A program made the translations under genes and the position numbers. Positions 1-64,000 of a stretch of DNA of 64,000 nt are shown in pieces (the first letter of the stretch is position 1; each line of letters starts with the position of its first letter). The stretch covers positions 1,736,001-1,800,000 of the forward strand of contig NZ_JAWQJT010000002.1 in assembly GCF_033441515.1 (NCBI RefSeq), given 5' to 3'. This stretch comes from Amycolatopsis solani (GTDB taxonomy: Bacteria; Actinomycetota; Actinomycetes; Mycobacteriales; Pseudonocardiaceae). Below the pieces are notes generated by a model, which was given only the letters and a program-made list of their open reading frames with translations, ran no database searches and was not told the DNA's origin.

Positions 1-204
1 CACGGCGGCGCGGACGCGGTCGCCGGCCCGAAGGCCGCCCGCGCCTTCGCCGAAATGCTGCCGTCGGGCCGGTTCGTGCTGGTCGACAGTGGCCGGCACG
101 ACGTGCTCAACGACGTCGCCCACCGCAGCGTGGCCGCCGAGATCGTCCAGTTCCTGGAGTGGCTGCGCGCCGGGACGCGCGGGCCGGTCCTGGTGCGGGG
201 ATGA
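1..204 (+). CDS. Alpha/beta hydrolase, C-terminal end only
   Basis: The window opens inside this gene. The last 67 codons read through to a TGA at 202-204. The segment SGRHDVLND, about 30 residues from the window edge, resembles the catalytic-histidine loop of lysophospholipase/serine aminopeptidase-type hydrolases, and the final helix (AAEIVQFLEWL) is typical of the end of that fold. The stop overlaps the start of the Rrf2 regulator, so the two may be co-transcribed. The nucleophile and acid lie outside the window, so substrate and exact family cannot be given. Confidence 0.6.
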   Translation, partial: HGGADAVAGPKAARAFAEMLPSGRFVLVDSGRHDVLNDVAHRSVAAEIVQFLEWLRAGTRGPVLVRG

Positions 205-635
205 TGGCGGGCATGCGCATCTCGGCCAGGGCGGACTACGCGATCAGGGTGCTGCTGGAGCTCGCCGCGGACACCTCGCGGCCGATCACCTGCGAAGCCG
301 TCGCGTCCACCCAGGGCATCCCGGCCCGGTTCATCAAGGCGGTCATGCGGGACCTGCGCCAAGCCGGGCTGGTCCGCAGCCAGCGCGGCTGCGAGGGCGG
401 CTACTGGCTGGCCAGGCCGGCCGGAGAGGTGACCGTGCGGGACGCCGTCGTCGCCGTCGACGGCGAGTTCCTCTCCGTCCGCGGCGAACCGCGGCCCGCG
501 CTGGCCTACCACGGCACCGCCGCCGGGCTGACCCCGTTCTGGTCCGGTGTCGAAGCCGGCCTGGACGCGCTGCTCCGCGCGACGACGCTCGCCGACCTGC
601 TCACCGGCGCGGCCGCGGCCCGCGTCGCCACCTGA
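201..635 (+). CDS. Rrf2-family transcriptional regulator lacking Fe-S cysteines
   Basis: The N-terminal winged helix is recognisable from MRISARADYAIRVLLELA and from the recognition-helix region IPARFIKAVMRDLRQAGLV followed by the wing RGCEGGYWLARP. Iron-sulfur members of the family (IscR, NsrR, RsrR) carry three cysteines around residues 90-110. Here that stretch (VDGEFLSVRGEP) has none, so it more resembles cluster-free members such as CymR, a cysteine-metabolism repressor in Firmicutes. The start at 201 overlaps the preceding stop (ATGA); ATG 213 matches the usual family N-terminus and is a good alternative. Because it sits just before the sulfur genes, control of them is an attractive inference but nothing in the sequence proves it. 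Confidence 0.85.
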   Translation: MMAGMRISARADYAIRVLLELAADTSRPITCEAVASTQGIPARFIKAVMRDLRQAGLVRSQRGCEGGYWLARPAGEVTVRDAVVAVDGEFLSVRGEPRPALAYHGTAAGLTPFWSGVEAGLDALLRATTLADLLTGAAAARVAT

Positions 636-645
636 AGGGACTTCC

Positions 646-1074
646 ATGAGCGACCTCTGGCACCAGCCGCTGCGCCACATCCGCGGCGCCGACCTGACCG
701 GCGACACCAACCAGACGACCGGGATGAAGCGCCTGGAGGCCATCTCCGGCAAGACCGTCGGGTCGTCGAAGGTGTGGATGGGCGAGACGCACGTCGCGCC
801 GGTGACCAACTCCGGCGACCACCACCACGGCGAGGCCGAGACCGCGATCTACGTCAAGTCGGGCCACCCGGTGTTCGTCTTCGCCGACGGCGACGAGGAA
901 ATCCGCATCGAAACCGGGCCCGGCGACTACATCTTCGTGCCGCCGTACGTGCCGCACCGCGAGGAGAACCCGACCGACGAAGAGGCGGTGGTCATCATCG
1001 CGCGCAGCAGCCAGGAGGGCATCGTGGTCAACCTGCCGAGCCTGTGGTCCCCGGTCGACGTGCCCGAGGACTGA
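646..1074 (+). CDS. Single-domain cupin protein
   Basis: A 142-aa cytosolic protein with both cupin motifs. The first is GDHHHGEAETAIYVKSG (residues 57-73), with His59/His61 and Glu65 as likely metal ligands. The second is GDYIFVPPYVPHREEN (93-108), with His104. The start follows the Rrf2 stop by 10 nt and sits behind GAAGGGACTTCC, a good ribosome binding site. The fold suggests a small metal-dependent dioxygenase, isomerase or sensor, but the substrate cannot be read from sequence. It is probably co-transcribed with the regulator and the DsbA-like gene next door, which makes a small-thiol or sulfur-compound role possible. Confidence 0.8.
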   Translation: MSDLWHQPLRHIRGADLTGDTNQTTGMKRLEAISGKTVGSSKVWMGETHVAPVTNSGDHHHGEAETAIYVKSGHPVFVFADGDEEIRIETGPGDYIFVPPYVPHREENPTDEEAVVIIARSSQEGIVVNLPSLWSPVDVPED

Positions 1075-1077
1075 GGC

Positions 1078-1803
1078 GTGCCGCTCGACGTCGTCGAATA
1101 CACCGATCCCGCCTGCCCGTGGGCGTGGGGATCGGAACCGAAGTTCCGCCGCCTGCGCGCGGAACTGCCCGGCGCCCGGTGGCGCCGGGTCTTCGGCATC
1201 CTCTTCGACGACGACGAGGACCCCGCGCCGGATCCGGCCGCGGAAGCCGCGTGGTACGCGAAGTTCATCGACGGCGTCACCGAGCACACCGGCGCCCCCA
1301 AGCCGCCCCGCCTCGCCTGGGTCGCCCGGACGAGCTGGCCGGCCTCACTGGCCGCGAAAGCCGCTGAGGCACAAGGGGAAACCGTCGCCGAGCAGGTGCT
1401 GTGGCGGCTGCGCGAGACGACGTTCGTGCGCGGTACCCCGGCCGACGACACCGAGCGCGTGCTCGCCGCGGTCACCGGCGTTCCCGGCCTCGACCTCGAG
1501 GCGTTGCGCGCCGCCATGACGAGCGACGAGGTCCGTCAGGCCGTGCGTGACGACTGGCGCGAAACGCGGAACCCGTGCCCGGAAGTCCTCGACATCACCG
1601 CGCCCGGCCCGCACAGCGGCCGCGCGAAGCACCTCGAACACCACGTCCGCTACGCCCTGCCCACACTGACCTTCACCGGTCCCGGCGGCCGGTTCGTCGT
1701 CCCCGGCTGGCGTCCGCTCGGCGAATACTTCGACGCCGCACGGGCCGCGACGGTCCACAGTGGATCTCTTCCCGGCTCGTGGGAACCCGCGCGGGAGCGT
1801 TGA
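1078..1803 (+). CDS. DsbA/FrnE-like thioredoxin-fold protein with a single active-site cysteine
   Basis: A 241-aa protein with GTG start 1078, three nt after the cupin stop. The N-terminus VVEYTDPACPWAWGSEP is the beta1-active-site segment of the DsbA/2-hydroxychromene-carboxylate-isomerase-like family. The usual CxxC is reduced to CPWA (Cys13 only). Such proteins usually act as thiol-transfer or glutathione/mycothiol-dependent enzymes in the cytosol; there is no signal peptide. The rest is mainly the inserted helical domain, and a VPGWRPLGEYF segment lies near the C-terminus. It ends just before the promoter region of the sulfonate operon. Confidence 0.75.
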   Translation: MPLDVVEYTDPACPWAWGSEPKFRRLRAELPGARWRRVFGILFDDDEDPAPDPAAEAAWYAKFIDGVTEHTGAPKPPRLAWVARTSWPASLAAKAAEAQGETVAEQVLWRLRETTFVRGTPADDTERVLAAVTGVPGLDLEALRAAMTSDEVRQAVRDDWRETRNPCPEVLDITAPGPHSGRAKHLEHHVRYALPTLTFTGPGGRFVVPGWRPLGEYFDAARAATVHSGSLPGSWEPARER

Positions 1804-1828
1804 CTCTCCCCGGGCGCCGGGGAAAATA
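1800..1828 (+). promoter_or_regulatory. Possible promoter of the sulfonate operon
   Basis: TTGACT at 1800-1805 is a good -35 match. The AT-rich AAAATA at 1823-1828 lies 17 nt downstream but is a poor -10. A 7-bp hairpin (TCCCCGG, GCG, CCGGGGA; 1807-1823) fills the spacer and could be an operator. This is the only promoter-like sequence in the 101-bp gap before the first binding-protein gene. Confidence 0.3.
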
Positions 1829-1904
1829 GACACATGCCGGTGACAGATTAGCCCGGCCCCCACCACCGATCCTCCGCGCCCGATACCGCATTGGGGAGTT
1901 CCAC

Positions 1905-2873
1905 ATGCCCTCGAAACCCCGGCTCGCCCTGCTCGTGGCCGCGCTGCTCGGCCTCACCGCGCTCACGGCGTGCGGAACGTCCACTTCGGACGCTTCCGGC
2001 GAGGTCTTGCTGCGCGTCGGCGACCAGACCGGTGCCACGCAGTCCCGGCTGAAGGCCGCCGGACTGCTCGACAACCTGCCGTACAAAATCGAGTGGTCGC
2101 AGTTCGCCGCCGCGGTCAACCTGCACGAAGCCCTGCGCGCCGACGCGATCGACATCGGCGGCGCCAACGATTCCCCGACGGTGACGGCGATCGCCGGCGG
2201 CTCGAAGATCAAGGTCGCCGCGGCCTGGAGCAACGGCGGCAAGGGCACCTACCTCCTGGTGCCCAAGGACAGCCCGGCCCGCACGGTCGCCGATCTCAAG
2301 GGCAAGCGGGTCTCCCCCACCACCCGCGGCAGCGTCGCGCACTACCTGGTGATCGGCGCGCTCAAGCAGGCCGGGCTCTCGGACAAGGACGTCACGCTGA
2401 ACTTCCTCGCCCCGTCGGAAGCGAACGGCGCGTTCTCCACCGGCAACATCGACGCCTGGGCCACCTGGAGCGTCTACGCCGCCCGCGCCCGCGGCGAACT
2501 CGGCGCGCGCGTCCTGTCCGACGGCGCGGGCATCAACTCCGGCCTCAACGTCCTTTCGGCCACCGACAAAGCGCTGGGCGACCCGCGCAAGCGCACCGCC
2601 ATCCAGGACTTCGCGAGCCGCGTCGACAAGAGCTACGCGTGGTCCAAGGACAACCCCGACGCCTTCGACAAGTGGTACGCCGGCTTCGCGCACCAGCCGA
2701 TCGAAATCGCGAAGCAGGTCCGCCCGGACGAGACGACCTACCAGCGGATCCCGGTCGACGCCGCACTGGCCGCCCAGTTGCAGAAGACCTACGACACCTG
2801 GGTGCAGCAGGGCCTGTTCCCCGGCGGGAAGAAGCTGAGCGACTACGTCGACTCCGGGCTCGATCCGCGATGA
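1905..2873 (+). CDS. SsuA-like sulfonate/organosulfur ABC binding lipoprotein (first copy)
   Basis: A 322-aa protein with a lipoprotein signal: a positively charged start, a hydrophobic core and lipobox LTAC with the acylated cysteine at about residue 24. The mature part has the SsuA/TauA/NMT1-like pattern, including ALRADAIDIGGANDSP, VADLKGKRVSPTTRGS and FSTGNIDAWATWSVY. These proteins capture aliphatic sulfonates, sulfate esters or related oxyanions outside the membrane and deliver them to the permease. It is the first gene of a nine-gene operon and overlaps the permease start by 4 bp. The ligand is inferred only from the sulfur enzymes downstream. Confidence 0.88.
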   Translation: MPSKPRLALLVAALLGLTALTACGTSTSDASGEVLLRVGDQTGATQSRLKAAGLLDNLPYKIEWSQFAAAVNLHEALRADAIDIGGANDSPTVTAIAGGSKIKVAAAWSNGGKGTYLLVPKDSPARTVADLKGKRVSPTTRGSVAHYLVIGALKQAGLSDKDVTLNFLAPSEANGAFSTGNIDAWATWSVYAARARGELGARVLSDGAGINSGLNVLSATDKALGDPRKRTAIQDFASRVDKSYAWSKDNPDAFDKWYAGFAHQPIEIAKQVRPDETTYQRIPVDAALAAQLQKTYDTWVQQGLFPGGKKLSDYVDSGLDPR

Positions 2874-3643
2874 CCCGCTTCCCGTACCGCGCGGTGTCGT
2901 GGCTGACCCCGGTCGCCCTGCTCGTCGTCTGGGAACTGCTGGCGCGGACCGGGATCCTGCCGAAGCAGGTGCTGCCCGCCCCGAGCGGCGTGCTGGTCAA
3001 AGCGGGCGACCTGCTGGCCGACGGCGAGCTGGTGACCAACCTGCTGGCCAGCCTCCAGCGCTCGGCCACCGGGTTCGCGATCGGCGCGAGCCTCGGCCTC
3101 GGCGCCGGGCTGGTGGTCGGACTGTCCAAAGTGGCCGAAGCACTGCTGGACCGCAGCATCCAGATGGTCCGCGCGGTCCCGTTCCTGGCCATCCTGCCGC
3201 TCGTCATCGTCTGGTTCGGGATCGGCGAGGCCGGGAAGATCTTCCTGATCTCCCTCGGCACCGCGGTCCCGCTGTACCTGACGACCGTGCTGGGCATCCG
3301 GCAGATCGACCCGAAGCTGCTGGAGATGACCGACGTAGTCGGCCTCGGCCGGGCCGCGCAGATCCGCTGGGTGGTGCTGCCGGGCGCACTGCCGTCGATC
3401 CTCGGCGGCCTGCGGCTGTCGCTCACCGCCGCCTGGCTGGCCCTGGTCATCGCCGAAACCCTCGGCGCCGACGCGGGACTCGGGTTCATGGCCACCAACG
3501 CCCGCGAGTTCCTGCAGACCGACGTGATCGTGCTCGTCGTGCTCATCTACGCCGTGATCGGGATCCTCTGCGACCTCGTCACCCGTCTCCTCGAACGCCG
3601 GCTGCTGCGCTGGCACCCCACCTACGCCCGCCTGACCGCCTGA
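2870..3643 (+). CDS. ssuC: SsuC-like ABC transporter permease
   Basis: A 257-aa BPD-type permease starting at ATG 2870 within the ATGA overlap. An N-terminal helix (PVALLVVWELLA) is followed by the core membrane segments. The cytoplasmic EAA loop, which docks the ATPase, is visible around MTDVVGLGRAAQIRWVVLPG (about residues 150-170). Length and layout match the SsuC/TauC family. It is the only permease in an operon with two binding proteins, so both probably feed this one channel or a homodimer of it. Confidence 0.9.
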   Translation: MTRFPYRAVSWLTPVALLVVWELLARTGILPKQVLPAPSGVLVKAGDLLADGELVTNLLASLQRSATGFAIGASLGLGAGLVVGLSKVAEALLDRSIQMVRAVPFLAILPLVIVWFGIGEAGKIFLISLGTAVPLYLTTVLGIRQIDPKLLEMTDVVGLGRAAQIRWVVLPGALPSILGGLRLSLTAAWLALVIAETLGADAGLGFMATNAREFLQTDVIVLVVLIYAVIGILCDLVTRLLERRLLRWHPTYARLTA

Positions 3644-3652
3644 GGACCCGCC

Positions 3653-4621
3653 ATGACGCTCTCCCGACGTACGTTCCTGACCGCAGCCGGCCTGACCGCG
3701 CTGGCCGCCCCGCTCGCCGCGTGCGCCGCCGGCTCGGCCGGCGGCGCCACCCAGGGCAAGGTCCGGCTGACCTACAGCACGATCTCCGTCCCCAAGGCCC
3801 GCGGGGTGCTGGAGAAAACCCTGAAGGAGCAGGGCATCGCGGTCGAATGGGTGGGCCCGTTCCCCAACCACGCGCCCACCCTGCAGGCCGTCGTCGGCGG
3901 CACCGCCGACTTCAGCTTCGGCGGCAGCACCACCCCCGCCGACCAGGCCATCCTCTCCGGTGCCGACCTCGTCTACGTCGCCTGGGCCGCCTCCACCCCG
4001 CGCACCACGGCGATCGTCGCGGGCGCGCACACCGGCATCGAGAAGGTCGCCGATCTGGCGGGCAAGACGGTCGCGGTCAACAAGGCCGGGCTCGGCGAGT
4101 TCCTGCTGGTCGCCGCGCTGGAGAAGTACCAGGTGCCGCGCGAGTCGGTGAAGATCACCTACCTCAACCCGCCCGAGGCGTCCGCGGCCTTCGGCGCCGG
4201 CAAGATCGACGCCTGGGCCATCTGGCAGGGCTTCCGCGAGATCGCCGAGGTCCAGTACGGCGCCAAGCCGATCTTCGTCGACGGCGACGAGCTGGACTTC
4301 CAGATCGACTTCACCAGCTACCTCGTCCGCCGCGACTACGCCGAGCAGAACGCCGACACCATCCGCAAGGTCGTCGCCGCGTTCCAGGCCGACTACGAGT
4401 GGCAGAACCAGCACTACAAGGAATCCCTGGACATCGGCAACGCCGTCTCCCACTACCCGCAGGCCGTGCTGGACAAGATGTCGGCCAAGAACGTGCAGAC
4501 GAAGCTGTCGCTCATCACCGACGACGGGATCGCGCAGCTGCAGCGCGGCGCCGACTGGCTCACCCAGCGCAAGATCCTCAGCGGCCCGATCACGATCGCC
4601 GACCACGCGGTGAAGCTGTGA
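3653..4621 (+). CDS. SsuA-like ABC binding protein with Tat lipoprotein signal (second copy)
   Basis: A 322-aa protein starting 9 nt after the permease. The N-terminus has a twin-arginine motif (SRRTFLTAAG) and a lipobox (LAAC), so it is probably a Tat-exported lipoprotein, unlike the first copy, which has a Sec-type signal. The body has SsuA/TauA-family features: VVGGTADFSFGGSTTP, VADLAGKTVAVNKAG and FGAGKIDAWAIWQGF. Sequence divergence from the first copy suggests a different ligand range rather than a recent duplication. Its stop overlaps the ATPase start (GTGA). Confidence 0.88.
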   Translation: MTLSRRTFLTAAGLTALAAPLAACAAGSAGGATQGKVRLTYSTISVPKARGVLEKTLKEQGIAVEWVGPFPNHAPTLQAVVGGTADFSFGGSTTPADQAILSGADLVYVAWAASTPRTTAIVAGAHTGIEKVADLAGKTVAVNKAGLGEFLLVAALEKYQVPRESVKITYLNPPEASAAFGAGKIDAWAIWQGFREIAEVQYGAKPIFVDGDELDFQIDFTSYLVRRDYAEQNADTIRKVVAAFQADYEWQNQHYKESLDIGNAVSHYPQAVLDKMSAKNVQTKLSLITDDGIAQLQRGADWLTQRKILSGPITIADHAVKL

Positions 4622-5316
4622 CGACCGCCGTGCGCGTGCGCGCGCTGACCAAGAGCTTCGGGCCGCGGACCGTCCTGGACGGACTCGACCTCGACATCGC
4701 GCCCGGCGAGTTCGTGGCTCTCATCGGGGAAAGCGGCTGCGGCAAGACCACGTTGCTGCGCTTGCTCGCCGGGCTCGACCAGCCCGAAGCCGGCGAGCTC
4801 GAAGCCCCGGCCGAGCGGATGGTGGTGTTCCAGGAACACCGGCTGCTGCCGTGGCGGCGGGTGTGGCAGAACGTCGCCGTCGGTCTCCCCCGCGAGGCCG
4901 CCGCCCGTGCGCTGACCGAAGTCGGCCTGGCCGGGCACCTCGACGCCTGGCCCGTGACGCTCTCCGGCGGTGAGGCCCAGCGCGTCGCCCTCGCCAGGGC
5001 ACTGGTGCGCGAGCCGCGGCTCCTGCTGCTCGACGAACCCTTCGCCGCCCTCGACGCGCTCACCCGGATCAAGATGCACGCGCTGGTCCGGCAGCTCGTC
5101 GCCGTGCACCGCCCGGCGGTCCTGCTGGTCACCCACGACGTCGACGAGGCCATCCTCCTGGCCGACCGCGTGGTCGCGATGCGCTCCGGCCGGCTCGCCG
5201 CCGAGCACCGCGTCGACTTCGACGGCGAACGCAGCCGCAGCAACCCCGGGTTCGACGAGCTGCGCCACCGGCTGCTGGCCGAACTCGGCGTCGCCGAACT
5301 GGCCGAGACCCGGTGA
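4618..5316 (+). CDS. ssuB: SsuB-like ABC transporter ATPase
   Basis: A 232-aa nucleotide-binding domain. Walker A GESGCGKTT is at residues 38-46, the Q-loop is in VVFQEHRLLPWRR, the signature LSGGEAQ is at 115-121, and Walker B LLLLDEP at 135-141 is followed by the D-loop and THDVDEA with the H-loop histidine. The VFQEHRLLPW wording is characteristic of the SsuB/TauB/NrtD group. It starts at GTG 4618, overlapping the second binding protein by 4 bp, and powers uptake through the adjacent permease. Confidence 0.92.
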   Translation: MTTAVRVRALTKSFGPRTVLDGLDLDIAPGEFVALIGESGCGKTTLLRLLAGLDQPEAGELEAPAERMVVFQEHRLLPWRRVWQNVAVGLPREAAARALTEVGLAGHLDAWPVTLSGGEAQRVALARALVREPRLLLLDEPFAALDALTRIKMHALVRQLVAVHRPAVLLVTHDVDEAILLADRVVAMRSGRLAAEHRVDFDGERSRSNPGFDELRHRLLAELGVAELAETR

Positions 5317-6782
5317 ACGCCGACGTGCTCGTCATCGGCGGCGGCCTCGCCGCGACCTGGACCGCCTTGGCCGCGGCCCAGGCCGGCGGCGACGTCGTGC
5401 TGGTGGACAAGGGCTACTGCGGCACCAGCGGCGTCACGGCCACCGCCGGGGTGACGCACTGGTTCGTCCGGCCCGAGGACCACGAGCGCGCGGTGACCGA
5501 GCGGCACGCGCACGCCGGCGGGCTCGCCGACCGCGAGCGGGCGCTGCGGGTCCTGCGCACGACGTGGGACCGGCTGCCCACGTTGGACCGGTACTACCCG
5601 TTCCCGGTCCGCGACGGCGAACCCGACCGCGGCAACAACGTGCGCGGACCCGAGTACCTGCGGGCGATGCGCGGCCTGATCCACCGCGCCGGCGTCCGGA
5701 TCCTCGACCACCACCCGGCACTGGAACTGCTGCTGCGCCCCGACGGTTCGGTGGGCGGCGCGGCCGGCGTCCGGCGCCAGGCGGGCGGCACCTGGGAGGT
5801 CCACGCGGGCGCGGTGGTGCTGGCCACCGGCGGCACGGCGTTCCGCTCGCACCTGCTCGGCTCGCGCGGCAACACCGGCGACGGCCACCTGATGGCCGTC
5901 GAAGCGGGCGCCCGCCTGTCCGGCATGGAGTTCTCGAACTACTACACCCTGGCCCCGGCGTTTTCGACGATGGCGCGCTCGATGTCCTACCTGTTCGGCA
6001 CCTTCACCGACGCCGATGGCCGGACCATCGAGCTGCCGTCCGGACCGGACCGCAACCGCGTCCTCGGCGCGGCGCTGCTGCGCGGCCCGGTGTACACGAC
6101 GCTCGACCGCGCGCCGGAGTGGGTGCGCCGCAAGATGCCCGTGGTGCAGCCGAACTTCCTGCTGCCGTTCACCCGCCGCGGCATCGACCCGTACACCGAC
6201 CGGTTCGAGGTCACCTTGCTCGGCGAGGGCACCATCCGCGGCGTCGGCGGACTCGTCACCGGCGAAGACTGCGCCACCGGCGTGCCCGGCCTGTTCGCCG
6301 CCGGCGACGTCGCGAGCCGGGTCCCGGTGGTCGGCGCGATCTCCGGCGGTGGCTCGCCCAACTCGGCGTGGGCGGTGTCGTCGGGCACCTGGGCCGGTCG
6401 CGCGGCGGTCCGCCACGCCCGGTCGGCCCGGCCCGCGCCCCTGCACCCGGCCGGCCGCGCCGGGATCCGCCCCGGCGGGCGTGCGGCCACAGTGGACACC
6501 GCCGCCGTCGTCGACGTCGTGCGCGAGGAGCTGAACGCCTACGACAAGAACATGTTCCGCGACGAGCCGGGTCTCCGCGCCTCGCTGTCCACATTGGATT
6601 CCCTGTGGACGGAAGTCGAGTCCTCGCTCACCGGAGAAGGCCGGGACGCCGTGACGGCGCGCGAGACGGCGTCCCTGGTCGCCATGGGCCGCTGGGTCAA
6701 GGAAGCCGCGCTGCGCAGGCGGGAAACGCTCGGCATGCACTGGCGCACGGACGCCCCGGACGGGCAGGAGGCCGCCGCGTGA
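5313..6782 (+). CDS. AprA/fumarate-reductase-type FAD oxidoreductase subunit
   Basis: A 489-aa flavoprotein. The N-terminal Rossmann motif VLVIGGGLAATWTALAAAQAGG (split here by position, residues 5-26) binds FAD. The mid-section has VVLATGG and GNTGDGHLMAVEAGA, and FAAGDVASRVP is the second FAD-contact motif. The C-terminal helical domain (VVREELNAYDKNMFRDEPGL) is of the succinate-dehydrogenase/adenylylsulfate-reductase type. The gene overlaps the ATPase upstream and a two-cluster ferredoxin downstream by 4 bp each, recalling AprA-AprB, where the ferredoxin subunit relays electrons to FAD. A true APS reductase is unlikely in this assimilatory organosulfur operon, so the reaction is unknown. 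It may handle a C-S or S-O intermediate or supply electrons to the molybdoenzyme. Confidence 0.8.
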   Translation: MNADVLVIGGGLAATWTALAAAQAGGDVVLVDKGYCGTSGVTATAGVTHWFVRPEDHERAVTERHAHAGGLADRERALRVLRTTWDRLPTLDRYYPFPVRDGEPDRGNNVRGPEYLRAMRGLIHRAGVRILDHHPALELLLRPDGSVGGAAGVRRQAGGTWEVHAGAVVLATGGTAFRSHLLGSRGNTGDGHLMAVEAGARLSGMEFSNYYTLAPAFSTMARSMSYLFGTFTDADGRTIELPSGPDRNRVLGAALLRGPVYTTLDRAPEWVRRKMPVVQPNFLLPFTRRGIDPYTDRFEVTLLGEGTIRGVGGLVTGEDCATGVPGLFAAGDVASRVPVVGAISGGGSPNSAWAVSSGTWAGRAAVRHARSARPAPLHPAGRAGIRPGGRAATVDTAAVVDVVREELNAYDKNMFRDEPGLRASLSTLDSLWTEVESSLTGEGRDAVTARETASLVAMGRWVKEAALRRRETLGMHWRTDAPDGQEAAA

Positions 6783-7132
6783 TCGAACTCGTCCTCGCCG
6801 ACCGCTGCATCGCCTGCGACAAGTGCGTCCAGGTGTGTCCCAGCGACGTCTTCGACGCCGTGCCCGACGCCGTGCCGGTCATCGCCCGCCAGAGCGACTG
6901 CCAGACCTGCTTCCTCTGCGAGCTGTACTGCCCGGCCGACGCGCTGTTCGTCGATCCGGACTGCCGCACCCCCGTCAGCGTCGACGAAACGGCCGTCCGC
7001 GCCACGGACTGGCCCGCGCAGTACCGGCGCGACTCCGGCTGGGGCCGGGCGCGCCGCACCCACGCCAACGAAAGCTGGCGGATGAGCGACATCTTCGCCG
7101 CCGCCCGCGCCCTCGGACAGGAGACCCCGTGA
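6779..7132 (+). CDS. Two-cluster 4Fe-4S ferredoxin, AprB-like partner of the flavoprotein
   Basis: A 117-aa protein from GTG 6779 (GTGA overlap). Two cysteine sets are clear: Cys10, 13, 16, 20 in CIACDKCVQVCP and Cys41, 44, 47, 51 in CQTCFLCELYCP. This is a bacterial 2[4Fe-4S] arrangement. The tail (about residues 55-117) is basic and lacks cysteines, similar to the extended C-terminus with which AprB wraps its flavoprotein. Gene order and overlap indicate a heterodimer with the preceding flavoprotein and electron transfer between them. No membrane anchor is present, so the complex should be cytosolic. Confidence 0.85.
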   Translation: MIELVLADRCIACDKCVQVCPSDVFDAVPDAVPVIARQSDCQTCFLCELYCPADALFVDPDCRTPVSVDETAVRATDWPAQYRRDSGWGRARRTHANESWRMSDIFAAARALGQETP

Positions 7133-8187
7133 CGCTCGAATTCATCGGTTACGCCGCCGGCCGCCAGGCCAGCGAGATCGTCGCCCCCGAGGGCCCGATC
7201 ATCCAGCCCGGCTACCTGCGCGAAGTCGCCCGCACCCACGAGGAGGCCGGGTTCGACCGCGTCCTGATCGCGCAGTCGGCGAGCAGTCCGGACGGCTTCG
7301 TGCTCGCCGACCAGGTCCTCTCCGCCACCGAGCGGCTCGGCGTGCTGCTCGCCCACCGGCCCGGGTTCGTCGCGCCGACCCAGCTGGCCCGCAAGTTCGC
7401 CACGCTGGACGCGTTCCACCCCGGCCGGATCGCGCTGCACGTGATCACCGGCGGCGACGACGCCGACCAGGCCCGCGACGGCGACTTCACCGACAAGCCC
7501 ACCCGCTACCGCCGCACCGACGACTTCCTGTCGGTCGTGCGGCGGACGTGGGAGTCGGCCGAGCCGTTCGACCACGAAGGCGAGTTCTACCGCGTCCGCG
7601 GCGCGCTCTCGGACATCCGGCCGGAGCGGCCGATCCCGGTGTACTTCGGCGGCGCGTCCGAGGACGCGATCCGGGTCGGCGGCAGGCACGCCGACGTCTA
7701 CGCGTTCTGGGGCGAGCCCCTGGCCGGCATCGCCGAGCGCATCGGCCAGGTCCGGGCCGCCGCGGCCGGCCGGGACATCGCGTTCAGCGTCAGCCTGCGG
7801 CCGATCCCGGCGGCCACCGAAGCCGAGGCGTGGGAGCGGGCCCGCGACATCCTGCGGCTGACCCAGGACCGCGTCGGCGAGTTCAAGGGCCGCCGCGACT
7901 CGAGCGAAGCCGTCGGCTCACGGCGCCTGCTGGAAGCCGCGACGGCCGGCGAAGTGGTCGACGAGCGCCTGTGGACGGCGGTGGCCAAGACGACCGGCGC
8001 CGCCGGGAACTCCACCGCGCTCGTCGGCAGCTACGAGCAGGTGGCCGACTCGCTCCTGGACTACGTCCGGCTCGGCGTCGGCACACTGCTGATCCGCGGG
8101 TTCTCGCCACTGGCCGACGCCCGCGACTACGGCACCCTCGTAAAGCTCGTCCGGGAGCGGGCCGGCGCGGTTACCGTCGGGGCATGA
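7129..8187 (+). CDS. SsuD/LLM-class FMNH2-dependent monooxygenase
   Basis: A 352-aa TIM-barrel flavin monooxygenase of the bacterial luciferase superfamily. Recognisable stretches include FDRVLIAQSASSPDG, GVLLAHRPGFVAPTQLARK, IALHVITGGDDADQ and PVYFGGASEDAIRVGG, matching the alkanesulfonate-monooxygenase branch (SsuD, SfnG and relatives). These enzymes use reduced FMN and O2 to cleave C-S bonds and release sulfite. FMNH2 can come from the flavin reductase three genes on. Start GTG 7129 overlaps the ferredoxin stop. Whether the substrate is an alkanesulfonate, a sulfone or another organosulfur compound cannot be decided from sequence. Confidence 0.88.
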   Translation: MTLEFIGYAAGRQASEIVAPEGPIIQPGYLREVARTHEEAGFDRVLIAQSASSPDGFVLADQVLSATERLGVLLAHRPGFVAPTQLARKFATLDAFHPGRIALHVITGGDDADQARDGDFTDKPTRYRRTDDFLSVVRRTWESAEPFDHEGEFYRVRGALSDIRPERPIPVYFGGASEDAIRVGGRHADVYAFWGEPLAGIAERIGQVRAAAAGRDIAFSVSLRPIPAATEAEAWERARDILRLTQDRVGEFKGRRDSSEAVGSRRLLEAATAGEVVDERLWTAVAKTTGAAGNSTALVGSYEQVADSLLDYVRLGVGTLLIRGFSPLADARDYGTLVKLVRERAGAVTVGA

Positions 8188-10406
8188 AGCCGACCACATC
8201 GCACTGGGGAGCCTTCTCGGCCGAGGTCGGCCCGGACGGCCGGGTGCGCGTCGAACCGCACCCGGCCGACCCGGCGCCGTCACCGCTGCTGGGCAACCTG
8301 GCCGCCGCGCTGGACCACCCGAGCCGGGTCGCCCGGCCGGCGGTCCGCCGCGGCTGGCTCGAGAACGGTCCGGGCCCGGACGAGCGCCGCGGCCGCGACG
8401 AGTTCGTCGAGGTGCACTGGGACGACGTGCTCGACCGGCTGGCCGCCGAGCTGGCGCGGGTCCGGACCGGGCACGGCAACCAGGCGATCTTCGGCGGCTC
8501 CTACGGCTGGGCCAGCGCCGGGCGGTTCCACCACGCGCAGAGCCAGCTGCACCGGTTCCTGAACACGATCGGCGGGTTCACGTCGTCGCGCAACAGCTAC
8601 AGCAACGGGACGTCGTCGGTGCTGCTGCCGCACGTCGTCGGCGACACGCACGCGGTGCTGCGGCAAGCGTCGACTTGGCCGACCGTCGCCGAGCACACCG
8701 AGCTGATCGTCGCCTTCGGCGGCGTCCCGGAGAAGAACGTCTTCGTCACCCCCGGCGGCGTCACCGTGCACGGGACACCGGGTCACCTCGCGCGGCTGCG
8801 GGCCCGCGTCGCGCTCGTCAGCCCGCTGCGCGACGACCTGCCGTCCACTGTGGACGCCCGCTGGTACCCGATCCGGCCCGCCACCGACACCGCGCTGATG
8901 CTCGCGCTGGCCCACACGCTCGTCGGGGAAGGCTTGCACGACCGGGAGTTCCTGGACCGCTACTGCGTCGGCTACCCGGAGTTCGAGCACTACCTGCGGG
9001 ACAAGGACCCCGACTGGGCGGCCGCGATCACCGGCATTCCCGCCGCCGACATCGTCGCGCTCGCCAGGGAGATGGCCGCGCACCGGACGTTGATCACCGT
9101 CACGTGGTCGTTGCAGCGCACCGAACACGGCGAACAGCCGGTGTGGGCGGGCATCGCGCTGGCCGCGATGCTCGGGCAGATCGGCCTGCCCGGCGGCGGG
9201 TTCGGGCACGGCTACGGCTCGATGGGCGACGTCGGCGACACCGGCCCCGAAGAGCGCGTCCCGCACTTGCCGCAGGGGGTGAACCCGGTCGGCGAGTTCA
9301 TCCCCGTCGCCCGGATCGCCGACCTGCTGCTCTCCCCCGGCGCCGAGTACGACTACGACGGCGAAGTCCGCCGCTACCCCGACACCCGGCTCGTCTACTG
9401 GGCCGGCGGCAACCCGTTCCACCACCACCAGGACCTCAACCGCCTGCGCCGCGCGTTCACCCGCCCGGACACCGTCGTCGTCCACGAACCGCACTGGACG
9501 GCCACGGCCCGGCACGCCGACATCGTGCTGCCCGCGACGACCGCACTGGAACGCGAGGACCTCGGCTCGGGCCGCCGCGACACCCACCTGATCGCGATGC
9601 ACCGGATCGCTTCGCCGGCCGGAGAAGCCCGCGACGACTACGCGATCTTCGCGGCGCTGGCCTCCCGGCTCGGCGTCGGCGACGCGTTCACCGAAGGCCG
9701 CACCGCCCGGGAATGGCTGGCCCACCTCTACGGCGGCTGGCGCGCGGAACCGGCGTTCGAGCGGTTCTGGGCCGACGGCGAGCTGCGCCTCCCGCCCGGC
9801 CGCGAGCACCACACGCTGTTCGCCGACTTCCGCGCCGACCCGGTGGCGCACCCGCTGCGCACGCCCAGCGGCCGCATCGAGATCACGTCGGCGACGATCG
9901 CGGGCTTCGGTTACCCGGACTGCCCCGGGCACCCGGCCTGGCTGCCGCCGACCGAGTCCGGCCCGCTGTGGCTGATCGCCAACCAGCCGCACACCCGCTT
10001 GCACAGCCAGCTCGACGCCGGCGACGTCAGCCGCGCGGGCAAGGTGGCGGGCCGCGAGCGGATCCGCCTCAACCCGGCCGACGCGGCGGCCCGCGGCATC
10101 ACGACCGGCGACGTCGTGCGGGTGTTCAACACCCGCGGCGCCTGCCTGGCCGGCGCGGTCCTCGACGACGCCCTCCGCCCCGGCGTGGTCCAGCTCCCGA
10201 CCGGCGCGTGGTTCGACCCGGTCGACGACCACGCGAGCGGGCCGCTGTGCGCGCACGGCAACCCGAACGTCCTCACGGCCGACATCCCGTCGTCACGGCT
10301 GTCCCAGGGCTGCGCCGGCCAGCACGCCGCCGTCGACGTCGAACTCTTCACCGGTCCCGTCCCGCCCGTGCGGGCCCTGGATCCCCCGCTTCGGGAAGGA
10401 CGCTGA
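8184..10406 (+). CDS. DMSO-reductase-family molybdopterin enzyme (BisC/TorA/DorA type, cytosolic)
   Basis: A 740-aa catalytic subunit that binds bis-MGD. The N-terminus (TSHWGAF) has no [4Fe-4S] motif. The stretches GGSYGWASAGRFHHAQSQL and NSYSNGTSSVLLPHVVG match the serine-ligated group, with Ser140 the likely molybdenum ligand. The C-terminal part (LHSQLDAG, RIRLNPADAAARGI, GDVVRVFNTRGA, LPTGAWFDP) is the cofactor-binding domain. Family members reduce sulfoxides or N-oxides. No Tat signal is visible, so it resembles BisC (biotin or methionine sulfoxide reductase) rather than periplasmic TorA/DmsA. Upstream genes overlap it by 4 bp. Its role may be to reduce a sulfoxide so that the sulfur can enter assimilation. 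Confidence 0.9.
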   Translation: MKPTTSHWGAFSAEVGPDGRVRVEPHPADPAPSPLLGNLAAALDHPSRVARPAVRRGWLENGPGPDERRGRDEFVEVHWDDVLDRLAAELARVRTGHGNQAIFGGSYGWASAGRFHHAQSQLHRFLNTIGGFTSSRNSYSNGTSSVLLPHVVGDTHAVLRQASTWPTVAEHTELIVAFGGVPEKNVFVTPGGVTVHGTPGHLARLRARVALVSPLRDDLPSTVDARWYPIRPATDTALMLALAHTLVGEGLHDREFLDRYCVGYPEFEHYLRDKDPDWAAAITGIPAADIVALAREMAAHRTLITVTWSLQRTEHGEQPVWAGIALAAMLGQIGLPGGGFGHGYGSMGDVGDTGPEERVPHLPQGVNPVGEFIPVARIADLLLSPGAEYDYDGEVRRYPDTRLVYWAGGNPFHHHQDLNRLRRAFTRPDTVVVHEPHWTATARHADIVLPATTALEREDLGSGRRDTHLIAMHRIASPAGEARDDYAIFAALASRLGVGDAFTEGRTAREWLAHLYGGWRAEPAFERFWADGELRLPPGREHHTLFADFRADPVAHPLRTPSGRIEITSATIAGFGYPDCPGHPAWLPPTESGPLWLIANQPHTRLHSQLDAGDVSRAGKVAGRERIRLNPADAAARGITTGDVVRVFNTRGACLAGAVLDDALRPGVVQLPTGAWFDPVDDHASGPLCAHGNPNVLTADIPSSRLSQGCAGQHAAVDVELFTGPVPPVRALDPPLREGR

Positions 10407-10894
10407 TGATCGACCTCCAGTCCGTGACGTCCGAGAGCCACCTGCGCGAAGCGTTCGGCTGCTTCCCTTCGGGCGTCACCGCGGTGTGCGCCCTCGACGA
10501 CGGCGTCCCCCGCGGGATGGCCGCCAGCTCCTTCACGTCGGTGTCCCTGTCGCCGCCGCTGGTGTCGATCTGCGTCCAGCGGACGTCGTCGACGTGGCCA
10601 CTCCTGCGGAACCGGCCCCGGCTGGGCCTCAGCGTCCTCGCCGAAGGCCAGGACGACGCCTGCCTCAGCCTCTCCGCCCGCGGCGGCGACCGCTTCCGCG
10701 ACGTCGACTGGGAGCCCGGCCCGCACGACAGCGTGTTCATCAGCGGATCGAGTGCCTGGCTGGAGTGTTCCCCGTACGACGAGGTCCTGGCGGGCGACCA
10801 CGTGATCGCCCTGCTGAAGATCCACCGCCTGCGCACGGCCGCCGCTCCACCGCTGGTCTTCCACGGCAGCCGATTTCGCCGGCTCGCCGCTTGA
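10406..10894 (+). CDS. NAD(P)H:flavin reductase, split-barrel FMN-binding domain
   Basis: A 162-aa protein of the flavin-reductase-like family: [38 protein letters not shown] and the closing FHGSRFRRL are diagnostic. It starts at ATG 10406 within a TGATG overlap, the ninth and last gene of the operon. It should supply free reduced FMN to the SsuD-like monooxygenase and perhaps to the DszC-like enzyme encoded on the other strand at 16420-17616. It ends 3 nt before the convergent stop of the peptide ABC ATPase, leaving no room for a conventional terminator. Confidence 0.9.
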
Positions 10895-10897
10895 CCC

Positions 10898-12607
10898 TCA
10901 ACGCAGCTTGCGCCAGGCTTCGCGGCGCTGTCGCTGGGCTTCCGGGTCGGCGATCGGCGCCGCCGAAAGCAGCCGGCGCGTGTACGGGTGGGCCGGGGCG
11001 GTCAGGACCTCCTTGGCCGGCCCCTGTTCGACCACGTGCCCGCGGTGCATCACCGCGACACGGTCGGCGAGCTGCTCGATCACCGCGAGGTCGTGGCTGA
11101 TGAACAGGCACGCGAAGCCGAACTCGTGCCGCAGCTCGCGCAGCAGGGTGAGGATGCGGGCCTGGATCGTGACGTCGAGCGCGCTCGTCGGCTCGTCGGC
11201 CACCAGCAGGTCCGGGCGCAGCGCCAGGGCCCGCGCGATGCAGGCGCGCTGCCGCTGGCCGCCGGACAGTTCGTGCGGGTAGCGCGAAGCCAGCGCCGGG
11301 GACAGCTGGACGGCTTCGAGCAGCTCACCGACCCGGCGGTCCACTTCGGAGCCGCGGGCCGCGCCGTGCAGCCGCAGCGGGGTCGCGACGCTTTCCCCCA
11401 CCGGCGTACGCGGGTTGAGCGACGACAGCGGGTCCTGGAACACCACCCCGATCCGGCGCCGCAGCGCCTTCGCCGCCCGGCCGCGCAGCCGGGTGATGTC
11501 CGCGTCCCCGATGCGCACGGATCCCGCCGTCGGCGCGAGCAGCCCGGTGACCGCCCTGGCCACCGTGCTCTTGCCCGAGCCGGACTCCCCGACCAGGCCC
11601 AGCACCTCCCCCGGCTCCACGTGCAGGCTCACCGCCGAGGCCGCGTGGACGGCCATCGCGCGGAAGCGGCCGCGGTAGGTCACCGACAGGTTCTCCACGC
11701 GCAGCAGCGGCGCCTCCGCGGGGACGTCCGGCACCGACGCCACGGCGGGGTGCTCTTCCGCGGCGACGTGGCCCGGCCCGGCCGTGACGCCCGCGGCCGG
11801 CGCGTGGTCGAGCCCGGTCGCCGCCGCGGTGCTGAGCGAGACGACCGAGCCGAGCAGCTGCCGCGTGTAGTCCTCGGCCGGCGCGGTGAAGATCGTCCGG
11901 ACGTCACCTTGTTCGACGACGCGCCCGTCGTGCATCACGACCACCCGGTCGGCGAGGTCGGCGACCACGCCCATGTCGTGCGTGATCAGCAGGATCGCCG
12001 TGCCGAGCCGGGACCGCAGGTCCCGCAGCAGCTCGAGGATCTCGGCCTGCACGGTGACGTCCAGCGCGGTTGTCGGCTCGTCGGCGATCAGCAGCTTCGG
12101 CTCGTTCGCCACCGCCATGGCGATCACGACGCGCTGCAACTGCCCGCCGGACAGCTCGTGCGGGTACGCCCGCACCCGCTCGCGCGGGTTCGGCAGCCCG
12201 ACGACGCCCAGCAGTTCGATCGCCCGCTCGCGGGCCGCGGCCGCGGTCAGCTCCTGGTGCGTGCGGATCGCCTCGACGACCTGGTCGCCGATGGTGAACA
12301 CCGGGTTCAGCGCGCTCATCGGCTCCTGGAACACCATGCCGACGTCACCGCCGCGCACCGCGCGCAGCTCGGCCGGCGTCATCGCGTAGAGGTCCCGCCC
12401 GGCCAGCTCCGCCCGGCCCGTCACGCGGGCCGTGGGCGGGAGCAGGCCGAGCAGGGACATCGCGGTGACCGTCTTGCCGGAGCCGGACTCCCCGACCACC
12501 GCGACGACTTCGCCCGCGGCGACCTCGTAGCCGGCCCCGCGCACGGCTTCGACGTCCCCGAACGAGACCGCGACGTCGTGCAGCCGCAGGAGCCCGGCTC
12601 CGGTCAC
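10898..12607 (-). CDS. Dipeptide/oligopeptide-type ABC ATPase, two fused nucleotide-binding domains
   Basis: A 569-aa protein joining DppD- and DppF-like ATPases. The first domain has Walker [11 protein letters not shown], signature LSGGQLQR and Walker B LLIADEP. The second has [18 protein letters not shown] and LLVADEP. A low-complexity Ala/Pro linker of about 50 residues separates them. The start is GTG 12607, which overlaps the binding-protein stop by 4 bp (GTGA); the longer open frame that runs into the neighbour is not used. It energises the importer formed by the next three genes upstream. Confidence 0.9.
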
Positions 12608-14274
12608 TGGACGATCCCCAGCTTGCGGTAGTCGACGTACGCCGGGAACCGGCCGATCTCGACGCCGCCGACCTGCGAGCCGTGCAGGAACGAGTTGCGC
12701 GTGTAGATCAGCGGCACGACGGGCGAGTCGGCGAGGATCTTCTTGTCCAGCGCCGCCCACTTCTTGCCCGCTTCGGCCGGGTCCACAGTGGCCTGTGCCT
12801 CGCCGATCAGCTTGTCGACCTCGGGGTTGCTGTACCGCGACTCGTTGTACCCGCCGTTGCCGATCTCCGTGGACTGGAACAGCGGCTGGATGTTCGCGTT
12901 GGCCGACGGGATGTCCGGCTGCCACGAGGTGAGCGTCAGGTCGTAGTCCGACAGGCCCTTGGTGTCCACTTCGGACGTGTAGGTGTCGTCGTCGAGCGGC
13001 TTGATGGAGACCTTGATGCCCGCGCGTGCCAGCGACGCCTGGATCGCCGCGGCCTTCTCCGGGAAGCCCCGCTCGTTGTGGGTGGCCAGCGCCAGGCCGT
13101 CGAGCCCGTTCGGGAAGCCCGCCTCGGTCAGCAGCTGCTTCGCCTTCGCCACATCACCGGACGGCGGCGCCGGGTACAGGTCGTACTGCTCGCGGCCCTG
13201 CAGGCCCGGGGTGATGAGCGTGGTGGCGACGTCCCCGGCCAGCTGGGCGCTGCCGGCGCTGGCGACCTGGTAGGCGGCCTTGTCGACGGCGTACTGGAAC
13301 GCCTGGCGCACCTTCGGGTTGGTGAGGTTTCCGCGCTGGGTGTTCAGCGAAAGGTAGGCCAGCGCCCCGGATTCCGACGTCACCAGCCGCGACTTCGCCG
13401 AGGCGTTGCCCTGGATCTGGGCCAGCTGGGCCGGCGAAGCGAACGACATGCCGAACGCGGCGCGGTCCTTGCCCGTGTCGTCGACCAGGCGCTTGGAGAT
13501 GACGCCGGTGTCCTGGCCGAGCTCGAAGTCGATGGTGTCCGGTTCGGCGAGCCGCGTCTTGTCTTCCACGCGGCTCCAGTTGGGGTTGCGGGTGAGCTTC
13601 GCGGACTTGCCGCGCTCGTAGCTCGCCAGCTGGTACGGGCCGGACGCGACCGGGTGGTCACCGTAGTTGGCCTCGGCGCCCTTGCCCCGGGGCACCGGGG
13701 AGAACGCCGGGGTGCTGGCGACCCAGTTGAAGTCGCCGTACGCGCGCGCCAGGTGGAAGACGACGGTCTTCGCGTCCGGCGTCTGGATGGTGTCGAGCTC
13801 CTTGCCGCCGTCGAACGGGCCCTTGTACGCCAGCCCCGGCGAGAGCAGGTCCTTGTGGTAGGCCAGGCCACCGGAGAAGGCGGGCGCGAACGACCGCTCC
13901 AGGCCCCACTTGACGTCCGCCGAGGTGATCGGCGTGCCGTCGGCGTACTTCAGGTTGTCCTTGAGGGTGAACGTCCAGGTCTTGCCGCCGTCGCTCGGCC
14001 GCCCGGTGTCGGTGGCCAGGTCGGGCACGATCGTGGTGTCCTTGCCCGGCGCGACGTCCCACGACGTCAGCCGCCGGTGGATCAGGCCCAGGGTGGTGAC
14101 GACGAGGTTCGAGCTCTTCGCCGGGTCCCAGGTGATCGACGGCGCGTCGTTGAGCAGGACGAGGTTCCCGCCCGGCTTGACCGCGCCGCCCTGCGAAGCC
14201 GGTGTGTCGTTGGCCCCGCACGCCGTCAGCAGCGTGACGGCGGCCAGCACCCCCGCGAACCGCAGCTTTTTCAT
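12604..14274 (-). CDS. Family-5 peptide-type ABC binding lipoprotein
   Basis: A 556-aa protein with a lipoprotein signal (MKKLRFAG, a hydrophobic core, lipobox LTAC, Cys19). The mature part has SBP_bac_5 features: LVTTLGLIHRRLTSWD-like domain I wording, TWTFTLKDNLKYADGTPITSADVKWGLERSF, and SYERGKSAKLTRNPNW. Members bind di- and oligopeptides, nickel chelates, glutathione or opine-like ligands. Its position inside a sulfur neighbourhood favours an S-containing peptide or conjugate, but that is inference. It lies 10 nt after the first permease gene. Confidence 0.9.
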   Translation of the reverse strand: MKKLRFAGVLAAVTLLTACGANDTPASQGGAVKPGGNLVLLNDAPSITWDPAKSSNLVVTTLGLIHRRLTSWDVAPGKDTTIVPDLATDTGRPSDGGKTWTFTLKDNLKYADGTPITSADVKWGLERSFAPAFSGGLAYHKDLLSPGLAYKGPFDGGKELDTIQTPDAKTVVFHLARAYGDFNWVASTPAFSPVPRGKGAEANYGDHPVASGPYQLASYERGKSAKLTRNPNWSRVEDKTRLAEPDTIDFELGQDTGVISKRLVDDTGKDRAAFGMSFASPAQLAQIQGNASAKSRLVTSESGALAYLSLNTQRGNLTNPKVRQAFQYAVDKAAYQVASAGSAQLAGDVATTLITPGLQGREQYDLYPAPPSGDVAKAKQLLTEAGFPNGLDGLALATHNERGFPEKAAAIQASLARAGIKVSIKPLDDDTYTSEVDTKGLSDYDLTLTSWQPDIPSANANIQPLFQSTEIGNGGYNESRYSNPEVDKLIGEAQATVDPAEAGKKWAALDKKILADSPVVPLIYTRNSFLHGSQVGGVEIGRFPAYVDYRKLGIVQ

Positions 14275-14284
14275 CGTGTCCCCT

Positions 14285-15280
14285 TCAGACGAGGCGGGCT
14301 CGCGGATCGAGCGCGCCGTAGCAGAGATCGACCAGGAAGTTCAGGACCGTGACCAGCAGGGCCGAGAACAGCGTCACGCCCAGCAGCACCGGCAGGTTGA
14401 GCGAGGCGATCGCGTCGACGAGCAGCCGCCCGACGCCGGCCATGCCGAAGATCCGTTCGGTGATCACGGTGCCGGCCAGCAGCGCGCCGAGGTCGACGCC
14501 GAAGACCGTGACGACCGGCAGCAGGACGTTGCGCAAGGCGTGGCGCCCCACCACCTTCCGCTCGGTGAGGCCCTTGGCCCTGGCCGTGCGGATGTAGTCC
14601 TCGCCGAGCGTCTCGAGCATCTGGCCCCGCGTGAGCCGCGCGTAGATCGCGGCGTGCAGGAACGCCAGCACGAACCAGGGCAGCACGAGGTGCCACGCCC
14701 ACTGGGCGGGATCCTCGGTCAGCGGCACGTAACCGGACTTCGGGACGACGTCGAGGGCGAACGCGAAGATCGTGATGCCGATCATCCCGGCCAGGTAGGC
14801 GGGCATGGACACCCCGGCCATCGCGGCGGCCATGGTGATCCGGTCGGTGGCGCTGCCCCGGCGCAGCGCCGAAAGCACGCCGAGCCCGACGCCGGCGACG
14901 ATCCAGATCGCGGCCGCGCCCAGCGCCACCGAGAAGCTGACCTCGATCCGGCCGCCGATCTCGCTCAGCACGTCCACGTTGTTCTGGAAGTCCCACCCGA
15001 AGCACGGCGCCGTGCAGTGGATCGCCGCCGCGCCGGTGCCGAACGTGCGGCCGCCGATGATGCCGCCGAGGAAGTCGAAGAACTGCCCGTACCACGGGAC
15101 GTCGTAGCCCATGAACTCCCGCGCGAGCTGCAGGCCTTCCGGCGAACACGGACGGCCGCACGCCATCCGCGCCGGGTCGGCGGGCAGGACGTAGAACACC
15201 ACGAACGTCACGAAGGCGACGACGAACAGCACGAGCAGCATCCCGGCGAACCGGGTCGCGACGAAGCGGGCGGTGCGCAT
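14285..15280 (-). CDS. DppB-like ABC transporter permease
   Basis: A 331-aa permease starting at ATG 15280 (ATGA overlap with the partner permease). The N-terminal transmembrane helix (MLLVLFVVAFVTFVVFYVLPADPA) ends in the DppB-like LPADPA motif. The EAA-like docking loop is at EDYIRTARAKGLTERKVVGR, and the C-terminus NFLVDLCYGALDPR is characteristic of the family. An insertion around residues 40-95 holds several cysteines (ACGRPCSP, HCTAPCFGW), probably in the extracytoplasmic loop, which is longer and more cysteine-rich than usual. It forms the channel with the next gene. Confidence 0.9.
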   Translation of the reverse strand: MRTARFVATRFAGMLLVLFVVAFVTFVVFYVLPADPARMACGRPCSPEGLQLAREFMGYDVPWYGQFFDFLGGIIGGRTFGTGAAAIHCTAPCFGWDFQNNVDVLSEIGGRIEVSFSVALGAAAIWIVAGVGLGVLSALRRGSATDRITMAAAMAGVSMPAYLAGMIGITIFAFALDVVPKSGYVPLTEDPAQWAWHLVLPWFVLAFLHAAIYARLTRGQMLETLGEDYIRTARAKGLTERKVVGRHALRNVLLPVVTVFGVDLGALLAGTVITERIFGMAGVGRLLVDAIASLNLPVLLGVTLFSALLVTVLNFLVDLCYGALDPRARLV

Positions 15281-16203
15281 CAGGCCGCACCCCCGGACCG
15301 CGGGTCGAGTGCGTCGCGGATCGCGTCGCCGACGACGTTGAACGCCAGGGTGACCAGGAACAGCAGCGCCCCGGGGAAGACCAGGTACATCGGGTCGGTC
15401 TCGAAGAAGTCGATGGCCGTGCTGATCGTGCGGCCCCAGCTCGGCGTCGGCGGCAGGACACCGACGCCGAGGAACGACAGGGCGGCCTCGCTGCCGATCA
15501 TCGACGGGATGGCGAGGCTCGCCACGACGATGACCGGCGCCCAGAGGTTGGGCAGCAGCTCCTTGGTGAACACGTGCCACGGGCCGCCGCCGATGACCCG
15601 GGCCGCGGCGACGAAGTCGCGCTGGGCCAGGGTGAGGGTCTGGGCCCGGACGATCCGGGCCACGCGCGGCCAGCCGAAGAGCCCGAGGACGACGATCAGC
15701 GTGACCTGCCGGGGGAAGTCGATCGGCAGGACCGCGCCCAGCGCGATCATGAAGATCAGGTACGGGAAGCCGAGGATGACGTCGGCGGTCCAGGTGACCA
15801 GCCGGTCCCACCAGCCGCCGAGGTAGCCGGCGCTGACCCCGATCACGACGCCGAGCGCGGTGCCGAGCACGGTCGCGCCGAGCCCGACGAGCAGCGACGT
15901 CCGGGCGCCGCGGGCGACGAGCGCGAAGAGGTCGACGCCGGTCAGCGGCTCGACCCCGAACCAGTGGGCGCCGCTCACGCCGCCGAGCGTCCCGGCGGGC
16001 AGCCCGGTCGGGCCGAGCGTGCCGATGTCCGGCACCAGGCTCTGCCCTTCGGCCAGCACGAACAGGTCGGCCGCGGCGGCGAGCAGCACGATGAGGACGA
16101 TCAGCACCACGCAGGTGGACGTCCACCACCCGGAACGGACGGCACGCCACACCGCGGCGGGCAGGGAGCGCGCCGCGAGGGGCGGCAGGGCAGGGGCGGA
16201 CAC
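15280..16203 (-). CDS. DppC-like ABC transporter permease, first gene of the importer operon
   Basis: A 307-aa permease with an N-terminal membrane helix, extracytoplasmic region HWFGVEPLTGVDLFALVARGARTS, five further hydrophobic segments and the EAA loop QRDFVAAARVIGGGPWHVFTKELLPN. The C-terminus NVVGDAIRDALDPR is typical of DppC. GTG 16203 is chosen because GAGG lies five nt upstream (minus strand TTGAGGTGCTGTG). As first gene of the operon it must have its promoter in 16204-16330; TTGTCA at about 16234 (minus) is the best -35 candidate, without a clear -10. Confidence 0.9.
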   Translation of the reverse strand: MSAPALPPLAARSLPAAVWRAVRSGWWTSTCVVLIVLIVLLAAAADLFVLAEGQSLVPDIGTLGPTGLPAGTLGGVSGAHWFGVEPLTGVDLFALVARGARTSLLVGLGATVLGTALGVVIGVSAGYLGGWWDRLVTWTADVILGFPYLIFMIALGAVLPIDFPRQVTLIVVLGLFGWPRVARIVRAQTLTLAQRDFVAAARVIGGGPWHVFTKELLPNLWAPVIVVASLAIPSMIGSEAALSFLGVGVLPPTPSWGRTISTAIDFFETDPMYLVFPGALLFLVTLAFNVVGDAIRDALDPRSGGAA

Positions 16204-16333
16204 AGCACCTCAAGGTTCAGCCGATCGAGTGACAATCGGGGACCTTAGGGAGATTCCGCGGTGATCGATCCACCGTCTCACCATGTGGACGGCAAGTAAC
16301 GTCCGCCAGGCGGGATCCGGGTACTTCGCCAAC

Positions 16334-16386
16334 GACGTGAATGACTCATTCCTGTCGTCGGACGACAGGAATGAGTCATTCACGTC
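16334..16386. repeat. 53-bp near-perfect palindrome built on TGACTCA
   Basis: Two 26-nt arms (16334-16359 and 16361-16386) are exact reverse complements around a single central base. Each arm contains AATGACTCATTC. It lies 33 nt beyond the stop of the DszC-like gene (minus strand) and about 130 nt upstream of the peptide-importer start. As RNA it would form a very long hairpin that could terminate or insulate transcription, although no U-tract follows. Its symmetry also fits a dispersed intergenic repeat or a protein-binding site. I did not see a second copy in this window. Confidence 0.85.
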
Positions 16387-16419
16387 ACTCGGCGGCGGTC
16401 GGGCGGCCCCCGAGCCGGC

Positions 16420-17616
16420 TCACGTGTACCAGGTCGGCTCCGGCAGCTCGCCGCGCAGCGCGTAGACGCCGACTTCGCGCCGCTTGTAGGCCACCGGGTC
16501 GTGCAGCGAGTGCGTGCGCAGGTTCCGCCAGAACCGGTCCAGGCCGTACTTCGACGCGCTCGCGCGGGCGCCCGCCAGCTCGAAGATCTTCGTCCCGATC
16601 TCCAGGCCCGTCTCGATCACGCGCTGCTTGGCCGCCGCGATCAGGACCGCCAGCTCACCGCGGGCCTCCGGCGTCAGCTCCTCGCGCGGCGCGTGCAGCA
16701 CGGCCGAAATCGCCGCGCCCGCCTTGTCCGTGAGCGCCTCGGCCGCCCACAGCTTCGCCTGCAGATCGCCGTAGCCGTCGAGGATGTACCACTCGTCCGC
16801 GGCGGCCTCCTTGTCGTCGCCGCCGTACGGCCAGGGGCGGGTGCGCTCGCGCGTGTAGGCCAGCCCCGCGTCGAGGGCGCCCTGGGCGATGCCGAGGTAG
16901 AAGTTGGTGAACACCAGCTGGATCGCCGGGACGTTGAGCGTGTTGTAGGTCAGCGGCCGGAACGTCCGGCCGACGTAGCCGGCGGCGCTCGCCCACGGCA
17001 CTCGCACGTCGGTGATCGTGACGCTGCCGGACTCGGTGAGCCGCTGGCCGAGGTTGTCCCAGTCGTCGTGGAAGACGATGCCGTCCTGTGCGGACGGGAC
17101 GATGGCGAAGATGTGGTCCCCGGCCCCGGAAAGGACACCTTCGAGCACGGTCAGGTCGGAAACCCTGCTGCCGGTGGAAAACGACTTGTGTCCGTTGTAG
17201 ACGAGCTCGTCGCCGTCCTCGGTGATGGTCAGGTCGGAGTCGCGGGGGTTGACCGCGCCGCCGAAGAAGAAGTTGTTGCCGGTGTAGAGCTCCTCGACGG
17301 CGGCGATCTGCTCGTCGGTCCCGACCAGCCGGGCCGCCCAGGCCCAGAGGTAGTGGTAGCCGAGCAGCTGCCCGATCGAACCGTCGGCGCGGGCGACTTC
17401 CCGCGTCACGCGGTAGGCGGTGTCCCAGGTCTGCCCGCCTCCCCCGTGCTCGGCCGGGCCGAGCAGGGTCACCAGGCCGGCGTCCTTGAGGAGCTGGACT
17501 TCTTCGTACGGCGTGGCGTTGCGGCGATCCCGTTCGACGGCGTCGACAGCGAGCTTCGCGGCGACGTCCTTCGCGGCCACGAGCCACTCGGCCGCGGTCT
17601 TTTCCGTTGTGGTCAC
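16420..17616 (-). CDS. DszC/SfnB-like flavin-dependent monooxygenase of the acyl-CoA dehydrogenase fold
   Basis: A 398-aa protein with the acyl-CoA-dehydrogenase fold. The order and wording of motifs match dibenzothiophene monooxygenase DszC: VTREVARADGSIGQLLGYHY, NGHKSFSTGSRVSDL, FTNFYLGIAQGALDAGLAYTRE and, near the end, YGLDRFWRNLRTHSLHDPV. Such enzymes use FMNH2 and O2 to oxidise sulfides or sulfoxides, or act in sulfone use (SfnB). The usual catalytic Glu of true dehydrogenases is not evident. The start is GTG 17616, with AAGGGA about six nt upstream. A cysteine-type leader peptide precedes it, linking it to sulfur limitation. FMNH2 may come from the reductase at 10406-10894. Confidence 0.88.
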   Translation of the reverse strand: MTTTEKTAAEWLVAAKDVAAKLAVDAVERDRRNATPYEEVQLLKDAGLVTLLGPAEHGGGGQTWDTAYRVTREVARADGSIGQLLGYHYLWAWAARLVGTDEQIAAVEELYTGNNFFFGGAVNPRDSDLTITEDGDELVYNGHKSFSTGSRVSDLTVLEGVLSGAGDHIFAIVPSAQDGIVFHDDWDNLGQRLTESGSVTITDVRVPWASAAGYVGRTFRPLTYNTLNVPAIQLVFTNFYLGIAQGALDAGLAYTRERTRPWPYGGDDKEAAADEWYILDGYGDLQAKLWAAEALTDKAGAAISAVLHAPREELTPEARGELAVLIAAAKQRVIETGLEIGTKIFELAGARASASKYGLDRFWRNLRTHSLHDPVAYKRREVGVYALRGELPEPTWYT

Positions 17617-17698
17617 AGGGTTTCCCTTCGGGTGTGCGGGCAGGACGGACCAACCCTGGTGCAGGGCATGGCGAACAGGGGTGATCAGCGGGGAATCG
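17617..17698 (-). promoter_or_regulatory. Putative attenuator region between leader peptide and monooxygenase gene
   Basis: The 82-nt transcript between the leader stop and the GTG start holds competing short complementary elements: CCCCUG, then CCCUGCACCAGGG (a 5-bp hairpin), then AGGGAAACCCU, which would fold the ribosome binding site AAGGGA into a small stem. Translation or stalling on the leader could shift these pairings. The individual stems are short and no computed folding supports a specific model. Confidence 0.4.
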
Positions 17699-17773
17699 TC
17701 AGGCGGTACAGCGCGAACCGGCGCCGCGGACGAAGTCGACGTGGCGGCGGCGGGTGAGCTGGATGCCGTCCAT
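17699..17773 (-). CDS. Leader peptide of the actinobacterial RRHVD...C family (24 aa)
   Basis: This is a 25-codon frame beginning MDGIQLTRRRHVDF and ending in a single cysteine three residues before the stop (SRCTA). The Arg-Arg-His-Val-Asp core followed by a near-terminal Cys matches the short leader peptides found upstream of many actinobacterial sulfate, thiosulfate and sulfonate genes. Slow decoding of the cysteine codon, TGT at 17710-17708, when Cys-tRNA is scarce would report sulfur starvation. The ATG at 17773 coincides with the predicted transcription start, so the leader mRNA is probably leaderless, as described for mycobacterial cysteine attenuators. The DszC-like start lies 82 nt downstream. 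Confidence 0.85.
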   Translation of the reverse strand: MDGIQLTRRRHVDFVRGAGSRCTA

Positions 17774-17779
17774 GATCCG

Positions 17780-17808
17780 AGTACACCGGGTGCCCGCGGG
17801 GGTGTCAA
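17780..17808 (-). promoter_or_regulatory. Consensus promoter for the leaderless leader peptide
   Basis: On the minus strand, perfect -35 TTGACA (17808-17803) is followed after 17 nt by TGTACT (17785-17780), a four-of-six -10 match. The A of the leader ATG lies exactly seven nt after the -10 box, where transcription should start. This is the best housekeeping-type promoter I found in the window. Confidence 0.7.
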
Positions 17809-17897
17809 CGCGGGTCCGCGCGCTGGGACCGGCGCGGCCGAATACCCGCAGTTCTTCCTCTGCGTCTTCGCCGGTTCCCGGCGCGCGGAAGCCTCGG

Positions 17898-17922
17898 GGT
17901 TAGGCGGATCGCCGAGGGGTAG
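17898..17922 (+). promoter_or_regulatory. SigB/SigF-type promoter candidate before the SRPBCC-ADH operon
   Basis: GGTT at 17898-17901, a 15-nt spacer and GGGTAG at 17917-17922 fit the actinobacterial general-stress pattern (G-T-T-rich -35, GGGTA -10). The SRPBCC start codon is 75 nt downstream. Similar elements recur before several genes in the next 10 kb. Confidence 0.5.
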
Positions 17923-17996
17923 CCGCCCCTGATCGGACACGTCCCGGGGTCAGGCACGCCGGGCCGTTCGGCAGCGCGCGACGCAAAGGAGATTTC

Positions 17997-18539
17997 GTGG
18001 AATTGACAGCAACGACCACCATTCGCCAACCCGTGCCGGACGTCTTCGCGTTCTGGCGCGCCCTGGAGAACCTCCCGACGTTCATGGCGCACCTCGAGCA
18101 GGTCCGCGTCACCGGCGACCGGACGAGCCACTGGTCCGCCAGTGCCCCGTTCGGCAAGGACGTCGGGTGGGACGCGGAAATCACCGAAGAGACGGCGGGC
18201 GCGCTGATCGCGTGGCGGTCGACCGGGAAAGCCGACGTGCCGAACGCCGGCGTCGTCCGGTTCGCGCCCGCCCCCGACGGGGAGAGCACCGAGGTGCACG
18301 TCGCCATGACGTACGAGATCCCCGGCGGCGCGCTCGGCAAGCTGGTCGCCAAGTACTTCGGCGAGGAACCGCACCAGCAGCTCGACGACGACCTGCGCCG
18401 GCTCAAGCAGGTGCTGGAGACCGGCGAGGTCGTCCGGTCCGACGGCGCCCCGTGGGGCAAGCGGGCCCGCAAGGAGTTCCCGCAACGCCCGGCACAGCCG
18501 CTGTCGGACGCCGAGCTCGAGAAGGGACCGGACGCATGA
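17997..18539 (+). CDS. SRPBCC (polyketide cyclase/dehydrase-like, START-fold) protein
   Basis: A 180-aa protein starting at GTG 17997 behind a strong AAGGAG ribosome binding site. The pattern TIRQPVPDVFAFWRALENLPTFMAHLEQVRV is the N-terminal strand and helices of the SRPBCC/cyclase-dehydrase family seen in stress-linked membrane and cytosolic proteins. The C-terminus (about residues 150-180) is charged and probably unstructured. The gene overlaps a zinc alcohol dehydrogenase by 4 bp, and this pair is common in actinobacteria. The fold implies binding of a hydrophobic ligand; no enzymatic residues can be assigned. Confidence 0.85.
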   Translation: MELTATTTIRQPVPDVFAFWRALENLPTFMAHLEQVRVTGDRTSHWSASAPFGKDVGWDAEITEETAGALIAWRSTGKADVPNAGVVRFAPAPDGESTEVHVAMTYEIPGGALGKLVAKYFGEEPHQQLDDDLRRLKQVLETGEVVRSDGAPWGKRARKEFPQRPAQPLSDAELEKGPDA

Positions 18540-19711
18540 GGGCCAACACCTGGGCGGGCCGCAACAAGGTCGAGGTCCGCGACGTCCCGGACCCGAAGAT
18601 CCTGAACCACCGCGACGCGATCGTCCGGATCACCTCCACCGCCATCTGCGGCTCGGACCTGCACCTGGTCGACGGCTACATCCCCACCATGCAGGACGGC
18701 GACGTCCTCGGCCACGAGTTCATGGGCGAGGTGCTCGAGGTCGGCCCGGGCGTCGATCCGGGGCGGCTGCGCCCCGGCGACCGGGTCGTCGTGCCGTTCC
18801 CGATCGCCTGCGGCGCGTGCGCCGCCTGCGCCGCGGAGCTGTACTCCTGCTGCGAGAACTCCAACCCCAACGCCGGGATCGCGGAGAAGATGTTCGGGCA
18901 CCCGACCGCCGGGATCTTCGGCTACTCGCACCTGACCGGGGGCTTCGCGGGTGGTCAGGCGCAGTACGCGCGGGTGCCGTTCGCCGACGTCGGCCCGATC
19001 AAGATCGAGTCGGACCTGACCGACGAGCAGGTGCTGTTCCTCTCCGACATCCTGCCCACCGGGTTCATGGGCGCCGACATGTGCGACATCCGTTCGAGTG
19101 ACGTGGTCGCGGTCTGGGGCGCCGGCCCGGTCGGCCAGTTCGCCATGGACAGCGCCCGGCTGCTGGGCGCGGCGAAGGTCATCGCCATCGACAAGGAGCC
19201 GTACCGGCTGGAGCTGGCGGAGCGGGCGGGCCACATCCCGGTGAACTTCGAGGAGGTCGACGTCCGGTCCCGGCTGCTGGAGCTGACCGGTGGCCGCGGA
19301 CCCGACAAGTGCATCGACGCGGTCGGCTTGGAAGCCACCCACGGCAGCGCGCACGTCGCGACCTACGACCGGGTCAAGCAGGCGCTGCGATCGGAGACCG
19401 AACGCCCGCACGCGCTGCGCCAGGCCATCCTGTCGTGCCGCAGCGGCGGCGTGGTTTCGGTGATCGGCGTGTACGGCGGCCTGCTGGACAAGTTTCCCGC
19501 CGGCGCGTGGATGAACCGGTCGCTGACGCTGCGGACCGGGCAGTGCCACGTGCAGCGCTACATGGAGCCGTTGCTGCGGCACATCGAACGCGGCGAGCTG
19601 GATCCGACCCGGATCATCAGCCACACGCTGCCGCTGGATGAGGCCGAGCGCGGCTTCGAGCTGTTCAAGAACAAGCAGGACCACTGCGAGAAGGTCGTCC
19701 TCAAGCCCTGA
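18536..19711 (+). CDS. Zinc-dependent alcohol/formaldehyde-dehydrogenase-like MDR enzyme
   Basis: A 391-aa medium-chain dehydrogenase. ICGSDLHLVDG and LGHEFMGEV hold the catalytic zinc ligands (Cys, His, Glu). CGACAACAAELYSCC provides the structural-zinc cysteines, and VWGAGPVGQFAMDSARLLGA is the NAD(P)-binding Rossmann motif. The long insert after the structural zinc (NSNPNAGIAEKMFGHPTAGIFGYSHL) places it in the glutathione-independent formaldehyde-dehydrogenase-like group. It is translationally coupled to the SRPBCC gene and ends at a strong hairpin. Its substrate is unknown; stress-induced aldehyde or alcohol turnover would fit the promoter. Confidence 0.9.
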   Translation: MRANTWAGRNKVEVRDVPDPKILNHRDAIVRITSTAICGSDLHLVDGYIPTMQDGDVLGHEFMGEVLEVGPGVDPGRLRPGDRVVVPFPIACGACAACAAELYSCCENSNPNAGIAEKMFGHPTAGIFGYSHLTGGFAGGQAQYARVPFADVGPIKIESDLTDEQVLFLSDILPTGFMGADMCDIRSSDVVAVWGAGPVGQFAMDSARLLGAAKVIAIDKEPYRLELAERAGHIPVNFEEVDVRSRLLELTGGRGPDKCIDAVGLEATHGSAHVATYDRVKQALRSETERPHALRQAILSCRSGGVVSVIGVYGGLLDKFPAGAWMNRSLTLRTGQCHVQRYMEPLLRHIERGELDPTRIISHTLPLDEAERGFELFKNKQDHCEKVVLKP

Positions 19712-19719
19712 CGGGTACC

Positions 19720-19758
19720 CCGCGTCCGGCCACCGGCGAGCCCGGTGGCCGGACGCGG
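19720..19758 (+). terminator. 17-bp GC-rich hairpin after the dehydrogenase gene
   Basis: A perfect inverted repeat: arm 19720-19736, 5-nt loop, arm 19742-19758. It begins 8 nt after the stop codon. There is no U-tract, as is common for actinobacterial terminators. It separates the SRPBCC-ADH operon from the convergent AraC gene. Confidence 0.75.
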
Positions 19759-19896
19759 TCCGCCGTCACCGGCCGGCACCTTCGCCAGCCGATCACGGGC
19801 AGACGCGGTGGCGGGTGGAGCGCGAGGTCGACGAGCCTGCTGCGGCACGCGCGCCGCCGACCCGCGCGCAGTGCGGCAACCGGTGGCCGGTCGCGG

Positions 19897-20910
19897 TCAG
19901 CCGTTCGGCCCCGGTGCCGGGCGACGGCCGTGCAGGGTGTCCGAGGGCAGGGTGCCGAACTTGCGTCGGTAAGCGGTCGAGAAGCGGCCGGCGTGCAGGA
20001 AGCCCCAGCGCGCCGCGACCGCGGCGATCGTCGTCGCGGCGGGGTCGGATACCGCGAGTTCGCCGTGCACCCGGGTCAGGCGGACGTCGCGCAGGTACGC
20101 CATCGGCGGCAGGCCGAACCAGCGCTGGAACCCCTCCTGCAGGGCCCGGACGCTGACCGAGACCTCGCGGGCCAGGGTGCTCGACGTCCACGGCCGGCCC
20201 GGGTCGTCTTCGATCAGCTCGACGGCGCGGCGCAGCGCCCGGGGCGGGGCCGGGGCCGCCGGCGCGTGGAGGAGGTCGCTGTAGTTGTTCGGCTGGGCCA
20301 GCAGCAGACCGGCGATCACCAGGTTCTGCAGGTGCGCGGCCGCCGCGGGGTGGTGCGTGATCCCGCCCGGCCGGCCCGCGTCACGCTCCAGCAGCGCCAG
20401 TACGTCGAGCCACGACCGGGCCGCCGGGGTGTCCAGGTCCATCGTGGTGGTGAAGCGCAGCCGCTCGCCCAGCGGCCGCCCGAGCTGCCGTTCCAGCTCC
20501 AGTTCCAGGTCGCGCCGGTCGATCATGAGGCAGAGCTGGGCGCACCCGGCTCCCCACCGCAGGTCGGCCGGGTAGCCCGGCATGAACACGGCGGCCCGCC
20601 CGGGTGCGGCGAACACCGGCTCCGCCGAGCCGCAGCGCTGCTCGCACCGGCCGGTGACCGGGATGTTGACGTGGTAGTTGCCGGCGTCGGCGGTCCCGAG
20701 CCGCACCGCGCTGCCGTAGCACAGGTAGCCCGCGGTCACCGCGCCCACCCGGACCGCGTTGAGCCGCATGTCGAAGCCGCTCCCGCGGTCCAGCAGTTCG
20801 AGCCGGTGAGGCAGGTACGTCCGGGTCACGGCTTCGTGCGCTTCGTCGACGTCCCTCGCGCGAGCGACCGGGTGCCCGGACAGCAGCTCCGTCTGAGGCA
20901 GACCCGTCAC
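19897..20910 (-). CDS. AraC-family transcriptional regulator
   Basis: A 337-aa protein when started at GTG 20910, after which the sequence resembles a normal N-terminus (VTGLPQTELLSG); a longer frame upstream lacks family similarity. The N-terminal half is an AraC-binding-like sensor domain. The C-terminal 100 residues contain both helix-turn-helix units: TSSTLAREVSVSVRALQEGF and TIAAVAARWGFLHAGRFSTA. The sensor resembles those of regulators for aromatic or aldehyde catabolism, but no ligand can be named. It converges on the SRPBCC-ADH operon, which it might control. Confidence 0.82.
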   Translation of the reverse strand: MTGLPQTELLSGHPVARARDVDEAHEAVTRTYLPHRLELLDRGSGFDMRLNAVRVGAVTAGYLCYGSAVRLGTADAGNYHVNIPVTGRCEQRCGSAEPVFAAPGRAAVFMPGYPADLRWGAGCAQLCLMIDRRDLELELERQLGRPLGERLRFTTTMDLDTPAARSWLDVLALLERDAGRPGGITHHPAAAAHLQNLVIAGLLLAQPNNYSDLLHAPAAPAPPRALRRAVELIEDDPGRPWTSSTLAREVSVSVRALQEGFQRWFGLPPMAYLRDVRLTRVHGELAVSDPAATTIAAVAARWGFLHAGRFSTAYRRKFGTLPSDTLHGRRPAPGPNG

Positions 20911-21017
20911 GAGCCGAACGGTAATCGTGTCGTCACGCTCGCGCCAACGCGGGCACCGGACAGGGTGCCGCGTGAATCGGCTGTTCAGGAGAGGCGCCGG
21001 GCACTTCACTGGAACGG

Positions 21018-21404
21018 GTGGGAGACGTGCAGGTGATGGACCAGGGCCCGGCGATGACGCGGCCCGTGCGGGTCGAGCCGCTGGACCACGTGCGGCCGGG
21101 AGCTCGGCTGCTGCGGCCACGCGGCCGGTTCCACGCGCGGACCGGGATCGAACTCATGGCCGTCATCGACGGGCAGCGAGCACATGCCCTCGACCTGCTG
21201 ATCCTCGATCTGACCGAAGTGGTCACCTTCGGCCCGCTGGCCCTCCAGATCGTCGTGCAGATCGCGACGGAGCTCCGCCGCGTCGGCATCGGGCTGCGGC
21301 TGGTCGGCTCGGAACAGGCCGTCGGCTCGGCCTTGGCCGTGGCGGGGGTGCGCTCCCTGGTCACCCTGCACGGCACGGTCGGCGAGGCCCTCGCCGGCCG
21401 GTGA
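21018..21404 (+). CDS. STAS-domain protein (anti-sigma-factor-antagonist-like)
   Basis: A protein of about 120 aa with a STAS-like alpha/beta pattern: LLILDLTEVVTFGPLALQIVVQIATELRR resembles the central strand, loop and helix, but the phosphorylatable Ser of SpoIIAA-like proteins is replaced (TFGPLAL). It may therefore be a constitutively active or non-phosphorylated variant. GTG 21018, GTG 21033 and ATG 21036 are all possible starts; GGGAG at 21019-21023 favours the later ones. It ends 4 nt before the convergent membrane-protein gene. Confidence 0.6.
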   Translation: MGDVQVMDQGPAMTRPVRVEPLDHVRPGARLLRPRGRFHARTGIELMAVIDGQRAHALDLLILDLTEVVTFGPLALQIVVQIATELRRVGIGLRLVGSEQAVGSALAVAGVRSLVTLHGTVGEALAGR

Positions 21405-21408
21405 CCGC

Positions 21409-22530
21409 TCAGTCGTCGTCTTCGGTCTCCTCGGCGCGCTCGCGGTTGCGCTCCTGCCGCTCCCGCTCACGCCGGCTGTAGGTCGCCCGGCGGACGCGCT
21501 CCTCGTCCTCCAGGTTCGAGCCCATCGCCCCGGCGACGATGCCCACGGAACTCGCGAGCCACACCAGCTTCAGGTACGAAGACGGTCCGGCGGGATGGCC
21601 GAGGACCTCTCCCAGGTAGGTGCCTTCGACCAGGACGACCGACGCCAGCAGCGCCATCGCGAACAGGATGGCGTACATGCACGCCACACCGATCGACAGC
21701 GTCAGCGCGGTGGAAGCGTTGTACAGCACCGCTTTCCGCCGGTCGAGGTGCCCGGACGGCTTGTCCCAGAGGTGGTTGTGCACGATCAGCCAGCCCGCCA
21801 TGACCACGATCGCCAGCACCATGATCCCCGCCAGCCGCAGCGTGGACAGCGCTTCGGCGAGCTTCCAGAACGACGTCGTGATGATGCCGTACGCGGCGGT
21901 GGCCGCCGCGGCCGCGGTCGCCCCGGCGAGGTTGGGCACGAGCCGCCACGGCCGGTTGTCCCGGATCATCCCGGCCAGCAGCCGCACCCGGCCCCGCACC
22001 CCCACCAGCGCCAGGTGCTCGTCGGCGGTGCCGCGCCCCCGGATGTGCTTCGTCGGCGCCACCAGGTCCCGCAGCCGGTCGACGATCCCCCGCGGCGGAT
22101 CGGCTTCCTTCGCCGCGCGGCGCGCCACCAGGTGCCGGACCAGGTGGACGATCAGCCGGGACACCCGGCCGCGCAGCCGCAGGGCGCCGAGCGCGGGCAG
22201 CGACACCATCGCCACGCCGTGGTCGGCGTTGTAGTCCGACGCGATCGGGACCGTGCCCGAGCGCCGCGGCAGGTCGGTGATGAGCACCAGCAGGTCCCAG
22301 CCGTTTTCGGCCCGGCGCTCTTTCGCCAGTGCCAGCATGGGGATGTCACCGTCCTCGTTCAGCGGCAGGGGCTGCGTCTCCTGCTCCACGCGCCAGTCCG
22401 TCTCCTCGCCGAGGTCGCGGGCCAGCCGGTCGGGCAGGTCGTCCGCGATCCTCCCGGCGAGCTGCCCGGGCAACCCGTCATCGGTCAGCAGCCCCACCAC
22501 CAGGGCCTCCGGCGTGCGCTGAGCGGTCAT
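21409..22530 (-). CDS. Membrane protein of unknown function with soluble N-terminal domain
   Basis: A 373-aa protein from ATG 22530 (GAAGGG ribosome binding site). Residues 1-190 form a soluble alpha/beta-type region with a strand-like stretch WDLLVLITDLPRR and a second one GVAMVSLPALGAL. Residues 195-340 contain about four hydrophobic helices (AAAAATAAYGIITTSF, LAGIMVLAIVVMAGWLIV, ALTLSIGVACMYAILFAMALL, LVWLASSVGIVAGAMGS). The tail is highly charged (RRERERQERNRERAEETEDDD, positions 353-373). I do not recognise the family with certainty; related proteins occur in other actinobacteria. A weak SigB-like promoter lies upstream and it sits back to back with the 90-aa gene that has a strong one. 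Confidence 0.65.
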   Translation of the reverse strand: MTAQRTPEALVVGLLTDDGLPGQLAGRIADDLPDRLARDLGEETDWRVEQETQPLPLNEDGDIPMLALAKERRAENGWDLLVLITDLPRRSGTVPIASDYNADHGVAMVSLPALGALRLRGRVSRLIVHLVRHLVARRAAKEADPPRGIVDRLRDLVAPTKHIRGRGTADEHLALVGVRGRVRLLAGMIRDNRPWRLVPNLAGATAAAAATAAYGIITTSFWKLAEALSTLRLAGIMVLAIVVMAGWLIVHNHLWDKPSGHLDRRKAVLYNASTALTLSIGVACMYAILFAMALLASVVLVEGTYLGEVLGHPAGPSSYLKLVWLASSVGIVAGAMGSNLEDEERVRRATYSRRERERQERNRERAEETEDDD

Positions 22531-22572
22531 ACTCGAACCCTTCCTGGATCTTCGAGGTGCAAGCCGTCCGGT

Positions 22573-22597
22573 TTCCCGGCTCGACCACCGGTAAACG
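22573..22597 (-). promoter_or_regulatory. Weak SigB/SigF-type promoter candidate for the membrane protein
   Basis: On the minus strand, GTTT (22597-22594), a 15-nt spacer and GGGAAA (22578-22573) lie 43 nt upstream of ATG 22530. The -10 lacks the usual GGGTA, so this is less convincing than the divergent promoter at 22606-22630. Confidence 0.3.
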
Positions 22598-22605
22598 GCC
22601 GTAAG

Positions 22606-22630
22606 TTTGCCGTCCGGGAGACGGGGTAAC
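22606..22630 (+). promoter_or_regulatory. SigB/SigF-type promoter candidate, near-leaderless
   Basis: GTTT at 22606-22609, a 15-nt spacer and GGGTAA at 22625-22630 match the actinobacterial SigF/SigB consensus. The start codon of the 90-aa gene is only 9 nt after the -10 box, so its mRNA should be leaderless or nearly so. Confidence 0.6.
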
Positions 22631-22638
22631 GCCGTTCC

Positions 22639-22911
22639 ATGACCGAAAAGGACGACGATCTTCGCGCCGAAGAGTTCGACCGCGCCGCGGTGGGGACGGT
22701 CCTGGCGGCCGGCGACTGGGCCGGGTGGGACGACCTGCTCGAGTGGCTGCGGACCGACGGCCCGGGCGTCCCGGAGCTGTCCCCCGGCGCCCTGCGCGGC
22801 ATCCGGCAGGACGCGGAACGGGCCTGTGCCATGGGATTCCCGTTCCCCCACGACCCGGACCACCTCTACGCCATCCTCCGCGGCCAGCACCTCGCGCGGG
22901 CCAACGACTGA
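22639..22911 (+). CDS. Hypothetical 90-aa acidic protein
   Basis: A small soluble protein beginning MTEKDDDLRAEEFDR, with two tryptophan-rich helical stretches (LAAGDWAGWDDLLEWLRT) and a terminal segment HDPDHLYAILRGQHLARAND. There are no membrane helices or known motifs, and I do not recognise a family. The gene is supported by a perfect GTTT-N15-GGGTAA promoter just upstream and by codon use like its neighbours. It is followed by a second stress-type promoter for the GH13 enzyme, so it is probably a separately transcribed stress-induced protein. Confidence 0.6.
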   Translation: MTEKDDDLRAEEFDRAAVGTVLAAGDWAGWDDLLEWLRTDGPGVPELSPGALRGIRQDAERACAMGFPFPHDPDHLYAILRGQHLARAND

Positions 22912-22936
22912 GTTTGTCCCGGGGGGCGGCGGGTAG
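22912..22936 (+). promoter_or_regulatory. SigB/SigF-type promoter candidate for the GH13 gene
   Basis: GTTT at 22912-22915, a 15-nt spacer and GGGTAG at 22931-22936 begin directly after the preceding stop codon. The GTG start at 22947 is 10 nt beyond the -10 box, again predicting a nearly leaderless mRNA. Confidence 0.6.
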
Positions 22937-22946
22937 CCGCCGCTCC

Positions 22947-24560
22947 GTGAATCGGTGGTATCGCAACGGGGTGATCTACTCCCTCGACATCGAAACGTTC
23001 CAGGACTCGGACGGCGACGGGGTCGGGGACCTGCGCGGCCTCACCGACCGGCTGGACTACCTCGGCCGGCTCGGCGTGGACACGATCTGGCTCAACCCGT
23101 GCCACCCCTCGCCGCGCCGCGACGGCGGCTACGACATCACCGACTACTACGGCATCGACTCCCGCTTCGGGAGTCTCGGGGACTTCGCCGAGCTCGTCAG
23201 CCAAGCCGACGAGGCCGGCATCCGGCTCGTGCTCGACCTGGTCGTCAACCACACGAGTGACGAGCACCCGTGGTTCCGGTCGGCCCTCTCCGGGCGGTCG
23301 GCGCCGCACCACGACTGGTACGTGTGGGCCGACGACGAACCGGCCGACCGCTGGGACGGCGCCGTGTTCCCCGGGTCCGAAGAGGAGACCTGGACCTTCG
23401 CCGAGAGCGTCGGCCGCTGGTACCGGCACCGCTTCTACCGCTTTCAGCCCGAGCTCGACGTCGAACACCCGGCGGTGCGGGCCGAGCTGGCCAAGATCGT
23501 CACCTTCTGGCTGCGGCTGGGCGTCGCGGGTTTCCGGATCGACGCGGCCCCGTTCCTCATCGAGTCACACGGGCGGCGGGACTTCGCCCTCCTGCGGCAG
23601 CTGCGGGAAACCGTTTCCTGGCAACGCGGGGACGCCGTGCTGCTGGCCGAGGCGAACGTGCCCGAGGACGAGCTGCTGGAGTACTTCGGCAGCGCGGACG
23701 ACGAGGCCAGCCGCGCGACGATGCTCTTCGACTTCCGGCTCAACCAGGCCTTGATGCTCGGGCTGGCCCGCGGTGACGCCGAGCCCGTCCGGGAGCGGCT
23801 GCGGCGCTCGCCCCGGCTGCCGGGCCAGGCCCAGTGGGCCACGTTCCTGCGCAACCACGACGAGGTCGACCTCGGCGGCCTGTCCCCCGAAGAACGCGGC
23901 GACGTGATCGGCGAGTTCGGGCCGGAGCCCCACATGCAGCTCTACGACCGGGGCATCCGGCGCCGCCTGGCCTGCATGCTCGACGGCGACCGGCGGCGCC
24001 TGGAACTGGCCTACAGCCTGCTGCTGACCATGCCGGGCAGCCCCGTGCTGCGGTACGGCGACGAGATCGGCATGGGCGAGGACCTCACGCTGCCCGAGCG
24101 CACCGCGATCCGCACGCCGATGCAGTGGTCCGACGGCCCCAACGGCGGGTTCTCCCGCGCGCCGGCCGACCGGCTGGTCGCCCCGCCCGTCCAAGACGGG
24201 CCGTTCGGCTACGAACGGGTCAACGTCCTCGGCCAGCGCCGTGATTCGAACAGCCTGCTGACCTGGTTCGAGCGGGTGCTGCACACCCGCAAGGAGTGCC
24301 CGGAGATCGCCGTCGGCCGCCACGAACCCGTCGACGGCGGCCCGACGGCGGTCCTGGTGCACCGGGCCGAAACGGCGAAGGGCCGCATGGTGTTCGTGCA
24401 CAACCTGGGACCCGCCGACTGCCACGTCCGCATCCCGGCCGAGCCGGACGACCTCGCGCTGGCGGTCTTCGAGGACGGCGCCTACGACGACCGCATCGAC
24501 CCGGCGGACGTGACCGTCGCCGGCCACGGCTACCGCTGGATCCGGCTGGTCACCGCCTGA
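22947..24560 (+). CDS. GH13 alpha-amylase-family enzyme, trehalose-synthase-like
   Basis: A 537-aa protein with the (beta/alpha)8 GH13 catalytic motifs: DLVVNHTS (region I), GVAGFRIDAAPF with the nucleophile Asp (region II), VLLAEANVPEDELLEYFG with the acid Glu (region III) and LRNHDEVD (region IV). The opening WYRNGVIYSLDIETFQDSDG resembles trehalose synthase (TreS) and amylosucrase-like enzymes, which rearrange maltose and trehalose, but it lacks the C-terminal maltokinase domain found in fused TreS proteins. There is no signal peptide, so it acts in the cytosol. GTG 22947 is chosen because it fits both the promoter and the family N-terminus. Its stress-type promoter suggests a compatible-solute role. 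Confidence 0.85.
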   Translation: MNRWYRNGVIYSLDIETFQDSDGDGVGDLRGLTDRLDYLGRLGVDTIWLNPCHPSPRRDGGYDITDYYGIDSRFGSLGDFAELVSQADEAGIRLVLDLVVNHTSDEHPWFRSALSGRSAPHHDWYVWADDEPADRWDGAVFPGSEEETWTFAESVGRWYRHRFYRFQPELDVEHPAVRAELAKIVTFWLRLGVAGFRIDAAPFLIESHGRRDFALLRQLRETVSWQRGDAVLLAEANVPEDELLEYFGSADDEASRATMLFDFRLNQALMLGLARGDAEPVRERLRRSPRLPGQAQWATFLRNHDEVDLGGLSPEERGDVIGEFGPEPHMQLYDRGIRRRLACMLDGDRRRLELAYSLLLTMPGSPVLRYGDEIGMGEDLTLPERTAIRTPMQWSDGPNGGFSRAPADRLVAPPVQDGPFGYERVNVLGQRRDSNSLLTWFERVLHTRKECPEIAVGRHEPVDGGPTAVLVHRAETAKGRMVFVHNLGPADCHVRIPAEPDDLALAVFEDGAYDDRIDPADVTVAGHGYRWIRLVTA

Positions 24561-24771
24561 CCAGCCAGACCGCGCCATCCACCGGCACCCGGTTGCCTTC
24601 CGGCGGCACACTGGCCAGCGGCACCCGCGCGCCACCCGGCAACTTGACGAGCTCGGCTCGTCACCGCCTGACCAACCACACCGCGCCATCCACCGGCACC
24701 CGCCCGTCCTCCAGCGGCACACTCGCCAGCAGCACCCGCGCGCCACCCGGCAGCTCCACCGGCCCGCCCGA
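24550..24771. repeat. 111-bp direct tandem duplication between two convergent GH13 genes
   Basis: Copy A (24550-24660) and copy B (24661-24771) abut exactly. Over the first 92 nt about nine in ten bases agree. The unit is 37 codons, so both copies stay in the same minus-strand frame. Both encode ...RVPVDGAVWLVRR followed by TGA. Copy B is the real 3' end of the alpha-glucosidase gene. Copy A is an untranslated relic whose first 11 nt double as the end of the plus-strand GH13 gene. Confidence 0.9.
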
Positions 24772-26286
24772 CAGGTTCACCACGCACTCGAAACCCGGCT
24801 CGCGCGCGAACCACAGCACGCCCTCGGGCGCGGGTACCCACGTCATCGTGCCGTCGCCCAGCGCGGGGTGCTCCCGCCGCGCGGCGAGGGCGGCTCGGTA
24901 CAGGCGGAGCATCGATCGCGGGTCGTCGTTCTGCGCCTGTGCGGTCAGCTCCCGCCAGCGGGCCGGCTGCGGCAGCCAGGTCGGCACGTCGGTGTCGGTG
25001 AAGCCGAACGGCGGTGCCGTTCCCGACCACGGCAGCGGCACCCGGCAGCCGTCGCGGCCGCGCTGGGTGTGGCCGGAGCGTTCCCACGTCGGGTCGGTGA
25101 GCACGTACTCCGGCAGGTCCTCGACCTCCTCCAGCCCCAGTTCCTCGCCCTGGTAGAGGTAAGCGCCGCCGGGCAGCGCCAGCATCAGCAGCAGCGCCGC
25201 ACGGGCCCGGCGCCTGCCCAGCGGGAGGTCGGCCGGCTCGGACGGGCACGGGTGGTCCTCGACCCGGGTGTTCTCGCGGCCGAACCGCGTCACGTGGCGG
25301 ACGACGTCGTGGTTGGACAGCACCCACGTCGCGGGCGCCCCCACCGCGTGCAGGGCCTCCACCGTGCAGTCGATCACCGAACGCAGCGCCCCGGCCTCCC
25401 ACGAACAGCGCAGGAAGTCGAAGTTGAACGCGGTGTGCAGCTCGTCCGGGCGGACGTAGCACGCCAGCCGGTCCGGCCTCGCGACCCAGGCTTCGGCGAC
25501 GAACACCCGGTCCGGGCCGAACTCGTCCGCGATCTTGCGCCACGACCGGTAGATGTCGTGCACGCCTTCGAGGTCCCAGTGCGGGTGCCGGCTGCGGTCC
25601 GGCGGCTGCATCAGATCTTCGTGGCCGGACTGCAGGTCCGGCAACGCCGGATCCTTCACCAGGCCGTGGGCGACGTCGATGCGGACGCCGTCGACCCCGC
25701 GGGAGAACCAGAACCGCAGCACGTCTTCGAATTCGGCGCGCACTTCCGGGTGGTCCCAGTTCAGGTCCGGTTGCTCGGGGGCGAACAGGTGCAGGTACCA
25801 CTCGCCGTCCGGCACCCGCCGCCACGCGGGGCCGCCGAAGACGCTGCGCCAGTCGTTGGGCGGCAGCTCGCCGTCGTCGCCCTGCCCGGGCCGGAAGTGG
25901 TACCGCGCCCGTTCGGGCGAACCGGGCCCGGCGGCCAGCGCCGCCCGGAACCACCGGTGGCGGTCGGAGGTGTGGTTCGGCACGACGTCGATCAGCAGCC
26001 GCAGCCCGGCCCGGTGCACTTCGGCGATCAGCTCGAGGGCGTCCGCGTCCGTCCCGAACAGCGGGTCGACGGCCCGGTGGTCTTCGATGTCGTAGCCACC
26101 GTCGACCATCGGCGAGCGGTAGAACGGCGTCGTCCACACGGCATCGACACCCAGGTCGGCCAGGTGACCCAGACGTGCCCGCAAGCCCGCGAGGTCTCCG
26201 GTGCCGTCCCCGTTCGCGTCGGCGAAGCTGCGCGGGTAGACCTCGTAAACGACGGCGTCACGCCACCAGTTTTCGGAGTTGTCCAT
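24661..26286 (-). CDS. GH13 alpha-glucosidase (oligo-1,6-glucosidase/maltase type)
   Basis: A 541-aa cytosolic enzyme. WWRDAVVYEVYPRSFADANGDGTGDLAG (given by residues 6-33) and YDIEDHRAVDP open the fold. Catalytic regions are DVVPNHTS (I), GVDGVRIDVAHGLVKD with the nucleophile Asp (II), VFVAEAWV with the acid Glu (III) and LSNHDVVRH (IV). Family members hydrolyse alpha-1,4 or alpha-1,6 linkages in maltose and isomaltose-type sugars. ATG 26286 is preferred over an in-frame upstream start because the stress-type promoter ends 10 nt before it. The 3' end has been duplicated downstream. Confidence 0.9.
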   Translation of the reverse strand: MDNSENWWRDAVVYEVYPRSFADANGDGTGDLAGLRARLGHLADLGVDAVWTTPFYRSPMVDGGYDIEDHRAVDPLFGTDADALELIAEVHRAGLRLLIDVVPNHTSDRHRWFRAALAAGPGSPERARYHFRPGQGDDGELPPNDWRSVFGGPAWRRVPDGEWYLHLFAPEQPDLNWDHPEVRAEFEDVLRFWFSRGVDGVRIDVAHGLVKDPALPDLQSGHEDLMQPPDRSRHPHWDLEGVHDIYRSWRKIADEFGPDRVFVAEAWVARPDRLACYVRPDELHTAFNFDFLRCSWEAGALRSVIDCTVEALHAVGAPATWVLSNHDVVRHVTRFGRENTRVEDHPCPSEPADLPLGRRRARAALLLMLALPGGAYLYQGEELGLEEVEDLPEYVLTDPTWERSGHTQRGRDGCRVPLPWSGTAPPFGFTDTDVPTWLPQPARWRELTAQAQNDDPRSMLRLYRAALAARREHPALGDGTMTWVPAPEGVLWFAREPGFECVVNLSGGPVELPGGARVLLASVPLEDGRVPVDGAVWLVRR

Positions 26287-26295
26287 GGGAGCCGG

Positions 26296-26319
26296 GTAGC
26301 CGCTCCGGCTCCGCTCAAC
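26296..26319 (-). promoter_or_regulatory. SigB/SigF-type promoter candidate for the alpha-glucosidase
   Basis: On the minus strand, GTTG (26319-26316), a 14-nt spacer and GGCTAC (26301-26296) end 9 nt before ATG 26286. It overlaps the 3' end of the upstream DUF2267 gene by a few bases. Confidence 0.5.
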
Positions 26320-27034
26320 CGGGCCGGCCACCGGAGCCCACGGCGGCGACGGCTTCGTCGATCCGCTCGGCCAGCCACAGATCCGGTTCGGTGACGACGC
26401 CCTCGCGACCGGTCTTCAGCCGGAACGTCACCGCGCCGTCGGCCCGCTCGACGTGGGCGTGGTCGTTCATCCTCCGCGCTTCCCGCTGGACGCGCTCGAC
26501 CAGCGGCGTGATCCGGTCGGCGGGCAGCTGCACGGTGCGCTCGATCCCGTGGCGGTCCCCCGACCAGCCGGTCAGGTGACGCAGGCCGCGGGCCACCTCC
26601 TCGTCCGTCAGCCGCGTCGGGACTTCCGGCCGGTGGCTCGCCGCGTCCCGGGGCGACTCGCCCGCGGGCTCGAGCACCTCGACGACGGCGCGCGGGAGCC
26701 GGGCGCGCAGCTCGCCGGCGAGCCCGGGATCGGTCCGGGTGAGCGCGGTCAGGACCGCCTGGGTGAGGTAGCGGCCTCGCTCGGGCGAGGTCCGCAGCCG
26801 CCGGGCCACCGCCGCTTCGACGTCGGTGCCCGAGACCAGGTTCGCCGGTCCGGGATCGCGCACCGGTCCGGCCTCGGGACTGGGCAGCCGGTCGGCCAGC
26901 CACTCGCGCCCGGTGTCCGGCAGGCACCGGGCGAGGGCGGCCATGACCGCGGCGAGCACGGCCCTCGCGGTGTCCGGGTCGTCCAGCTCGGCGACGTCTT
27001 CGACGGCGGTCAGCCACTTCTCGTGCTGTACCAC
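26315..27034 (-). CDS. DUF2267 domain fused to a pterin-4a-carbinolamine-dehydratase-like domain
   Basis: A 239-aa protein. Residues 1-125 resemble DUF2267, seen in WLTAVEDVAELDDPDTARAVLAAVMAALARC (residues 8-38) and repeated helical patterns. Residues 140-235 follow the pterin dehydratase (PCD/DCoH) layout: LTDEEVARGLRHLTGW, MNDHAHVERADGAVTFRLKT and GVVTEPDLWLAERIDEAV. The catalytic His-His-Pro of PCD is degenerate (DHAHV), so dehydratase activity is doubtful. GTG 27034 is chosen because GGAAGGGAG lies about seven nt upstream. A SigB-like promoter precedes it. The fusion probably acts as a stress-related binding protein; the function is unknown. Confidence 0.7.
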   Translation of the reverse strand: MVQHEKWLTAVEDVAELDDPDTARAVLAAVMAALARCLPDTGREWLADRLPSPEAGPVRDPGPANLVSGTDVEAAVARRLRTSPERGRYLTQAVLTALTRTDPGLAGELRARLPRAVVEVLEPAGESPRDAASHRPEVPTRLTDEEVARGLRHLTGWSGDRHGIERTVQLPADRITPLVERVQREARRMNDHAHVERADGAVTFRLKTGREGVVTEPDLWLAERIDEAVAAVGSGGRPG

Positions 27035-27070
27035 GGCAGGCTCCCTTCCCACAGGTGGTTTCGGGGCCGC

Positions 27071-27095
27071 GTACCCGCCGGGGGGCCGATCACAC
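27071..27095 (-). promoter_or_regulatory. SigB/SigF-type promoter candidate for the DUF2267 gene
   Basis: On the minus strand, GTGT (27095-27092), a 15-nt spacer and GGGTAC (27076-27071) lie 36 nt before the GTG start at 27034. The -35 overlaps the last codons of the MEDS-domain gene. Confidence 0.5.
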
Positions 27096-27704
27096 GTCGG
27101 TGCGCGCGAGGGGGTGCCCGTTTTCCGGCGCCGAGAGGTAGTAGGGGTTTTCGACGAGCATCCCGGCCATCCAGACCTTCGGATGCGCCTTGATCAGCGG
27201 GACGATCAGGTCGCCGCCGAACAGGTCCAGGTCGTAGAGGCACAGCACGACCTTCGGGGAGTCCGCCGTCCACGCGGTCACCGCGACCTCTTCGGCGAGG
27301 AGCGCGTCGAGCAGCGCGGGAGCCAGCCGGGGCGCGGCCCAGCCCATGTCGCCGACGACGCGCCCGAACGGGCGGTCACCGGTGCCGAGCTTGCGCCGCG
27401 ACCAGCCGTCCAGCATCGCGAAGAGCTCGTCGGGCGCGAACTCGCCGTTGCGGAGGTGGCCGTCTTCCGGCTCGGTGAGCACGAGGTCACCCGCGCCGGC
27501 CAGCCGTTCTCGAAAGTCCTCGCGCTCCCCCTCGGCGGCCAGGTAGAGCACGGCGTCCCCGGCCTTCAGGCCGTCGGCGAGGAACGGGAGCAGGAGGCGG
27601 TCCCGCTCGGCTCGTCCCCGGTGGAAGACGCAGAGGTGGTCACCCGGCGCCAGCGCGGCTCCCCCGAGGGCCACCTCGCGATCGGTCCGATCCCTCCGGT
27701 CCAT
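27090..27704 (-). CDS. MEDS-domain (DcmR-like sensory) protein
   Basis: A 204-aa single-domain protein. APGDHLCVFHRGRAERDRLLLPFLADGLKAGDAVLYLA (residues 19-56) and VVLCLYDLDLFGGDLIVPLIKAHPKVWMAGMLVENPYY are hallmarks of the MEDS domain (methanogen/methylotroph DcmR sensory domain). In actinomycetes these proteins are often linked to anti-sigma or STAS/HATPase partner-switching systems. ATG 27704 is chosen because GGAGG lies five nt upstream; the GTG at 27710 would overlap that site. It follows the PucR gene by 12 nt and is likely co-transcribed with it. Confidence 0.82.
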   Translation of the reverse strand: MDRRDRTDREVALGGAALAPGDHLCVFHRGRAERDRLLLPFLADGLKAGDAVLYLAAEGEREDFRERLAGAGDLVLTEPEDGHLRNGEFAPDELFAMLDGWSRRKLGTGDRPFGRVVGDMGWAAPRLAPALLDALLAEEVAVTAWTADSPKVVLCLYDLDLFGGDLIVPLIKAHPKVWMAGMLVENPYYLSAPENGHPLARTDV

Positions 27705-27716
27705 CGTCACCTCCGG

Positions 27717-29405
27717 TCACTGCGATCCACGCAGCACCTGCCACACCCGGGTGGCGAGGTGCAGGTTCAGCCTGCTGTCCACGTCGTTGAGGTCCAGCTC
27801 CGTGATCTCCCGGATCCGGCCGAGCCGGTAGCGCAGCGTGCTCCGGTGGATCATCAGCGCGGCGGCGGTGTCGCCGTAGCTGCCGCCGCACTCGAGGTAC
27901 TGCGCGAGCGTCGCGACCAGGTCGGCGTTGCGCTGGGTGTCGTAGTCGAGCAGTTTCCCGAGCCACTCGCGGACGAACTCGACGACGTCGCCGTGGTTCT
28001 GCCCGGTGTCGAGGAGGCGGTAGATCCCCAGTTGCTCGAACGTGGTCACCCCGTTCGGGGTGTGCGAGCCGCGCCGGACCTGGACCGCCCGCACCGCTTC
28101 GCCGTAGGACTTGGGCAAGCGCCCCGGCGTGTCGCAGCGGCTGCCGACGCCGATCGCCCCGTCGGCGCCGAGGCTTTCCGACAACGAGGCGTACAGCGCC
28201 GCGCCGTCCAGCGGCCCGGCGACCAGCAGCACGACCGCGCCCGAGTGGCGCGACACGAGCGAGGCGAGCCCGAGCGTGGTCACGCTGCGTCCCGTGGCCT
28301 CGGCGACCACGTCCTCGGCGAGGTCGCCGGACCACCGCAGCACGACGACGTGGTGCGGGCGGCGGAGATCGTGCCCGATCGCCTCGGCGCGGGCGTACGC
28401 GCTCCCGTCGTCGGTGCCGGCGATGAGGTCGTCCACGAGGTCGCGGCGCAGGCGCAGCTCGACCTCGGCCAGGCTGCGCTGGTGCGAGAGTTCCAGCGCC
28501 AGCACGGTCGAGCCGTACTGGAGGGCGAACACCTCGTCCGCGCCCGCGACCCGCGCGGGGTCGATCAGGGAGAGCACGCCGAGCACCTCGTGCCGCGGCT
28601 TCACCAGTGAGACGAGCCGGTCCTTGACACGGACCGGTTCGGACCGGGTCGCGGCGTGCCGGAGCAGCTCCTCACGCCGGTGCACGCCGACCTTCGGGTA
28701 GGGGTCCGGCCGGCCGGGGCCGCCCCAGGCGCGCAGGTTGCCGAACCGATCCTCAACCGCTACCGGCAGCGCGGTCAGCTGGTGCAGCGCGTGCGCGATG
28801 CCCGGCTCGCCCGCCCCGGAAGCCGAGATGGTGGACAGCACGTCGTGCACCTGCGTCTGCTGCTTGAGCCGCTCCACCGACGTGGACAGCTGGTCGTTGA
28901 GCTCCCGCAGCGCCACCGACTGCCGCCGCTCCCGCTTGAGCAGCGCGGCGTTGGCGAGCGCCGCGGCTGCCTGCTGGCACAGCGAGTTGAGCAGGAAAAC
29001 CTCGTCACGGGAGGGGGCCTGCTCGGCCCGGACCACGAGGTTGCCCGTCAGGCCGCCGAGCCCGCGCAGCGCGTGGCACCAGCGCCAGTGACCGTCGGCC
29101 AGCTCGATCCGCCCGCTCCGCCCGCCGAGCCGGCGGACTTCCGCGCCGAGGCCGGGATGAGCCTCCGCACTGTCCTGCGAGGTCATTGTTCCGTCCTCGT
29201 CGACGAGGTAAGTCGCATCGGTTGTGCAACCACTCAACGACGAAACCGAAGTCGCGGCGAGGCGCATTATGTCCGCCGATTCGCGGCCGTCGAACATCAT
29301 CATCGAAATCGCCGAAAGGCCGTAGAGATTCGACAGCTGGGCCCGCCACCAGCTGTCCGTTTTCGTTTCCTGGCCTCGTGGGACCGCATCGCCCTCGGGC
29401 GTCAT
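27717..29405 (-). CDS. PucR/CdaR-type transcriptional regulator with GAF-like sensor
   Basis: A 562-aa regulator. An N-terminal sensor of roughly 160 residues (GAF-like, FLLNSLCQQAAAALANAALL at its end) leads through a coiled coil (about 165-195) to a second sensor and a GGDEF-like CdaR region. The C-terminus carries the PucR-type helix-turn-helix at about residues 500-555 (YGDTAAALMIHRSTLRYRLG). Such proteins bind DNA as dimers after sensing small molecules. Its position directly upstream of a MEDS gene and beside the stress operons suggests a regulatory role in stress or metabolism, but no target can be named. Confidence 0.88.
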   Translation of the reverse strand: MTPEGDAVPRGQETKTDSWWRAQLSNLYGLSAISMMMFDGRESADIMRLAATSVSSLSGCTTDATYLVDEDGTMTSQDSAEAHPGLGAEVRRLGGRSGRIELADGHWRWCHALRGLGGLTGNLVVRAEQAPSRDEVFLLNSLCQQAAAALANAALLKRERRQSVALRELNDQLSTSVERLKQQTQVHDVLSTISASGAGEPGIAHALHQLTALPVAVEDRFGNLRAWGGPGRPDPYPKVGVHRREELLRHAATRSEPVRVKDRLVSLVKPRHEVLGVLSLIDPARVAGADEVFALQYGSTVLALELSHQRSLAEVELRLRRDLVDDLIAGTDDGSAYARAEAIGHDLRRPHHVVVLRWSGDLAEDVVAEATGRSVTTLGLASLVSRHSGAVVLLVAGPLDGAALYASLSESLGADGAIGVGSRCDTPGRLPKSYGEAVRAVQVRRGSHTPNGVTTFEQLGIYRLLDTGQNHGDVVEFVREWLGKLLDYDTQRNADLVATLAQYLECGGSYGDTAAALMIHRSTLRYRLGRIREITELDLNDVDSRLNLHLATRVWQVLRGSQ

Positions 29406-29666
29406 TCCGGCCTCCCCGACCTCGACCTGGTGTTTGGCACCCTACGCCGCCGGGACCTGTTCCGCCGGGCCGATGGGGATCCCGGAAATTCGGCCTGCCG
29501 GGCGCACGCGGGCGGCGAGCGCCTTTTGCCACCGTGGAACACATCGGACAGGCACCCGTCGCCGGGCGTGGCACACGGAAAGCCTGCCCACCGGAAAAAC
29601 TCACGCGAGATCGGTTCGGATCGGACAGTCCCGGCAGGACGATCCGTCCCGGATAGGGACTACACC
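29406..29666. other. Divergent intergenic region between PucR and the hsp20 operon
   Basis: There are 261 nt without a convincing gene. I looked for a HAIR element (CTTGAGT-N7-ACTCAAG), a CIRCE element (TTAGCACTC-N9-GAGTGCTAA) and a GTTT-N15-GGGTA promoter and saw none complete. A short inverted repeat, GTCCC-GGATA-GGGAC (29646-29660), lies just before the hsp20 start and could be an operator. How the long chaperone operon is switched on is therefore not visible. Confidence 0.5.
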
Positions 29667-30143
29667 ATGACCTTGCTGCGTTTCGATCCGTTCCGAGATT
29701 GGGAACGCCTCAGCGAACAGGTGCTGAGCGGGCGCACGGCACCCCGCGCGATGCCGATGGAAGCGTTCCGCCGCGGTGACGAATTCTTCGTCGCGCTCGA
29801 CCTGCCCGGCATCGACCCGGACGACGTCGACGTGTCCGTCGAACGCAATGTCGTCACGGTGCGGGCGACCCGCCGCCCGGCCCGCGACGAGGGCGCCGAG
29901 CTGATCATCGACGAGCGGCCGCAGGGTGAGTTCAGCCGCCAGCTGTTCCTCGGGGACAACCTCGACGCCTCCCGGCTGTCGGCCGACTTCGAGCGCGGCG
30001 TGCTGACGCTGCGGATCCCGGTGGCCGAGTCGAGCAAGCCCCGCCGGGTCGAAATCGGGAGCCGCGACGAGCGGCGGCAGCTCGCCGACGACCGCACGGA
30101 CCAGCCCGCCCACGCCCGCGCCGAAGAACACGCGACCGCTTAG
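29667..30143 (+). CDS. Hsp20-family small heat-shock protein
   Basis: A 158-aa protein. The N-terminus MTLLRFDPFRDWERL is typical of actinobacterial Hsp20. The alpha-crystallin domain (about residues 35-130) shows DEFFVALDLPGIDPDDVDVSVERNVVTVRA and the ERGVLTLRIPVAE strand, though the IXI-type tail is weak. Small heat-shock proteins hold unfolding proteins for refolding by DnaK/ClpB, both encoded downstream. It is the first gene of the proteostasis operon. Confidence 0.92.
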   Translation: MTLLRFDPFRDWERLSEQVLSGRTAPRAMPMEAFRRGDEFFVALDLPGIDPDDVDVSVERNVVTVRATRRPARDEGAELIIDERPQGEFSRQLFLGDNLDASRLSADFERGVLTLRIPVAESSKPRRVEIGSRDERRQLADDRTDQPAHARAEEHATA

Positions 30144-30153
30144 GAGACGAGCC

Positions 30154-30662
30154 ATGACCGCACAGCCGGGCGCGACCGCGCCTTCTCCCCGCCACGCTCC
30201 CGACCGGGTCCCGATCGCTTCGTACGACGACTACCGCGACGCCGAGCGGGCCGTCGACTACCTCTCCGACCAAGGGTTCCCGGTGCAGCGGACCGCCATC
30301 ATCGGCCGCGACGTGCAGCTGGTCGAGCAGGTCATCGGCCGGCTCGGCCTCGGCGGCGCCGCCCTGCGCGGGGCCGGCTCCGGAGCGCTGACCGGGCTCT
30401 TGATCGGCTGGCTGTTCGCCCTGTTCAACTGGTTCACCCCGGTCCTCGCCACGCTGACGCTCGCCCTCTACGGGCTCGTCTTCGGCGCGGTCGTCGGCGC
30501 GATCTTCGGTCTGGTCTCGCACGCGCTGCAGCGCGGCCGCCGGGACTTCGCGTCGGTCCGCGCGATGGCGCCCACCCGCTACGAGGTCGTCGCCGACGCC
30601 GAAGTCGCCGACGACGCCCGTGCGCTGCTGGCGAACCTGCCCCCGGAACAGGGAGGTGCGTG

Positions 30663-30663
<1 letters not shown>
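30154..30663 (+). CDS. YflT/GSP17M-like general stress protein with two membrane helices
   Basis: A 169-aa protein. The N-terminal half ([43 protein letters not shown]) matches the heat/general-stress protein 17M domain. It is followed by a glycine-rich hydrophobic region ([18 protein letters not shown] and [21 protein letters not shown]) and a C-terminal ferredoxin-like repeat ([19 protein letters not shown]). It probably sits in the membrane. Its stop overlaps the dnaK start. Family members are general-stress induced, but the biochemical role is unknown. Confidence 0.85.
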
Positions 30664-32528
<1,865 letters not shown>

Positions 32529-32535
32529 GGGAACC

Positions 32536-33093
32536 ATGGCCACCACAGGGAAATCCACGGAGCCGGGGACATCCTCCGTGGACGCCGCCGAGACGGGCGC
32601 CGAGTCCGCGCCCCAGGACGCGCCCGTCTCGGCGGTGGGGCCGGACCGGATCCAGGAGCTCGAGGCGAAGGCGGCCGAATGCGAGGACCGCTGGCGCCGG
32701 GCGATGGCCGACGCCGACAACGTCCGCAAGCGGCACGCGGCGGAGCTGCGCGCCGAGCGCGCGGCCGAACGGGCGCGGGTCGCCGCGGCCTTCCTCCCCG
32801 TCCTCGACAACCTGGAACTGGCGCTCGCGCACGCCGAAGGCGACCCCACCGCCGTCGTGCAGGGCGTGCTGGCGATCCGCGACCAGGCCGTGCAGCTGCT
32901 GGCCGGCCTCGGGTACGAGCGCGACGCCGAGAGCGGCGTCCCGTTCGACCCGGCCCGGCACGAGGTGGTCGCGGTCGTCGACGAGCCGGGCACCGAACCG
33001 AACACGGTGACCCGGGTGGTCCGGCCGGGCTACGGAACCGGTGGCGGGCAGCTGCGGCCGGCCGCGGTCGCCGTGGCCAAACCGCGGGGGTGA
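32536..33093 (+). CDS. grpE: Nucleotide-exchange factor GrpE
   Basis: A 185-aa protein. An acidic, disordered N-terminus is followed by the long GrpE helix (ELEAKAAECEDRWRRAMADADNVRKRHAAE, about residues 42-71) and the beta domain ending with VTRVVRPGYGTGGGQLRPAAVAVA. GrpE releases ADP from DnaK. It lies 7 nt after dnaK, as expected for a functional pair. Confidence 0.94.
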   Translation: MATTGKSTEPGTSSVDAAETGAESAPQDAPVSAVGPDRIQELEAKAAECEDRWRRAMADADNVRKRHAAELRAERAAERARVAAAFLPVLDNLELALAHAEGDPTAVVQGVLAIRDQAVQLLAGLGYERDAESGVPFDPARHEVVAVVDEPGTEPNTVTRVVRPGYGTGGGQLRPAAVAVAKPRG

Positions 33094-33099
33094 GCGCGC

Positions 33100-34020
33100 G
33101 TGGCACGGGACTTCTACGCCGCGCTCGGGGTCGGCCGGGACGTCGGCACCGAGGAAATCCAGCGGGCGTACCGCAAGCTCGCCCGCGAGAACCACCCGGA
33201 CGTCAACAAGGACCCGAAGGCCGAAGAACGGTTCAAGGAAGTCAGCGAGGCCTACCAGGTGCTGTCCGATCCGGAGCAGCGGCGCAAGTACGACCGGTTC
33301 GGCGCGGACTTCCGGCAGGTGCCCGACGACTGGGAGCAGCGCGTCGGCGCCGGTGCCGGCGCCGGTCCCCGGGGCGGCCGGGTCCGCTACTCCACCTCCG
33401 GCAGCGGGTTCGAGGGGTTCGAAGGGTTCGAGGGCGTCGACATCGAAGACCTGCTCGGCGGTCTCTTCCGCGGCCGCGGGCGGGGCGGCCCGGTCCCGGG
33501 CGCGGACCAGGAGGCCGAGCTCGAGCTGAGCGTCGAGGAGGCCTACCGCGGCGGGCCGCGGCACCTGAACTTCGGCGGCGACCGCGAATACGACGTGAAG
33601 ATCCCGCCGGGCGTGCTCGACGGGCAGCGCATCCGGCTGGCCGGGCAGGGCGGGCAGGGCTCCGGGAATGCCGCCCCCGGTGACCTCTACCTCGTCGTCC
33701 GCATCCGGCCGGACCGCCGGTACCGCCTGGAAGGGCGCGACATCCACGTCGAGCTCCCGGTGACGCCGTCGGAGGCCGCGCTCGGCGCCACGGTCCCGAT
33801 CACCACGCCCGGCGGTGAGGTGAAGGCGCGCGTCGCGGCCGGGTCGTCCAGCGGGCGGCGGCTGCGGCTGCGCGGCGAGGGCATGCCGAACCCGAAGGGC
33901 AAACCGGGCGACCTCTACGCCGAGGTCAAGATCATGGTGCCGAAGCGCCCGAGCAAGCGCGAACGCGAGCTGTACGAAGAGCTCGCCGCGGCGTCCGACT
34001 TCGATCCCAGGAGGACCTGA
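33100..34020 (+). CDS. cbpA: DnaJ co-chaperone without zinc finger (CbpA type)
   Basis: A 306-aa J-domain protein with GTG start. The J domain (residues 1-68) has the HPD motif in [12 protein letters not shown] Gly/Arg/Phe-rich linker includes three GFE repeats (FEGFEGFEG). Then come the two beta-barrel client-binding domains ([39 protein letters not shown]). The four CxxCxGxG zinc repeats of DnaJ are absent, which makes it a type II (CbpA-like) protein. It works with DnaK and GrpE and is followed by a CbpM-like gene, its usual modulator. Confidence 0.93.
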
Positions 34021-34316
34021 TGGCGCGGTACGTGCTCGTCCGCCCGGCCCGGCTCGACCTCGAGACCGTGGCCGCGCGCACCGGGCTGCACCCCGAGCTG
34101 CTCCGCCGGTTCGCGGCACTCGGCCTGGTGGAGTCGACCCCGGACGCGAACGGGCGCCCGTGCTTCCCACCGTCCACTGTGGCCAGACTGGCCCGGATCC
34201 AGCGGTTGCGCGCCACGCTTTCCCTCAACTACGCCGCGCTCGGGCTGGTGCTCGACCTGCTCGACCGCATCGACGTCCTCGAAGCCCGAGTCAGGAGCCA
34301 CCGGCGATGGACATGA
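34020..34316 (+). CDS. CbpM/MerR-like chaperone modulator
   Basis: A 98-aa protein starting in a TGATG overlap with cbp[29 protein letters not shown] is a MerR-like winged-helix start, and [34 protein letters not shown] resembles the CbpM helices that bind the J domain. HspR repressors, the alternative, have a longer wing and basic C-terminus, which are missing here. It may inhibit CbpA, bind DNA, or both. It overlaps clpB by 10 bp. Confidence 0.78.
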
Positions 34317-36934
34317 GCAAGCTGACCCAGAAGTCGCAGGAAGCACTGCAGGAGGCCCAGAGCGTCGCCGGCCGCCTCGGCCACACCGAAACCGACGGCG
34401 AGCACCTCCTGCTCGCGCTGATCGACCAGCCCGAGGGCCTCGTCCCGCGGTTGCTGGCGCAGACCGGCGCGGACGTCGACGCGCTCCGCGCCGCGGTCGA
34501 GGCGGAGCTCGGCCGGCGGCCGAAGGTGACCGGGCCCGGTGCCACGCCGGGGCAGGTCTACGTCACCCGGCGGCTGGCCGGGCTGCTCGACGCCGCCGAG
34601 CGGGAAGCCCGGCGGCTCAAGGACGAGTACGTCTCCGTCGAGCACCTGGTGCTGGCGCTGGCCGAGGAGGGGTCGAAGTCGGCGGCCGGGCGGCTCCTGC
34701 GCGAGCACGGCGTGACCCGCGACTCGTTCCTGACCGCGCTGACGAAGGTCCGCGGCAACCAGCGCGTCACGTCGGCGACGCCCGAGGGCGCCTACGAGGC
34801 ACTGGAGAAGTACGGCCGCGACCTGGTCGCCGACGGGCGCGCCGGCAAGCTGGACCCGGTGATCGGGCGCGACACCGAGATCCGCCGCGTCGTCCAGATC
34901 CTCTCGCGCAAGACGAAGAACAACCCCGTGCTCGTCGGCGATCCCGGCGTCGGCAAGACCGCCATCGTGGAAGGGCTCGCGCAGCGGATCGTGCGCGGCG
35001 ACGTGCCCGAAGGCCTGCGGGACCGGACGATCTTCTCGCTCGACATGAGCGCGCTCGTGGCCGGGGCCAAGTACCGCGGTGAGTTCGAGGAACGGCTCAA
35101 GGCCGTGCTCGGCGAGGTCAAAGCCGCCGAAGGCCGGATCATCCTGTTCGTCGACGAGCTGCACACGATCGTCGGCGCGGGCGCCACCGAAGGCGCGATG
35201 GACGCGGGCAACATGCTCAAGCCGATGCTGGCCCGCGGCGAACTGCACATGATCGGCGCGACCACCCTGGACGAGTACCGCAAGCACATCGAGAAGGACG
35301 CCGCGCTGGAACGCCGGTTCCAGCCGGTCGTGGTGGACGAACCCGCCGTCGAGGACACCATCTCCATCCTGCGCGGGCTGCGCGAGCGGCTCGAAGTGTT
35401 CCACGGCGTCAAGATCCAGGACGGCGCGCTCGTCGCGGCCGCCACGTTGTCGCACCGCTACATCAGCGACCGGTTCCTGCCGGACAAGGCGATCGACCTC
35501 GTCGACGAGGCTTGCGCGCGGCTGCGCACGGAAATCGACTCGATGCCCGCCGAACTCGACGAGCTGACCCGGCGGCTGACGCGGCTGGAGATCGAAGAGG
35601 CCGCGCTGTCCAAGGAAACCGACAAGGCGAGCAAAGCGCGGCTGGAGGAGCTGCGCCGGGAACTGGCGGACCTGCGGGCCGAAACCGACGCCAAGAAGGC
35701 GCAGTGGGACGCCGAACGCCAGGCGATCCGGCGCGTGCAGGAGCTGCGGTCCGAACTGGAGCGGGTCCGCCACGAAGCCGAAGAGGCAGAACGGAACTAC
35801 GACCTCAACCGCGCCGCCGAACTGCGCTACGGCGAGATCCGCGAACTGGAGCGCCAGCTCGAGGGCGAGGAGGAACGGCTGGCGAGCAAGCAGGGCGAGA
35901 AGCGGCTGCTGCGCGAGGTCGTCACCGAGGACGAGATCGCCGAGATCGTCTCGCAGTGGACCGGCATCCCGGTGTCGCGGCTGCAGGAGGGCGAACGCGA
36001 AAAGCTGCTGCGGCTCGACGAGATCCTGCACGAGCGGGTCGTCGGCCAGGACGAAGCCGTCCGGCTGGTCGCCGACGCGATCATCCGCGCCCGGTCCGGG
36101 ATCCGCGACCCGCGCAAGCCGATCGGGTCGTTCCTCTTCCTCGGCCCGACCGGGGTCGGGAAGACGGAGCTGGCGAAGACGCTCGCCGCGGCGCTGTTCG
36201 ACAGCGAGGACAACATCGTCCGGCTCGACATGAGCGAATACCAGGAGCGGCACACGGTCTCCCGGCTGCTCGGCGCGCCGCCCGGCTACGTCGGCTACGA
36301 CGAGGGCGGCCAGCTCACCGAAGCGGTGCGGCGCAAGCCGTATTCGGTGGTGCTGTTCGACGAGATCGAGAAAGCCCACCCGGACGTGTTCAACACCCTG
36401 CTGCAGGTGCTCGACGACGGCCGGATCACCGACGCGCAGGGCAGGCTGGTCGACTTCCGCAACACCGTGATCATCATGACGTCCAACATCGGCTCGCAGC
36501 ACCTCCTCGACGGGGTCACGTCGTCCGGCGAGATCAAGGCGGAAGCCCGGGACGCCGTGCTGGCGGAGCTGCGGCACCACTTCCGGCCCGAGTTCCTCAA
36601 CCGCCTCGACGACATCGTGCTGTTCACCCCGCTGGGGCTGCCGGAGATCGAGCGGATCGTGGAGCTGCAGTTCGACCAGCTGCGCCGCCGGCTGGCCGAG
36701 CAGGGCGTCACCGTCGAGCTGACCGAAAACGCGCGGCGGTTCATCGCCGAGCGCGGGTTCGACCCCGTGTACGGCGCCCGGCCGCTGCGCCGCTACATCT
36801 CCCACGAGGTCGAGACGCGGATCGGGCGCGCGCTGCTGCGCGGCGAGCTGACCGAGGGGCTGGTGATCGTGGTCGACGCGGCCGACGGCGACCTGACCGT
36901 CGACTTCCGCGGCCCGGCGGAGGAGGCCGCATGA
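34307..36934 (+). CDS. clpB: Disaggregase ClpB (Hsp100)
   Basis: An 875-aa AAA+ chaperone. It has an N-terminal Clp_N double repeat (about residues 1-145), then NBD1 with Walker A GDPGVGKT and sensor regions, a long coiled-coil middle domain (about 405-530, rich in [19 protein letters not shown] heptads), NBD2 with [15 protein letters not shown] and the C-terminal small domain. The middle domain marks it as ClpB rather than ClpA/ClpC. With DnaK, CbpA and GrpE it resolubilises aggregates. ATG 34307 overlaps the CbpM-like gene, and clpB overlaps the thioredoxin gene. Confidence 0.96.
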
Positions 36935-37377
36935 AGACCGTGACCGTCACCTGCGAACACTGCGGGAAGACCAACCGGATTCCCGCCGCCGCGGACGGAT
37001 CGCCGAAGTGCGGCAACTGCCACCGGCCGCTGCCGTGGGTGGTCGACGCGGGCGACGACGACTTCGCGCAGATCGCCGAACAGGCGAGCCTCCCGGTCCT
37101 CGTCGACCTCTGGGCCACCTGGTGCGGCCCCTGCCGGTCGGTCAGCCCGGCGCTGGACCGGCTCGCCCGCGCGCGGGCCGGGAAGGTGAAGCTCGTCAAG
37201 GTCGACGTCGACCGGGCGACGGCCGTGGCGCGCCGGTTCGAGGTCATGGCCGTGCCGACCCTCCTGGTGCTCCGCGGCGGCGAGGTCGTCCGGCGGCAGG
37301 CGGGCGCGGCTCCGGAGAACGTCCTGCGCGACTGGCTCGACCAAGCACTGAACTCGCCAGAGGAGGCGAAGACGTGA
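36931..37377 (+). CDS. TrxC-type thioredoxin with N-terminal zinc finger
   Basis: A 148-aa protein. Cys8, 11, 27 and 30 in the first 32 residues form a zinc-binding finger as in thioredoxin 2. The catalytic WCGPC is at residues 64-68, and the cis-Pro motif [11 protein letters not shown] follows. Thioredoxin-2 proteins repair oxidised thiols during oxidative stress. The gene overlaps clpB (ATGA) and the zinc-finger gene after it, placing redox repair inside the chaperone operon. Confidence 0.93.
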
Positions 37378-37637
37378 CCACGTTCGTCGACCCGCACTTG
37401 GCCCTCGTCCGCGATGTGGTGCCCCGGACGCCCCAGGGCTGCGAGGAATGCCTCGCCGCCGGGACCCCGTGGGTGCACCTGCGGCTGTGCCTGACCTGCG
37501 GCCACGTCGGCTGTTGCGACTCGTCGCCGATGAAGCACGCGAGCCGGCACGCCCACGCCATCGGTCACCCCATCGTGCGCTCGTTCGAGCCCGGGGAGGA
37601 CTGGCGCTGGTGCTACGTGCACGAGGCGTTCGTATGA
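37374..37637 (+). CDS. UBP-type zinc finger protein (ZnF-UBP), 87 aa
   Basis: A small protein with the CxxC...CxxC...C...H pattern of the ubiquitin-hydrolase zinc finger: GCEECLAAG, LRLCLTCGHVGCCDSSPMKH and HAHAIGHPIVRSFEPGEDWRWC. Bacterial copies are often found beside flavoproteins of the kind encoded next. They are thought to bind partner C-termini or nucleotides, but no bacterial function is firmly established to my knowledge. Overlaps of 4 bp on both sides suggest a fixed stoichiometry with the thioredoxin and the flavoprotein. Confidence 0.9.
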   Translation: MTTFVDPHLALVRDVVPRTPQGCEECLAAGTPWVHLRLCLTCGHVGCCDSSPMKHASRHAHAIGHPIVRSFEPGEDWRWCYVHEAFV

Positions 37638-39301
37638 CGCTTCCGGCGCAGGACCTCGTCGAGACCCCGGATCCGCACGGGGCGTTCCCCCGGCTGACGC
37701 GCGAGCAGCTCGAGAAGCTGTCCGCCGCCGGCGAGCGCCGGCCGGTGCGGCCGGGGGAAGTGCTCTACGCGCAAGGGGAAGAGACGACGGACTGGTTCGT
37801 CGTCCTGAGCGGCAAGGTCGCCATCCAGCACCGCGAGGGCGACGACACCAGGACCGTGCGGGTGCACGGGCCGGGGCGGTTCCTCGGCGAGCTGGGCCTG
37901 CTCGAGGGGCAGCCGTCGTTCTTCACCGCCGTCGCCGCGGAACCCGGCGAGGTGCTCGTCATCCCGGTGGACGCGCTGAAGTGGCTGGTGTTCGGCGACC
38001 CGGGCCTCGGCGATCTGATCCTGCACGCCTACTTCGTCCGCCGCGCGCTCATCATCGGCTCCGGCGACGGGCTGCGGATCATCGGCTCGTGCTACTCGCC
38101 GGACACCCGGCGGCTGCTGGAGTTCGTCGCCCGCAACCGCCTGCCGTACCGGCTGGACGACCTCGACCAGGACCACGGGGCCGAGGAGCTGCTGCGCCGG
38201 CTCGGCGTCACCGTCGACGAAACCCCGGTGGTGGTGCTGCCCGGCGCCCGGGTGCTGCGCAACCCCGGCAACGCCGAACTGGCGGCCGCGATGGGGCTCC
38301 GGCACGTGGAACCGCCGGTGGGCGTGCGCGACCTGCTCGTGGTCGGCGCCGGCCCCGGCGGGCTCGCGGCCGTCGTCTACGCGGCGTCCGAAGGACTGGC
38401 GACGTCGGCGTTCGACGCCGTCGCGGCGGGCGGGCAGGCGGGCACGACGTCGCGGATCGAGAACTACCTCGGCTTCCCGTCCGGGATCTCGGGCGCGGAA
38501 CTGGCCGAGCGGTCGCTGATCCAGGCGGACAAGTTCGGGGTCCGGGTCGCCGTCCCGGGCGAGGCGCGCACGCTCGTCCCGAAGGACGGGCTGTACGCGG
38601 TGGGCTTCGACGACGGCACCGAGATCGTCACGCGGACGGTGATCATCGCGAGCGGCGCCCGGTACCGGCGCCTGCCCCTCCCCCGGCTCGACCACCTGGA
38701 AGGCACGTGCCTCTACTACGCCGCGACCCCGCAGGAGGCCCGGCAGTGCCGGGCCGACCCGGTCGCGGTGGTCGGCGGCGGCAACTCCGCGGGGCAGGCC
38801 GCGGTGTTCCTGGCGGAAACCTCCCCCGTGGTGCACCTGCTGGTGCGCGGCGGCGATCTCGGCAAGGACATGTCGCGCTACCTCGTCGACCAGGTCCATG
38901 GACACCCGCGGGTCCGGGTCCACCTGCACACCGAGGTCCGCGAAGTCGTCGAGGACGGCAAGGCGATGGCGGCCGTCGAGGTCGAGGACAACCGCACCCA
39001 CGAGCGGGACCGGCTCGCCGCCCGCGCGTTGTTCGTCTTCATCGGGGCGGCTCCCCACACGGACTGGCTGTCCGGCCACATCGCGCTCGACGACGACGGG
39101 TTCGTGCTCACGGGCGCGGACGTCGGCGGGTTCGCCGACGCCGGGATCTCGCGGGCGCCGTTGCCGCTGGAGACGAGCAGCCCCGGGGTGTTCGCCGTCG
39201 GCGACGTCCGGCACGGCTCGGTGAAGCGGGTCGCCTCGGCGGTCGGCGAGGGTGCCATGGCCGTCCGGCTGGTGCACGAGCACCTCGCGCAGCAACTCTG
39301 A
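37634..39301 (+). CDS. cNMP-binding domain fused to a thioredoxin-reductase-like flavoprotein
   Basis: A 555-aa protein. Residues 20-130 form a cyclic-nucleotide-binding (Crp-type) beta roll: GEVLYAQGEETTDWFVVLSGKVAI and GRFLGELGLLEGQ. Residues 140-225 look like a short glutaredoxin-fold linker, and from about 233 the FAD/NADPH oxidoreductase starts (LLVVGAGPGGLAAVVYAASEG; VAVVGGGNSAGQAAVFLAE; GVFAVGDVRHGSVKRVASAVGEG). The CxxC redox pair of true thioredoxin reductases is missing between the FAD and NADPH motifs (GTCLYYAATPQEARQC). It may reduce the nearby thioredoxin or zinc finger, or use other electrons; ligand and partner are unknown. Confidence 0.9.
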   Translation: MTLPAQDLVETPDPHGAFPRLTREQLEKLSAAGERRPVRPGEVLYAQGEETTDWFVVLSGKVAIQHREGDDTRTVRVHGPGRFLGELGLLEGQPSFFTAVAAEPGEVLVIPVDALKWLVFGDPGLGDLILHAYFVRRALIIGSGDGLRIIGSCYSPDTRRLLEFVARNRLPYRLDDLDQDHGAEELLRRLGVTVDETPVVVLPGARVLRNPGNAELAAAMGLRHVEPPVGVRDLLVVGAGPGGLAAVVYAASEGLATSAFDAVAAGGQAGTTSRIENYLGFPSGISGAELAERSLIQADKFGVRVAVPGEARTLVPKDGLYAVGFDDGTEIVTRTVIIASGARYRRLPLPRLDHLEGTCLYYAATPQEARQCRADPVAVVGGGNSAGQAAVFLAETSPVVHLLVRGGDLGKDMSRYLVDQVHGHPRVRVHLHTEVREVVEDGKAMAAVEVEDNRTHERDRLAARALFVFIGAAPHTDWLSGHIALDDDGFVLTGADVGGFADAGISRAPLPLETSSPGVFAVGDVRHGSVKRVASAVGEGAMAVRLVHEHLAQQL

Positions 39302-39317
39302 CAACCGGAGGATTCCC

Positions 39318-39851
39318 ATGACCACCAGGCTTTCCCACCCACCCCTCACGCTCCCGGAACCGGACCGGCTGATCAGCCGCGCCGCGGACGACTTCACCAT
39401 CAGCTCCACCCTGCACCCCGGGCGCTACACCGTCGTCGCGGTCACCGGGCGGGCGGACGCACCGGCGTTGCGGACCCTCGCGGGGTACCTGGCCGGGCTC
39501 GTCCACGCGGGCGTCCGCCACGTCGTCATCGACCTCTCCAGGGTCGACCGGCCCGGCGACGACCTCCTCGGCCTGCTGCGCCGCTGCGGCGAACGGCTGG
39601 CGGCGGACGGCGGCGCGCTGGAGCTGATCGGGCTGACCCCGCCGGTGCTGTACGAGCTGGACGACGACGCGCTCGCCGAGGTCTTCGCGCGGTACCGCGC
39701 CGCCTTCGAGGGCGGCCGGTGGCACTGGGCGGAACGGCGCTGCCCCCAGGGCTTCGACGGCGTCGCCGAGCCCGGCTCCCCCGCCCGCTTCCGCGCCTTC
39801 GTCGACACCGGCGCCACCGGGCGCGGCGAGCGGTTCGGGCGGCGCCGATGA
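39318..39851 (+). CDS. STAS-like domain protein
   Basis: A 177-aa protein behind a GGAGGA ribosome binding site. The central part resembles a STAS domain: YTVVAVTGRADAPALRTLAGYL, RHVVIDLSRVDRPGDDLLGLLRRCGERL and GALELIGLTPPV. The usual phosphoserine is replaced by Pro/Gly in DRPGDD. A C-terminal extension of about 50 residues, WHWAERRCPQGF, contains a single cysteine. It is probably a signalling adaptor in the stress operon. Its stop overlaps the PrsW-like gene. Confidence 0.65.
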   Translation: MTTRLSHPPLTLPEPDRLISRAADDFTISSTLHPGRYTVVAVTGRADAPALRTLAGYLAGLVHAGVRHVVIDLSRVDRPGDDLLGLLRRCGERLAADGGALELIGLTPPVLYELDDDALAEVFARYRAAFEGGRWHWAERRCPQGFDGVAEPGSPARFRAFVDTGATGRGERFGRRR

Positions 39852-40762
39852 CCACCACCGGCCACCGCGCCCACCGCCGCACGTGGGCGCGGATCTTCGT
39901 GACGGGACTGCTGCTGTGGGTGCTCTCGGTCATCGTGACGTACGCGACCGGCAACCCCAACCTGCTGCCGACGCTCGTGCTGCTCGGCAGTTTCCTGGTG
40001 CCGGTGACGTTCGTGGCGTGGGCGTTCGAGCGCCGTGATTCCGGGGAGATCACCGCCGAACTGGTGTTCCGCACCTTCTTCGTCGGCGGCGTGCTCGGCG
40101 TCCTCGGCGCGTCGGTGCTGGAGGCCTACCTGCTGTACCCGTCGTGGTGGCTCTACGTGGGGGTCGGGCTCATCGAGGAGGCGGTCAAGCTGGCCGCGCT
40201 CGCCCTGCTGACGCGCGGGCTGGCCGTGAAGTCCATGCGGGACGGCATGATCCTGGGCGCGACGGTCGGCTTCGGCTTCTCCGCTTTCGAATCCGCCGGC
40301 TACGCGCTCACGTCGTTGTTCACCACCCGGGGCCTGTCGCTGGACGACCTGGTCACGACCGAATTGCTGCGCGGGCTGCTCGCGCCGGTCGGGCACGGGT
40401 TGTGGACCGCCATCCTCGGCGGGCTGCTGTTCGCGTGGAGCACGCGCGAGCACTTCGTGCTGAGCCTCCGCCTGGCTCTGGCGTTCCTCGGCGTCGCGCT
40501 GCTGCACGCGCTGTGGGACTCCATGTCGGCCATCGCGCTGGTGATCACGCTGGTGCTGTACGGGCAGGTGGCGCAGCTCGAGCCGCGCGGCCTCGTCGTC
40601 CCGCCCGCGGACGTGACGACGGTGTACACGGTGACGACCTGGGCGGGCTTGGGCGTGATCGCCCTGCTCGGCGTGCTGTGGCTGGTGGTACTGGTCCGCC
40701 GGTCGAGGCGGGAACGCCGGGCACCCCAGTGGGCGTACCGCATCCCGGCCGCGCGGTACTGA
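39848..40762 (+). CDS. PrsW-family intramembrane metalloprotease
   Basis: A 304-aa membrane protein with about eight hydrophobic helices. The conserved motifs are visible: GLIEEAVKL (EExxK), GFSAFESAGYAL (FE..), GHGLWTAILGG and the late HALWDSMSA. In Bacillus, PrsW cleaves the anti-sigma factor RsiW to release SigW. A role in releasing a sigma factor under membrane or protein stress would fit this operon, but no cognate anti-sigma gene is in the window. Final gene of the operon; it converges on a STAS gene 10 nt downstream. Confidence 0.85.
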   Translation: MTTTGHRAHRRTWARIFVTGLLLWVLSVIVTYATGNPNLLPTLVLLGSFLVPVTFVAWAFERRDSGEITAELVFRTFFVGGVLGVLGASVLEAYLLYPSWWLYVGVGLIEEAVKLAALALLTRGLAVKSMRDGMILGATVGFGFSAFESAGYALTSLFTTRGLSLDDLVTTELLRGLLAPVGHGLWTAILGGLLFAWSTREHFVLSLRLALAFLGVALLHALWDSMSAIALVITLVLYGQVAQLEPRGLVVPPADVTTVYTVTTWAGLGVIALLGVLWLVVLVRRSRRERRAPQWAYRIPAARY

Positions 40763-40772
40763 ACTCCAGCGC

Positions 40773-41201
40773 TCACGCGCCGCGGGCGGGCGCCGTGATG
40801 GCCCGCCCGATCCCGGCGTGGATGTCGAACCGCCCGACCAGCCCGAGCGCGGTGAGCGGCCGCAGCACGGCCCGCGACGGGCGGGCCAGCCGCATGGGGA
40901 TGCCGGCGTCCCGGAGCGTGAGCCGCGTGTGCTCCAGGACGCCGACACCCCCCGCGCTGAAGAAGCCGATGCGGCCGAAGTCCAGCACCACGAGCCGGTT
41001 GCCGGCCCCCAGCAGGCTCCCGAGCGCGCTACGCAGGTCGGCGAGCCCGACCACGTCCACTTCACCCCCCACCTGCAGCACGGTCACGTCCCGGCGGACC
41101 CGGTAGGTGCACACCCACAGCTCCCGGGGAACCCGCACCGGGAGACAATCCCCCGGACGGGTTCGAACAGACGGTTCGGCGTGGTCTCGCGGCTCGGCCA
41201 T
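40773..41201 (-). CDS. STAS-domain anti-sigma-factor antagonist-like protein
   Basis: A 142-aa protein. From ATG 41201, preceded by AGGAGGG, it shows VTVLQVGGEVDVVGLADLRSAL, NRLVVLDFGRIGFFSAGGVGVLEHT and GIPMRLARPSRAVLRPLTALGL, a complete STAS fold. The phosphorylation-site Ser of SpoIIAA (usually DSSG) is shifted or lost (FFSAGG), as in many actinomycete copies. Such proteins bind HATPase-type anti-sigma factors. A longer frame upstream is not used, judging by the ribosome binding site. Confidence 0.8.
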   Translation of the reverse strand: MAEPRDHAEPSVRTRPGDCLPVRVPRELWVCTYRVRRDVTVLQVGGEVDVVGLADLRSALGSLLGAGNRLVVLDFGRIGFFSAGGVGVLEHTRLTLRDAGIPMRLARPSRAVLRPLTALGLVGRFDIHAGIGRAITAPARGA

Positions 41202-41450
41202 GGCGCGGTTTCCCTCCTGCACGGCGAATCGCCCTTCCGGCGTAGGACGAACTCGCATTCTGCCCAGCCGAGCGCGATCGCTCCTCGTCCTGACGGCGTG
41301 AACATCGGGGCGCCGGTCAGTCCCCCGGAGTCCATCGGCCCTGCGTATCAAGGGTGTACGGCCCCCTCAAGCGCTCGGCAGCGGGCCCACGCCCGGCGGC
41401 TACCGGTGCCAGACTGAAGCACGGAACGTCACCGACTGAGAGGAAACACC

Positions 41451-42098
41451 ATGCCGGTTCGGGCGGTCGTCCTCGACATCGGCGAGACCGTGCTCGACGA
41501 CACGCGCGAATGGCACGCGTGGGCCGACTGGATCGGCGTCGGCAGGCACACGTTCTCGACCGTGCTCGGCGCGGTCACCGCCGCAGGGCGGGACAACGCC
41601 GAAACGTTCCGGTACTTCAAACCGGACTTCGACGTCGCCGCCGAACGGCAACGTCGGGAGGAAACCGGCAACGGCGAGCAGATCGAAGAATCCGACCTCT
41701 ACTCGGACGTCCGCCCCGCGCTCGCCGAGCTCCGGGCCAGCGGGGTCTGGGTCGGGCTGGCCGGCAACCAGACCGCCAGAGCAGGGAGCCTGCTCCGCAA
41801 GCTCGATCTCCCGGTCGACGCCATCGCCACCTCGGCCGAGTGGGGTGTCGCCAAGCCGGATCCCGCCTTCTTCCGGCACGTCGTCGAGCTGGCCAGCGTC
41901 GCTCCCCGCGAACTCCTGTACGTCGGCGACCACCGCGACAACGACGTGGTCGCCGGGCACGGCGCCGGGCTGTGGACAGCCCTGATCCGGCGCGGGCCCT
42001 GGGGGCGCCTGTGGGCTGACGACCCGGCAGTAGAGGCGAACGCCGACTGGGTCATCGACACGCTCACCGAGCTGCCCTGGCTGATCGCTGGAACTTGA
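41451..42098 (+). CDS. HAD-superfamily hydrolase
   Basis: A 215-aa protein behind GAGAGG. HAD motifs: VLDIGETVLDD (I; nucleophile Asp, with Gly where phosphatases often have Asp), VGLAGNQT (II), KPDPAFF with the catalytic Lys (III) and YVGDHRDNDVVAG (IV). It most resembles small phosphatase or dehalogenase-like members. The substrate is unknown. It stands alone between the minus-strand STAS gene and the low-GC block. Confidence 0.85.
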   Translation: MPVRAVVLDIGETVLDDTREWHAWADWIGVGRHTFSTVLGAVTAAGRDNAETFRYFKPDFDVAAERQRREETGNGEQIEESDLYSDVRPALAELRASGVWVGLAGNQTARAGSLLRKLDLPVDAIATSAEWGVAKPDPAFFRHVVELASVAPRELLYVGDHRDNDVVAGHGAGLWTALIRRGPWGRLWADDPAVEANADWVIDTLTELPWLIAGT

Positions 42099-42222
42099 TC
42101 AGTTCACGTCCGTCTGAGCCGCAGCAGTGCTCGGCCATCCACCCTGCCGACCGGCTGACCGTGACCGGGGGACAGTGGCCCTGCTGGCCTGCGTCCGACG
42201 TCGGCCAAGGCGCCGGGCAGCA

Positions 42223-42933
42223 CTACCGGGGCCCTGCGGCATCGAGCAAGGGATCGGGCCTGCCATCGCGGAGATTGAGCCCTTCCCATCGGTCGAGCAG
42301 CCGCCGGATCTGGACAGGATGCAGCCGGCACGCGGTCAGAAACGCTTGAACTTGATGGGGTGTGCGTGGCACCGACGGCGAGCTGGTCAAGTTGTACACC
42401 TGGGAACGACCGATCCCCGCTCGTCTCGACAGTGCCGTCGGATTCAACTCCGACGTCTTCATCGACAGGTACAAGATTTGCGCCAGATCGGCGCCGTTTT
42501 CGACTCGCAGGGCCGCATCCGGCAGCTCTACAAAAGCGCATTTACGCAGTGACCTGCTGTTGCCTGCCGGCGCTGCCAGCTCTGGATGTACAAGGGCCAG
42601 TATGTGTGCGATCAACTGGAGGTCGTTGCCCAGGGAGCACTTGGTGAGCAGTTCGAAACCCTGGAAGTAGGTGAGACCGCGCAAGCCTGAAGCATCGCCT
42701 CCGGCCACCTGCTCGATCTGCGTCGCCTTGATTCCGAAACGTGCCACGTGCTTAAGCAGGCACTCCCAGCCGGTCGAGCCGCCCGAGCGCTCGATACGGA
42801 CCAGCAGCCCGACCTCCGCGGCGACCGATTCGCCGGTGCTCCGCCGAATGGCAGATGTCACCTCCAAGATCGCCCGGCCGAGACTGCTCAGCTGGGCCCT
42901 GCCATTCCCGGGTCGCCGGGCACCCATGCTCAT
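42223..42933 (-). CDS. XRE-type helix-turn-helix regulator in a lower-GC block
   Basis: A 236-aa protein. The C-terminal third contains an XRE-like helix-turn-helix (LNPTALSRRAGIGRSQVYNLTSSPSVPRTPHQVQ, about residues 165-198). The first 150 residues form an alpha-helical region with no recognised domain. ATG 42933 lies in a TGATG overlap with the small membrane-protein gene upstream, so translation of the two is coupled. Base composition is clearly lower in GC than in the flanking genes and codon use is more mixed, suggesting acquisition from elsewhere. Confidence 0.6.
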   Translation of the reverse strand: MSMGARRPGNGRAQLSSLGRAILEVTSAIRRSTGESVAAEVGLLVRIERSGGSTGWECLLKHVARFGIKATQIEQVAGGDASGLRGLTYFQGFELLTKCSLGNDLQLIAHILALVHPELAAPAGNSRSLRKCAFVELPDAALRVENGADLAQILYLSMKTSELNPTALSRRAGIGRSQVYNLTSSPSVPRTPHQVQAFLTACRLHPVQIRRLLDRWEGLNLRDGRPDPLLDAAGPR

Positions 42934-43196
42934 CACTCTGCCGCCTTTATCATGCAAACGATCTTGTGGGCCATTCTCGGCGCAGCAGCCGAGGTGAGTA
43001 CCATGACGGCCGCGCACCCCGCGTACCGCAATGCCAACCATGGGTCCGTACCGCATGTATTCCTCATCAACCAGACGAACAGCAGCGTCATGGAAAAGAC
43101 GATGCTTTGGCCGACGGTGAAGGGTTGCCGCCCGGCGGCGCTGCCCCGCGACTCAGCCAAAGCGGGCTCGGGTGCCGGTGATGGAGGCAACGACAT
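42933..43196 (-). CDS. Small two-helix membrane protein coupled to the HTH gene
   Basis: An 87-aa protein with two hydrophobic segments (FTVGQSIVFSMTLLFVWLM and YAGCAAVMVLTSAA) and a basic turn between or beside them. ATG 43196 is supported by GAGG six nt upstream. Its TGA overlaps the ATG of the HTH regulator, which strongly supports both genes being real. It could be a membrane sensor or inhibitor of the regulator. No homologue is recognised. Confidence 0.55.
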   Translation of the reverse strand: MSLPPSPAPEPALAESRGSAAGRQPFTVGQSIVFSMTLLFVWLMRNTCGTDPWLALRYAGCAAVMVLTSAAAPRMAHKIVCMIKAAE

Positions 43197-43650
43197 GCTG
43201 CACCTCATCTCTGGAGTGCGCGCTGTGTGCACGAGCACCGTCAACGTGCCGCGATCCTGGAGACTTCGCATCGTGGCACGTCAAAGCCGTTGCCGTCGAC
43301 CTTCGCACTTCCTCACGATTGGGCTGGAATACTTTGCCCGCAGAGGAAGTGTCCAAGTCGTCAGTTCCCGACCTGCCCGTCGGCCATCTCCGGTTTCGGC
43401 AACGGCGGCAGTGTCGTCGCTTCTACGCTGCGCGTTCCGGACTTCGACTGTCCAAGTCGGGGGCGATGACCCGCCTGCGACACAGGCCGACGAGCCGGGA
43501 CCCGGCGGACAGATTTCAAAATAGTCACGATGTCCCCGGGTGTTGCAGGAGACCAGGGCCGCGCGCGGCGACGCCGTCCAGCAGGTCCGCCGTGGCGGCC
43601 GCGCGCCCCCGAATTGCTGTGCCGTCGACCCCGTCCGAGGAGCGCGCCGC
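43197..43650. other. 454-nt region without a convincing gene
   Basis: This is the upstream region of the HTH/membrane pair. Open frames on both strands have atypical composition, low-complexity translations and no ribosome binding sites. GC content stays below that of the surroundings up to about 43550. It should hold the promoter for the pair, but no clear -35/-10 is visible. It may be the degraded edge of an acquired segment. Confidence 0.45.
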
Positions 43651-44247
43651 TCAGGCGGACGAACGCGGCTCCGCACCCCCGATCCGTTCGACGAGTTCGT
43701 CGCGGTACTCCCGCACCGCCGGCAGCTCCGGTTCGTCGCCGGTCGCGCGCTTCAACGCGCCTTCCAGGATCTTCAGCCCCTGGCGTTCGTCGCCGCGGGC
43801 GTCCGCTTGCCTCGCGGCGTTCTCCAGGGCTCTGGCGAGCTTGGTCCGCGGCTCGGGTGCCTGGGCGGCCGTGTGGATCCGGATCCAGTTGCCGCCCGGG
43901 TCGATGACGGTGAACCCGGTGTACCGGTCGTTGCGCAGCCGCGGCCGGGTCATCCGCGGGATGCCGGAGACGAGCACCTTCCCGTGCACGGAGCGCATTC
44001 CCGCCGCGAAGGCCTCGAACAGCTCACCGGTGTCCGCCACGATGATCAGGCACGTGCTGTACGACTGCGCCGGGTCGTAGCCGTCCATCCCGAAGAAGTG
44101 CAGGTTGATGTCTTCCCGCCGCAGCGCGACGTGCGGGTTCGGCCGCGTCTGCCGGTAGGTGATCTCGAAGCCGAGCATCTCGTAGAACGACGCGATCTCG
44201 TCGATGGACGGACAGGGCAGGAGCGGGATGGTCAGTTCGTTCGCCAT
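43651..44247 (-). CDS. VOC-fold (glyoxalase/bleomycin-resistance-like) protein with helical tail
   Basis: A 198-aa protein. ATG 44247 begins MANELTIPLLPCPSIDEIASFYEMLGFEI, the first beta-alpha-beta-beta-beta unit; VLVSGIPRMTRPRLRNDRYTGFTVIDPGGNWIRIH is the second. A C-terminal helical extension (about residues 140-198) is unusual for single VOC proteins and may mediate dimerisation. Such folds serve in lactoylglutathione lyase, antibiotic binding or dioxygenase activity; nothing here decides which. Confidence 0.8.
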   Translation of the reverse strand: MANELTIPLLPCPSIDEIASFYEMLGFEITYRQTRPNPHVALRREDINLHFFGMDGYDPAQSYSTCLIIVADTGELFEAFAAGMRSVHGKVLVSGIPRMTRPRLRNDRYTGFTVIDPGGNWIRIHTAAQAPEPRTKLARALENAARQADARGDERQGLKILEGALKRATGDEPELPAVREYRDELVERIGGAEPRSSA

Positions 44248-44350
44248 CGCCCGAACGTAGGCCCGGATCAGCCGAAACGACACGGAGCTATTTGCTCGTG
44301 CGAACGGCGTCGTCGCCCGTGGCGGACTGGGCGGTCGTTACCCTGCCCGC

Positions 44351-45238
44351 GTGAGCTTCGACGACCGCGGGATGACCGCTCTCGCGAGCCTGCCGTCGCC
44401 GGTCGAGGAGGTGCGGGACGAGCGGCTCGCGCGGCACGGCGTCCACCTCCGACTCAAGCGCGACGACCTCATCAGCGCCGAGGTACCCGGCACCAAGTGG
44501 CGCAAGCTCCGGTACAACCTCCAAGCCGCCCAGGCGCAAGGCGCCACCCGGCTCCTGACCTTCGGCGGCGCGTACTCCAACCACCTCCGCGCGACGGCGG
44601 CCGCGGGACGTCGGCTCGGTCTCGGCACCGTCGGCGTCATCCGCGGCGAGGAACACCTGCCGCTCAACGATTCCCTGGCCTACGCCGCCGGCTGTGGCAT
44701 GACATTGTCCTATTTGGACCGTGCGACTTACCGCCGCAAGGCCGAACCCGGCGTGCTCGCCGCACTGCTCCGGCGGTTCGGTCCGTGTTACGTCCTCCCG
44801 GAAGGCGGCAGCAACGCCCTCGCCGTGCGGGGCACCGCGGAGCTGGTCGGCGAAATCTCCGCGGAATTCGACGTGATCTGCTGCGCCACCGGAACCGGCG
44901 GCACCCTCGCCGGAATCGCCGCCGGACTTTCCGGTCCGCACCGCGCCATCGGCTTCGCCGTGCTGAAAGGGGGGCGGTTCCTCGTCGACGAGGTCCGACG
45001 CCTGCAGTGCGCGGCGTATGGGAAAGCGACCACGAACTGGTCCCTCGACCTCGACTTCTCCTTCGGCGGCTACGCCAAACGCCGCCCGGAGCTGGACGAC
45101 TTCATCGACGACTTCCGCGATCGGCACGGCATCACCCTCGACTGGGTCTATGAGGCGAAGATGCTTTACGGGCTGTTTTCCCGCGTCGAGGCGGGCGCTT
45201 TCGAGCCCGGGACGAGGATCGTCGCGGTCTTGAGCTGA
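44351..45238 (+). CDS. PLP enzyme of the D-cysteine desulfhydrase/ACC deaminase family
   Basis: A 295-aa fold-type II PLP enzyme. Lys in PGTKWRKLRYNL is the likely Schiff-base residue, GGAYSNHLRATAAAG binds the substrate carboxylate, and CCATGTGGTLAGIAAGL holds the phosphate. D-cysteine desulfhydrase releases H2S, pyruvate and ammonia; ACC deaminase opens the cyclopropane ring. The two cannot be separated by eye. A -10-like TACCCT (44339-44344) lies seven nt before GTG 44351, suggesting a leaderless mRNA. It diverges from the VOC gene. Confidence 0.85.
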   Translation: MSFDDRGMTALASLPSPVEEVRDERLARHGVHLRLKRDDLISAEVPGTKWRKLRYNLQAAQAQGATRLLTFGGAYSNHLRATAAAGRRLGLGTVGVIRGEEHLPLNDSLAYAAGCGMTLSYLDRATYRRKAEPGVLAALLRRFGPCYVLPEGGSNALAVRGTAELVGEISAEFDVICCATGTGGTLAGIAAGLSGPHRAIGFAVLKGGRFLVDEVRRLQCAAYGKATTNWSLDLDFSFGGYAKRRPELDDFIDDFRDRHGITLDWVYEAKMLYGLFSRVEAGAFEPGTRIVAVLS

Positions 45239-45295
45239 GCCGCGTCGGTCCGTTGGGCGGTACGCCGGCGACCGTGACCGGCGCACCATGGGGCG

Positions 45296-46483
45296 ATGGA
45301 GGTCCAACCGGTGCCCTACCCCTTCGCCGATCCCGTGGCACTGCGGCTCCACCCGCGGTTCGCCGAGCTGCGCGATTCCGGCGCACCGGTCCGCGTCACC
45401 ATGCCCTACGGCGGTGACGCCTGGCTCGTGACGCGTTACGAGCAGACGCGGTTCGTGCTGTCGGACCCCCGGTTTTCGCGTGCCGCCGCGGCGGGGGCGG
45501 ATGTGCCGCGCGGGCGTCCCGGGCTCGAGCCCGCGGGCAACCTGCTGGCCATGGATCCGCCGGAGCATCACCGGATCCGCGGGTTGGTGGCCAAGGCGTT
45601 CACCGCCCGGCGGGTGGAGCTGCTCCAGCCGCGGGTCCGGGAAATCGCCGACACGCTCCTCGACGCGATCGGCCCGCCCGCCGACTTCGCCTCGGCCGTG
45701 GCGTGGGAGCTGCCCGTGCAGGTGATCGGCGAGCTGCTCGGTGTGCCGCCTGGCGAACGCCGGATGGTGCGCCGGTGCACCGAAACGCTGGTCGCCTCGG
45801 GCGGCGGCGTGGCACCCGCGGACGTCGCCGAAGCACGCGGAAAGCTGGCGGGCGCGCTGAAGACGTTGATCGCGCAGCGCCGAACCGAGCCGGCCGACGA
45901 CCTGCTGACCGCGCTCGTCGCGGCCCGCGACGAGGACGATCGCCTGACGGACAACGAATTGCTCATGCTCGGCGTGGCGTTGCTGGCGGGCGGCCACGAG
46001 ACCACGGCGAACCTGATCGGGAGCTTCCTGGTGGAGCTGCTGTCCGACCGCGAACGGTGGACGGCGCTCGTCGCACGTCCGGAGGTGATCCCGTCCGCCG
46101 TCGAGGAACTGCTGCGGTTCGTGCCGCTGGTGACGGTCGCGGATCTCGCGCGGATCGCCACGGAGGATCTGGAAATCGGCGGTCGAATCATCCGGGCCGG
46201 TGACGCGGTTCTGGTCCAGCTGGATTCGGCCAACCGCGACGAATCGGTCTTTTCGTCAGCGGGAGAACTGGATTTCACCCGCGAAGTCAACCACCACCTC
46301 GCGTTCGGTTTCGGCGTGCACCACTGCGTCGGCGCGCCGCTGGCCCGGCTGGAGCTGCGCGTCCTGCTCTCGACGCTGGTCCGGCGCCTGCCGGGCCTGC
46401 GCCTCGCGATCCCCGCGGCGGACCTCGAATGGCGCCGCGGCGGGTTGATGCGCGGGGTCACGAGCTTGCCCGTCACCTGGTGA
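45296..46483 (+). CDS. Cytochrome P450 (CYP)
   Basis: A 395-aa P450. I-helix oxygen-activation motif AGGHETTANL, K-helix EELLR, and heme-binding loop FGFGVHHCVGAPLAR with Cys344 as the thiolate ligand. Length is normal for soluble actinomycete P450s. No ferredoxin or ferredoxin reductase gene is adjacent. It stands alone between the PLP enzyme and the GH54 gene, so there is no pathway clue; a role in secondary metabolism or xenobiotic oxidation is possible. Confidence 0.93.
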   Translation: MEVQPVPYPFADPVALRLHPRFAELRDSGAPVRVTMPYGGDAWLVTRYEQTRFVLSDPRFSRAAAAGADVPRGRPGLEPAGNLLAMDPPEHHRIRGLVAKAFTARRVELLQPRVREIADTLLDAIGPPADFASAVAWELPVQVIGELLGVPPGERRMVRRCTETLVASGGGVAPADVAEARGKLAGALKTLIAQRRTEPADDLLTALVAARDEDDRLTDNELLMLGVALLAGGHETTANLIGSFLVELLSDRERWTALVARPEVIPSAVEELLRFVPLVTVADLARIATEDLEIGGRIIRAGDAVLVQLDSANRDESVFSSAGELDFTREVNHHLAFGFGVHHCVGAPLARLELRVLLSTLVRRLPGLRLAIPAADLEWRRGGLMRGVTSLPVTW

Positions 46484-46503
46484 CGCACTAAGTCGTCTGG
46501 ACC

Positions 46504-46530
46504 TTTACATCGTTGTTCCAACGATGTAAA
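46504..46530. promoter_or_regulatory. LacI-type palindromic operator before the GH54 gene
   Basis: TTTACATCGTTG (46504-46515), spacer TTC, CAACGATGTAAA (46519-46530): two exactly complementary 12-nt arms. It lies 73 nt upstream of the arabinofuranosidase start. The half-site resembles LacI-family sugar-repressor targets and is closely related to the operator at 55577-55592. Confidence 0.75.
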
Positions 46531-46602
46531 AATCATTTCCGCCAACTTTCCTGCGAGTTCCGCCCGTCGTCGTCACCGGCGAGCCGATCAGGAGTGCGCG
46601 TC

Positions 46603-48126
46603 ATGAAACGTTCGCGAAGCATCGTGCTGTCCATCGCCCTGATCCTCACCGGCCTGGTCTCCGCCGGGCCACCGGCCGGCGCCGCGGGGTCGCTCCCCTG
46701 CGACGTCTACGGCTCCGCGGGCACGCCCTGCGTCGGCGCGCACAGCACCGTGCGTGCCCTGTACTCCGCCTACAACGGCCCGCTCTACCAGGTGCGCCGC
46801 GCCGACGGCGCCACCACCGACATCGGGCTGCTCACCACGGGCGGGATCGCGAACGCGGCGGCGCAGGACTCCTTCTGCGGCACCTCGGCCTGCGTCATCT
46901 CCGAGATCTACGACCAGTCGCCGCGGCACAACCACCTGACCATCGAAGGTGCCGGTGGCGCCGGCGCGGCCGACGTCGGCGCCCCGGCGAACGCGCTGCC
47001 GATCAGCATCGGCGGGCACACCGCCTACGGCGTCGAGATCTCCCCCGGCATGGGCTACCGCAACAACAACACCAGCGGGGTGGCGGTCAACGGCCAGCCC
47101 GAGGGCATGTACATGGTCGCATCGGCCACGCACGTCAACGGCGGCTGCTGCTTCGACTACGGCAACGCCGAAACGAACAACCAGGACACCGGCAACGGCC
47201 ACATGGACGCGGTGTACCTCGGCCTGCGCTGCGAGTTCGGCGGCTGCAACAGCTCCGGCGGGCCGTGGGTGGCGGCCGACCTCGAAAACGGGCTCTTCCA
47301 GTCGAACACCGGAACCCAGGCCTCCGATCCCGGGCCCGGCATCATCCCGTTCGTCACGGCGATGCTGAACAACAACGGCCAGAACCACTTCGCGCTCAAG
47401 CGCGGCAACGCCCAGACCGGCGGGCTCACGACCACCTACTCCGGCTCGGAACCGACCGTGAAGTCCGGGTACTCGCCGCTGCACCAGGAAGGCGCGATCG
47501 TCCTCGGCACCGGCGGCGACAACAGCAACGCCGACGTCGGCTCGTTCTTCGAAGGCGTGATGACCGCCGGCGTACCGAGCGACGCGGCCGACAACGCCGT
47601 GCAGAGCAGCATCGTGGCGGCCGGCTACGGCGGCTCGAACGGCGTCGCCGGCGGCACGCTCACCCCGGGCTCGTCGATCTCGCTGCGCGCGACCACCGCG
47701 TGCTGCACGACCCGCTACCTGCGCCACGCCGGCGGCGACGCGGTCACGTCCGTGATCAGCGCGAGCAGTTCCGCGCTCGACAAGAACGACGCCACCTGGA
47801 TCGTCCGCCGCGGCCTGGCCAACAGCTCCTGCCTGTCCTTCGAGTCGAAGAACTACCCGGGCGACTACCTGCGGCATTCGAACTACCAGCTGCACCGCCA
47901 GCCCGACGACGGCAGCGCCCTGCTGACCAACGACGCCACGTTCTGCGCCGGCGCCGGCAACAGCGGCTCGTTCACGTCGTTCCAGTCGCTCAACTACCCT
48001 GGTTACTACGTCCGGCACTACAACGCCACCGTGTACATCGCGAGCAACGGCGGCGCGAACCCTTGGGACAACACGGCTTCGTGGGCCGCGGACACCACGT
48101 GGGAGGTCACCCAGCCCTGGGCCTGA
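46603..48126 (+). CDS. Secreted GH54 alpha-L-arabinofuranosidase with CBM42
   Basis: A 507-aa exported enzyme. A Sec signal peptide of about 28 residues ends at AGA. The GH54 catalytic domain (about 30-345) shows CDVYGSAGTPCVGAHSTVRALYSAYNG, WVAADLENGLF with a likely catalytic Glu, and GGDNSNADVGSFFEGVM with a likely catalytic Asp. CBM42 follows (about 355-507), built of repeated RYLRH/YPGDYLRHSN/YPGYYVRHYN-type motifs that bind arabinofuranose side chains. It removes arabinose from arabinoxylan or arabinan outside the cell. ATG 46603 follows AGGAGTGCGCGTC. Confidence 0.93.
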   Translation: MKRSRSIVLSIALILTGLVSAGPPAGAAGSLPCDVYGSAGTPCVGAHSTVRALYSAYNGPLYQVRRADGATTDIGLLTTGGIANAAAQDSFCGTSACVISEIYDQSPRHNHLTIEGAGGAGAADVGAPANALPISIGGHTAYGVEISPGMGYRNNNTSGVAVNGQPEGMYMVASATHVNGGCCFDYGNAETNNQDTGNGHMDAVYLGLRCEFGGCNSSGGPWVAADLENGLFQSNTGTQASDPGPGIIPFVTAMLNNNGQNHFALKRGNAQTGGLTTTYSGSEPTVKSGYSPLHQEGAIVLGTGGDNSNADVGSFFEGVMTAGVPSDAADNAVQSSIVAAGYGGSNGVAGGTLTPGSSISLRATTACCTTRYLRHAGGDAVTSVISASSSALDKNDATWIVRRGLANSSCLSFESKNYPGDYLRHSNYQLHRQPDDGSALLTNDATFCAGAGNSGSFTSFQSLNYPGYYVRHYNATVYIASNGGANPWDNTASWAADTTWEVTQPWA

Positions 48127-48255
48127 GCCGCCCCGGCAGGAAGTCGTTGCGAGGTAACGGAAGCGTCAGCAGCAGTGCTCGCCGCGCCAGGCTTGGCGGC
48201 TCTCCTTCGGGGTGCTGGCCGCCGACCAGGCCGGGCAGTCCGCGGGACGCCCCCC

Positions 48256-48978
48256 TCAGAAGACGAACTGCTGCCCGCCGTCGATGTCGTAGGTCGCGCC
48301 CGTCAGCGCCGTGTTGGTCATCAGGTGGACGGCCAGCGCGGCGACGTCGGCCGGGCCGACCACCCGGCCGATCGGCAGCTTGGCCCGCAGCTCGGCCCGC
48401 CGGTCCTCGAGCGCGTCGCCGAGCAGCGCCGCCGACAGCGGGGTGTCGACGAACCCGGCGGCGATCAGGTTGACGCGCACCGGCGCGACTTCGAGGGCCA
48501 GTGCCGCGGTGAACGGCGGCAGCGCGGCCGTCGCGGCCGAGACGATGCCGAGGCCGTGCCCGACGCGACGGCCGCCGGTGCCGCCCATCAGCAGGATCGA
48601 CCCGCCCGGGCGCATCTTCGGCACGGCGTGGCGGGCGATCTCGAGGGAGACGACGATGTGGTCGCTGACGGCCGTCCGCACGTCTTCGGCGCTCATCTCG
48701 AGCAGCGGCCCGTAGTGCGGGCCGCCCGCGGTGACCAGCACGTGGTCGATCGGGCCGGGCAGGGCGCCGAAGAAACCCGCCACCGCGGCGGCGTCCGAGG
48801 CGTCGAAGGCGGCCGTGCCGCGCGCCCCGAGCGCTTCCGCGGCGCGCTCGAGCTTGGCCGGGTCGCGGGCGGTGAGCACCACCTCGGCGCCTTCGGCCCG
48901 CGCCAGCCGCGCCGTCTCGAACCCGATGCCGGCGCTGCCGCCGACCAGCACCACGGTCTGCCCGTCCAGTTCCTTCAT
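48256..48978 (-). CDS. Atypical SDR-family oxidoreductase lacking the YxxxK pair
   Basis: A 240-aa Rossmann protein from ATG 48978. The cofactor motif is GGSAGIGFETARLARAEGAE, and TARD suggests NADP. In classical SDRs the active site reads YSASKAAL; here the aligned segment is VSAATAALPP, so both the catalytic Tyr and Lys are absent. The preceding GGTGGRRVGHG replaces the usual Ser region. It may bind a nucleotide without normal dehydrogenase chemistry. A close group of actinobacterial homologues shares this feature, as far as I recall. Confidence 0.85.
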   Translation of the reverse strand: MKELDGQTVVLVGGSAGIGFETARLARAEGAEVVLTARDPAKLERAAEALGARGTAAFDASDAAAVAGFFGALPGPIDHVLVTAGGPHYGPLLEMSAEDVRTAVSDHIVVSLEIARHAVPKMRPGGSILLMGGTGGRRVGHGLGIVSAATAALPPFTAALALEVAPVRVNLIAAGFVDTPLSAALLGDALEDRRAELRAKLPIGRVVGPADVAALAVHLMTNTALTGATYDIDGGQQFVF

Positions 48979-49123
48979 CCCACCGGCTCCCTTCGCGCGT
49001 CCGGCCACCGTAGCGCTTGCCGGTGGGCGGACCAGGGTGTCTCACGGGGGCGAACCGGCCGCGGGGCGGACGACAGTGGTGGCGAGCGGCGAGGCCCGCC
49101 GCCACCCCGGAAGGAATCCGATC

Positions 49124-49696
49124 ATGGACATGAAGCTCGAAGTCGTCGTCCTGCCCGTCACCGACGTCGACCGGTCCAAGCACTTCTACACGGCACTCGG
49201 CTGGCGCGAAGACGCCGACATCGTTTTCGGCGAAACCCGGATCGTGCAGCTCACCCCGCCGGGATCCGCGGCGTCGATCCAGTTCGGCCGCGGGATCACC
49301 GACGCCGCCCCGGGTTCGGTCCGCGGCACCTACCTCGTCGTCGACGACGTCGAGGCGGCCCGCGCCGAGCTCGCCGGCCACGGCGCCGACGTGACCGAGG
49401 TGTTCCACCGCGACGCGACCGGCGCGTTCGCCCCCGGCATCCACCCCGACCGCGGCACCTACTCGTCGTTCGCGTCGTTCAGCGACCCGGACGGCAACAC
49501 CTGGCTGCTGCAGGAGATCACCGACCGGCTGCCGGGCCGGGTCACCGGCGTGGCCTACGGCTCGACGGCGAAGCTGGAGCGGGCGCTGCGCGACGCCGCG
49601 GCCGCGCACGGCGAGCACGAGAAGGAGACCGGGCAGTACGACGAGGAATGGCCGGTCTGGTACGCGGAATACATGGCGCGGCACCAGGACGCTTGA
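49124..49696 (+). CDS. VOC-family protein with C-terminal extension
   Basis: A 190-aa protein, good GGAAGG ribosome binding site. The VOC fold is visible from KLEVVVLPVTDVDRSKHFYTALGW and FASFSDPDGNTWLLQEITDR. The C-terminal 50 residues (ALRDAAAAHGEHEKETGQYDEEWPVWYAEYM) form an acidic helix common to a family of glyoxalase-like enzymes in actinomycetes. Divergent from the SDR gene and followed after 30 nt by the short relic gene. Confidence 0.85.
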   Translation: MDMKLEVVVLPVTDVDRSKHFYTALGWREDADIVFGETRIVQLTPPGSAASIQFGRGITDAAPGSVRGTYLVVDDVEAARAELAGHGADVTEVFHRDATGAFAPGIHPDRGTYSSFASFSDPDGNTWLLQEITDRLPGRVTGVAYGSTAKLERALRDAAAAHGEHEKETGQYDEEWPVWYAEYMARHQDA

Positions 49697-49726
49697 TCCG
49701 CACCGGATCCCCGGAAGGGGGAAACC

Positions 49727-49900
49727 ATGGCTCAGCGCGATTTCGGCGCCATCGTCCTCCGCGGTGGCGCCCCCGGCGAACACACCGCGGCCGCGATCGC
49801 CGCGGGCGTCGTCCAGCCGTTCCCCACCTTCTCCGAAGCCTTCCTCCCCGTCCTGCGCGACCTCGATCGCCAGGTCCGCACCCCGTTGGGAGCCCCGTGA
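49727..49900 (+). CDS. 57-aa protein resembling the C-terminal end of a pyridine-nucleotide-disulfide oxidoreductase
   Basis: ATG 49727 follows GGAAGGGGGAAACC, an excellent ribosome binding site, and TGA overlaps the next gene as TGATG. The only recognisable part is VVQPFPTFSEAFLPVLRDL, which closely resembles the end of MerA/dihydrolipoyl-dehydrogenase-like proteins. The rest of that enzyme is absent. Either the reading frame is a remnant kept for coupling to the dehydrogenase gene, or a short protein with its own role. Confidence 0.5.
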   Translation: MAQRDFGAIVLRGGAPGEHTAAAIAAGVVQPFPTFSEAFLPVLRDLDRQVRTPLGAP

Positions 49901-50913
49901 TGTCCTACCGTGCGTTCGAAGTGACCGGGCAGCGCGAGTTCGTCCTGGCCGAGCGCGAACTCCGCGACCCGCTGCCGGGTGAAGTGCGCCTGCGCGTCGA
50001 GGCCTGCGGGGTCTGCCACAGCGACACCCTCGCCGTCGAGGGCCTGCGTGCCGACCCGGCGAGGCCGGTCGTGCCCGGCCACGAAATCGTCGGCGTCGTC
50101 GACGCGACCGGCGCCGGCGTGACGGCGTGGGCGCCCGGCGACCGGGTGGGCGTCGGCTACCTCAACGGTCACTGCGGGCAGTGCGAGAACTGCCGCCGCG
50201 GCGACTTCGTCAACTGCACCGACCAGCCCTGGACCGGCACGACGACCGACGGCGGCTACGCCGAGGTCGCCTACGCCCGCGCCACCGGGCTGGTCCGCAT
50301 CCCCGACGGCGCCCGCGCGCTCGACGTCGCACCGCTGCTGTGCGCCGGGCTGACCGTCTACCGCGCGCTGCTCACCGCCGGCGCGCGGCCGGGGTCACTC
50401 GTCGCGGTGCAGGGCATCGGCGGCCTCGGCCACCTCGGCATCCAGTACGCCAAGGCGCTCGGCTACCGCGTGGCGGCGATCGCCCGCGGCACCGGGAAAG
50501 CCCGGCTGGCCGAAGAACTCGGCGCCGACGAGTACATCGACAGCACCGCCACCGACCCGGGCGAGGCACTGACCCGGCTCGGCGGCGCCGCGGCCATCGT
50601 CGCGACGGCGGCCAGCGGCGCGTCGATGTCCCCGCTGGTCGCCGGGCTCGGCACCCGCGGGCAGCTGCTGGTCGTCGGGGCCGCACCGGACCCCATCGAG
50701 GTCCGGACGCCGTCGCTCATCTTCGGCACGCGCTCGGTGACCGGCGCCCTCACCGGGACGTCGATCGAGAACGAGGACAGCCTCCGGCTGGCGCACGGAC
50801 GGGGAATCCTCAGCCGCAACGAGATCATGCCGTTTTCGGAGGCGCCGAAGGCGTACGAGCGCATGCTGTCCGGCGACGCGCGGTTCCGCCTCGTCCTCGA
50901 CATCCGGCACTGA
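49900..50913 (+). CDS. Zinc-dependent alcohol dehydrogenase (MDR, AdhP-like)
   Basis: A 337-aa enzyme. ACGVCHSDTLAVEG and PGHEIVGVV give the catalytic zinc ligands. CGQCENCRRGDFVNC has the four structural-zinc cysteines, and VQGIGGLGHLGIQYAKALGY is the NAD-binding motif. The close wording to bacterial AdhP/AdhA suggests oxidation of ethanol or other primary alcohols. The ATG lies in a TGATG overlap with the preceding short gene, so translation is coupled. Confidence 0.92.
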   Translation: MSYRAFEVTGQREFVLAERELRDPLPGEVRLRVEACGVCHSDTLAVEGLRADPARPVVPGHEIVGVVDATGAGVTAWAPGDRVGVGYLNGHCGQCENCRRGDFVNCTDQPWTGTTTDGGYAEVAYARATGLVRIPDGARALDVAPLLCAGLTVYRALLTAGARPGSLVAVQGIGGLGHLGIQYAKALGYRVAAIARGTGKARLAEELGADEYIDSTATDPGEALTRLGGAAAIVATAASGASMSPLVAGLGTRGQLLVVGAAPDPIEVRTPSLIFGTRSVTGALTGTSIENEDSLRLAHGRGILSRNEIMPFSEAPKAYERMLSGDARFRLVLDIRH

Positions 50914-50991
50914 CGATGGCGAAATCCCGGGAACTCCGGCGCGGAGGTGGCCGACCTGTAGAGCGAACGCCGTCGACAGGAAGGCCACCGC

Positions 50992-51699
50992 ATGCACCGC
51001 AGGGACTTTCTCCGGATCTCCGCCGCTTCGACCGGAGCCGCGGCCTTCGCCGTGGGCGGGGCAGGAACCGCTGAGGGCGAGACCAGATCCGGGCCGCTGC
51101 GGGTGCAGATCCTGGTGTTCGACGGGGTCGAGGAGCAGGACGTCATCGGTCCCGTCGCCGTGCTGGGCCACGCCGGCCACCAAGGCGCGGAAGTCCAGGT
51201 GACGCTCGTGAAACCCGGCTCACCCGGCGAGGTCACCGGGACGTTCGGCACGAGGTTCGCCGTCCCGGCGGCCTGGAACCCGACTGCCGGCGACATCCTG
51301 ATCGTGCCCGGCGGCGGCTACGCCATGAAGGACGGCCCGGGCGTCAACGCACTGGCCAAGGACAAGACCGTGCTGCGCGATCTCGCCCGCGCGCACCGGG
51401 CCGGCGTGCTCGTGACCGGGGTCTGCACCGGCGTGATGGTCCTCGCCGCGGCGGGCCTGACCCAGGGCCGCCCGTGCACCACGCACCACCTCGCGAAGGC
51501 GGACCTCGCCGCCCGGCAGACCCAGGTGATCGACGCCCGCGTGGTCGACGACGGCGACCTCGTCACCGCGGGCGGCGTCACCTCGGGCCTGGATCTCGCC
51601 CTGTGGCTGGTCACCCGCGAACTGGGCTCGTCCGTCGCCGCCGGCGTCGAGTCCGTGCTGGAGTACGAGCAGCGCGGAGCGGTGTGGCGGCGGCCCTAG
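50992..51699 (+). CDS. DJ-1/PfpI-family protein with Tat signal
   Basis: A 235-aa protein. The N-terminus has a twin-arginine motif (MHRRDFLRISAAS), so it is probably exported. The mature protein has the DJ-1/PfpI fold: VQILVFDGVEEQDVIGP, DILIVPGGGYAM and the nucleophile elbow GVLVTGVCTGVMVLA with the reactive Cys. Families include glyoxalase III, proteases and isonitrile hydratases; the last is closest in wording but activity is not certain. Overlaps the convergent SWIM gene by 4 bp at the 3' end. Confidence 0.85.
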   Translation: MHRRDFLRISAASTGAAAFAVGGAGTAEGETRSGPLRVQILVFDGVEEQDVIGPVAVLGHAGHQGAEVQVTLVKPGSPGEVTGTFGTRFAVPAAWNPTAGDILIVPGGGYAMKDGPGVNALAKDKTVLRDLARAHRAGVLVTGVCTGVMVLAAAGLTQGRPCTTHHLAKADLAARQTQVIDARVVDDGDLVTAGGVTSGLDLALWLVTRELGSSVAAGVESVLEYEQRGAVWRRP

Positions 51700-52433
51700 C
51701 CGACGCCGTGCTCATCGGACGCGAGGGCGCGGTACACCGGCCGGAGCAGCTCGGCGACGTCTTCGCCGCCCGCCGTGAGCGCGAACGGCGGGGCCTGGTC
51801 CAGCACCGCGCCGGGCGCCGTCCGTGGTCCGTGCAACGGTGCCGCGCCGCCCAGACCAGGAGCCTGACCGCTGTCGAAGAACGTGTCCATGACATCGGTC
51901 AGGGCCGGGGACTGGTCGTCCGGGTCGAGCGGCTCGGCGGAGATCAGCCGGTTCTTCAGGTCCTCGAGCAGCGCTTCGCGGTTCCGGCCGCGCAGCGCGA
52001 GGACGGTGAACGGATCCTCGCCGACCCGCGCCACGAGGGCGGAGAACACGGCGTTCAGGTGACCGCACGGCACCTCGACGGCCGAGCAGGTGCAGTCCAG
52101 GGACACCTCCCGCGCCGACGACGGGAACAGCGGCAACCGCACGGCTTTGAAGATCTGCTCGACGTCGCGGGGAAGTTCGCCGCTGAGCAGCAGCACCGTG
52201 GCCGACGCCTTCGCGGCGAGGGCGTGGGTGATCGCCGCCCAGTCCGCTTTCCCGAACGCCGTGAGCCCGATCCGCACCTGGTGCGCCCGCTCGTCCCGCA
52301 CCTCGGCGTCGACGCGGCCGGCGCCGACCTCCAACGACACGACGCGGCCTCGGCCGGGTGCGGGCAGGAGGACGCCGATCGCCGTCAACGCGCGCAGGAA
52401 CCGGGTCGCCCACCACGGGAGTGGCTCAGTCAT
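51696..52433 (-). CDS. SWIM zinc-finger protein, partner of the SNF2 helicase
   Basis: A 245-aa protein. The SWIM motif CxCx(n)CxH is at VSLDCTCSAVEVPCGHLNAVF (about residues 109-129). The N-terminal part (VVSLEVGAGRVDAEVRDE) and the acidic C-terminus have no other recognised domain. SWIM proteins bind DNA or proteins. ATG 52433 overlaps the helicase stop by 8 bp, and this order (SNF2 helicase, SWIM protein) is found widely in actinobacteria, suggesting a complex. Confidence 0.88.
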   Translation of the reverse strand: MTEPLPWWATRFLRALTAIGVLLPAPGRGRVVSLEVGAGRVDAEVRDERAHQVRIGLTAFGKADWAAITHALAAKASATVLLLSGELPRDVEQIFKAVRLPLFPSSAREVSLDCTCSAVEVPCGHLNAVFSALVARVGEDPFTVLALRGRNREALLEDLKNRLISAEPLDPDDQSPALTDVMDTFFDSGQAPGLGGAAPLHGPRTAPGAVLDQAPPFALTAGGEDVAELLRPVYRALASDEHGVG

Positions 52434-55400
52434 CGAGCGCCTCCTCCCCCAGCGCCAGCACCCCGCGCAGCGCGTCCGTGGACAGTTCGGTGAGCCAGCT
52501 TTCCCCCTCGCCGACGACCATGCCCGCGAGCGCGCGTTTCTTGGCGATCAGGGTGTCGATCCGGTCCTCGATGGTGCCCGGGCACAGGAACTTCCGGACC
52601 TGGACGTTCCGGCCCTGCCCGATCCGGAACGCCCGGTCGGTGGCCTGGTTCTCCACGGCCGGGTTCCACCAGCGGTCCAGGTGCAGGACCTGGCTGGCGG
52701 CGGTCAGCGTGAGCCCGGAGCCGCCCGCCTTGAGCGAGAGCAGGAGGATCCGCGGGCCGTCGCCGGACTGGAAGCGGTCCACGATCGCGTCCCGCGCCCC
52801 CTTGGCCAGGCTCCCGTGCAGGAACGCGACTTCGGTGCCGAGCCGGTCCGACAGGTGCGGCACGAGCAGGTGCCCGAATTCGGTGTACTGCGTGAAGCAC
52901 AGCACCCGATCGCCCGCCGCCAGGATTTCCGCCAGGATCTCTTCGAGCCGGTTGACCTTGCCGGAGCGGTCGCCGATCGGGGAACCGTCGTGCAGCAGGT
53001 GCGCGGGGTGGTTGCAGACCTGCTTGAGCTTCGTGATCGCGGCGAGGACGTTGCCGCGGCGCTTGATGCCGTGGCTGTTCTCGATCTTCTTCATCATCTC
53101 TTCGACGATCGCGCGGTACAGCGTGCCCTGTTCGCGGGTGAGCCGGTACTCCTGCCGGATCTCGAGCTTTTCCGGGAGCTCCGGGACGATCGCGGGGTCC
53201 GTCTTCACCCGGCGCAGCAGGTACGGCTGCGTGAGCCGGCGCAACGCGGCCGCCGCGGCGGTGTCGCCGCCGCGCTCGATCGGGGCCGCGAACCGTTGCC
53301 GGAACTCGAACCGGCTGCCGAGCAGCCCGGGGTTGAGCAGGTCCAGCACCGACCACAGGTCGGCCAGCCGGTTCTCCACCGGGGTGCCGGTCAGCGCGAG
53401 CCGGTGCCCGGCGGTGAACCGCCGCACCGCCTTGGCCGTCGCGGTGTCGGCGTTCTTGACGGCATGGGCTTCGTCGAGCACCAGGCGCCGCCAGGTGACC
53501 TTCTCGAGCTCGCCGGCGTCACGGGCGGCGGTGGCGTAGGTCGTGACGACGAGGTCGGCCGCGTCGACCTGCTCGGCGAGCGCGTCCCCGCTCGCGCGGG
53601 CGCTGCCGTGGTGGGCGAGGACGCGCAGGCCGGGTGCGAAGTCCGCCGCCTCCCGCTGCCACATGCCGACCAGCGACATCGGGCACAGCACCAGCGTCGG
53701 CTGGCGATCGCCGTCCGCCCGCTCGGCGGCCTCGAGCGCCAGCGTCTGGACGGTCTTGCCGAGGCCCATGTCGTCGGCCAGGCACGCGCCGAGCCCCAGC
53801 GCCGACATGAACGCGAGCCACGCGACACCGCGCTGCTGGTAGGGGCGGAGCGTGGCGCGGAACGACGGCGGCAGCGCGACCGGCCGCAGCGTCCGGTGGA
53901 CCCGCCCGGCCAGGACGTCCCCGACCCAGCCGCCGGCGCGGACGCCGGTGACCGGGAGCGGCGTCTCGAGCCCGAGGTTGACCAGCTCCAGCAGCTCGGC
54001 CGCGGTGGGGCGCACGGGCTGCCGGTGCGGGTCGCGGCGCAGGAACTCGAGCCCGGCGCGGAGCCGGTCGGCGTCGACGCTGACCCACCGGCCCCGCAGC
54101 CGCACCAGTGGGGTCTTCGCCGCGACCAGCCGGGCCAGTTCCTCCTCGCCGATTTCGTCGTCGCCGACCGCGACCGACCAGCGGAACCCGGCCAGCTCGT
54201 CGCGGCCCACCCGGCTGCGGGCCACGACCTGCTCGGACGGCGTGCTGCGGACGGACAGGCGCAGCCCGAGCCGGCGCCGGCCGTCCCAGGTGGCCGGGAG
54301 CTGCGCTTCGAACCCGGCCTCGATCAGCCGGGTCGCGCCCGAGGTGAGGAAGTGTTCGGCTTCCTCGACGGTGAGGTCGTATTCGGACGGCCGCGTCCGG
54401 CGCAGCGCCGGCGCCAGCATCGGTTCCACCAGCGCGGCCCGGCCCAGTTCGGCGACGAGCAGCCCCTTCGGGTCCCGGACCAGCCCGTTCGCCTCGCCCG
54501 ACCAGATCTGCCCCGCCGACAGCAGCAGGCTCGGGTCGGCCGTCGAGCGCAGGAGGAACTGCAGCTGCCACTTGGTGCCGTCGCCGGTCTGGTCGGCGGG
54601 ATCGTCATCGGCGGCGTGGCGCAGGGTGCCGACCTCGGCCAGCCGGAAGCACGCCCGGCCGTCGACGACGTCGGTGTCGGCGACCTCGTCCCACTTCGCG
54701 ACGGCGTCCGCCACCACGGCGAGCTCGTCCAGCGGCAGCTCGACGCGGGGATCGCCGCCCTGCAGGGCGGCCAGCCACACCCCGGCCGCGCCCCGGTCCG
54801 CGCGCAGGTCGACCGGCGGGTCCGCCCGCGCCAGCCGGTCCCGCACCGCCGTGTCGACGAAGGCGTGCAGGGCATCGGTGACGAGCGCGCGCGGCGACGC
54901 CCCGGTGAGCGGCGCGATCTCCTCGGCGCGGCCGACCGGCGGCATGGCCGCGACGAGCGCGTCGAACGCGACGGAGTCCACGCCCTGGAGCACCGGGCGC
55001 CAGCGGGCCTCGGCCGCGTCGCCCTGGCGGACCAGCGTCGGCAGCACCCGTCCGCGCCGCACCAGATCCGCGGCGAAGCGGGACACGGCTCGCAGGTAGG
55101 TGACCGAAGCGCCGTAGGCGGCGGAGTCGTCGAGGTCGTCCAGCTCGGCGGGGTCCACGACCAGCGCCGGCACCGACCACGGCCGCAACGACGGCGCCGG
55201 GCCCCGCCGCGTGCCGCCCGCCGCCTCGGCGGAGGCGAGCGGCCGGCTCGCTCGCGAGGGCAGCAGCACCGTCACCGAGGTGGGTTTGCCAGGGTGCAGC
55301 GCGGTCAGCTGCGCACTGGAAACCGCGAAAGGATGGGAAAGCGCGATCCGCGCCGAGCGGCTCGACGTACCGCTCGGCCGCCGGTCGTGCTCGGCCCAGA

Positions 55401-55446
55401 GCAGCAAACCCCGGCCCGGCGACCACAGCGCGTGCACCACGGGCAA
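52426..55446 (-). CDS. SNF2-family DEAD/DEAH-box helicase (SNF2-associated N-terminal domain)
   Basis: A 1006-aa protein. Residues about 1-500 include a SNF2-associated accessory region. The ATPase core contains Walker A ADDMGLGKTVQTLALE (about 560), DEAH motif LVLDEAHAVKN (about 655), and the C-terminal helicase lobe with the arginine finger region QATDRAFRIGQGRNVQV. I prefer TTG 55446, which has AGGAG nine nt upstream and yields MPVVHALWSPGRG; GTG 55440 is an alternative. The longer frame reaching 57456 lies antisense to the glycosidase gene and is not used. Suggested role: DNA remodelling or repair with the SWIM partner. Confidence 0.93.
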   Translation of the reverse strand: MPVVHALWSPGRGLLLWAEHDRRPSGTSSRSARIALSHPFAVSSAQLTALHPGKPTSVTVLLPSRASRPLASAEAAGGTRRGPAPSLRPWSVPALVVDPAELDDLDDSAAYGASVTYLRAVSRFAADLVRRGRVLPTLVRQGDAAEARWRPVLQGVDSVAFDALVAAMPPVGRAEEIAPLTGASPRALVTDALHAFVDTAVRDRLARADPPVDLRADRGAAGVWLAALQGGDPRVELPLDELAVVADAVAKWDEVADTDVVDGRACFRLAEVGTLRHAADDDPADQTGDGTKWQLQFLLRSTADPSLLLSAGQIWSGEANGLVRDPKGLLVAELGRAALVEPMLAPALRRTRPSEYDLTVEEAEHFLTSGATRLIEAGFEAQLPATWDGRRRLGLRLSVRSTPSEQVVARSRVGRDELAGFRWSVAVGDDEIGEEELARLVAAKTPLVRLRGRWVSVDADRLRAGLEFLRRDPHRQPVRPTAAELLELVNLGLETPLPVTGVRAGGWVGDVLAGRVHRTLRPVALPPSFRATLRPYQQRGVAWLAFMSALGLGACLADDMGLGKTVQTLALEAAERADGDRQPTLVLCPMSLVGMWQREAADFAPGLRVLAHHGSARASGDALAEQVDAADLVVTTYATAARDAGELEKVTWRRLVLDEAHAVKNADTATAKAVRRFTAGHRLALTGTPVENRLADLWSVLDLLNPGLLGSRFEFRQRFAAPIERGGDTAAAAALRRLTQPYLLRRVKTDPAIVPELPEKLEIRQEYRLTREQGTLYRAIVEEMMKKIENSHGIKRRGNVLAAITKLKQVCNHPAHLLHDGSPIGDRSGKVNRLEEILAEILAAGDRVLCFTQYTEFGHLLVPHLSDRLGTEVAFLHGSLAKGARDAIVDRFQSGDGPRILLLSLKAGGSGLTLTAASQVLHLDRWWNPAVENQATDRAFRIGQGRNVQVRKFLCPGTIEDRIDTLIAKKRALAGMVVGEGESWLTELSTDALRGVLALGEEALDD

Positions 55447-55538
55447 GGTCTGAGGCTCCTTCGTCCGCTCCGGGTTTCCCGCTGATCCTCGCACGGTGGG
55501 CCGCCGGGGCCGTCCCGGACCGGGAAGCGGGTGTTCCC

Positions 55539-55558
55539 TTCTGAGCGATTCTGAGCGA
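55539..55558. repeat. 10-bp tandem direct repeat upstream of the glycosidase
   Basis: TTCTGAGCGA occurs twice in a row (55539-55548 and 55549-55558), and CTGAG appears again at 55571. The spacing of one helical turn suggests two adjacent protein-binding sites, perhaps an activator, in the divergent helicase/glycosidase promoter region. Confidence 0.45.
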
Positions 55559-55576
55559 TAGTGGTCGAGTCTGAGT

Positions 55577-55592
55577 TTTACAACGTTGTAAA
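55577..55592. promoter_or_regulatory. LacI-type operator TTTACAACGTTGTAAA
   Basis: A perfect 16-bp palindrome with central CG, typical of LacI-family repressors. It ends 13 nt before the ATG of the glycosidase, so a bound repressor would block transcription or initiation. The half-site TTTACAACG is the same type as TTTACATCG in the GH54 operator. No lacI-like gene lies in this window. Confidence 0.8.
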
Positions 55593-55605
55593 CCGTGGAG
55601 GGCCG

Positions 55606-58600
55606 ATGCGACGGCGACTGTCCTGGGGAAGTACCTGGCTGGCCGTCGCGGGCCTGCTCGCGCAGGTCGCGCTCGCCGGCGTCGCCACCGCGGCCGAAGA
55701 CACCGCGCGTTCCGTCGCCGGCTCGGGGACCCACTTCCTCGACCACTCCGCCGCGCTGGCCGGGTACGCCGATCCCGGGTGGTACGAGGCGAACATCCCG
55801 TTCGTGGACCTGCCCGACGCCACGATGGAGAGCGTCTACTACTACCGGTGGCGCGTCTTCAAGGAGCACCTGCGGTACACGAACCCCGCCGACGGCTGGA
55901 TCTCGACGGAGTTCCTCGACTGCTGCGGGTACGCCGCGCCCTACCAGGCGATCAACGCGGCCGCCGGGCACCAGCTGACCGAGGGGCGCTGGGTGCGCGA
56001 TCCGGGCTACGGCCAGGACTACCTCCGGTTCTGGCTCACCGGCCCCGGTGCCGGCGCCAAGCCCGCCACCGACGACGTCAACGCCGACACCACCGACTGG
56101 GCGCACGAGTACAGCGTCTGGCTGGCCACTTCGGCCTACGGTCAAGCCCAGGTGACCGGGGACTTCGGGCCGCTGCGCGAGCTGCTCCCGGCCCTGGTGC
56201 GCCAATACCGCGGCTGGGACAAGCAGTTCAGCGCCGACCTCGGGCTGTACTGGTCGGTGCCGGTGTGGGACGCCATGGAGTTCTCCGCCTCGTCCTACGA
56301 GTCGCCCAACCCCTACCACGGCGGCGCCGGCTACCGGCCGACGCTCAACTCCTACCAGTACGGCGACGCGATCGCGATCAGCCGCATCGCCGCATCGGTC
56401 GGGGACCGCAAGCTCGCCTCCGAATACGCCCAGCGCGCCGCCCGGCTGAAGACCGCGCTGCAGAAGTGGCTGTGGGACCCGGACCGCGGCTTCTACTTCG
56501 CGATGGCCCGAGACGACAACCCGGACCACAAGCTGTCCGGCAGCCGGGAGCAGATCGGCTACCTCCCGTGGATGTTCGGCGCCGCCCAGCCCGGTGACAG
56601 CACGGCGTGGGCACAACTGCTCGACCCCCAGGGGTTCGCGAGCGCCTACGGGCCGACCACCACCGAGCGCCGCAGCCCGTTCTTCATGAAGGACGCCGGT
56701 TCGTGCTGCCGCTGGGACGGGCCGAGCTGGCCCTTCGCCACCGCGCAGACCTTGACCGGCATGGCGAACCTCCTCGACGACTACCCCGCCCAGACCACCG
56801 TGTCCAAAGAGGACTACGCCGCCGCGCTGGCGACCTACGCCCGCACCCAGACCAAGAACGGCAAGCCCTACGTCGCCGAAGCCCACGACCCGGACCGCGA
56901 CGCGTGGATCTACGACGGGCAGAACCACAGCGAGGACTACAACCACTCCAGCTACACCGACCTCGTGCTGTCCGGGCTGCTCGGCCTCCGGCCGCAGAGC
57001 GACGACACCCTGCGCGTCCAGCCGCTCACCCCGGCCACCTGGGACCACTTCGCGGCCGAAAACGTGCCGTACCACGGACACAACGTCAGCGTGCTGTGGG
57101 ATCGCGACGGCCAGCACTACGGGCAGGGCGCCGGGATGCGGCTCTACGTCGACGGACGGCTCGTCCAGCGCTCCGCCACCCTGCGCGCCACCACGATCGA
57201 CGTCGGCCGCGCCGCGCTCGCCCCGCCGGACGACCTCGTCAACGACGCCGCGAACCCGTTGCGCACCGGTTTCCCGAAGCCGATCACGTCCTACACCTGG
57301 GGAGGCGACAACCCGTGGAACGCGCTCGACGGCAAGGCCTGGTACACCGAAGTCCCCGAGAACACCCGCTGGACCAACTACTCCTCGCCGAACCCGAGCG
57401 ACTTCTACGGCGTCGACTTCGGCGCGCCCACGCCGGTCGGCGACCTCCGCTGGCACGGCTACGACGACGGCGGCGGCGTCAAGACCGCCGCGGCCTACCG
57501 GCTGGAGTACTGGACCGGCTCAGCCTGGCGGGAAGTCGCCGGCCAGGTCCGGGAGCCGGCGAACCCGGTGGGCAACGGCGTCAACCGCGTCACCTTCCCG
57601 ACGCTGACCACCAGCAAGGTCCGGCTGGTGTTCACCAACCCGCCGGGCGCCTTCGTCGGCGTCACCGAACTGCAGTCCTGGACGCCGTCGAGCCCGGACG
57701 CTCGGATCACCGTGGGTCCCGCCAACACAGGCGGTGTCATCACAGTCCGCGAGAGCACGCCGGTGACGGTGACCGTGCGGAACACCACCGGCAGCCCGCT
57801 CGTCTCCCCGCGGGTGAGTGTCGCCGTTCCGGACGGCTGGTCGGTCACGTCCGGCACCCGCCCGCCGGGCGCGATCCCGCCCGGCCAGAGCCGGACGTGG
57901 AGCTACACGCTGACCGCGCCGGCGGGTGCCGAGCCGGGCAGCGCCGCGACGGTGTCCGCGACCGCGTCCTACCGCGGCCCCGGCGGCCGGGCCGAAGCCA
58001 CGCACCAGCGCCAGGGCCTCCAGATCGCGCACCCGCCCGGCCGGCAGGACCCGGTCGGCGCCTGGCACCTCGACGAAGGAAGCGGAACCGTCGCCCACGA
58101 CAGCGCGGGAACGCACGACGCCACCTTGACCGGCTCCCCCGCCTGGGTCCCCGGCACGTCCGGCACCGCTCTTCAGCTCGACGGCTCGAGCCAGTACGCG
58201 GCGACCGGCGGCCCCGTCGTCGACACCACGGGCAACTACTCGGTCAGCGCCTGGGTCCGGCTGGACCGCACGGGCTCCTGGGCGACGGCGGTCAGCCAGG
58301 ACGGCGACCCGAGCAGCGGCTTCTACCTGCAGTACTCCGCGGCCGACGACCGCCTGGCGTTCTCGACCAGTTCGGGCCGGGCGCTGTCGGACGCCGCCCC
58401 GCAGGCCGGTCGCTGGTACCACCTGACCGGCGTGCACGACGCCGACGCCGGCACCTACACCCTCTACGTCGACGGCGTGGCGCAGGCCAAGACGTGGCAC
58501 CAGGCCGCCGGGGACGCCGCCGCGGGTCCACTCGCGATCGGGCGCGCGGTCTCCGGCGGGCGGCACAGCGACTTCTGGCCGGGCAGCGTCGACGACGTCC

Positions 58601-58668
58601 GGGTGTGGAACCGGGCGCTGACCGCGGCCGAAGCCGCCCGGACCCAGGCCGGCTCCGCGCCGGGGTGA
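55606..58668 (+). CDS. Large secreted multidomain glycoside hydrolase (MGH1/trehalase-like, NEW3, LamG)
   Basis: A 1020-aa exported enzyme. The signal peptide ends near residue 32 (GVATAAEDTA). The (alpha/alpha)6 catalytic part (about 40-530) has the mannosylglycerate-hydrolase/trehalase-like wording YWSVPVWDAMEFSASSYESP and WDGPSWPFATAQTLTGM. A discoidin-like region follows (about 545-690, TSYTWGGDNPWNALDGKAWYTE region, positions 560-580). Then a NEW3/NPCBM-associated domain (about 700-800, VTVRNTTGSPLVSPRVSVAVPDGW) and a LamG (concanavalin-like) domain (about 820-1010). Behind GGAGG and the LacI operator. Likely substrate: an alpha-linked plant or fungal polysaccharide or glycoside; exact family unproven. 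Confidence 0.85.
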   Translation: MRRRLSWGSTWLAVAGLLAQVALAGVATAAEDTARSVAGSGTHFLDHSAALAGYADPGWYEANIPFVDLPDATMESVYYYRWRVFKEHLRYTNPADGWISTEFLDCCGYAAPYQAINAAAGHQLTEGRWVRDPGYGQDYLRFWLTGPGAGAKPATDDVNADTTDWAHEYSVWLATSAYGQAQVTGDFGPLRELLPALVRQYRGWDKQFSADLGLYWSVPVWDAMEFSASSYESPNPYHGGAGYRPTLNSYQYGDAIAISRIAASVGDRKLASEYAQRAARLKTALQKWLWDPDRGFYFAMARDDNPDHKLSGSREQIGYLPWMFGAAQPGDSTAWAQLLDPQGFASAYGPTTTERRSPFFMKDAGSCCRWDGPSWPFATAQTLTGMANLLDDYPAQTTVSKEDYAAALATYARTQTKNGKPYVAEAHDPDRDAWIYDGQNHSEDYNHSSYTDLVLSGLLGLRPQSDDTLRVQPLTPATWDHFAAENVPYHGHNVSVLWDRDGQHYGQGAGMRLYVDGRLVQRSATLRATTIDVGRAALAPPDDLVNDAANPLRTGFPKPITSYTWGGDNPWNALDGKAWYTEVPENTRWTNYSSPNPSDFYGVDFGAPTPVGDLRWHGYDDGGGVKTAAAYRLEYWTGSAWREVAGQVREPANPVGNGVNRVTFPTLTTSKVRLVFTNPPGAFVGVTELQSWTPSSPDARITVGPANTGGVITVRESTPVTVTVRNTTGSPLVSPRVSVAVPDGWSVTSGTRPPGAIPPGQSRTWSYTLTAPAGAEPGSAATVSATASYRGPGGRAEATHQRQGLQIAHPPGRQDPVGAWHLDEGSGTVAHDSAGTHDATLTGSPAWVPGTSGTALQLDGSSQYAATGGPVVDTTGNYSVSAWVRLDRTGSWATAVSQDGDPSSGFYLQYSAADDRLAFSTSSGRALSDAAPQAGRWYHLTGVHDADAGTYTLYVDGVAQAKTWHQAAGDAAAGPLAIGRAVSGGRHSDFWPGSVDDVRVWNRALTAAEAARTQAGSAPG

Positions 58669-58761
58669 GCGCCGGGCGCCGGGTTCGGCTTCGGTTCCTG
58701 GGCGATTTCGCGCTCGGCGAGGACAATCGACGGCCAGGCGTCCGAACCGAGGCGGTGCGAG

Positions 58762-59385
58762 ATGGGCAGCCGATACCCCCAACCGAAGCGGCTGCCGGGC
58801 GACCTGTGGGAAGCGGTCCGGCACGCCCAGCAAAGCGTCATCGACGCCGAAGTCCGCACCAGCCGCCGGGCGATCTTCGGCCGCTTCCGGGAGCGGCTGC
58901 GCACCGATCCGGCGACGCTGGCCGCTGACGACTTCCTCGCCCTCGCCGATCCCTCGACCGTGCGCTCGGCGATCGTCTTCGCCGCCCAGCACCTCGCGCA
59001 CGCCGACGCCTGCGACCTCCAGGGGTACGACGCCGCCACCGCGACCCTGCGCATCACCGAGCACCGCGGATTCGCCGCCGCCTTCCTCGAATACTTCGCC
59101 GCCGTCGACACCGGCGTGCCGTCCGCGTGCGGCGTCGCTCTGGCCACCCGCGAGCCCGCTTTCGTCGACGACGTGCGCACCAGCCCGGTCTTCGCCGGCC
59201 ACCACACCCGCACGGTGCTGCTCCGGGCCGGCTCCCGCGCCGTGCAGTCCTACCCGCTCCTGGCCGAGGACGGCGCCGTCCTCGGCATGCTGTCGCTGCA
59301 CTTCCGCACCCCCGGCCGGCACGACCGGCACCCCGTGCTGGCCCGGGCCGCGGCCCACGCCATCGCCCAGCTCGGCACCCACTGA
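58762..59385 (+). CDS. GAF-domain sensory protein
   Basis: A 207-aa protein. Residues 45-200 follow the GAF pattern (LAHADACDLQGYDAATATLRITEHRGFAAAFLEYF, VALATREPAFVDDVRTSPVF, AVQSYPLLAEDGAVLGMLSLHF), with no output domain. Such GAF-only proteins occur beside STAS and ANTAR regulators in actinomycetes. It precedes the STAS-HATPase gene by about 150 nt and may act upstream of it. Confidence 0.8.
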   Translation: MGSRYPQPKRLPGDLWEAVRHAQQSVIDAEVRTSRRAIFGRFRERLRTDPATLAADDFLALADPSTVRSAIVFAAQHLAHADACDLQGYDAATATLRITEHRGFAAAFLEYFAAVDTGVPSACGVALATREPAFVDDVRTSPVFAGHHTRTVLLRAGSRAVQSYPLLAEDGAVLGMLSLHFRTPGRHDRHPVLARAAAHAIAQLGTH

Positions 59386-59538
59386 CGCCCGCGACCCCGA
59401 GTGTCCATTGTGGACCAATCCGGGCGGTCCCCGATTCACCGATTTTCGCCGGAATGCGTTGGCTACGGCCAAAGCTCCCCTTTCGGGGAACCTTGCCGTA
59501 TTTTTGATGCCGACTTCGGCGAAAGGCGAGCTGCGTAC

Positions 59539-60285
59539 GTGGACGGCGACCACCACCTCAGCTGCGACCTGTCCACGATGCAGGGCGCCACGATCATCCG
59601 CCCCTCGGGCGTGCTGACCGTGCGCACCTACGCGCAGCTGCGCGACGCCCTGCTGAAGTGCGCGGCCGACCAGCCGCGCGCGGTGATCGCCGACCTCGAC
59701 GCGCTCGAGATCGCGCGCGACTACCTGACGACGGTGTTCGTCACGGTCTGGCTGCGCGTTTCACGCTGGTCCGCGGTGCCGCTGATCGTGGTGCCCGGAA
59801 CGGCGAACGCCGTGTCGTTCACGAACACGCCGGCGGATCGATTCCTCACCGTCCGCCCGACCGTGCTGGACGCGCTGGCGCAGCTGGACGGACCGGCGCC
59901 GCGGCAGCGCACCGAACTGTGGCTGCCGCCGTCGGCCAACAGCGTCCGCGCGGCACGCCGCTTCGTCACCGACACCTGCCACAACTGGAGCATCCCCGCC
60001 GTCACCACGCACGCCGTCACGGTCGCCGGCGAACTCGTGGCCAACGCCGCCCTCCACACCACTTCGCCCGCCCGCCTGCGGCTGGAGTTGCGGCAGCGGC
60101 GCCTCACCGTCGCCGTCACCGACGACGATCCGCGCCCGGTCCGGCTACCCCGGCCCGGCGACGACCCCGGCGGACCCCACGGCGGCCTGCACCTCGTCAC
60201 CCACCTCGCGGTCGCCACCGGCTGCTCCCACCGGCAGTCCGGCGGCAAAGTCGTCTGGGCGGTCCTGCGCGTGCCGGACGCGTGA
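59539..60285 (+). CDS. STAS-like domain fused to a HATPase (RsbW-like) anti-sigma domain
   Basis: A 248-aa protein if started at GTG 59539 (AAAGGCGAG lies nearby); an upstream GTG at 59401 is also in frame. Residues 1-100 resemble a STAS domain (GVLTVRTYAQLRDALLKCAAD, AVIADLDALEIARDYLTTVFV). Residues 125-245 have HATPase N-box THAVTVAGELVANAALHT, a degenerate G1 (VTDDDPRP) and GGLHLVTHLAV. Partner-switching anti-sigma kinases phosphorylate STAS antagonists. Here both are in one chain, an architecture found in several actinomycete regulators. Confidence 0.78.
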   Translation: MDGDHHLSCDLSTMQGATIIRPSGVLTVRTYAQLRDALLKCAADQPRAVIADLDALEIARDYLTTVFVTVWLRVSRWSAVPLIVVPGTANAVSFTNTPADRFLTVRPTVLDALAQLDGPAPRQRTELWLPPSANSVRAARRFVTDTCHNWSIPAVTTHAVTVAGELVANAALHTTSPARLRLELRQRRLTVAVTDDDPRPVRLPRPGDDPGGPHGGLHLVTHLAVATGCSHRQSGGKVVWAVLRVPDA

Positions 60286-60300
60286 CCCGCTCAGCCTCGG

Positions 60301-60891
60301 TCAGCGGCTGACGGCGCCGAGGACGAAGTCCACCAGCCGGCCCGCGTAGTCGGCGAGCCCGGCGGCGACCCGCGGCCGCAGGTGGGCCGGGGTCGCCAGC
60401 GCGTGGTTGAGGCAGCCGCCGACCACGGCGTCCAGCAGCAGGGTCACGCTCGTTTCGCGGTGCAGCTCCCCGCGCGCGATGCCGCGCCGCACGATCGCGC
60501 GAGCGGCGAGGACCTGCGCCTGCCGCAGCCGCGCCACGCGCTCGGAGACGCCCGGGATCCGGTCGGCTTCGAGCAGCAGCCGGGTGGTCGCCCGGCCCGA
60601 CTCGCCGAAGAACGCGACCAGCAGCTGCTCGGCGAGCCGCACCAGGTCCTCGCGCACCGAGCCGGTGTCGATGTCGGCGACCGGGGTGATCCGCGCTTCC
60701 AGGCAGCTCGCGAGCAGCTCCTGCTTGTTGTGCCAGCGCAGGTAGATCGACGCCTTGCCGACCCCGGCCCGCCGGGCGACCGAGTCGACGGTGAAGCGGC
60801 CCCAGCCGTCCTCCCCGAAGACCTCCGCGGCCGCGCGCAGCACCCGCCGGTCGACTTCGGGATCGCGGGGACGCCCGGCCTCGCCCGTCAT
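60301..60891 (-). CDS. TetR-family transcriptional repressor
   Basis: A 196-aa protein. The N-terminal DNA-binding domain is GRFTVDSVARRAGVGKASIYLRWHNKQELL (about residues 30-60), the classic TetR helix-turn-helix. The C-terminal ligand domain is typical in length. It diverges from the metallo-beta-lactamase-fold gene over an intergenic region holding two operator-like repeats, so autoregulation and control of that gene are likely. Confidence 0.92.
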   Translation of the reverse strand: MTGEAGRPRDPEVDRRVLRAAAEVFGEDGWGRFTVDSVARRAGVGKASIYLRWHNKQELLASCLEARITPVADIDTGSVREDLVRLAEQLLVAFFGESGRATTRLLLEADRIPGVSERVARLRQAQVLAARAIVRRGIARGELHRETSVTLLLDAVVGGCLNHALATPAHLRPRVAAGLADYAGRLVDFVLGAVSR

Positions 60892-60918
60892 CGCGCCTCA
60901 CCTCGTCCCAGCGGGTCA

Positions 60919-60980
60919 TTGCTGAACGGAATTCGGCCAGTATATGGTCGAGGTATTACTGGACGCACCTTGTTCAGTAA
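60919..60980. promoter_or_regulatory. Twin operator-like repeats between TetR and the metallo-hydrolase gene
   Basis: Site 1: TTACTGGAC (60956-60964), 7-nt spacer, GTTCAGTAA (60972-60980), arms that match except for one base. Site 2: TTGCTGAAC (60919-60927), 7-nt spacer, GGCCAGTAT (60935-60943), a weaker version of the same design. The centres are 37 bp apart. This fits two TetR dimers covering both divergent promoters. Confidence 0.65.
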
Positions 60981-60997
60981 CTCGCGGGAGGTGCGTG

Positions 60998-62062
60998 ATG
61001 CCGGTCGATCCGGGGCTCGAGGTGCTCGGCGTCGAGCAGCAGACCGCTTGGCTGGCCCGGCAGCGGCCGCCGGTCGAGAAGCTGCCGGGCGGCCTGTGGT
61101 CGGTACCGGTGCCCATTCCGGACAACCCGTTGCGCTACACGCTGTCCTACCTCGTGCCCGCCGACGAGGGCCTGGTCGTCGTCGACCCCGGCTGGGACAC
61201 CAGCGAAGGCTGGACGGCCCTGCTCGACGGCCTCGCGACCGCGGGCGCGTCGGCCGCCGACGTGGCCGGGATCGTGATCACGCACGTCCACCCCGACCAC
61301 CACGGGCTCTCCGGCCGGCTGCGCGCGGAGTCCGGCGCGTGGATCGGCATGCACCCGGCCGAACGCGACACGCTGCCGCAGCGCCGCCGGGCCGAGCACG
61401 GCGACCCCCGGACCGAGATCACGACGTGGCTGCGCGGCTGCGGAGCCCCCGAGGCGGAGATCGCGGACCTGCTGGCCGCGCTCGACCGGGCACCGCGCCC
61501 GGCCGACGAGCTCCCCGAGCCCGACGTGCTGCTGGCGGACGGCGACCTCGTCCCGGTGCGCGGCCGCCGGTTGCGGGCGGTGTGGACGCCCGGGCACACC
61601 CCCGGGCACCTGTGCCTGCAGGAGCCCGACGCCCGGCTGCTGCTCACCGGCGACCACGTGCTCCCCCGGATCACCCCGGCGATCGGCTCGTGGCCCGGCG
61701 CCGCCGAGCCGCCGTTGGGCCAGTTCCTCCGCTCGCTGGAGCGCACCGCCGGCTTCGACGACCACGACGCGCTGCCCGCGCACGAGTACCGCTTCCGCGG
61801 CCTGGCCCGGCGCAGCGGCTCGCTCCGGGAGCACCACGAGCAGCGCTGCGAGGAGATCGTCGCCGTCGTCGGCGAACTCGGGCAGCCGACGCCGTGGGCG
61901 ATCGCCACGCGGCTGACCTGGTCACGCCCGTGGCCGGAGATCGGCTTCATGCGGCTCGGCGCGGTCGCCGAGACCGTCGCCCACATCGAGTACCTGGCCG
62001 GACAGGGCCGCCTCAGCTGGCCCGGGTACGGCCCGGTGCCCACCCGGGTGAGCGCTCCCTGA
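60998..62062 (+). CDS. Metallo-beta-lactamase-fold hydrolase
   Basis: A 354-aa protein behind GGGAGG. The zinc motif THVHPDHHG (HxHxDH) is at about residues 93-101, with further ligands in GHTPGH and LLTGDHVLP. The C-terminal extension (about 240-354, LREHHEQRCEEIVAVVGELGQPTPWAIATRLTW, given by region) resembles the winged-helix tail found in LACTB2-like thioesterase or ribonuclease relatives. The likely role is hydrolysis of an acyl thioester or lactone; the substrate is unknown. TetR control by the neighbour is probable. Confidence 0.88.
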   Translation: MPVDPGLEVLGVEQQTAWLARQRPPVEKLPGGLWSVPVPIPDNPLRYTLSYLVPADEGLVVVDPGWDTSEGWTALLDGLATAGASAADVAGIVITHVHPDHHGLSGRLRAESGAWIGMHPAERDTLPQRRRAEHGDPRTEITTWLRGCGAPEAEIADLLAALDRAPRPADELPEPDVLLADGDLVPVRGRRLRAVWTPGHTPGHLCLQEPDARLLLTGDHVLPRITPAIGSWPGAAEPPLGQFLRSLERTAGFDDHDALPAHEYRFRGLARRSGSLREHHEQRCEEIVAVVGELGQPTPWAIATRLTWSRPWPEIGFMRLGAVAETVAHIEYLAGQGRLSWPGYGPVPTRVSAP

Positions 62063-62068
62063 CCGGCG

Positions 62069-62803
62069 TCACCGAACTTCGGCGAACGCGCTGTCGACGG
62101 CGTCGGCGAAGGCGGCCATCGACGGGACTTCGAGGTCGTAGGACCACGCACTGTCCGGCGCGGGCGTGGCGCCCCACCCCGGCCGGTCGTGACGCCGGTT
62201 GATCCACACCGACGGCAGGCCCTCGCGCTTCGCGGGAACGTGGTCGTGGAACAGGCTTTGCGCCACGTGCAGCAGTTCTCCGCGCTCGACACCCAGCGAC
62301 GGCAGGGTTTCGTCCAGCGCGCGGAAGTGGTTCCCGGCGGGCTTGTACGCGCCGACGTCCTCGGCCGTGATGATCGCGGCGAAGGTCCCGCGGAGGCGCT
62401 CGTTGCTGCCGGCGAACCCGTCGCGGTGGACGTTGGACAGGATGATCAGCCGATAGCGCTCGGCCAGCCGGGCGAGCGCGGCGGCCGAATCCGGGAACGC
62501 CGGCCAGTCGGGCACGGACCGCCCGAGGCGGGCGGCCCAGTCGTCGCTCACGTCGGCGCCGAGACCGGCGCCGGTGCGGCGGAACGCTTCGGCCAGCACG
62601 TCCGGGTACCGCGTAGCGGGCGCTTCCCGCTCGACGGCGGCTTCGTGGGCGGCGTAGGCGACCAGCAGTTCTTCGTCGGAGAGGCCGAGCCCCCGCTCGG
62701 CGCCCCACGGCGACAGGACGGCCGCGATCCCGGCCTCCCAATCGATCAACGTGCCGTAGCAGTCGAAGCTGAGTGCCGTGAAGTTCGTCAGGTCCAGGCT
62801 CAT
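62069..62803 (-). CDS. Haloacid dehalogenase type II-like hydrolase
   Basis: A 244-aa HAD protein. FDCYGTLIDW contains the nucleophile Asp with Tyr instead of the second Asp, the mark of L-2-haloacid dehalogenases. LSNVHRDGF and VGAYKPAGNHF supply the other conserved residues, and VAQSLFHDHVPAK the acidic loop. Activity on haloacids is possible but many such proteins have other substrates. ATG 62803 follows the MFS gene by nine nt on the same strand; the two probably form an operon. Confidence 0.88.
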   Translation of the reverse strand: MSLDLTNFTALSFDCYGTLIDWEAGIAAVLSPWGAERGLGLSDEELLVAYAAHEAAVEREAPATRYPDVLAEAFRRTGAGLGADVSDDWAARLGRSVPDWPAFPDSAAALARLAERYRLIILSNVHRDGFAGSNERLRGTFAAIITAEDVGAYKPAGNHFRALDETLPSLGVERGELLHVAQSLFHDHVPAKREGLPSVWINRRHDRPGWGATPAPDSAWSYDLEVPSMAAFADAVDSAFAEVR

Positions 62804-62812
62804 CTCGTGTCC

Positions 62813-63997
62813 TCACTCCCGTCTCGGGATCCACTTCCACAACGCTCCGGCCGCCGCGAAACCCACCAGGCCGCTGGCCGCGATCCCCGCGCCGAGGCCG
62901 GCCAGCGCGGTCGCCGCCGAAAGGATCAGCGGGCCCACGCCGGTGCCGATGTCCGCGAGCTCGTTCCAGATGCCCAGGTGGGTCGGGCGGCCCGCGGGAG
63001 GGGCGACGTCGGCGCCGAGCGTCATCACGATGCCCGAGCCGATCCCGTTGCCGAAGCCCATCACCATCGCCGCCACCGTCAGCAGGGCCGCGCCGCCGGC
63101 GAAGGGCATCATCAGGAACGACGTGCCGAGCACGAGGGTCGCGGGCACGGCCACCCAGCGGCGGCCGTAGCGGTCCATCACCTTGCCCGCCGGGTAGAAC
63201 GTCAGCGCGTCGACAGCACCGGCGACGCCGTAGATGATCGAACCGGTCGTCGGTGACAGCCCGATGTGCGCCGCCCACAGCGGGACCACCGTCTGCCGCG
63301 TCTGGCGGATCGCCGAGAGCAGCAGGATCCCGACGCCCAGCGTCGCGTACACCCGCCGCTGCTGCTTGAGCATCCCCCGCGTCGTGACCACGGGCGCGGC
63401 GGCCCGGGCGTCGGTAGGAACCGCCAGGTCGGGCACGCGCAGGACCAGCGCGGCCGCCGCGGCGATCGCGGCCAGGCTCACGTAGTACGCGCCCGGCAGC
63501 CCGGCGAACCGCATCGCCGCGGCACCCGCGAACGGCCCGAGGAACACGCCGATCCGCATGCTCCCGCCCAGCGTCGACAACGCCCTGGCCCGCATGTGCG
63601 GCGGGACGACTTCACTCAGGTACGACTGCCGGGCCAGGCTGTAGACCGCGGCGGCCGCCCCGATCAGCACGACCCCGGAGCCGTAGAGCAGCAGCGGCCA
63701 CGGCCCGCGGCCGACGTCGACGAGGCAGATCAGGACCCCCGCGACCAGGACGGCCGCCGCCAGGAGCATCGACCGGCGCTCCCCGACCCGGGTCGCCAGC
63801 ACCCCGGCGGGGATGTTCGCGGCCAGCGACCCGACGCCGAGCATCGCGGCGATCAGCGCCGCCGTGGACGTGGTGGCGCCGCGTTCGAGCGCGCTCAGCG
63901 CGATGACCGGCAGCAAGGCGCCTTCGGACAGCCCGAACAGCACCGCCGGACCGTACGCCGCCGCCGCGACCGAACGCAGGCGGAAGTCTTCGATCAT
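62813..63997 (-). CDS. MFS transporter
   Basis: A 394-aa membrane protein with about 12 hydrophobic helices. The MFS cytoplasmic loops are seen at LATRVGERRSM and, in the second half, KVMDRYGRRWVAV (the loop 2-3 and 8-9 signatures). The start codon ATG 63997 lies 3 nt from the window edge, so the gene appears complete. Likely a drug or small-acid exporter, perhaps for haloacid-like compounds given the gene that follows it. Confidence 0.9.
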   Translation of the reverse strand: MIEDFRLRSVAAAAYGPAVLFGLSEGALLPVIALSALERGATTSTAALIAAMLGVGSLAANIPAGVLATRVGERRSMLLAAAVLVAGVLICLVDVGRGPWPLLLYGSGVVLIGAAAAVYSLARQSYLSEVVPPHMRARALSTLGGSMRIGVFLGPFAGAAAMRFAGLPGAYYVSLAAIAAAAALVLRVPDLAVPTDARAAAPVVTTRGMLKQQRRVYATLGVGILLLSAIRQTRQTVVPLWAAHIGLSPTTGSIIYGVAGAVDALTFYPAGKVMDRYGRRWVAVPATLVLGTSFLMMPFAGGAALLTVAAMVMGFGNGIGSGIVMTLGADVAPPAGRPTHLGIWNELADIGTGVGPLILSAATALAGLGAGIAASGLVGFAAAGALWKWIPRRE

Positions 63998-64000
63998 GTC

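Follow-up and report, generated by a model that had tools for sequence, protein, structure and literature searches.

A short leader with a conserved UGU cysteine codon, putatively cysteine-sensing, upstream of a DszC/MsuC/SfnB-like monooxygenase gene in Amycolatopsis

The window, that is, the whole 64,000-nucleotide stretch of Amycolatopsis solani DNA that was analysed, carries on its minus strand a gene for a DszC/MsuC/SfnB-like flavin monooxygenase (398 aa; 16420..17616), which starts with GTG at 17616 behind a GAAGGGA ribosome binding site and is preceded by a short open reading frame (ORF) with an RRHVD motif and a Cys codon. The encoded protein belongs with the acyl-CoA dehydrogenase-like monooxygenases and is alike over its whole length to the methanesulfinate monooxygenase MsuC (6u76, 255 bits) and to DszC (4doy, 250 bits), but it falls far below the NCBIfam cut-offs for both DszC (270.8 against 850) and SfnB (260.1 against 430.9). 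Thus, the label "DszC/SfnB-like" given in the original prediction holds for the type of family but not as an assignment, MsuC matching about as well as DszC and neither cut-off being reached. In ten Amycolatopsis loci (L013, L014, L017–L020, L022–L025), the orthologue is preceded by an sfnG-like LLM gene (recognised by motif and by eye), and no RRHVD motif was found in short Cys-containing ORFs within the 420 nt before that gene. A leader with RRHVD or RRHLD does stand before the sfnG gene paired with the orthologue in Saccharopolyspora (L027, L030, L032, L035 and L043), in Nocardia sp. NRRL S-836 (L084) and in Herbihabitans (L083). Taken together, the family matches, the pairing with sfnG and the RRHVD/RRHLD leaders indicate that the monooxygenase probably serves organosulfur use.

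Downstream of the monooxygenase gene, after a gap of 216 nt, lie genes for an oligopeptide/nickel-type ABC transporter (two permeases, a solute-binding protein and a double ATPase; 10898..16203, minus strand); they were considered as part of a conserved operon and rejected, since they were not found up to some 7 kb away from the gene in six promoter-type relatives with flanks (L009–L012, L015 and L016). Elsewhere in the window, the plus strand at 2899-10894 holds an organosulfur-looking cluster, named by eye, with ABC transporter, AprA-like and ferredoxin-like genes as well as genes for an LLM monooxygenase, a molybdopterin oxidoreductase and a flavin reductase. In A. saalfeldensis (L021), the monooxygenase gene adjoins a divergent cysteine synthase-like gene, and no short leader was found in the 330 nt before the monooxygenase gene.

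The monooxygenase gene was found in 36 of 80 Amycolatopsis genomes, and its upstream region was examined in 30 of these 36 (29 loci and the window). The promoter type of the window is common to 20 of the 30 (19 of the 29 besides the window). It consists of the −35 hexamer TTGACA (17803..17808, minus strand), identical in all 20 rows, and, after a 17-nt spacer, the −10 hexamer TGTACT (17780..17785, minus strand), which reads T[GC]TACT throughout the 20. The original prediction had termed this TTGACA-N17-TGTACT promoter perfect, which is correct for the consensus −35 hexamer and the 17-nt spacer but not for the −10 hexamer, which lacks the usual A at the second position and is not a consensus hexamer; a consensus promoter scan found no promoter at the window locus. 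On the minus strand, CGGATC separates the −10 hexamer from the leader ATG, whose A is the seventh nucleotide past the −10 hexamer. From this spacing, it is plausible that transcription starts on the leader ATG and that the leader is translated as a leaderless ORF.

Just 5′ of the −35 hexamer lies a conserved block, GGTCCCAGCGCGCGGAC plus 5 nt (17809..17830, minus strand), which is a candidate operator or extended promoter. Its core CYCAGMGCGCGGAC, 5 nt before the −35 hexamer (17814-17830 in the window), is present in all 20 promoter-type rows and is preceded by GGTC in 17 of them, with divergent sequence farther upstream. Among the 13 short-leader-clade rows, a set that takes in L132, the 25 nt ahead of the −35 hexamer had a mean pairwise identity of 0.953, as against 0.610 farther upstream, and the promoter itself had 0.947. 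The block may be a site for some regulator. The copy in the window also contains an inverted repeat, GGTCC-N8-GGACC. One other exact copy occurs in the same genome, within a coding-looking stretch, and a genome-wide regulon was rejected, the counts with up to two mismatches (81+91) being not far above those of the reversed control (55+67).

The leader ORF MDGIQLTRRRHVDFVRGAGSRCTA (24 codons plus TGA; 17699..17773, minus strand) runs from the ATG at 17773 through LTRRRHVD and a single Cys codon, TGT, third before the stop (17708..17710, minus strand), to the TGA at 17701-17699, so that the predicted 24-codon frame with its RRHVD core and one near-terminal Cys can be read directly in the sequence. 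The peptide matches the NCBIfam model NF042934 ("putative leader peptide") with 22.7 bits and an E value of 5.3e-5, and, because the curated cut-off is 27 bits, we term it a relative of the NF042934 kind, rather than filing it as a scored member; a score of 39.9 bits was obtained for the A. pittospori leader (L010). The relation consists in the LTRRRHVDLxR...C core of NF042934, which is classed as cis_reg_atten alongside the Cys-rich leaders NF042933 (Ms5788A) and NF042936 (Ms4527A). In both cases the ORF is short, and the window leader combines the RRHVD core and a Cys near the stop with a sulfur-type gene downstream; it differs in staying below the cut-off, and most of its relatives at the locus lack the whole RRHVD block. 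With regard to the RRHVD cysteine-leader family named in the original prediction, the score supports a relation and not a scored membership. A probably leaderless RRHVD-type cysteine leader before an organosulfur-type monooxygenase is supported by the sequence, by the relation to NF042934 and by the RRHVD/RRHLD leaders near orthologues. No Rfam family or riboswitch reached its gathering score anywhere in the window.

Matches to NF042934 at E ≤ 0.001 were obtained in 110 of 148 genomes across the class, 96 of them over the cut-off, and in none of 14 control genomes at the same E value. In the A. solani genome itself, two places exceed the cut-off, and the window leader ranks third at 20.7 bits. 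One of the two precedes a sulfite/nitrite reductase-like gene followed by a cysH-like gene (both named by eye). In the same genome (L208, C3:2015720), an RRHVD-like leader with TGT, sixth in rank at 14.2 bits, stands before a gene that by eye resembles cysteine dioxygenase; as this enzyme acts in cysteine breakdown, the direction of control, if real, would be of interest. A strict RRHVD pattern at the DNA level gave 81 sites in this genome versus 38 in the reversed control; of 80 occurrences inspected, only one (L162) resembled a Cys leader in its layout. In Saccharopolyspora clusters (L027, L030, L031, L032 and L043), up to three separate RRHVD-type leaders were seen; those of L027 precede an MFS transporter gene, an LLM monooxygenase gene and the sfnG–monooxygenase pair (names by eye).

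Comparison across the genus revealed that the leader has been shortened in frame. An intact leader is present in 17 of the 20 promoter-type rows (16 besides the window), a recurrence that, along with the NF042934 match, goes beyond what chance would give. It comprises 24 codons with RRHVD in the window, L123 and L127 (A. pittospori), 11 codons in L122, nine in L119, eight in L124, L125 (Amycolatopsis sp. WAC 01376) and L126, and five in L128, L129 (A. keratiniphila), L131, L134 (A. decaplanina), L135, L136, L140 (A. azurea), L141 (A. oliviviridis) and L142, where names were given by 300-base identity. The frame, the near-stop Cys codon and the stop are kept in all 17, and the distances from ATG to Cys (6, 15, 24 or 63 nt) are without exception multiples of three. 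RRHVD, in contrast, is retained in three of the 17, and hence the refuting condition of the original prediction, a peptide not conserved among relatives, has a split outcome: the Cys codon and stop are conserved, whereas the core is usually lost at this locus. On the gene's own tree, the presence and absence of RRHVD take three changes by parsimony, which, because RRHVD is found class-wide, are best read as losses, namely in the 13-row clade, in L122 and, once or more, in the L119–L121 group. The Amycolatopsis series thereby amounts to a natural deletion experiment that sets a losable RRHVD against a kept frame, UGU and stop. Three rows have no intact leader: L120 lacks the ATG and the Cys, L121 lacks the leader body, and L132 has AGG for ATG; control would accordingly be dispensable in some species. 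In L121, the leaderless ATG, 26 nt ahead of the gene, now begins a frame of nine codons that contains no Cys, extends across the binding site and overlaps the gene's TTG start codon, giving a natural version with no sensor.

The five-codon pattern was found in nine of 80 genomes of the genus and in six of 297 in a draw from the family, always beside the monooxygenase gene, and not once in the reversed control among the genomes listed. With TANNNT as the −10 hexamer, the same pattern gave no hit in the 80 genomes, missing the known cases; the eight-codon pattern occurred in three of the 80. A seven-residue leader, MCSDRCC, in Saccharopolyspora (L027 and L030) was considered as a second shortening and rejected, as it is an alternate frame of an intact 26-residue leader beginning at a GTG two bases after the start of that frame.

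The constraint on the shortened leaders could be estimated from mean pairwise identities in the 13 short-leader-clade rows. The last 12 nt of the leader gave 0.962, compared with 0.673 for the 27 nt past the stop and 0.774 for 173 fourfold sites; the hairpin farther on gave 0.915 and the stretch to the start codon 0.918. Moreover, 11 of the last 12 leader nucleotides are invariant versus 32.4% of the 173 fourfold columns (binomial 3.5e-5 if the sites are independent). The leader end is thus under constraint, and the stretch directly behind it is not.

The choice of the Cys codon was counted as well. At the locus, 16 of the 17 intact leaders, and 13 of the 14 shortened ones, use TGT as their last Cys codon, versus 18 of 236 in the background (Cys codons from composition-predicted ORFs of the same genus). 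The aligned Cys, defined as lying 12 codons past the residue before H/A of (R/L)(H/A)VD, is TGT in all 18 Saccharopolyspora leaders listed, some of which are nearly identical, whereas their eight other Cys codons are all TGC and the background has TGT in four of 93. Class-wide, 73 loci (four from the A. solani genome and 69 among the matches listed) were considered, of which nine could not be parsed and were left out; the 64 parsed loci are all leader-like, and the aligned Cys is TGT in 63 of them, while TGT makes up 16 of the 97 Cys codons at other places in these leaders. Since the parse demands a Cys at the aligned place, this count tells which Cys codon is used, not whether a Cys is present, and, the leaders being mutually related, the codon counts are not independent. 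The sole exception is the best-scoring leader of the A. solani genome, before the sulfite reductase-like gene, which has UGC. The codon just 5′ of the aligned Cys ends in G or C in all 64, so that TGT does not reflect codon usage loosened throughout the leader. As UGU is nearly universal there although these genomes usually prefer UGC, the synonymous codon choice, not the amino acid alone, is under selection. Taken with the losses of RRHVD, the sensor looks codon-specific (UGU) and the RRHVD block dispensable. The cause of the codon choice may be slower wobble decoding of UGU by a single Cys tRNA, or it may be RNA pairing.

The arrangement of promoter, leader and gene and its conservation, the frame-keeping contraction, the constraint on the leader end and the choice of UGU are probably best accounted for by a translated leader that senses cysteine, with the UGU near the stop, rather than the RRHVD block, as the cue. 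We infer that the monooxygenase is under cysteine control, in the following manner. The transcript would begin with the first base of the leader ATG, where ribosomes would initiate without a Shine-Dalgarno (SD) sequence. With ample Cys-tRNA, the ribosome would pass the UGU and depart; with scarce Cys-tRNA, it would wait at the UGU, the third codon ahead of the stop, and this waiting ribosome on the first tens of nucleotides would raise the expression of the downstream monooxygenase. Low cysteine would in this way lead to the scavenging of sulfur through raised monooxygenase. Presumably, the output lies at the translation of the downstream gene, not at termination. If the control is real, organosulfur scavenging shares its signal with sulfate assimilation.

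The alternative that survives best is that UGU is kept for RNA pairing and not for decoding. In a 14-row alignment (A1), the leader is followed by a 15-pair hairpin, and CUGU of the leader could pair around it with ACAG just 5′ of the binding site, a helix that any ribosome on the leader would open. RNAalifold predicted this helix unaided from the 14 rows, every one of which combines C-U-G-U with A-C-A-G, and the hairpin inside it has three pairs changed on both sides, a number reached by none of 500 shuffles. Five of the seven helix pairs are invariant, however, so there is no covariation for the helix, and the whole structure slid by −2 has a covariation score of 0.050 versus 0.041 for the original. 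Direct complementarity between the leader Cys stretch and the next ribosome binding site gave a mean z of 0.15 over 39 scored leaders; six leaders had no callable start, and six of the nine Amycolatopsis starts among the 39 were miscalled. With the true starts of 17 Amycolatopsis leaders, the mean z was −0.53 with 12 of 17 negative; in the clade that comprises L127 and the short forms, 11 of its 13 intact leaders were more complementary than shuffles, mostly weakly, but the window (z 1.38), L119 (0.75) and L122 (1.30) were not. Single cases of such complementarity occur elsewhere (L251, and L027 at 5623). Complementarity to the binding site is hence not general among leaders, and the pairing is absent in leaders generally even though UGU is nearly universal. 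We consider this reading rather unlikely.

A modelled ribosome was also placed on the 17 intact rows. With the ribosome on the Cys codon, the accessibility of the SD-like stretch rose in 14 rows, fell in two and stayed equal in one, and with the ribosome at the leader stop it rose in ten and fell in seven; this stretch is a 4–5-nt script pick, AGAA in most rows, that is perhaps not the true site, and the rows are related and come without a shuffle control. In L122, no SD-like stretch was found and the start was placed a few nucleotides off. Taken over the start region as a whole (−14 to +3), the mean modelled accessibility in the 17 rows did not change, at 0.50 with free RNA, 0.50 with a stalled ribosome and 0.51 with the ribosome at the stop.

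According to a second alternative, completion of the leader would lead to a terminator before the monooxygenase gene, that is, transcription attenuation, for which the strong hairpin that separates the leader from the gene in the 14-row alignment offers itself (fold z −3.05, −4.76 and −3.06 in three short-leader rows and −1.80 in L127). No T run follows this hairpin in the alignment, however, and in the window no intrinsic terminator, defined as a hairpin followed by a T run, was found between 17300 and 18100. The 82-nt spacer from the leader stop to the GTG (17617..17698, minus strand) is predicted to pair UUCCC, from the fourth nucleotide past the stop, with GGGAA in the ribosome binding site, but its fold is no better than that of shuffles (z 0.55, 139 of 200 shuffles being at least as stable), nor is that of leader and spacer together (z 0.41). 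Accordingly, neither the alternative short stems that had been proposed for these 82 nt nor a stem-based attenuator built on them is upheld in the window, and attenuation of this type appears improbable. Still less probable is that the leader is a relic in the genus and that expression depends on the promoter and upstream block alone, given that the leader end is far more conserved than fourfold sites, that all ATG-to-Cys distances are in frame and that the shortened intact leaders keep UGU as described, even though the leader is lost in three of 20 rows, two of them (L120 and L121) close relatives of the window, and the window peptide lies below the NF042934 cut-off.

Returning to the cysteine-sensing leader, its kind and the role of cysteine are already known from other actinobacteria. 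Canestrari and co-workers are said to have described, in 2020, cysteine-responsive polycysteine leaderless short ORFs in mycobacteria. The mycobacterial ORFs and the leaders here are alike in the leaderless start (presumed here), in a Cys near the stop and in a cysteine or sulfur gene downstream; the leaders here differ in having one Cys codon, a length down to five codons and an organosulfur-type monooxygenase as target. The window leader, with one Cys, lacks the run of several Cys codons by which mycobacterial attenuators are recognised, and the intact leaders at the locus have one Cys in 15 and two in two of the 17. For M. smegmatis, PMC9031893 and PMC13236596 cite attenuation that depends on cysteine and is exerted by leaderless Cys short ORFs, and Shell et al. 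(2015; PMC4633059) were the first to note the polycysteine leaderless short ORFs of mycobacteria. The codon-specific UGU pattern of the leaders described here may be a further difference. In Streptomyces lividans, leaders for leucine, tryptophan and others have 12–29 residues, many being leaderless and several having U-rich terminators, and none of the eight listed is for cysteine (PMC8079986); they are likewise short and actinobacterial and differ in the amino acids sensed.

In the accessible parts of the open-licence full texts, a body without Canestrari 2020, no report of the UGU pattern was found. Within that scope, the codon-specific UGU pattern is new here, as are the contraction to five codons and the loss of RRHVD. 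Extending the proposal, we suggest tentatively, at somewhat less than even confidence, that a UGU a few codons before the stop is the sensor of the whole actinobacterial RRHVD family, with RRHVD as an accessory, and that an ORF of five codons (AUG-N-UGU-N-GCC-stop), placed at the very 5′ end of a transcript, would suffice for cysteine control. Polycysteine leaders were also seen within the same order (L248, L250 and L251); two of them, L248 (z −1.09) and L251 (z −2.71), have a Cys stretch complementary to CAACAGGAG in the ribosome binding site that follows, which fits the published model of SD masking.
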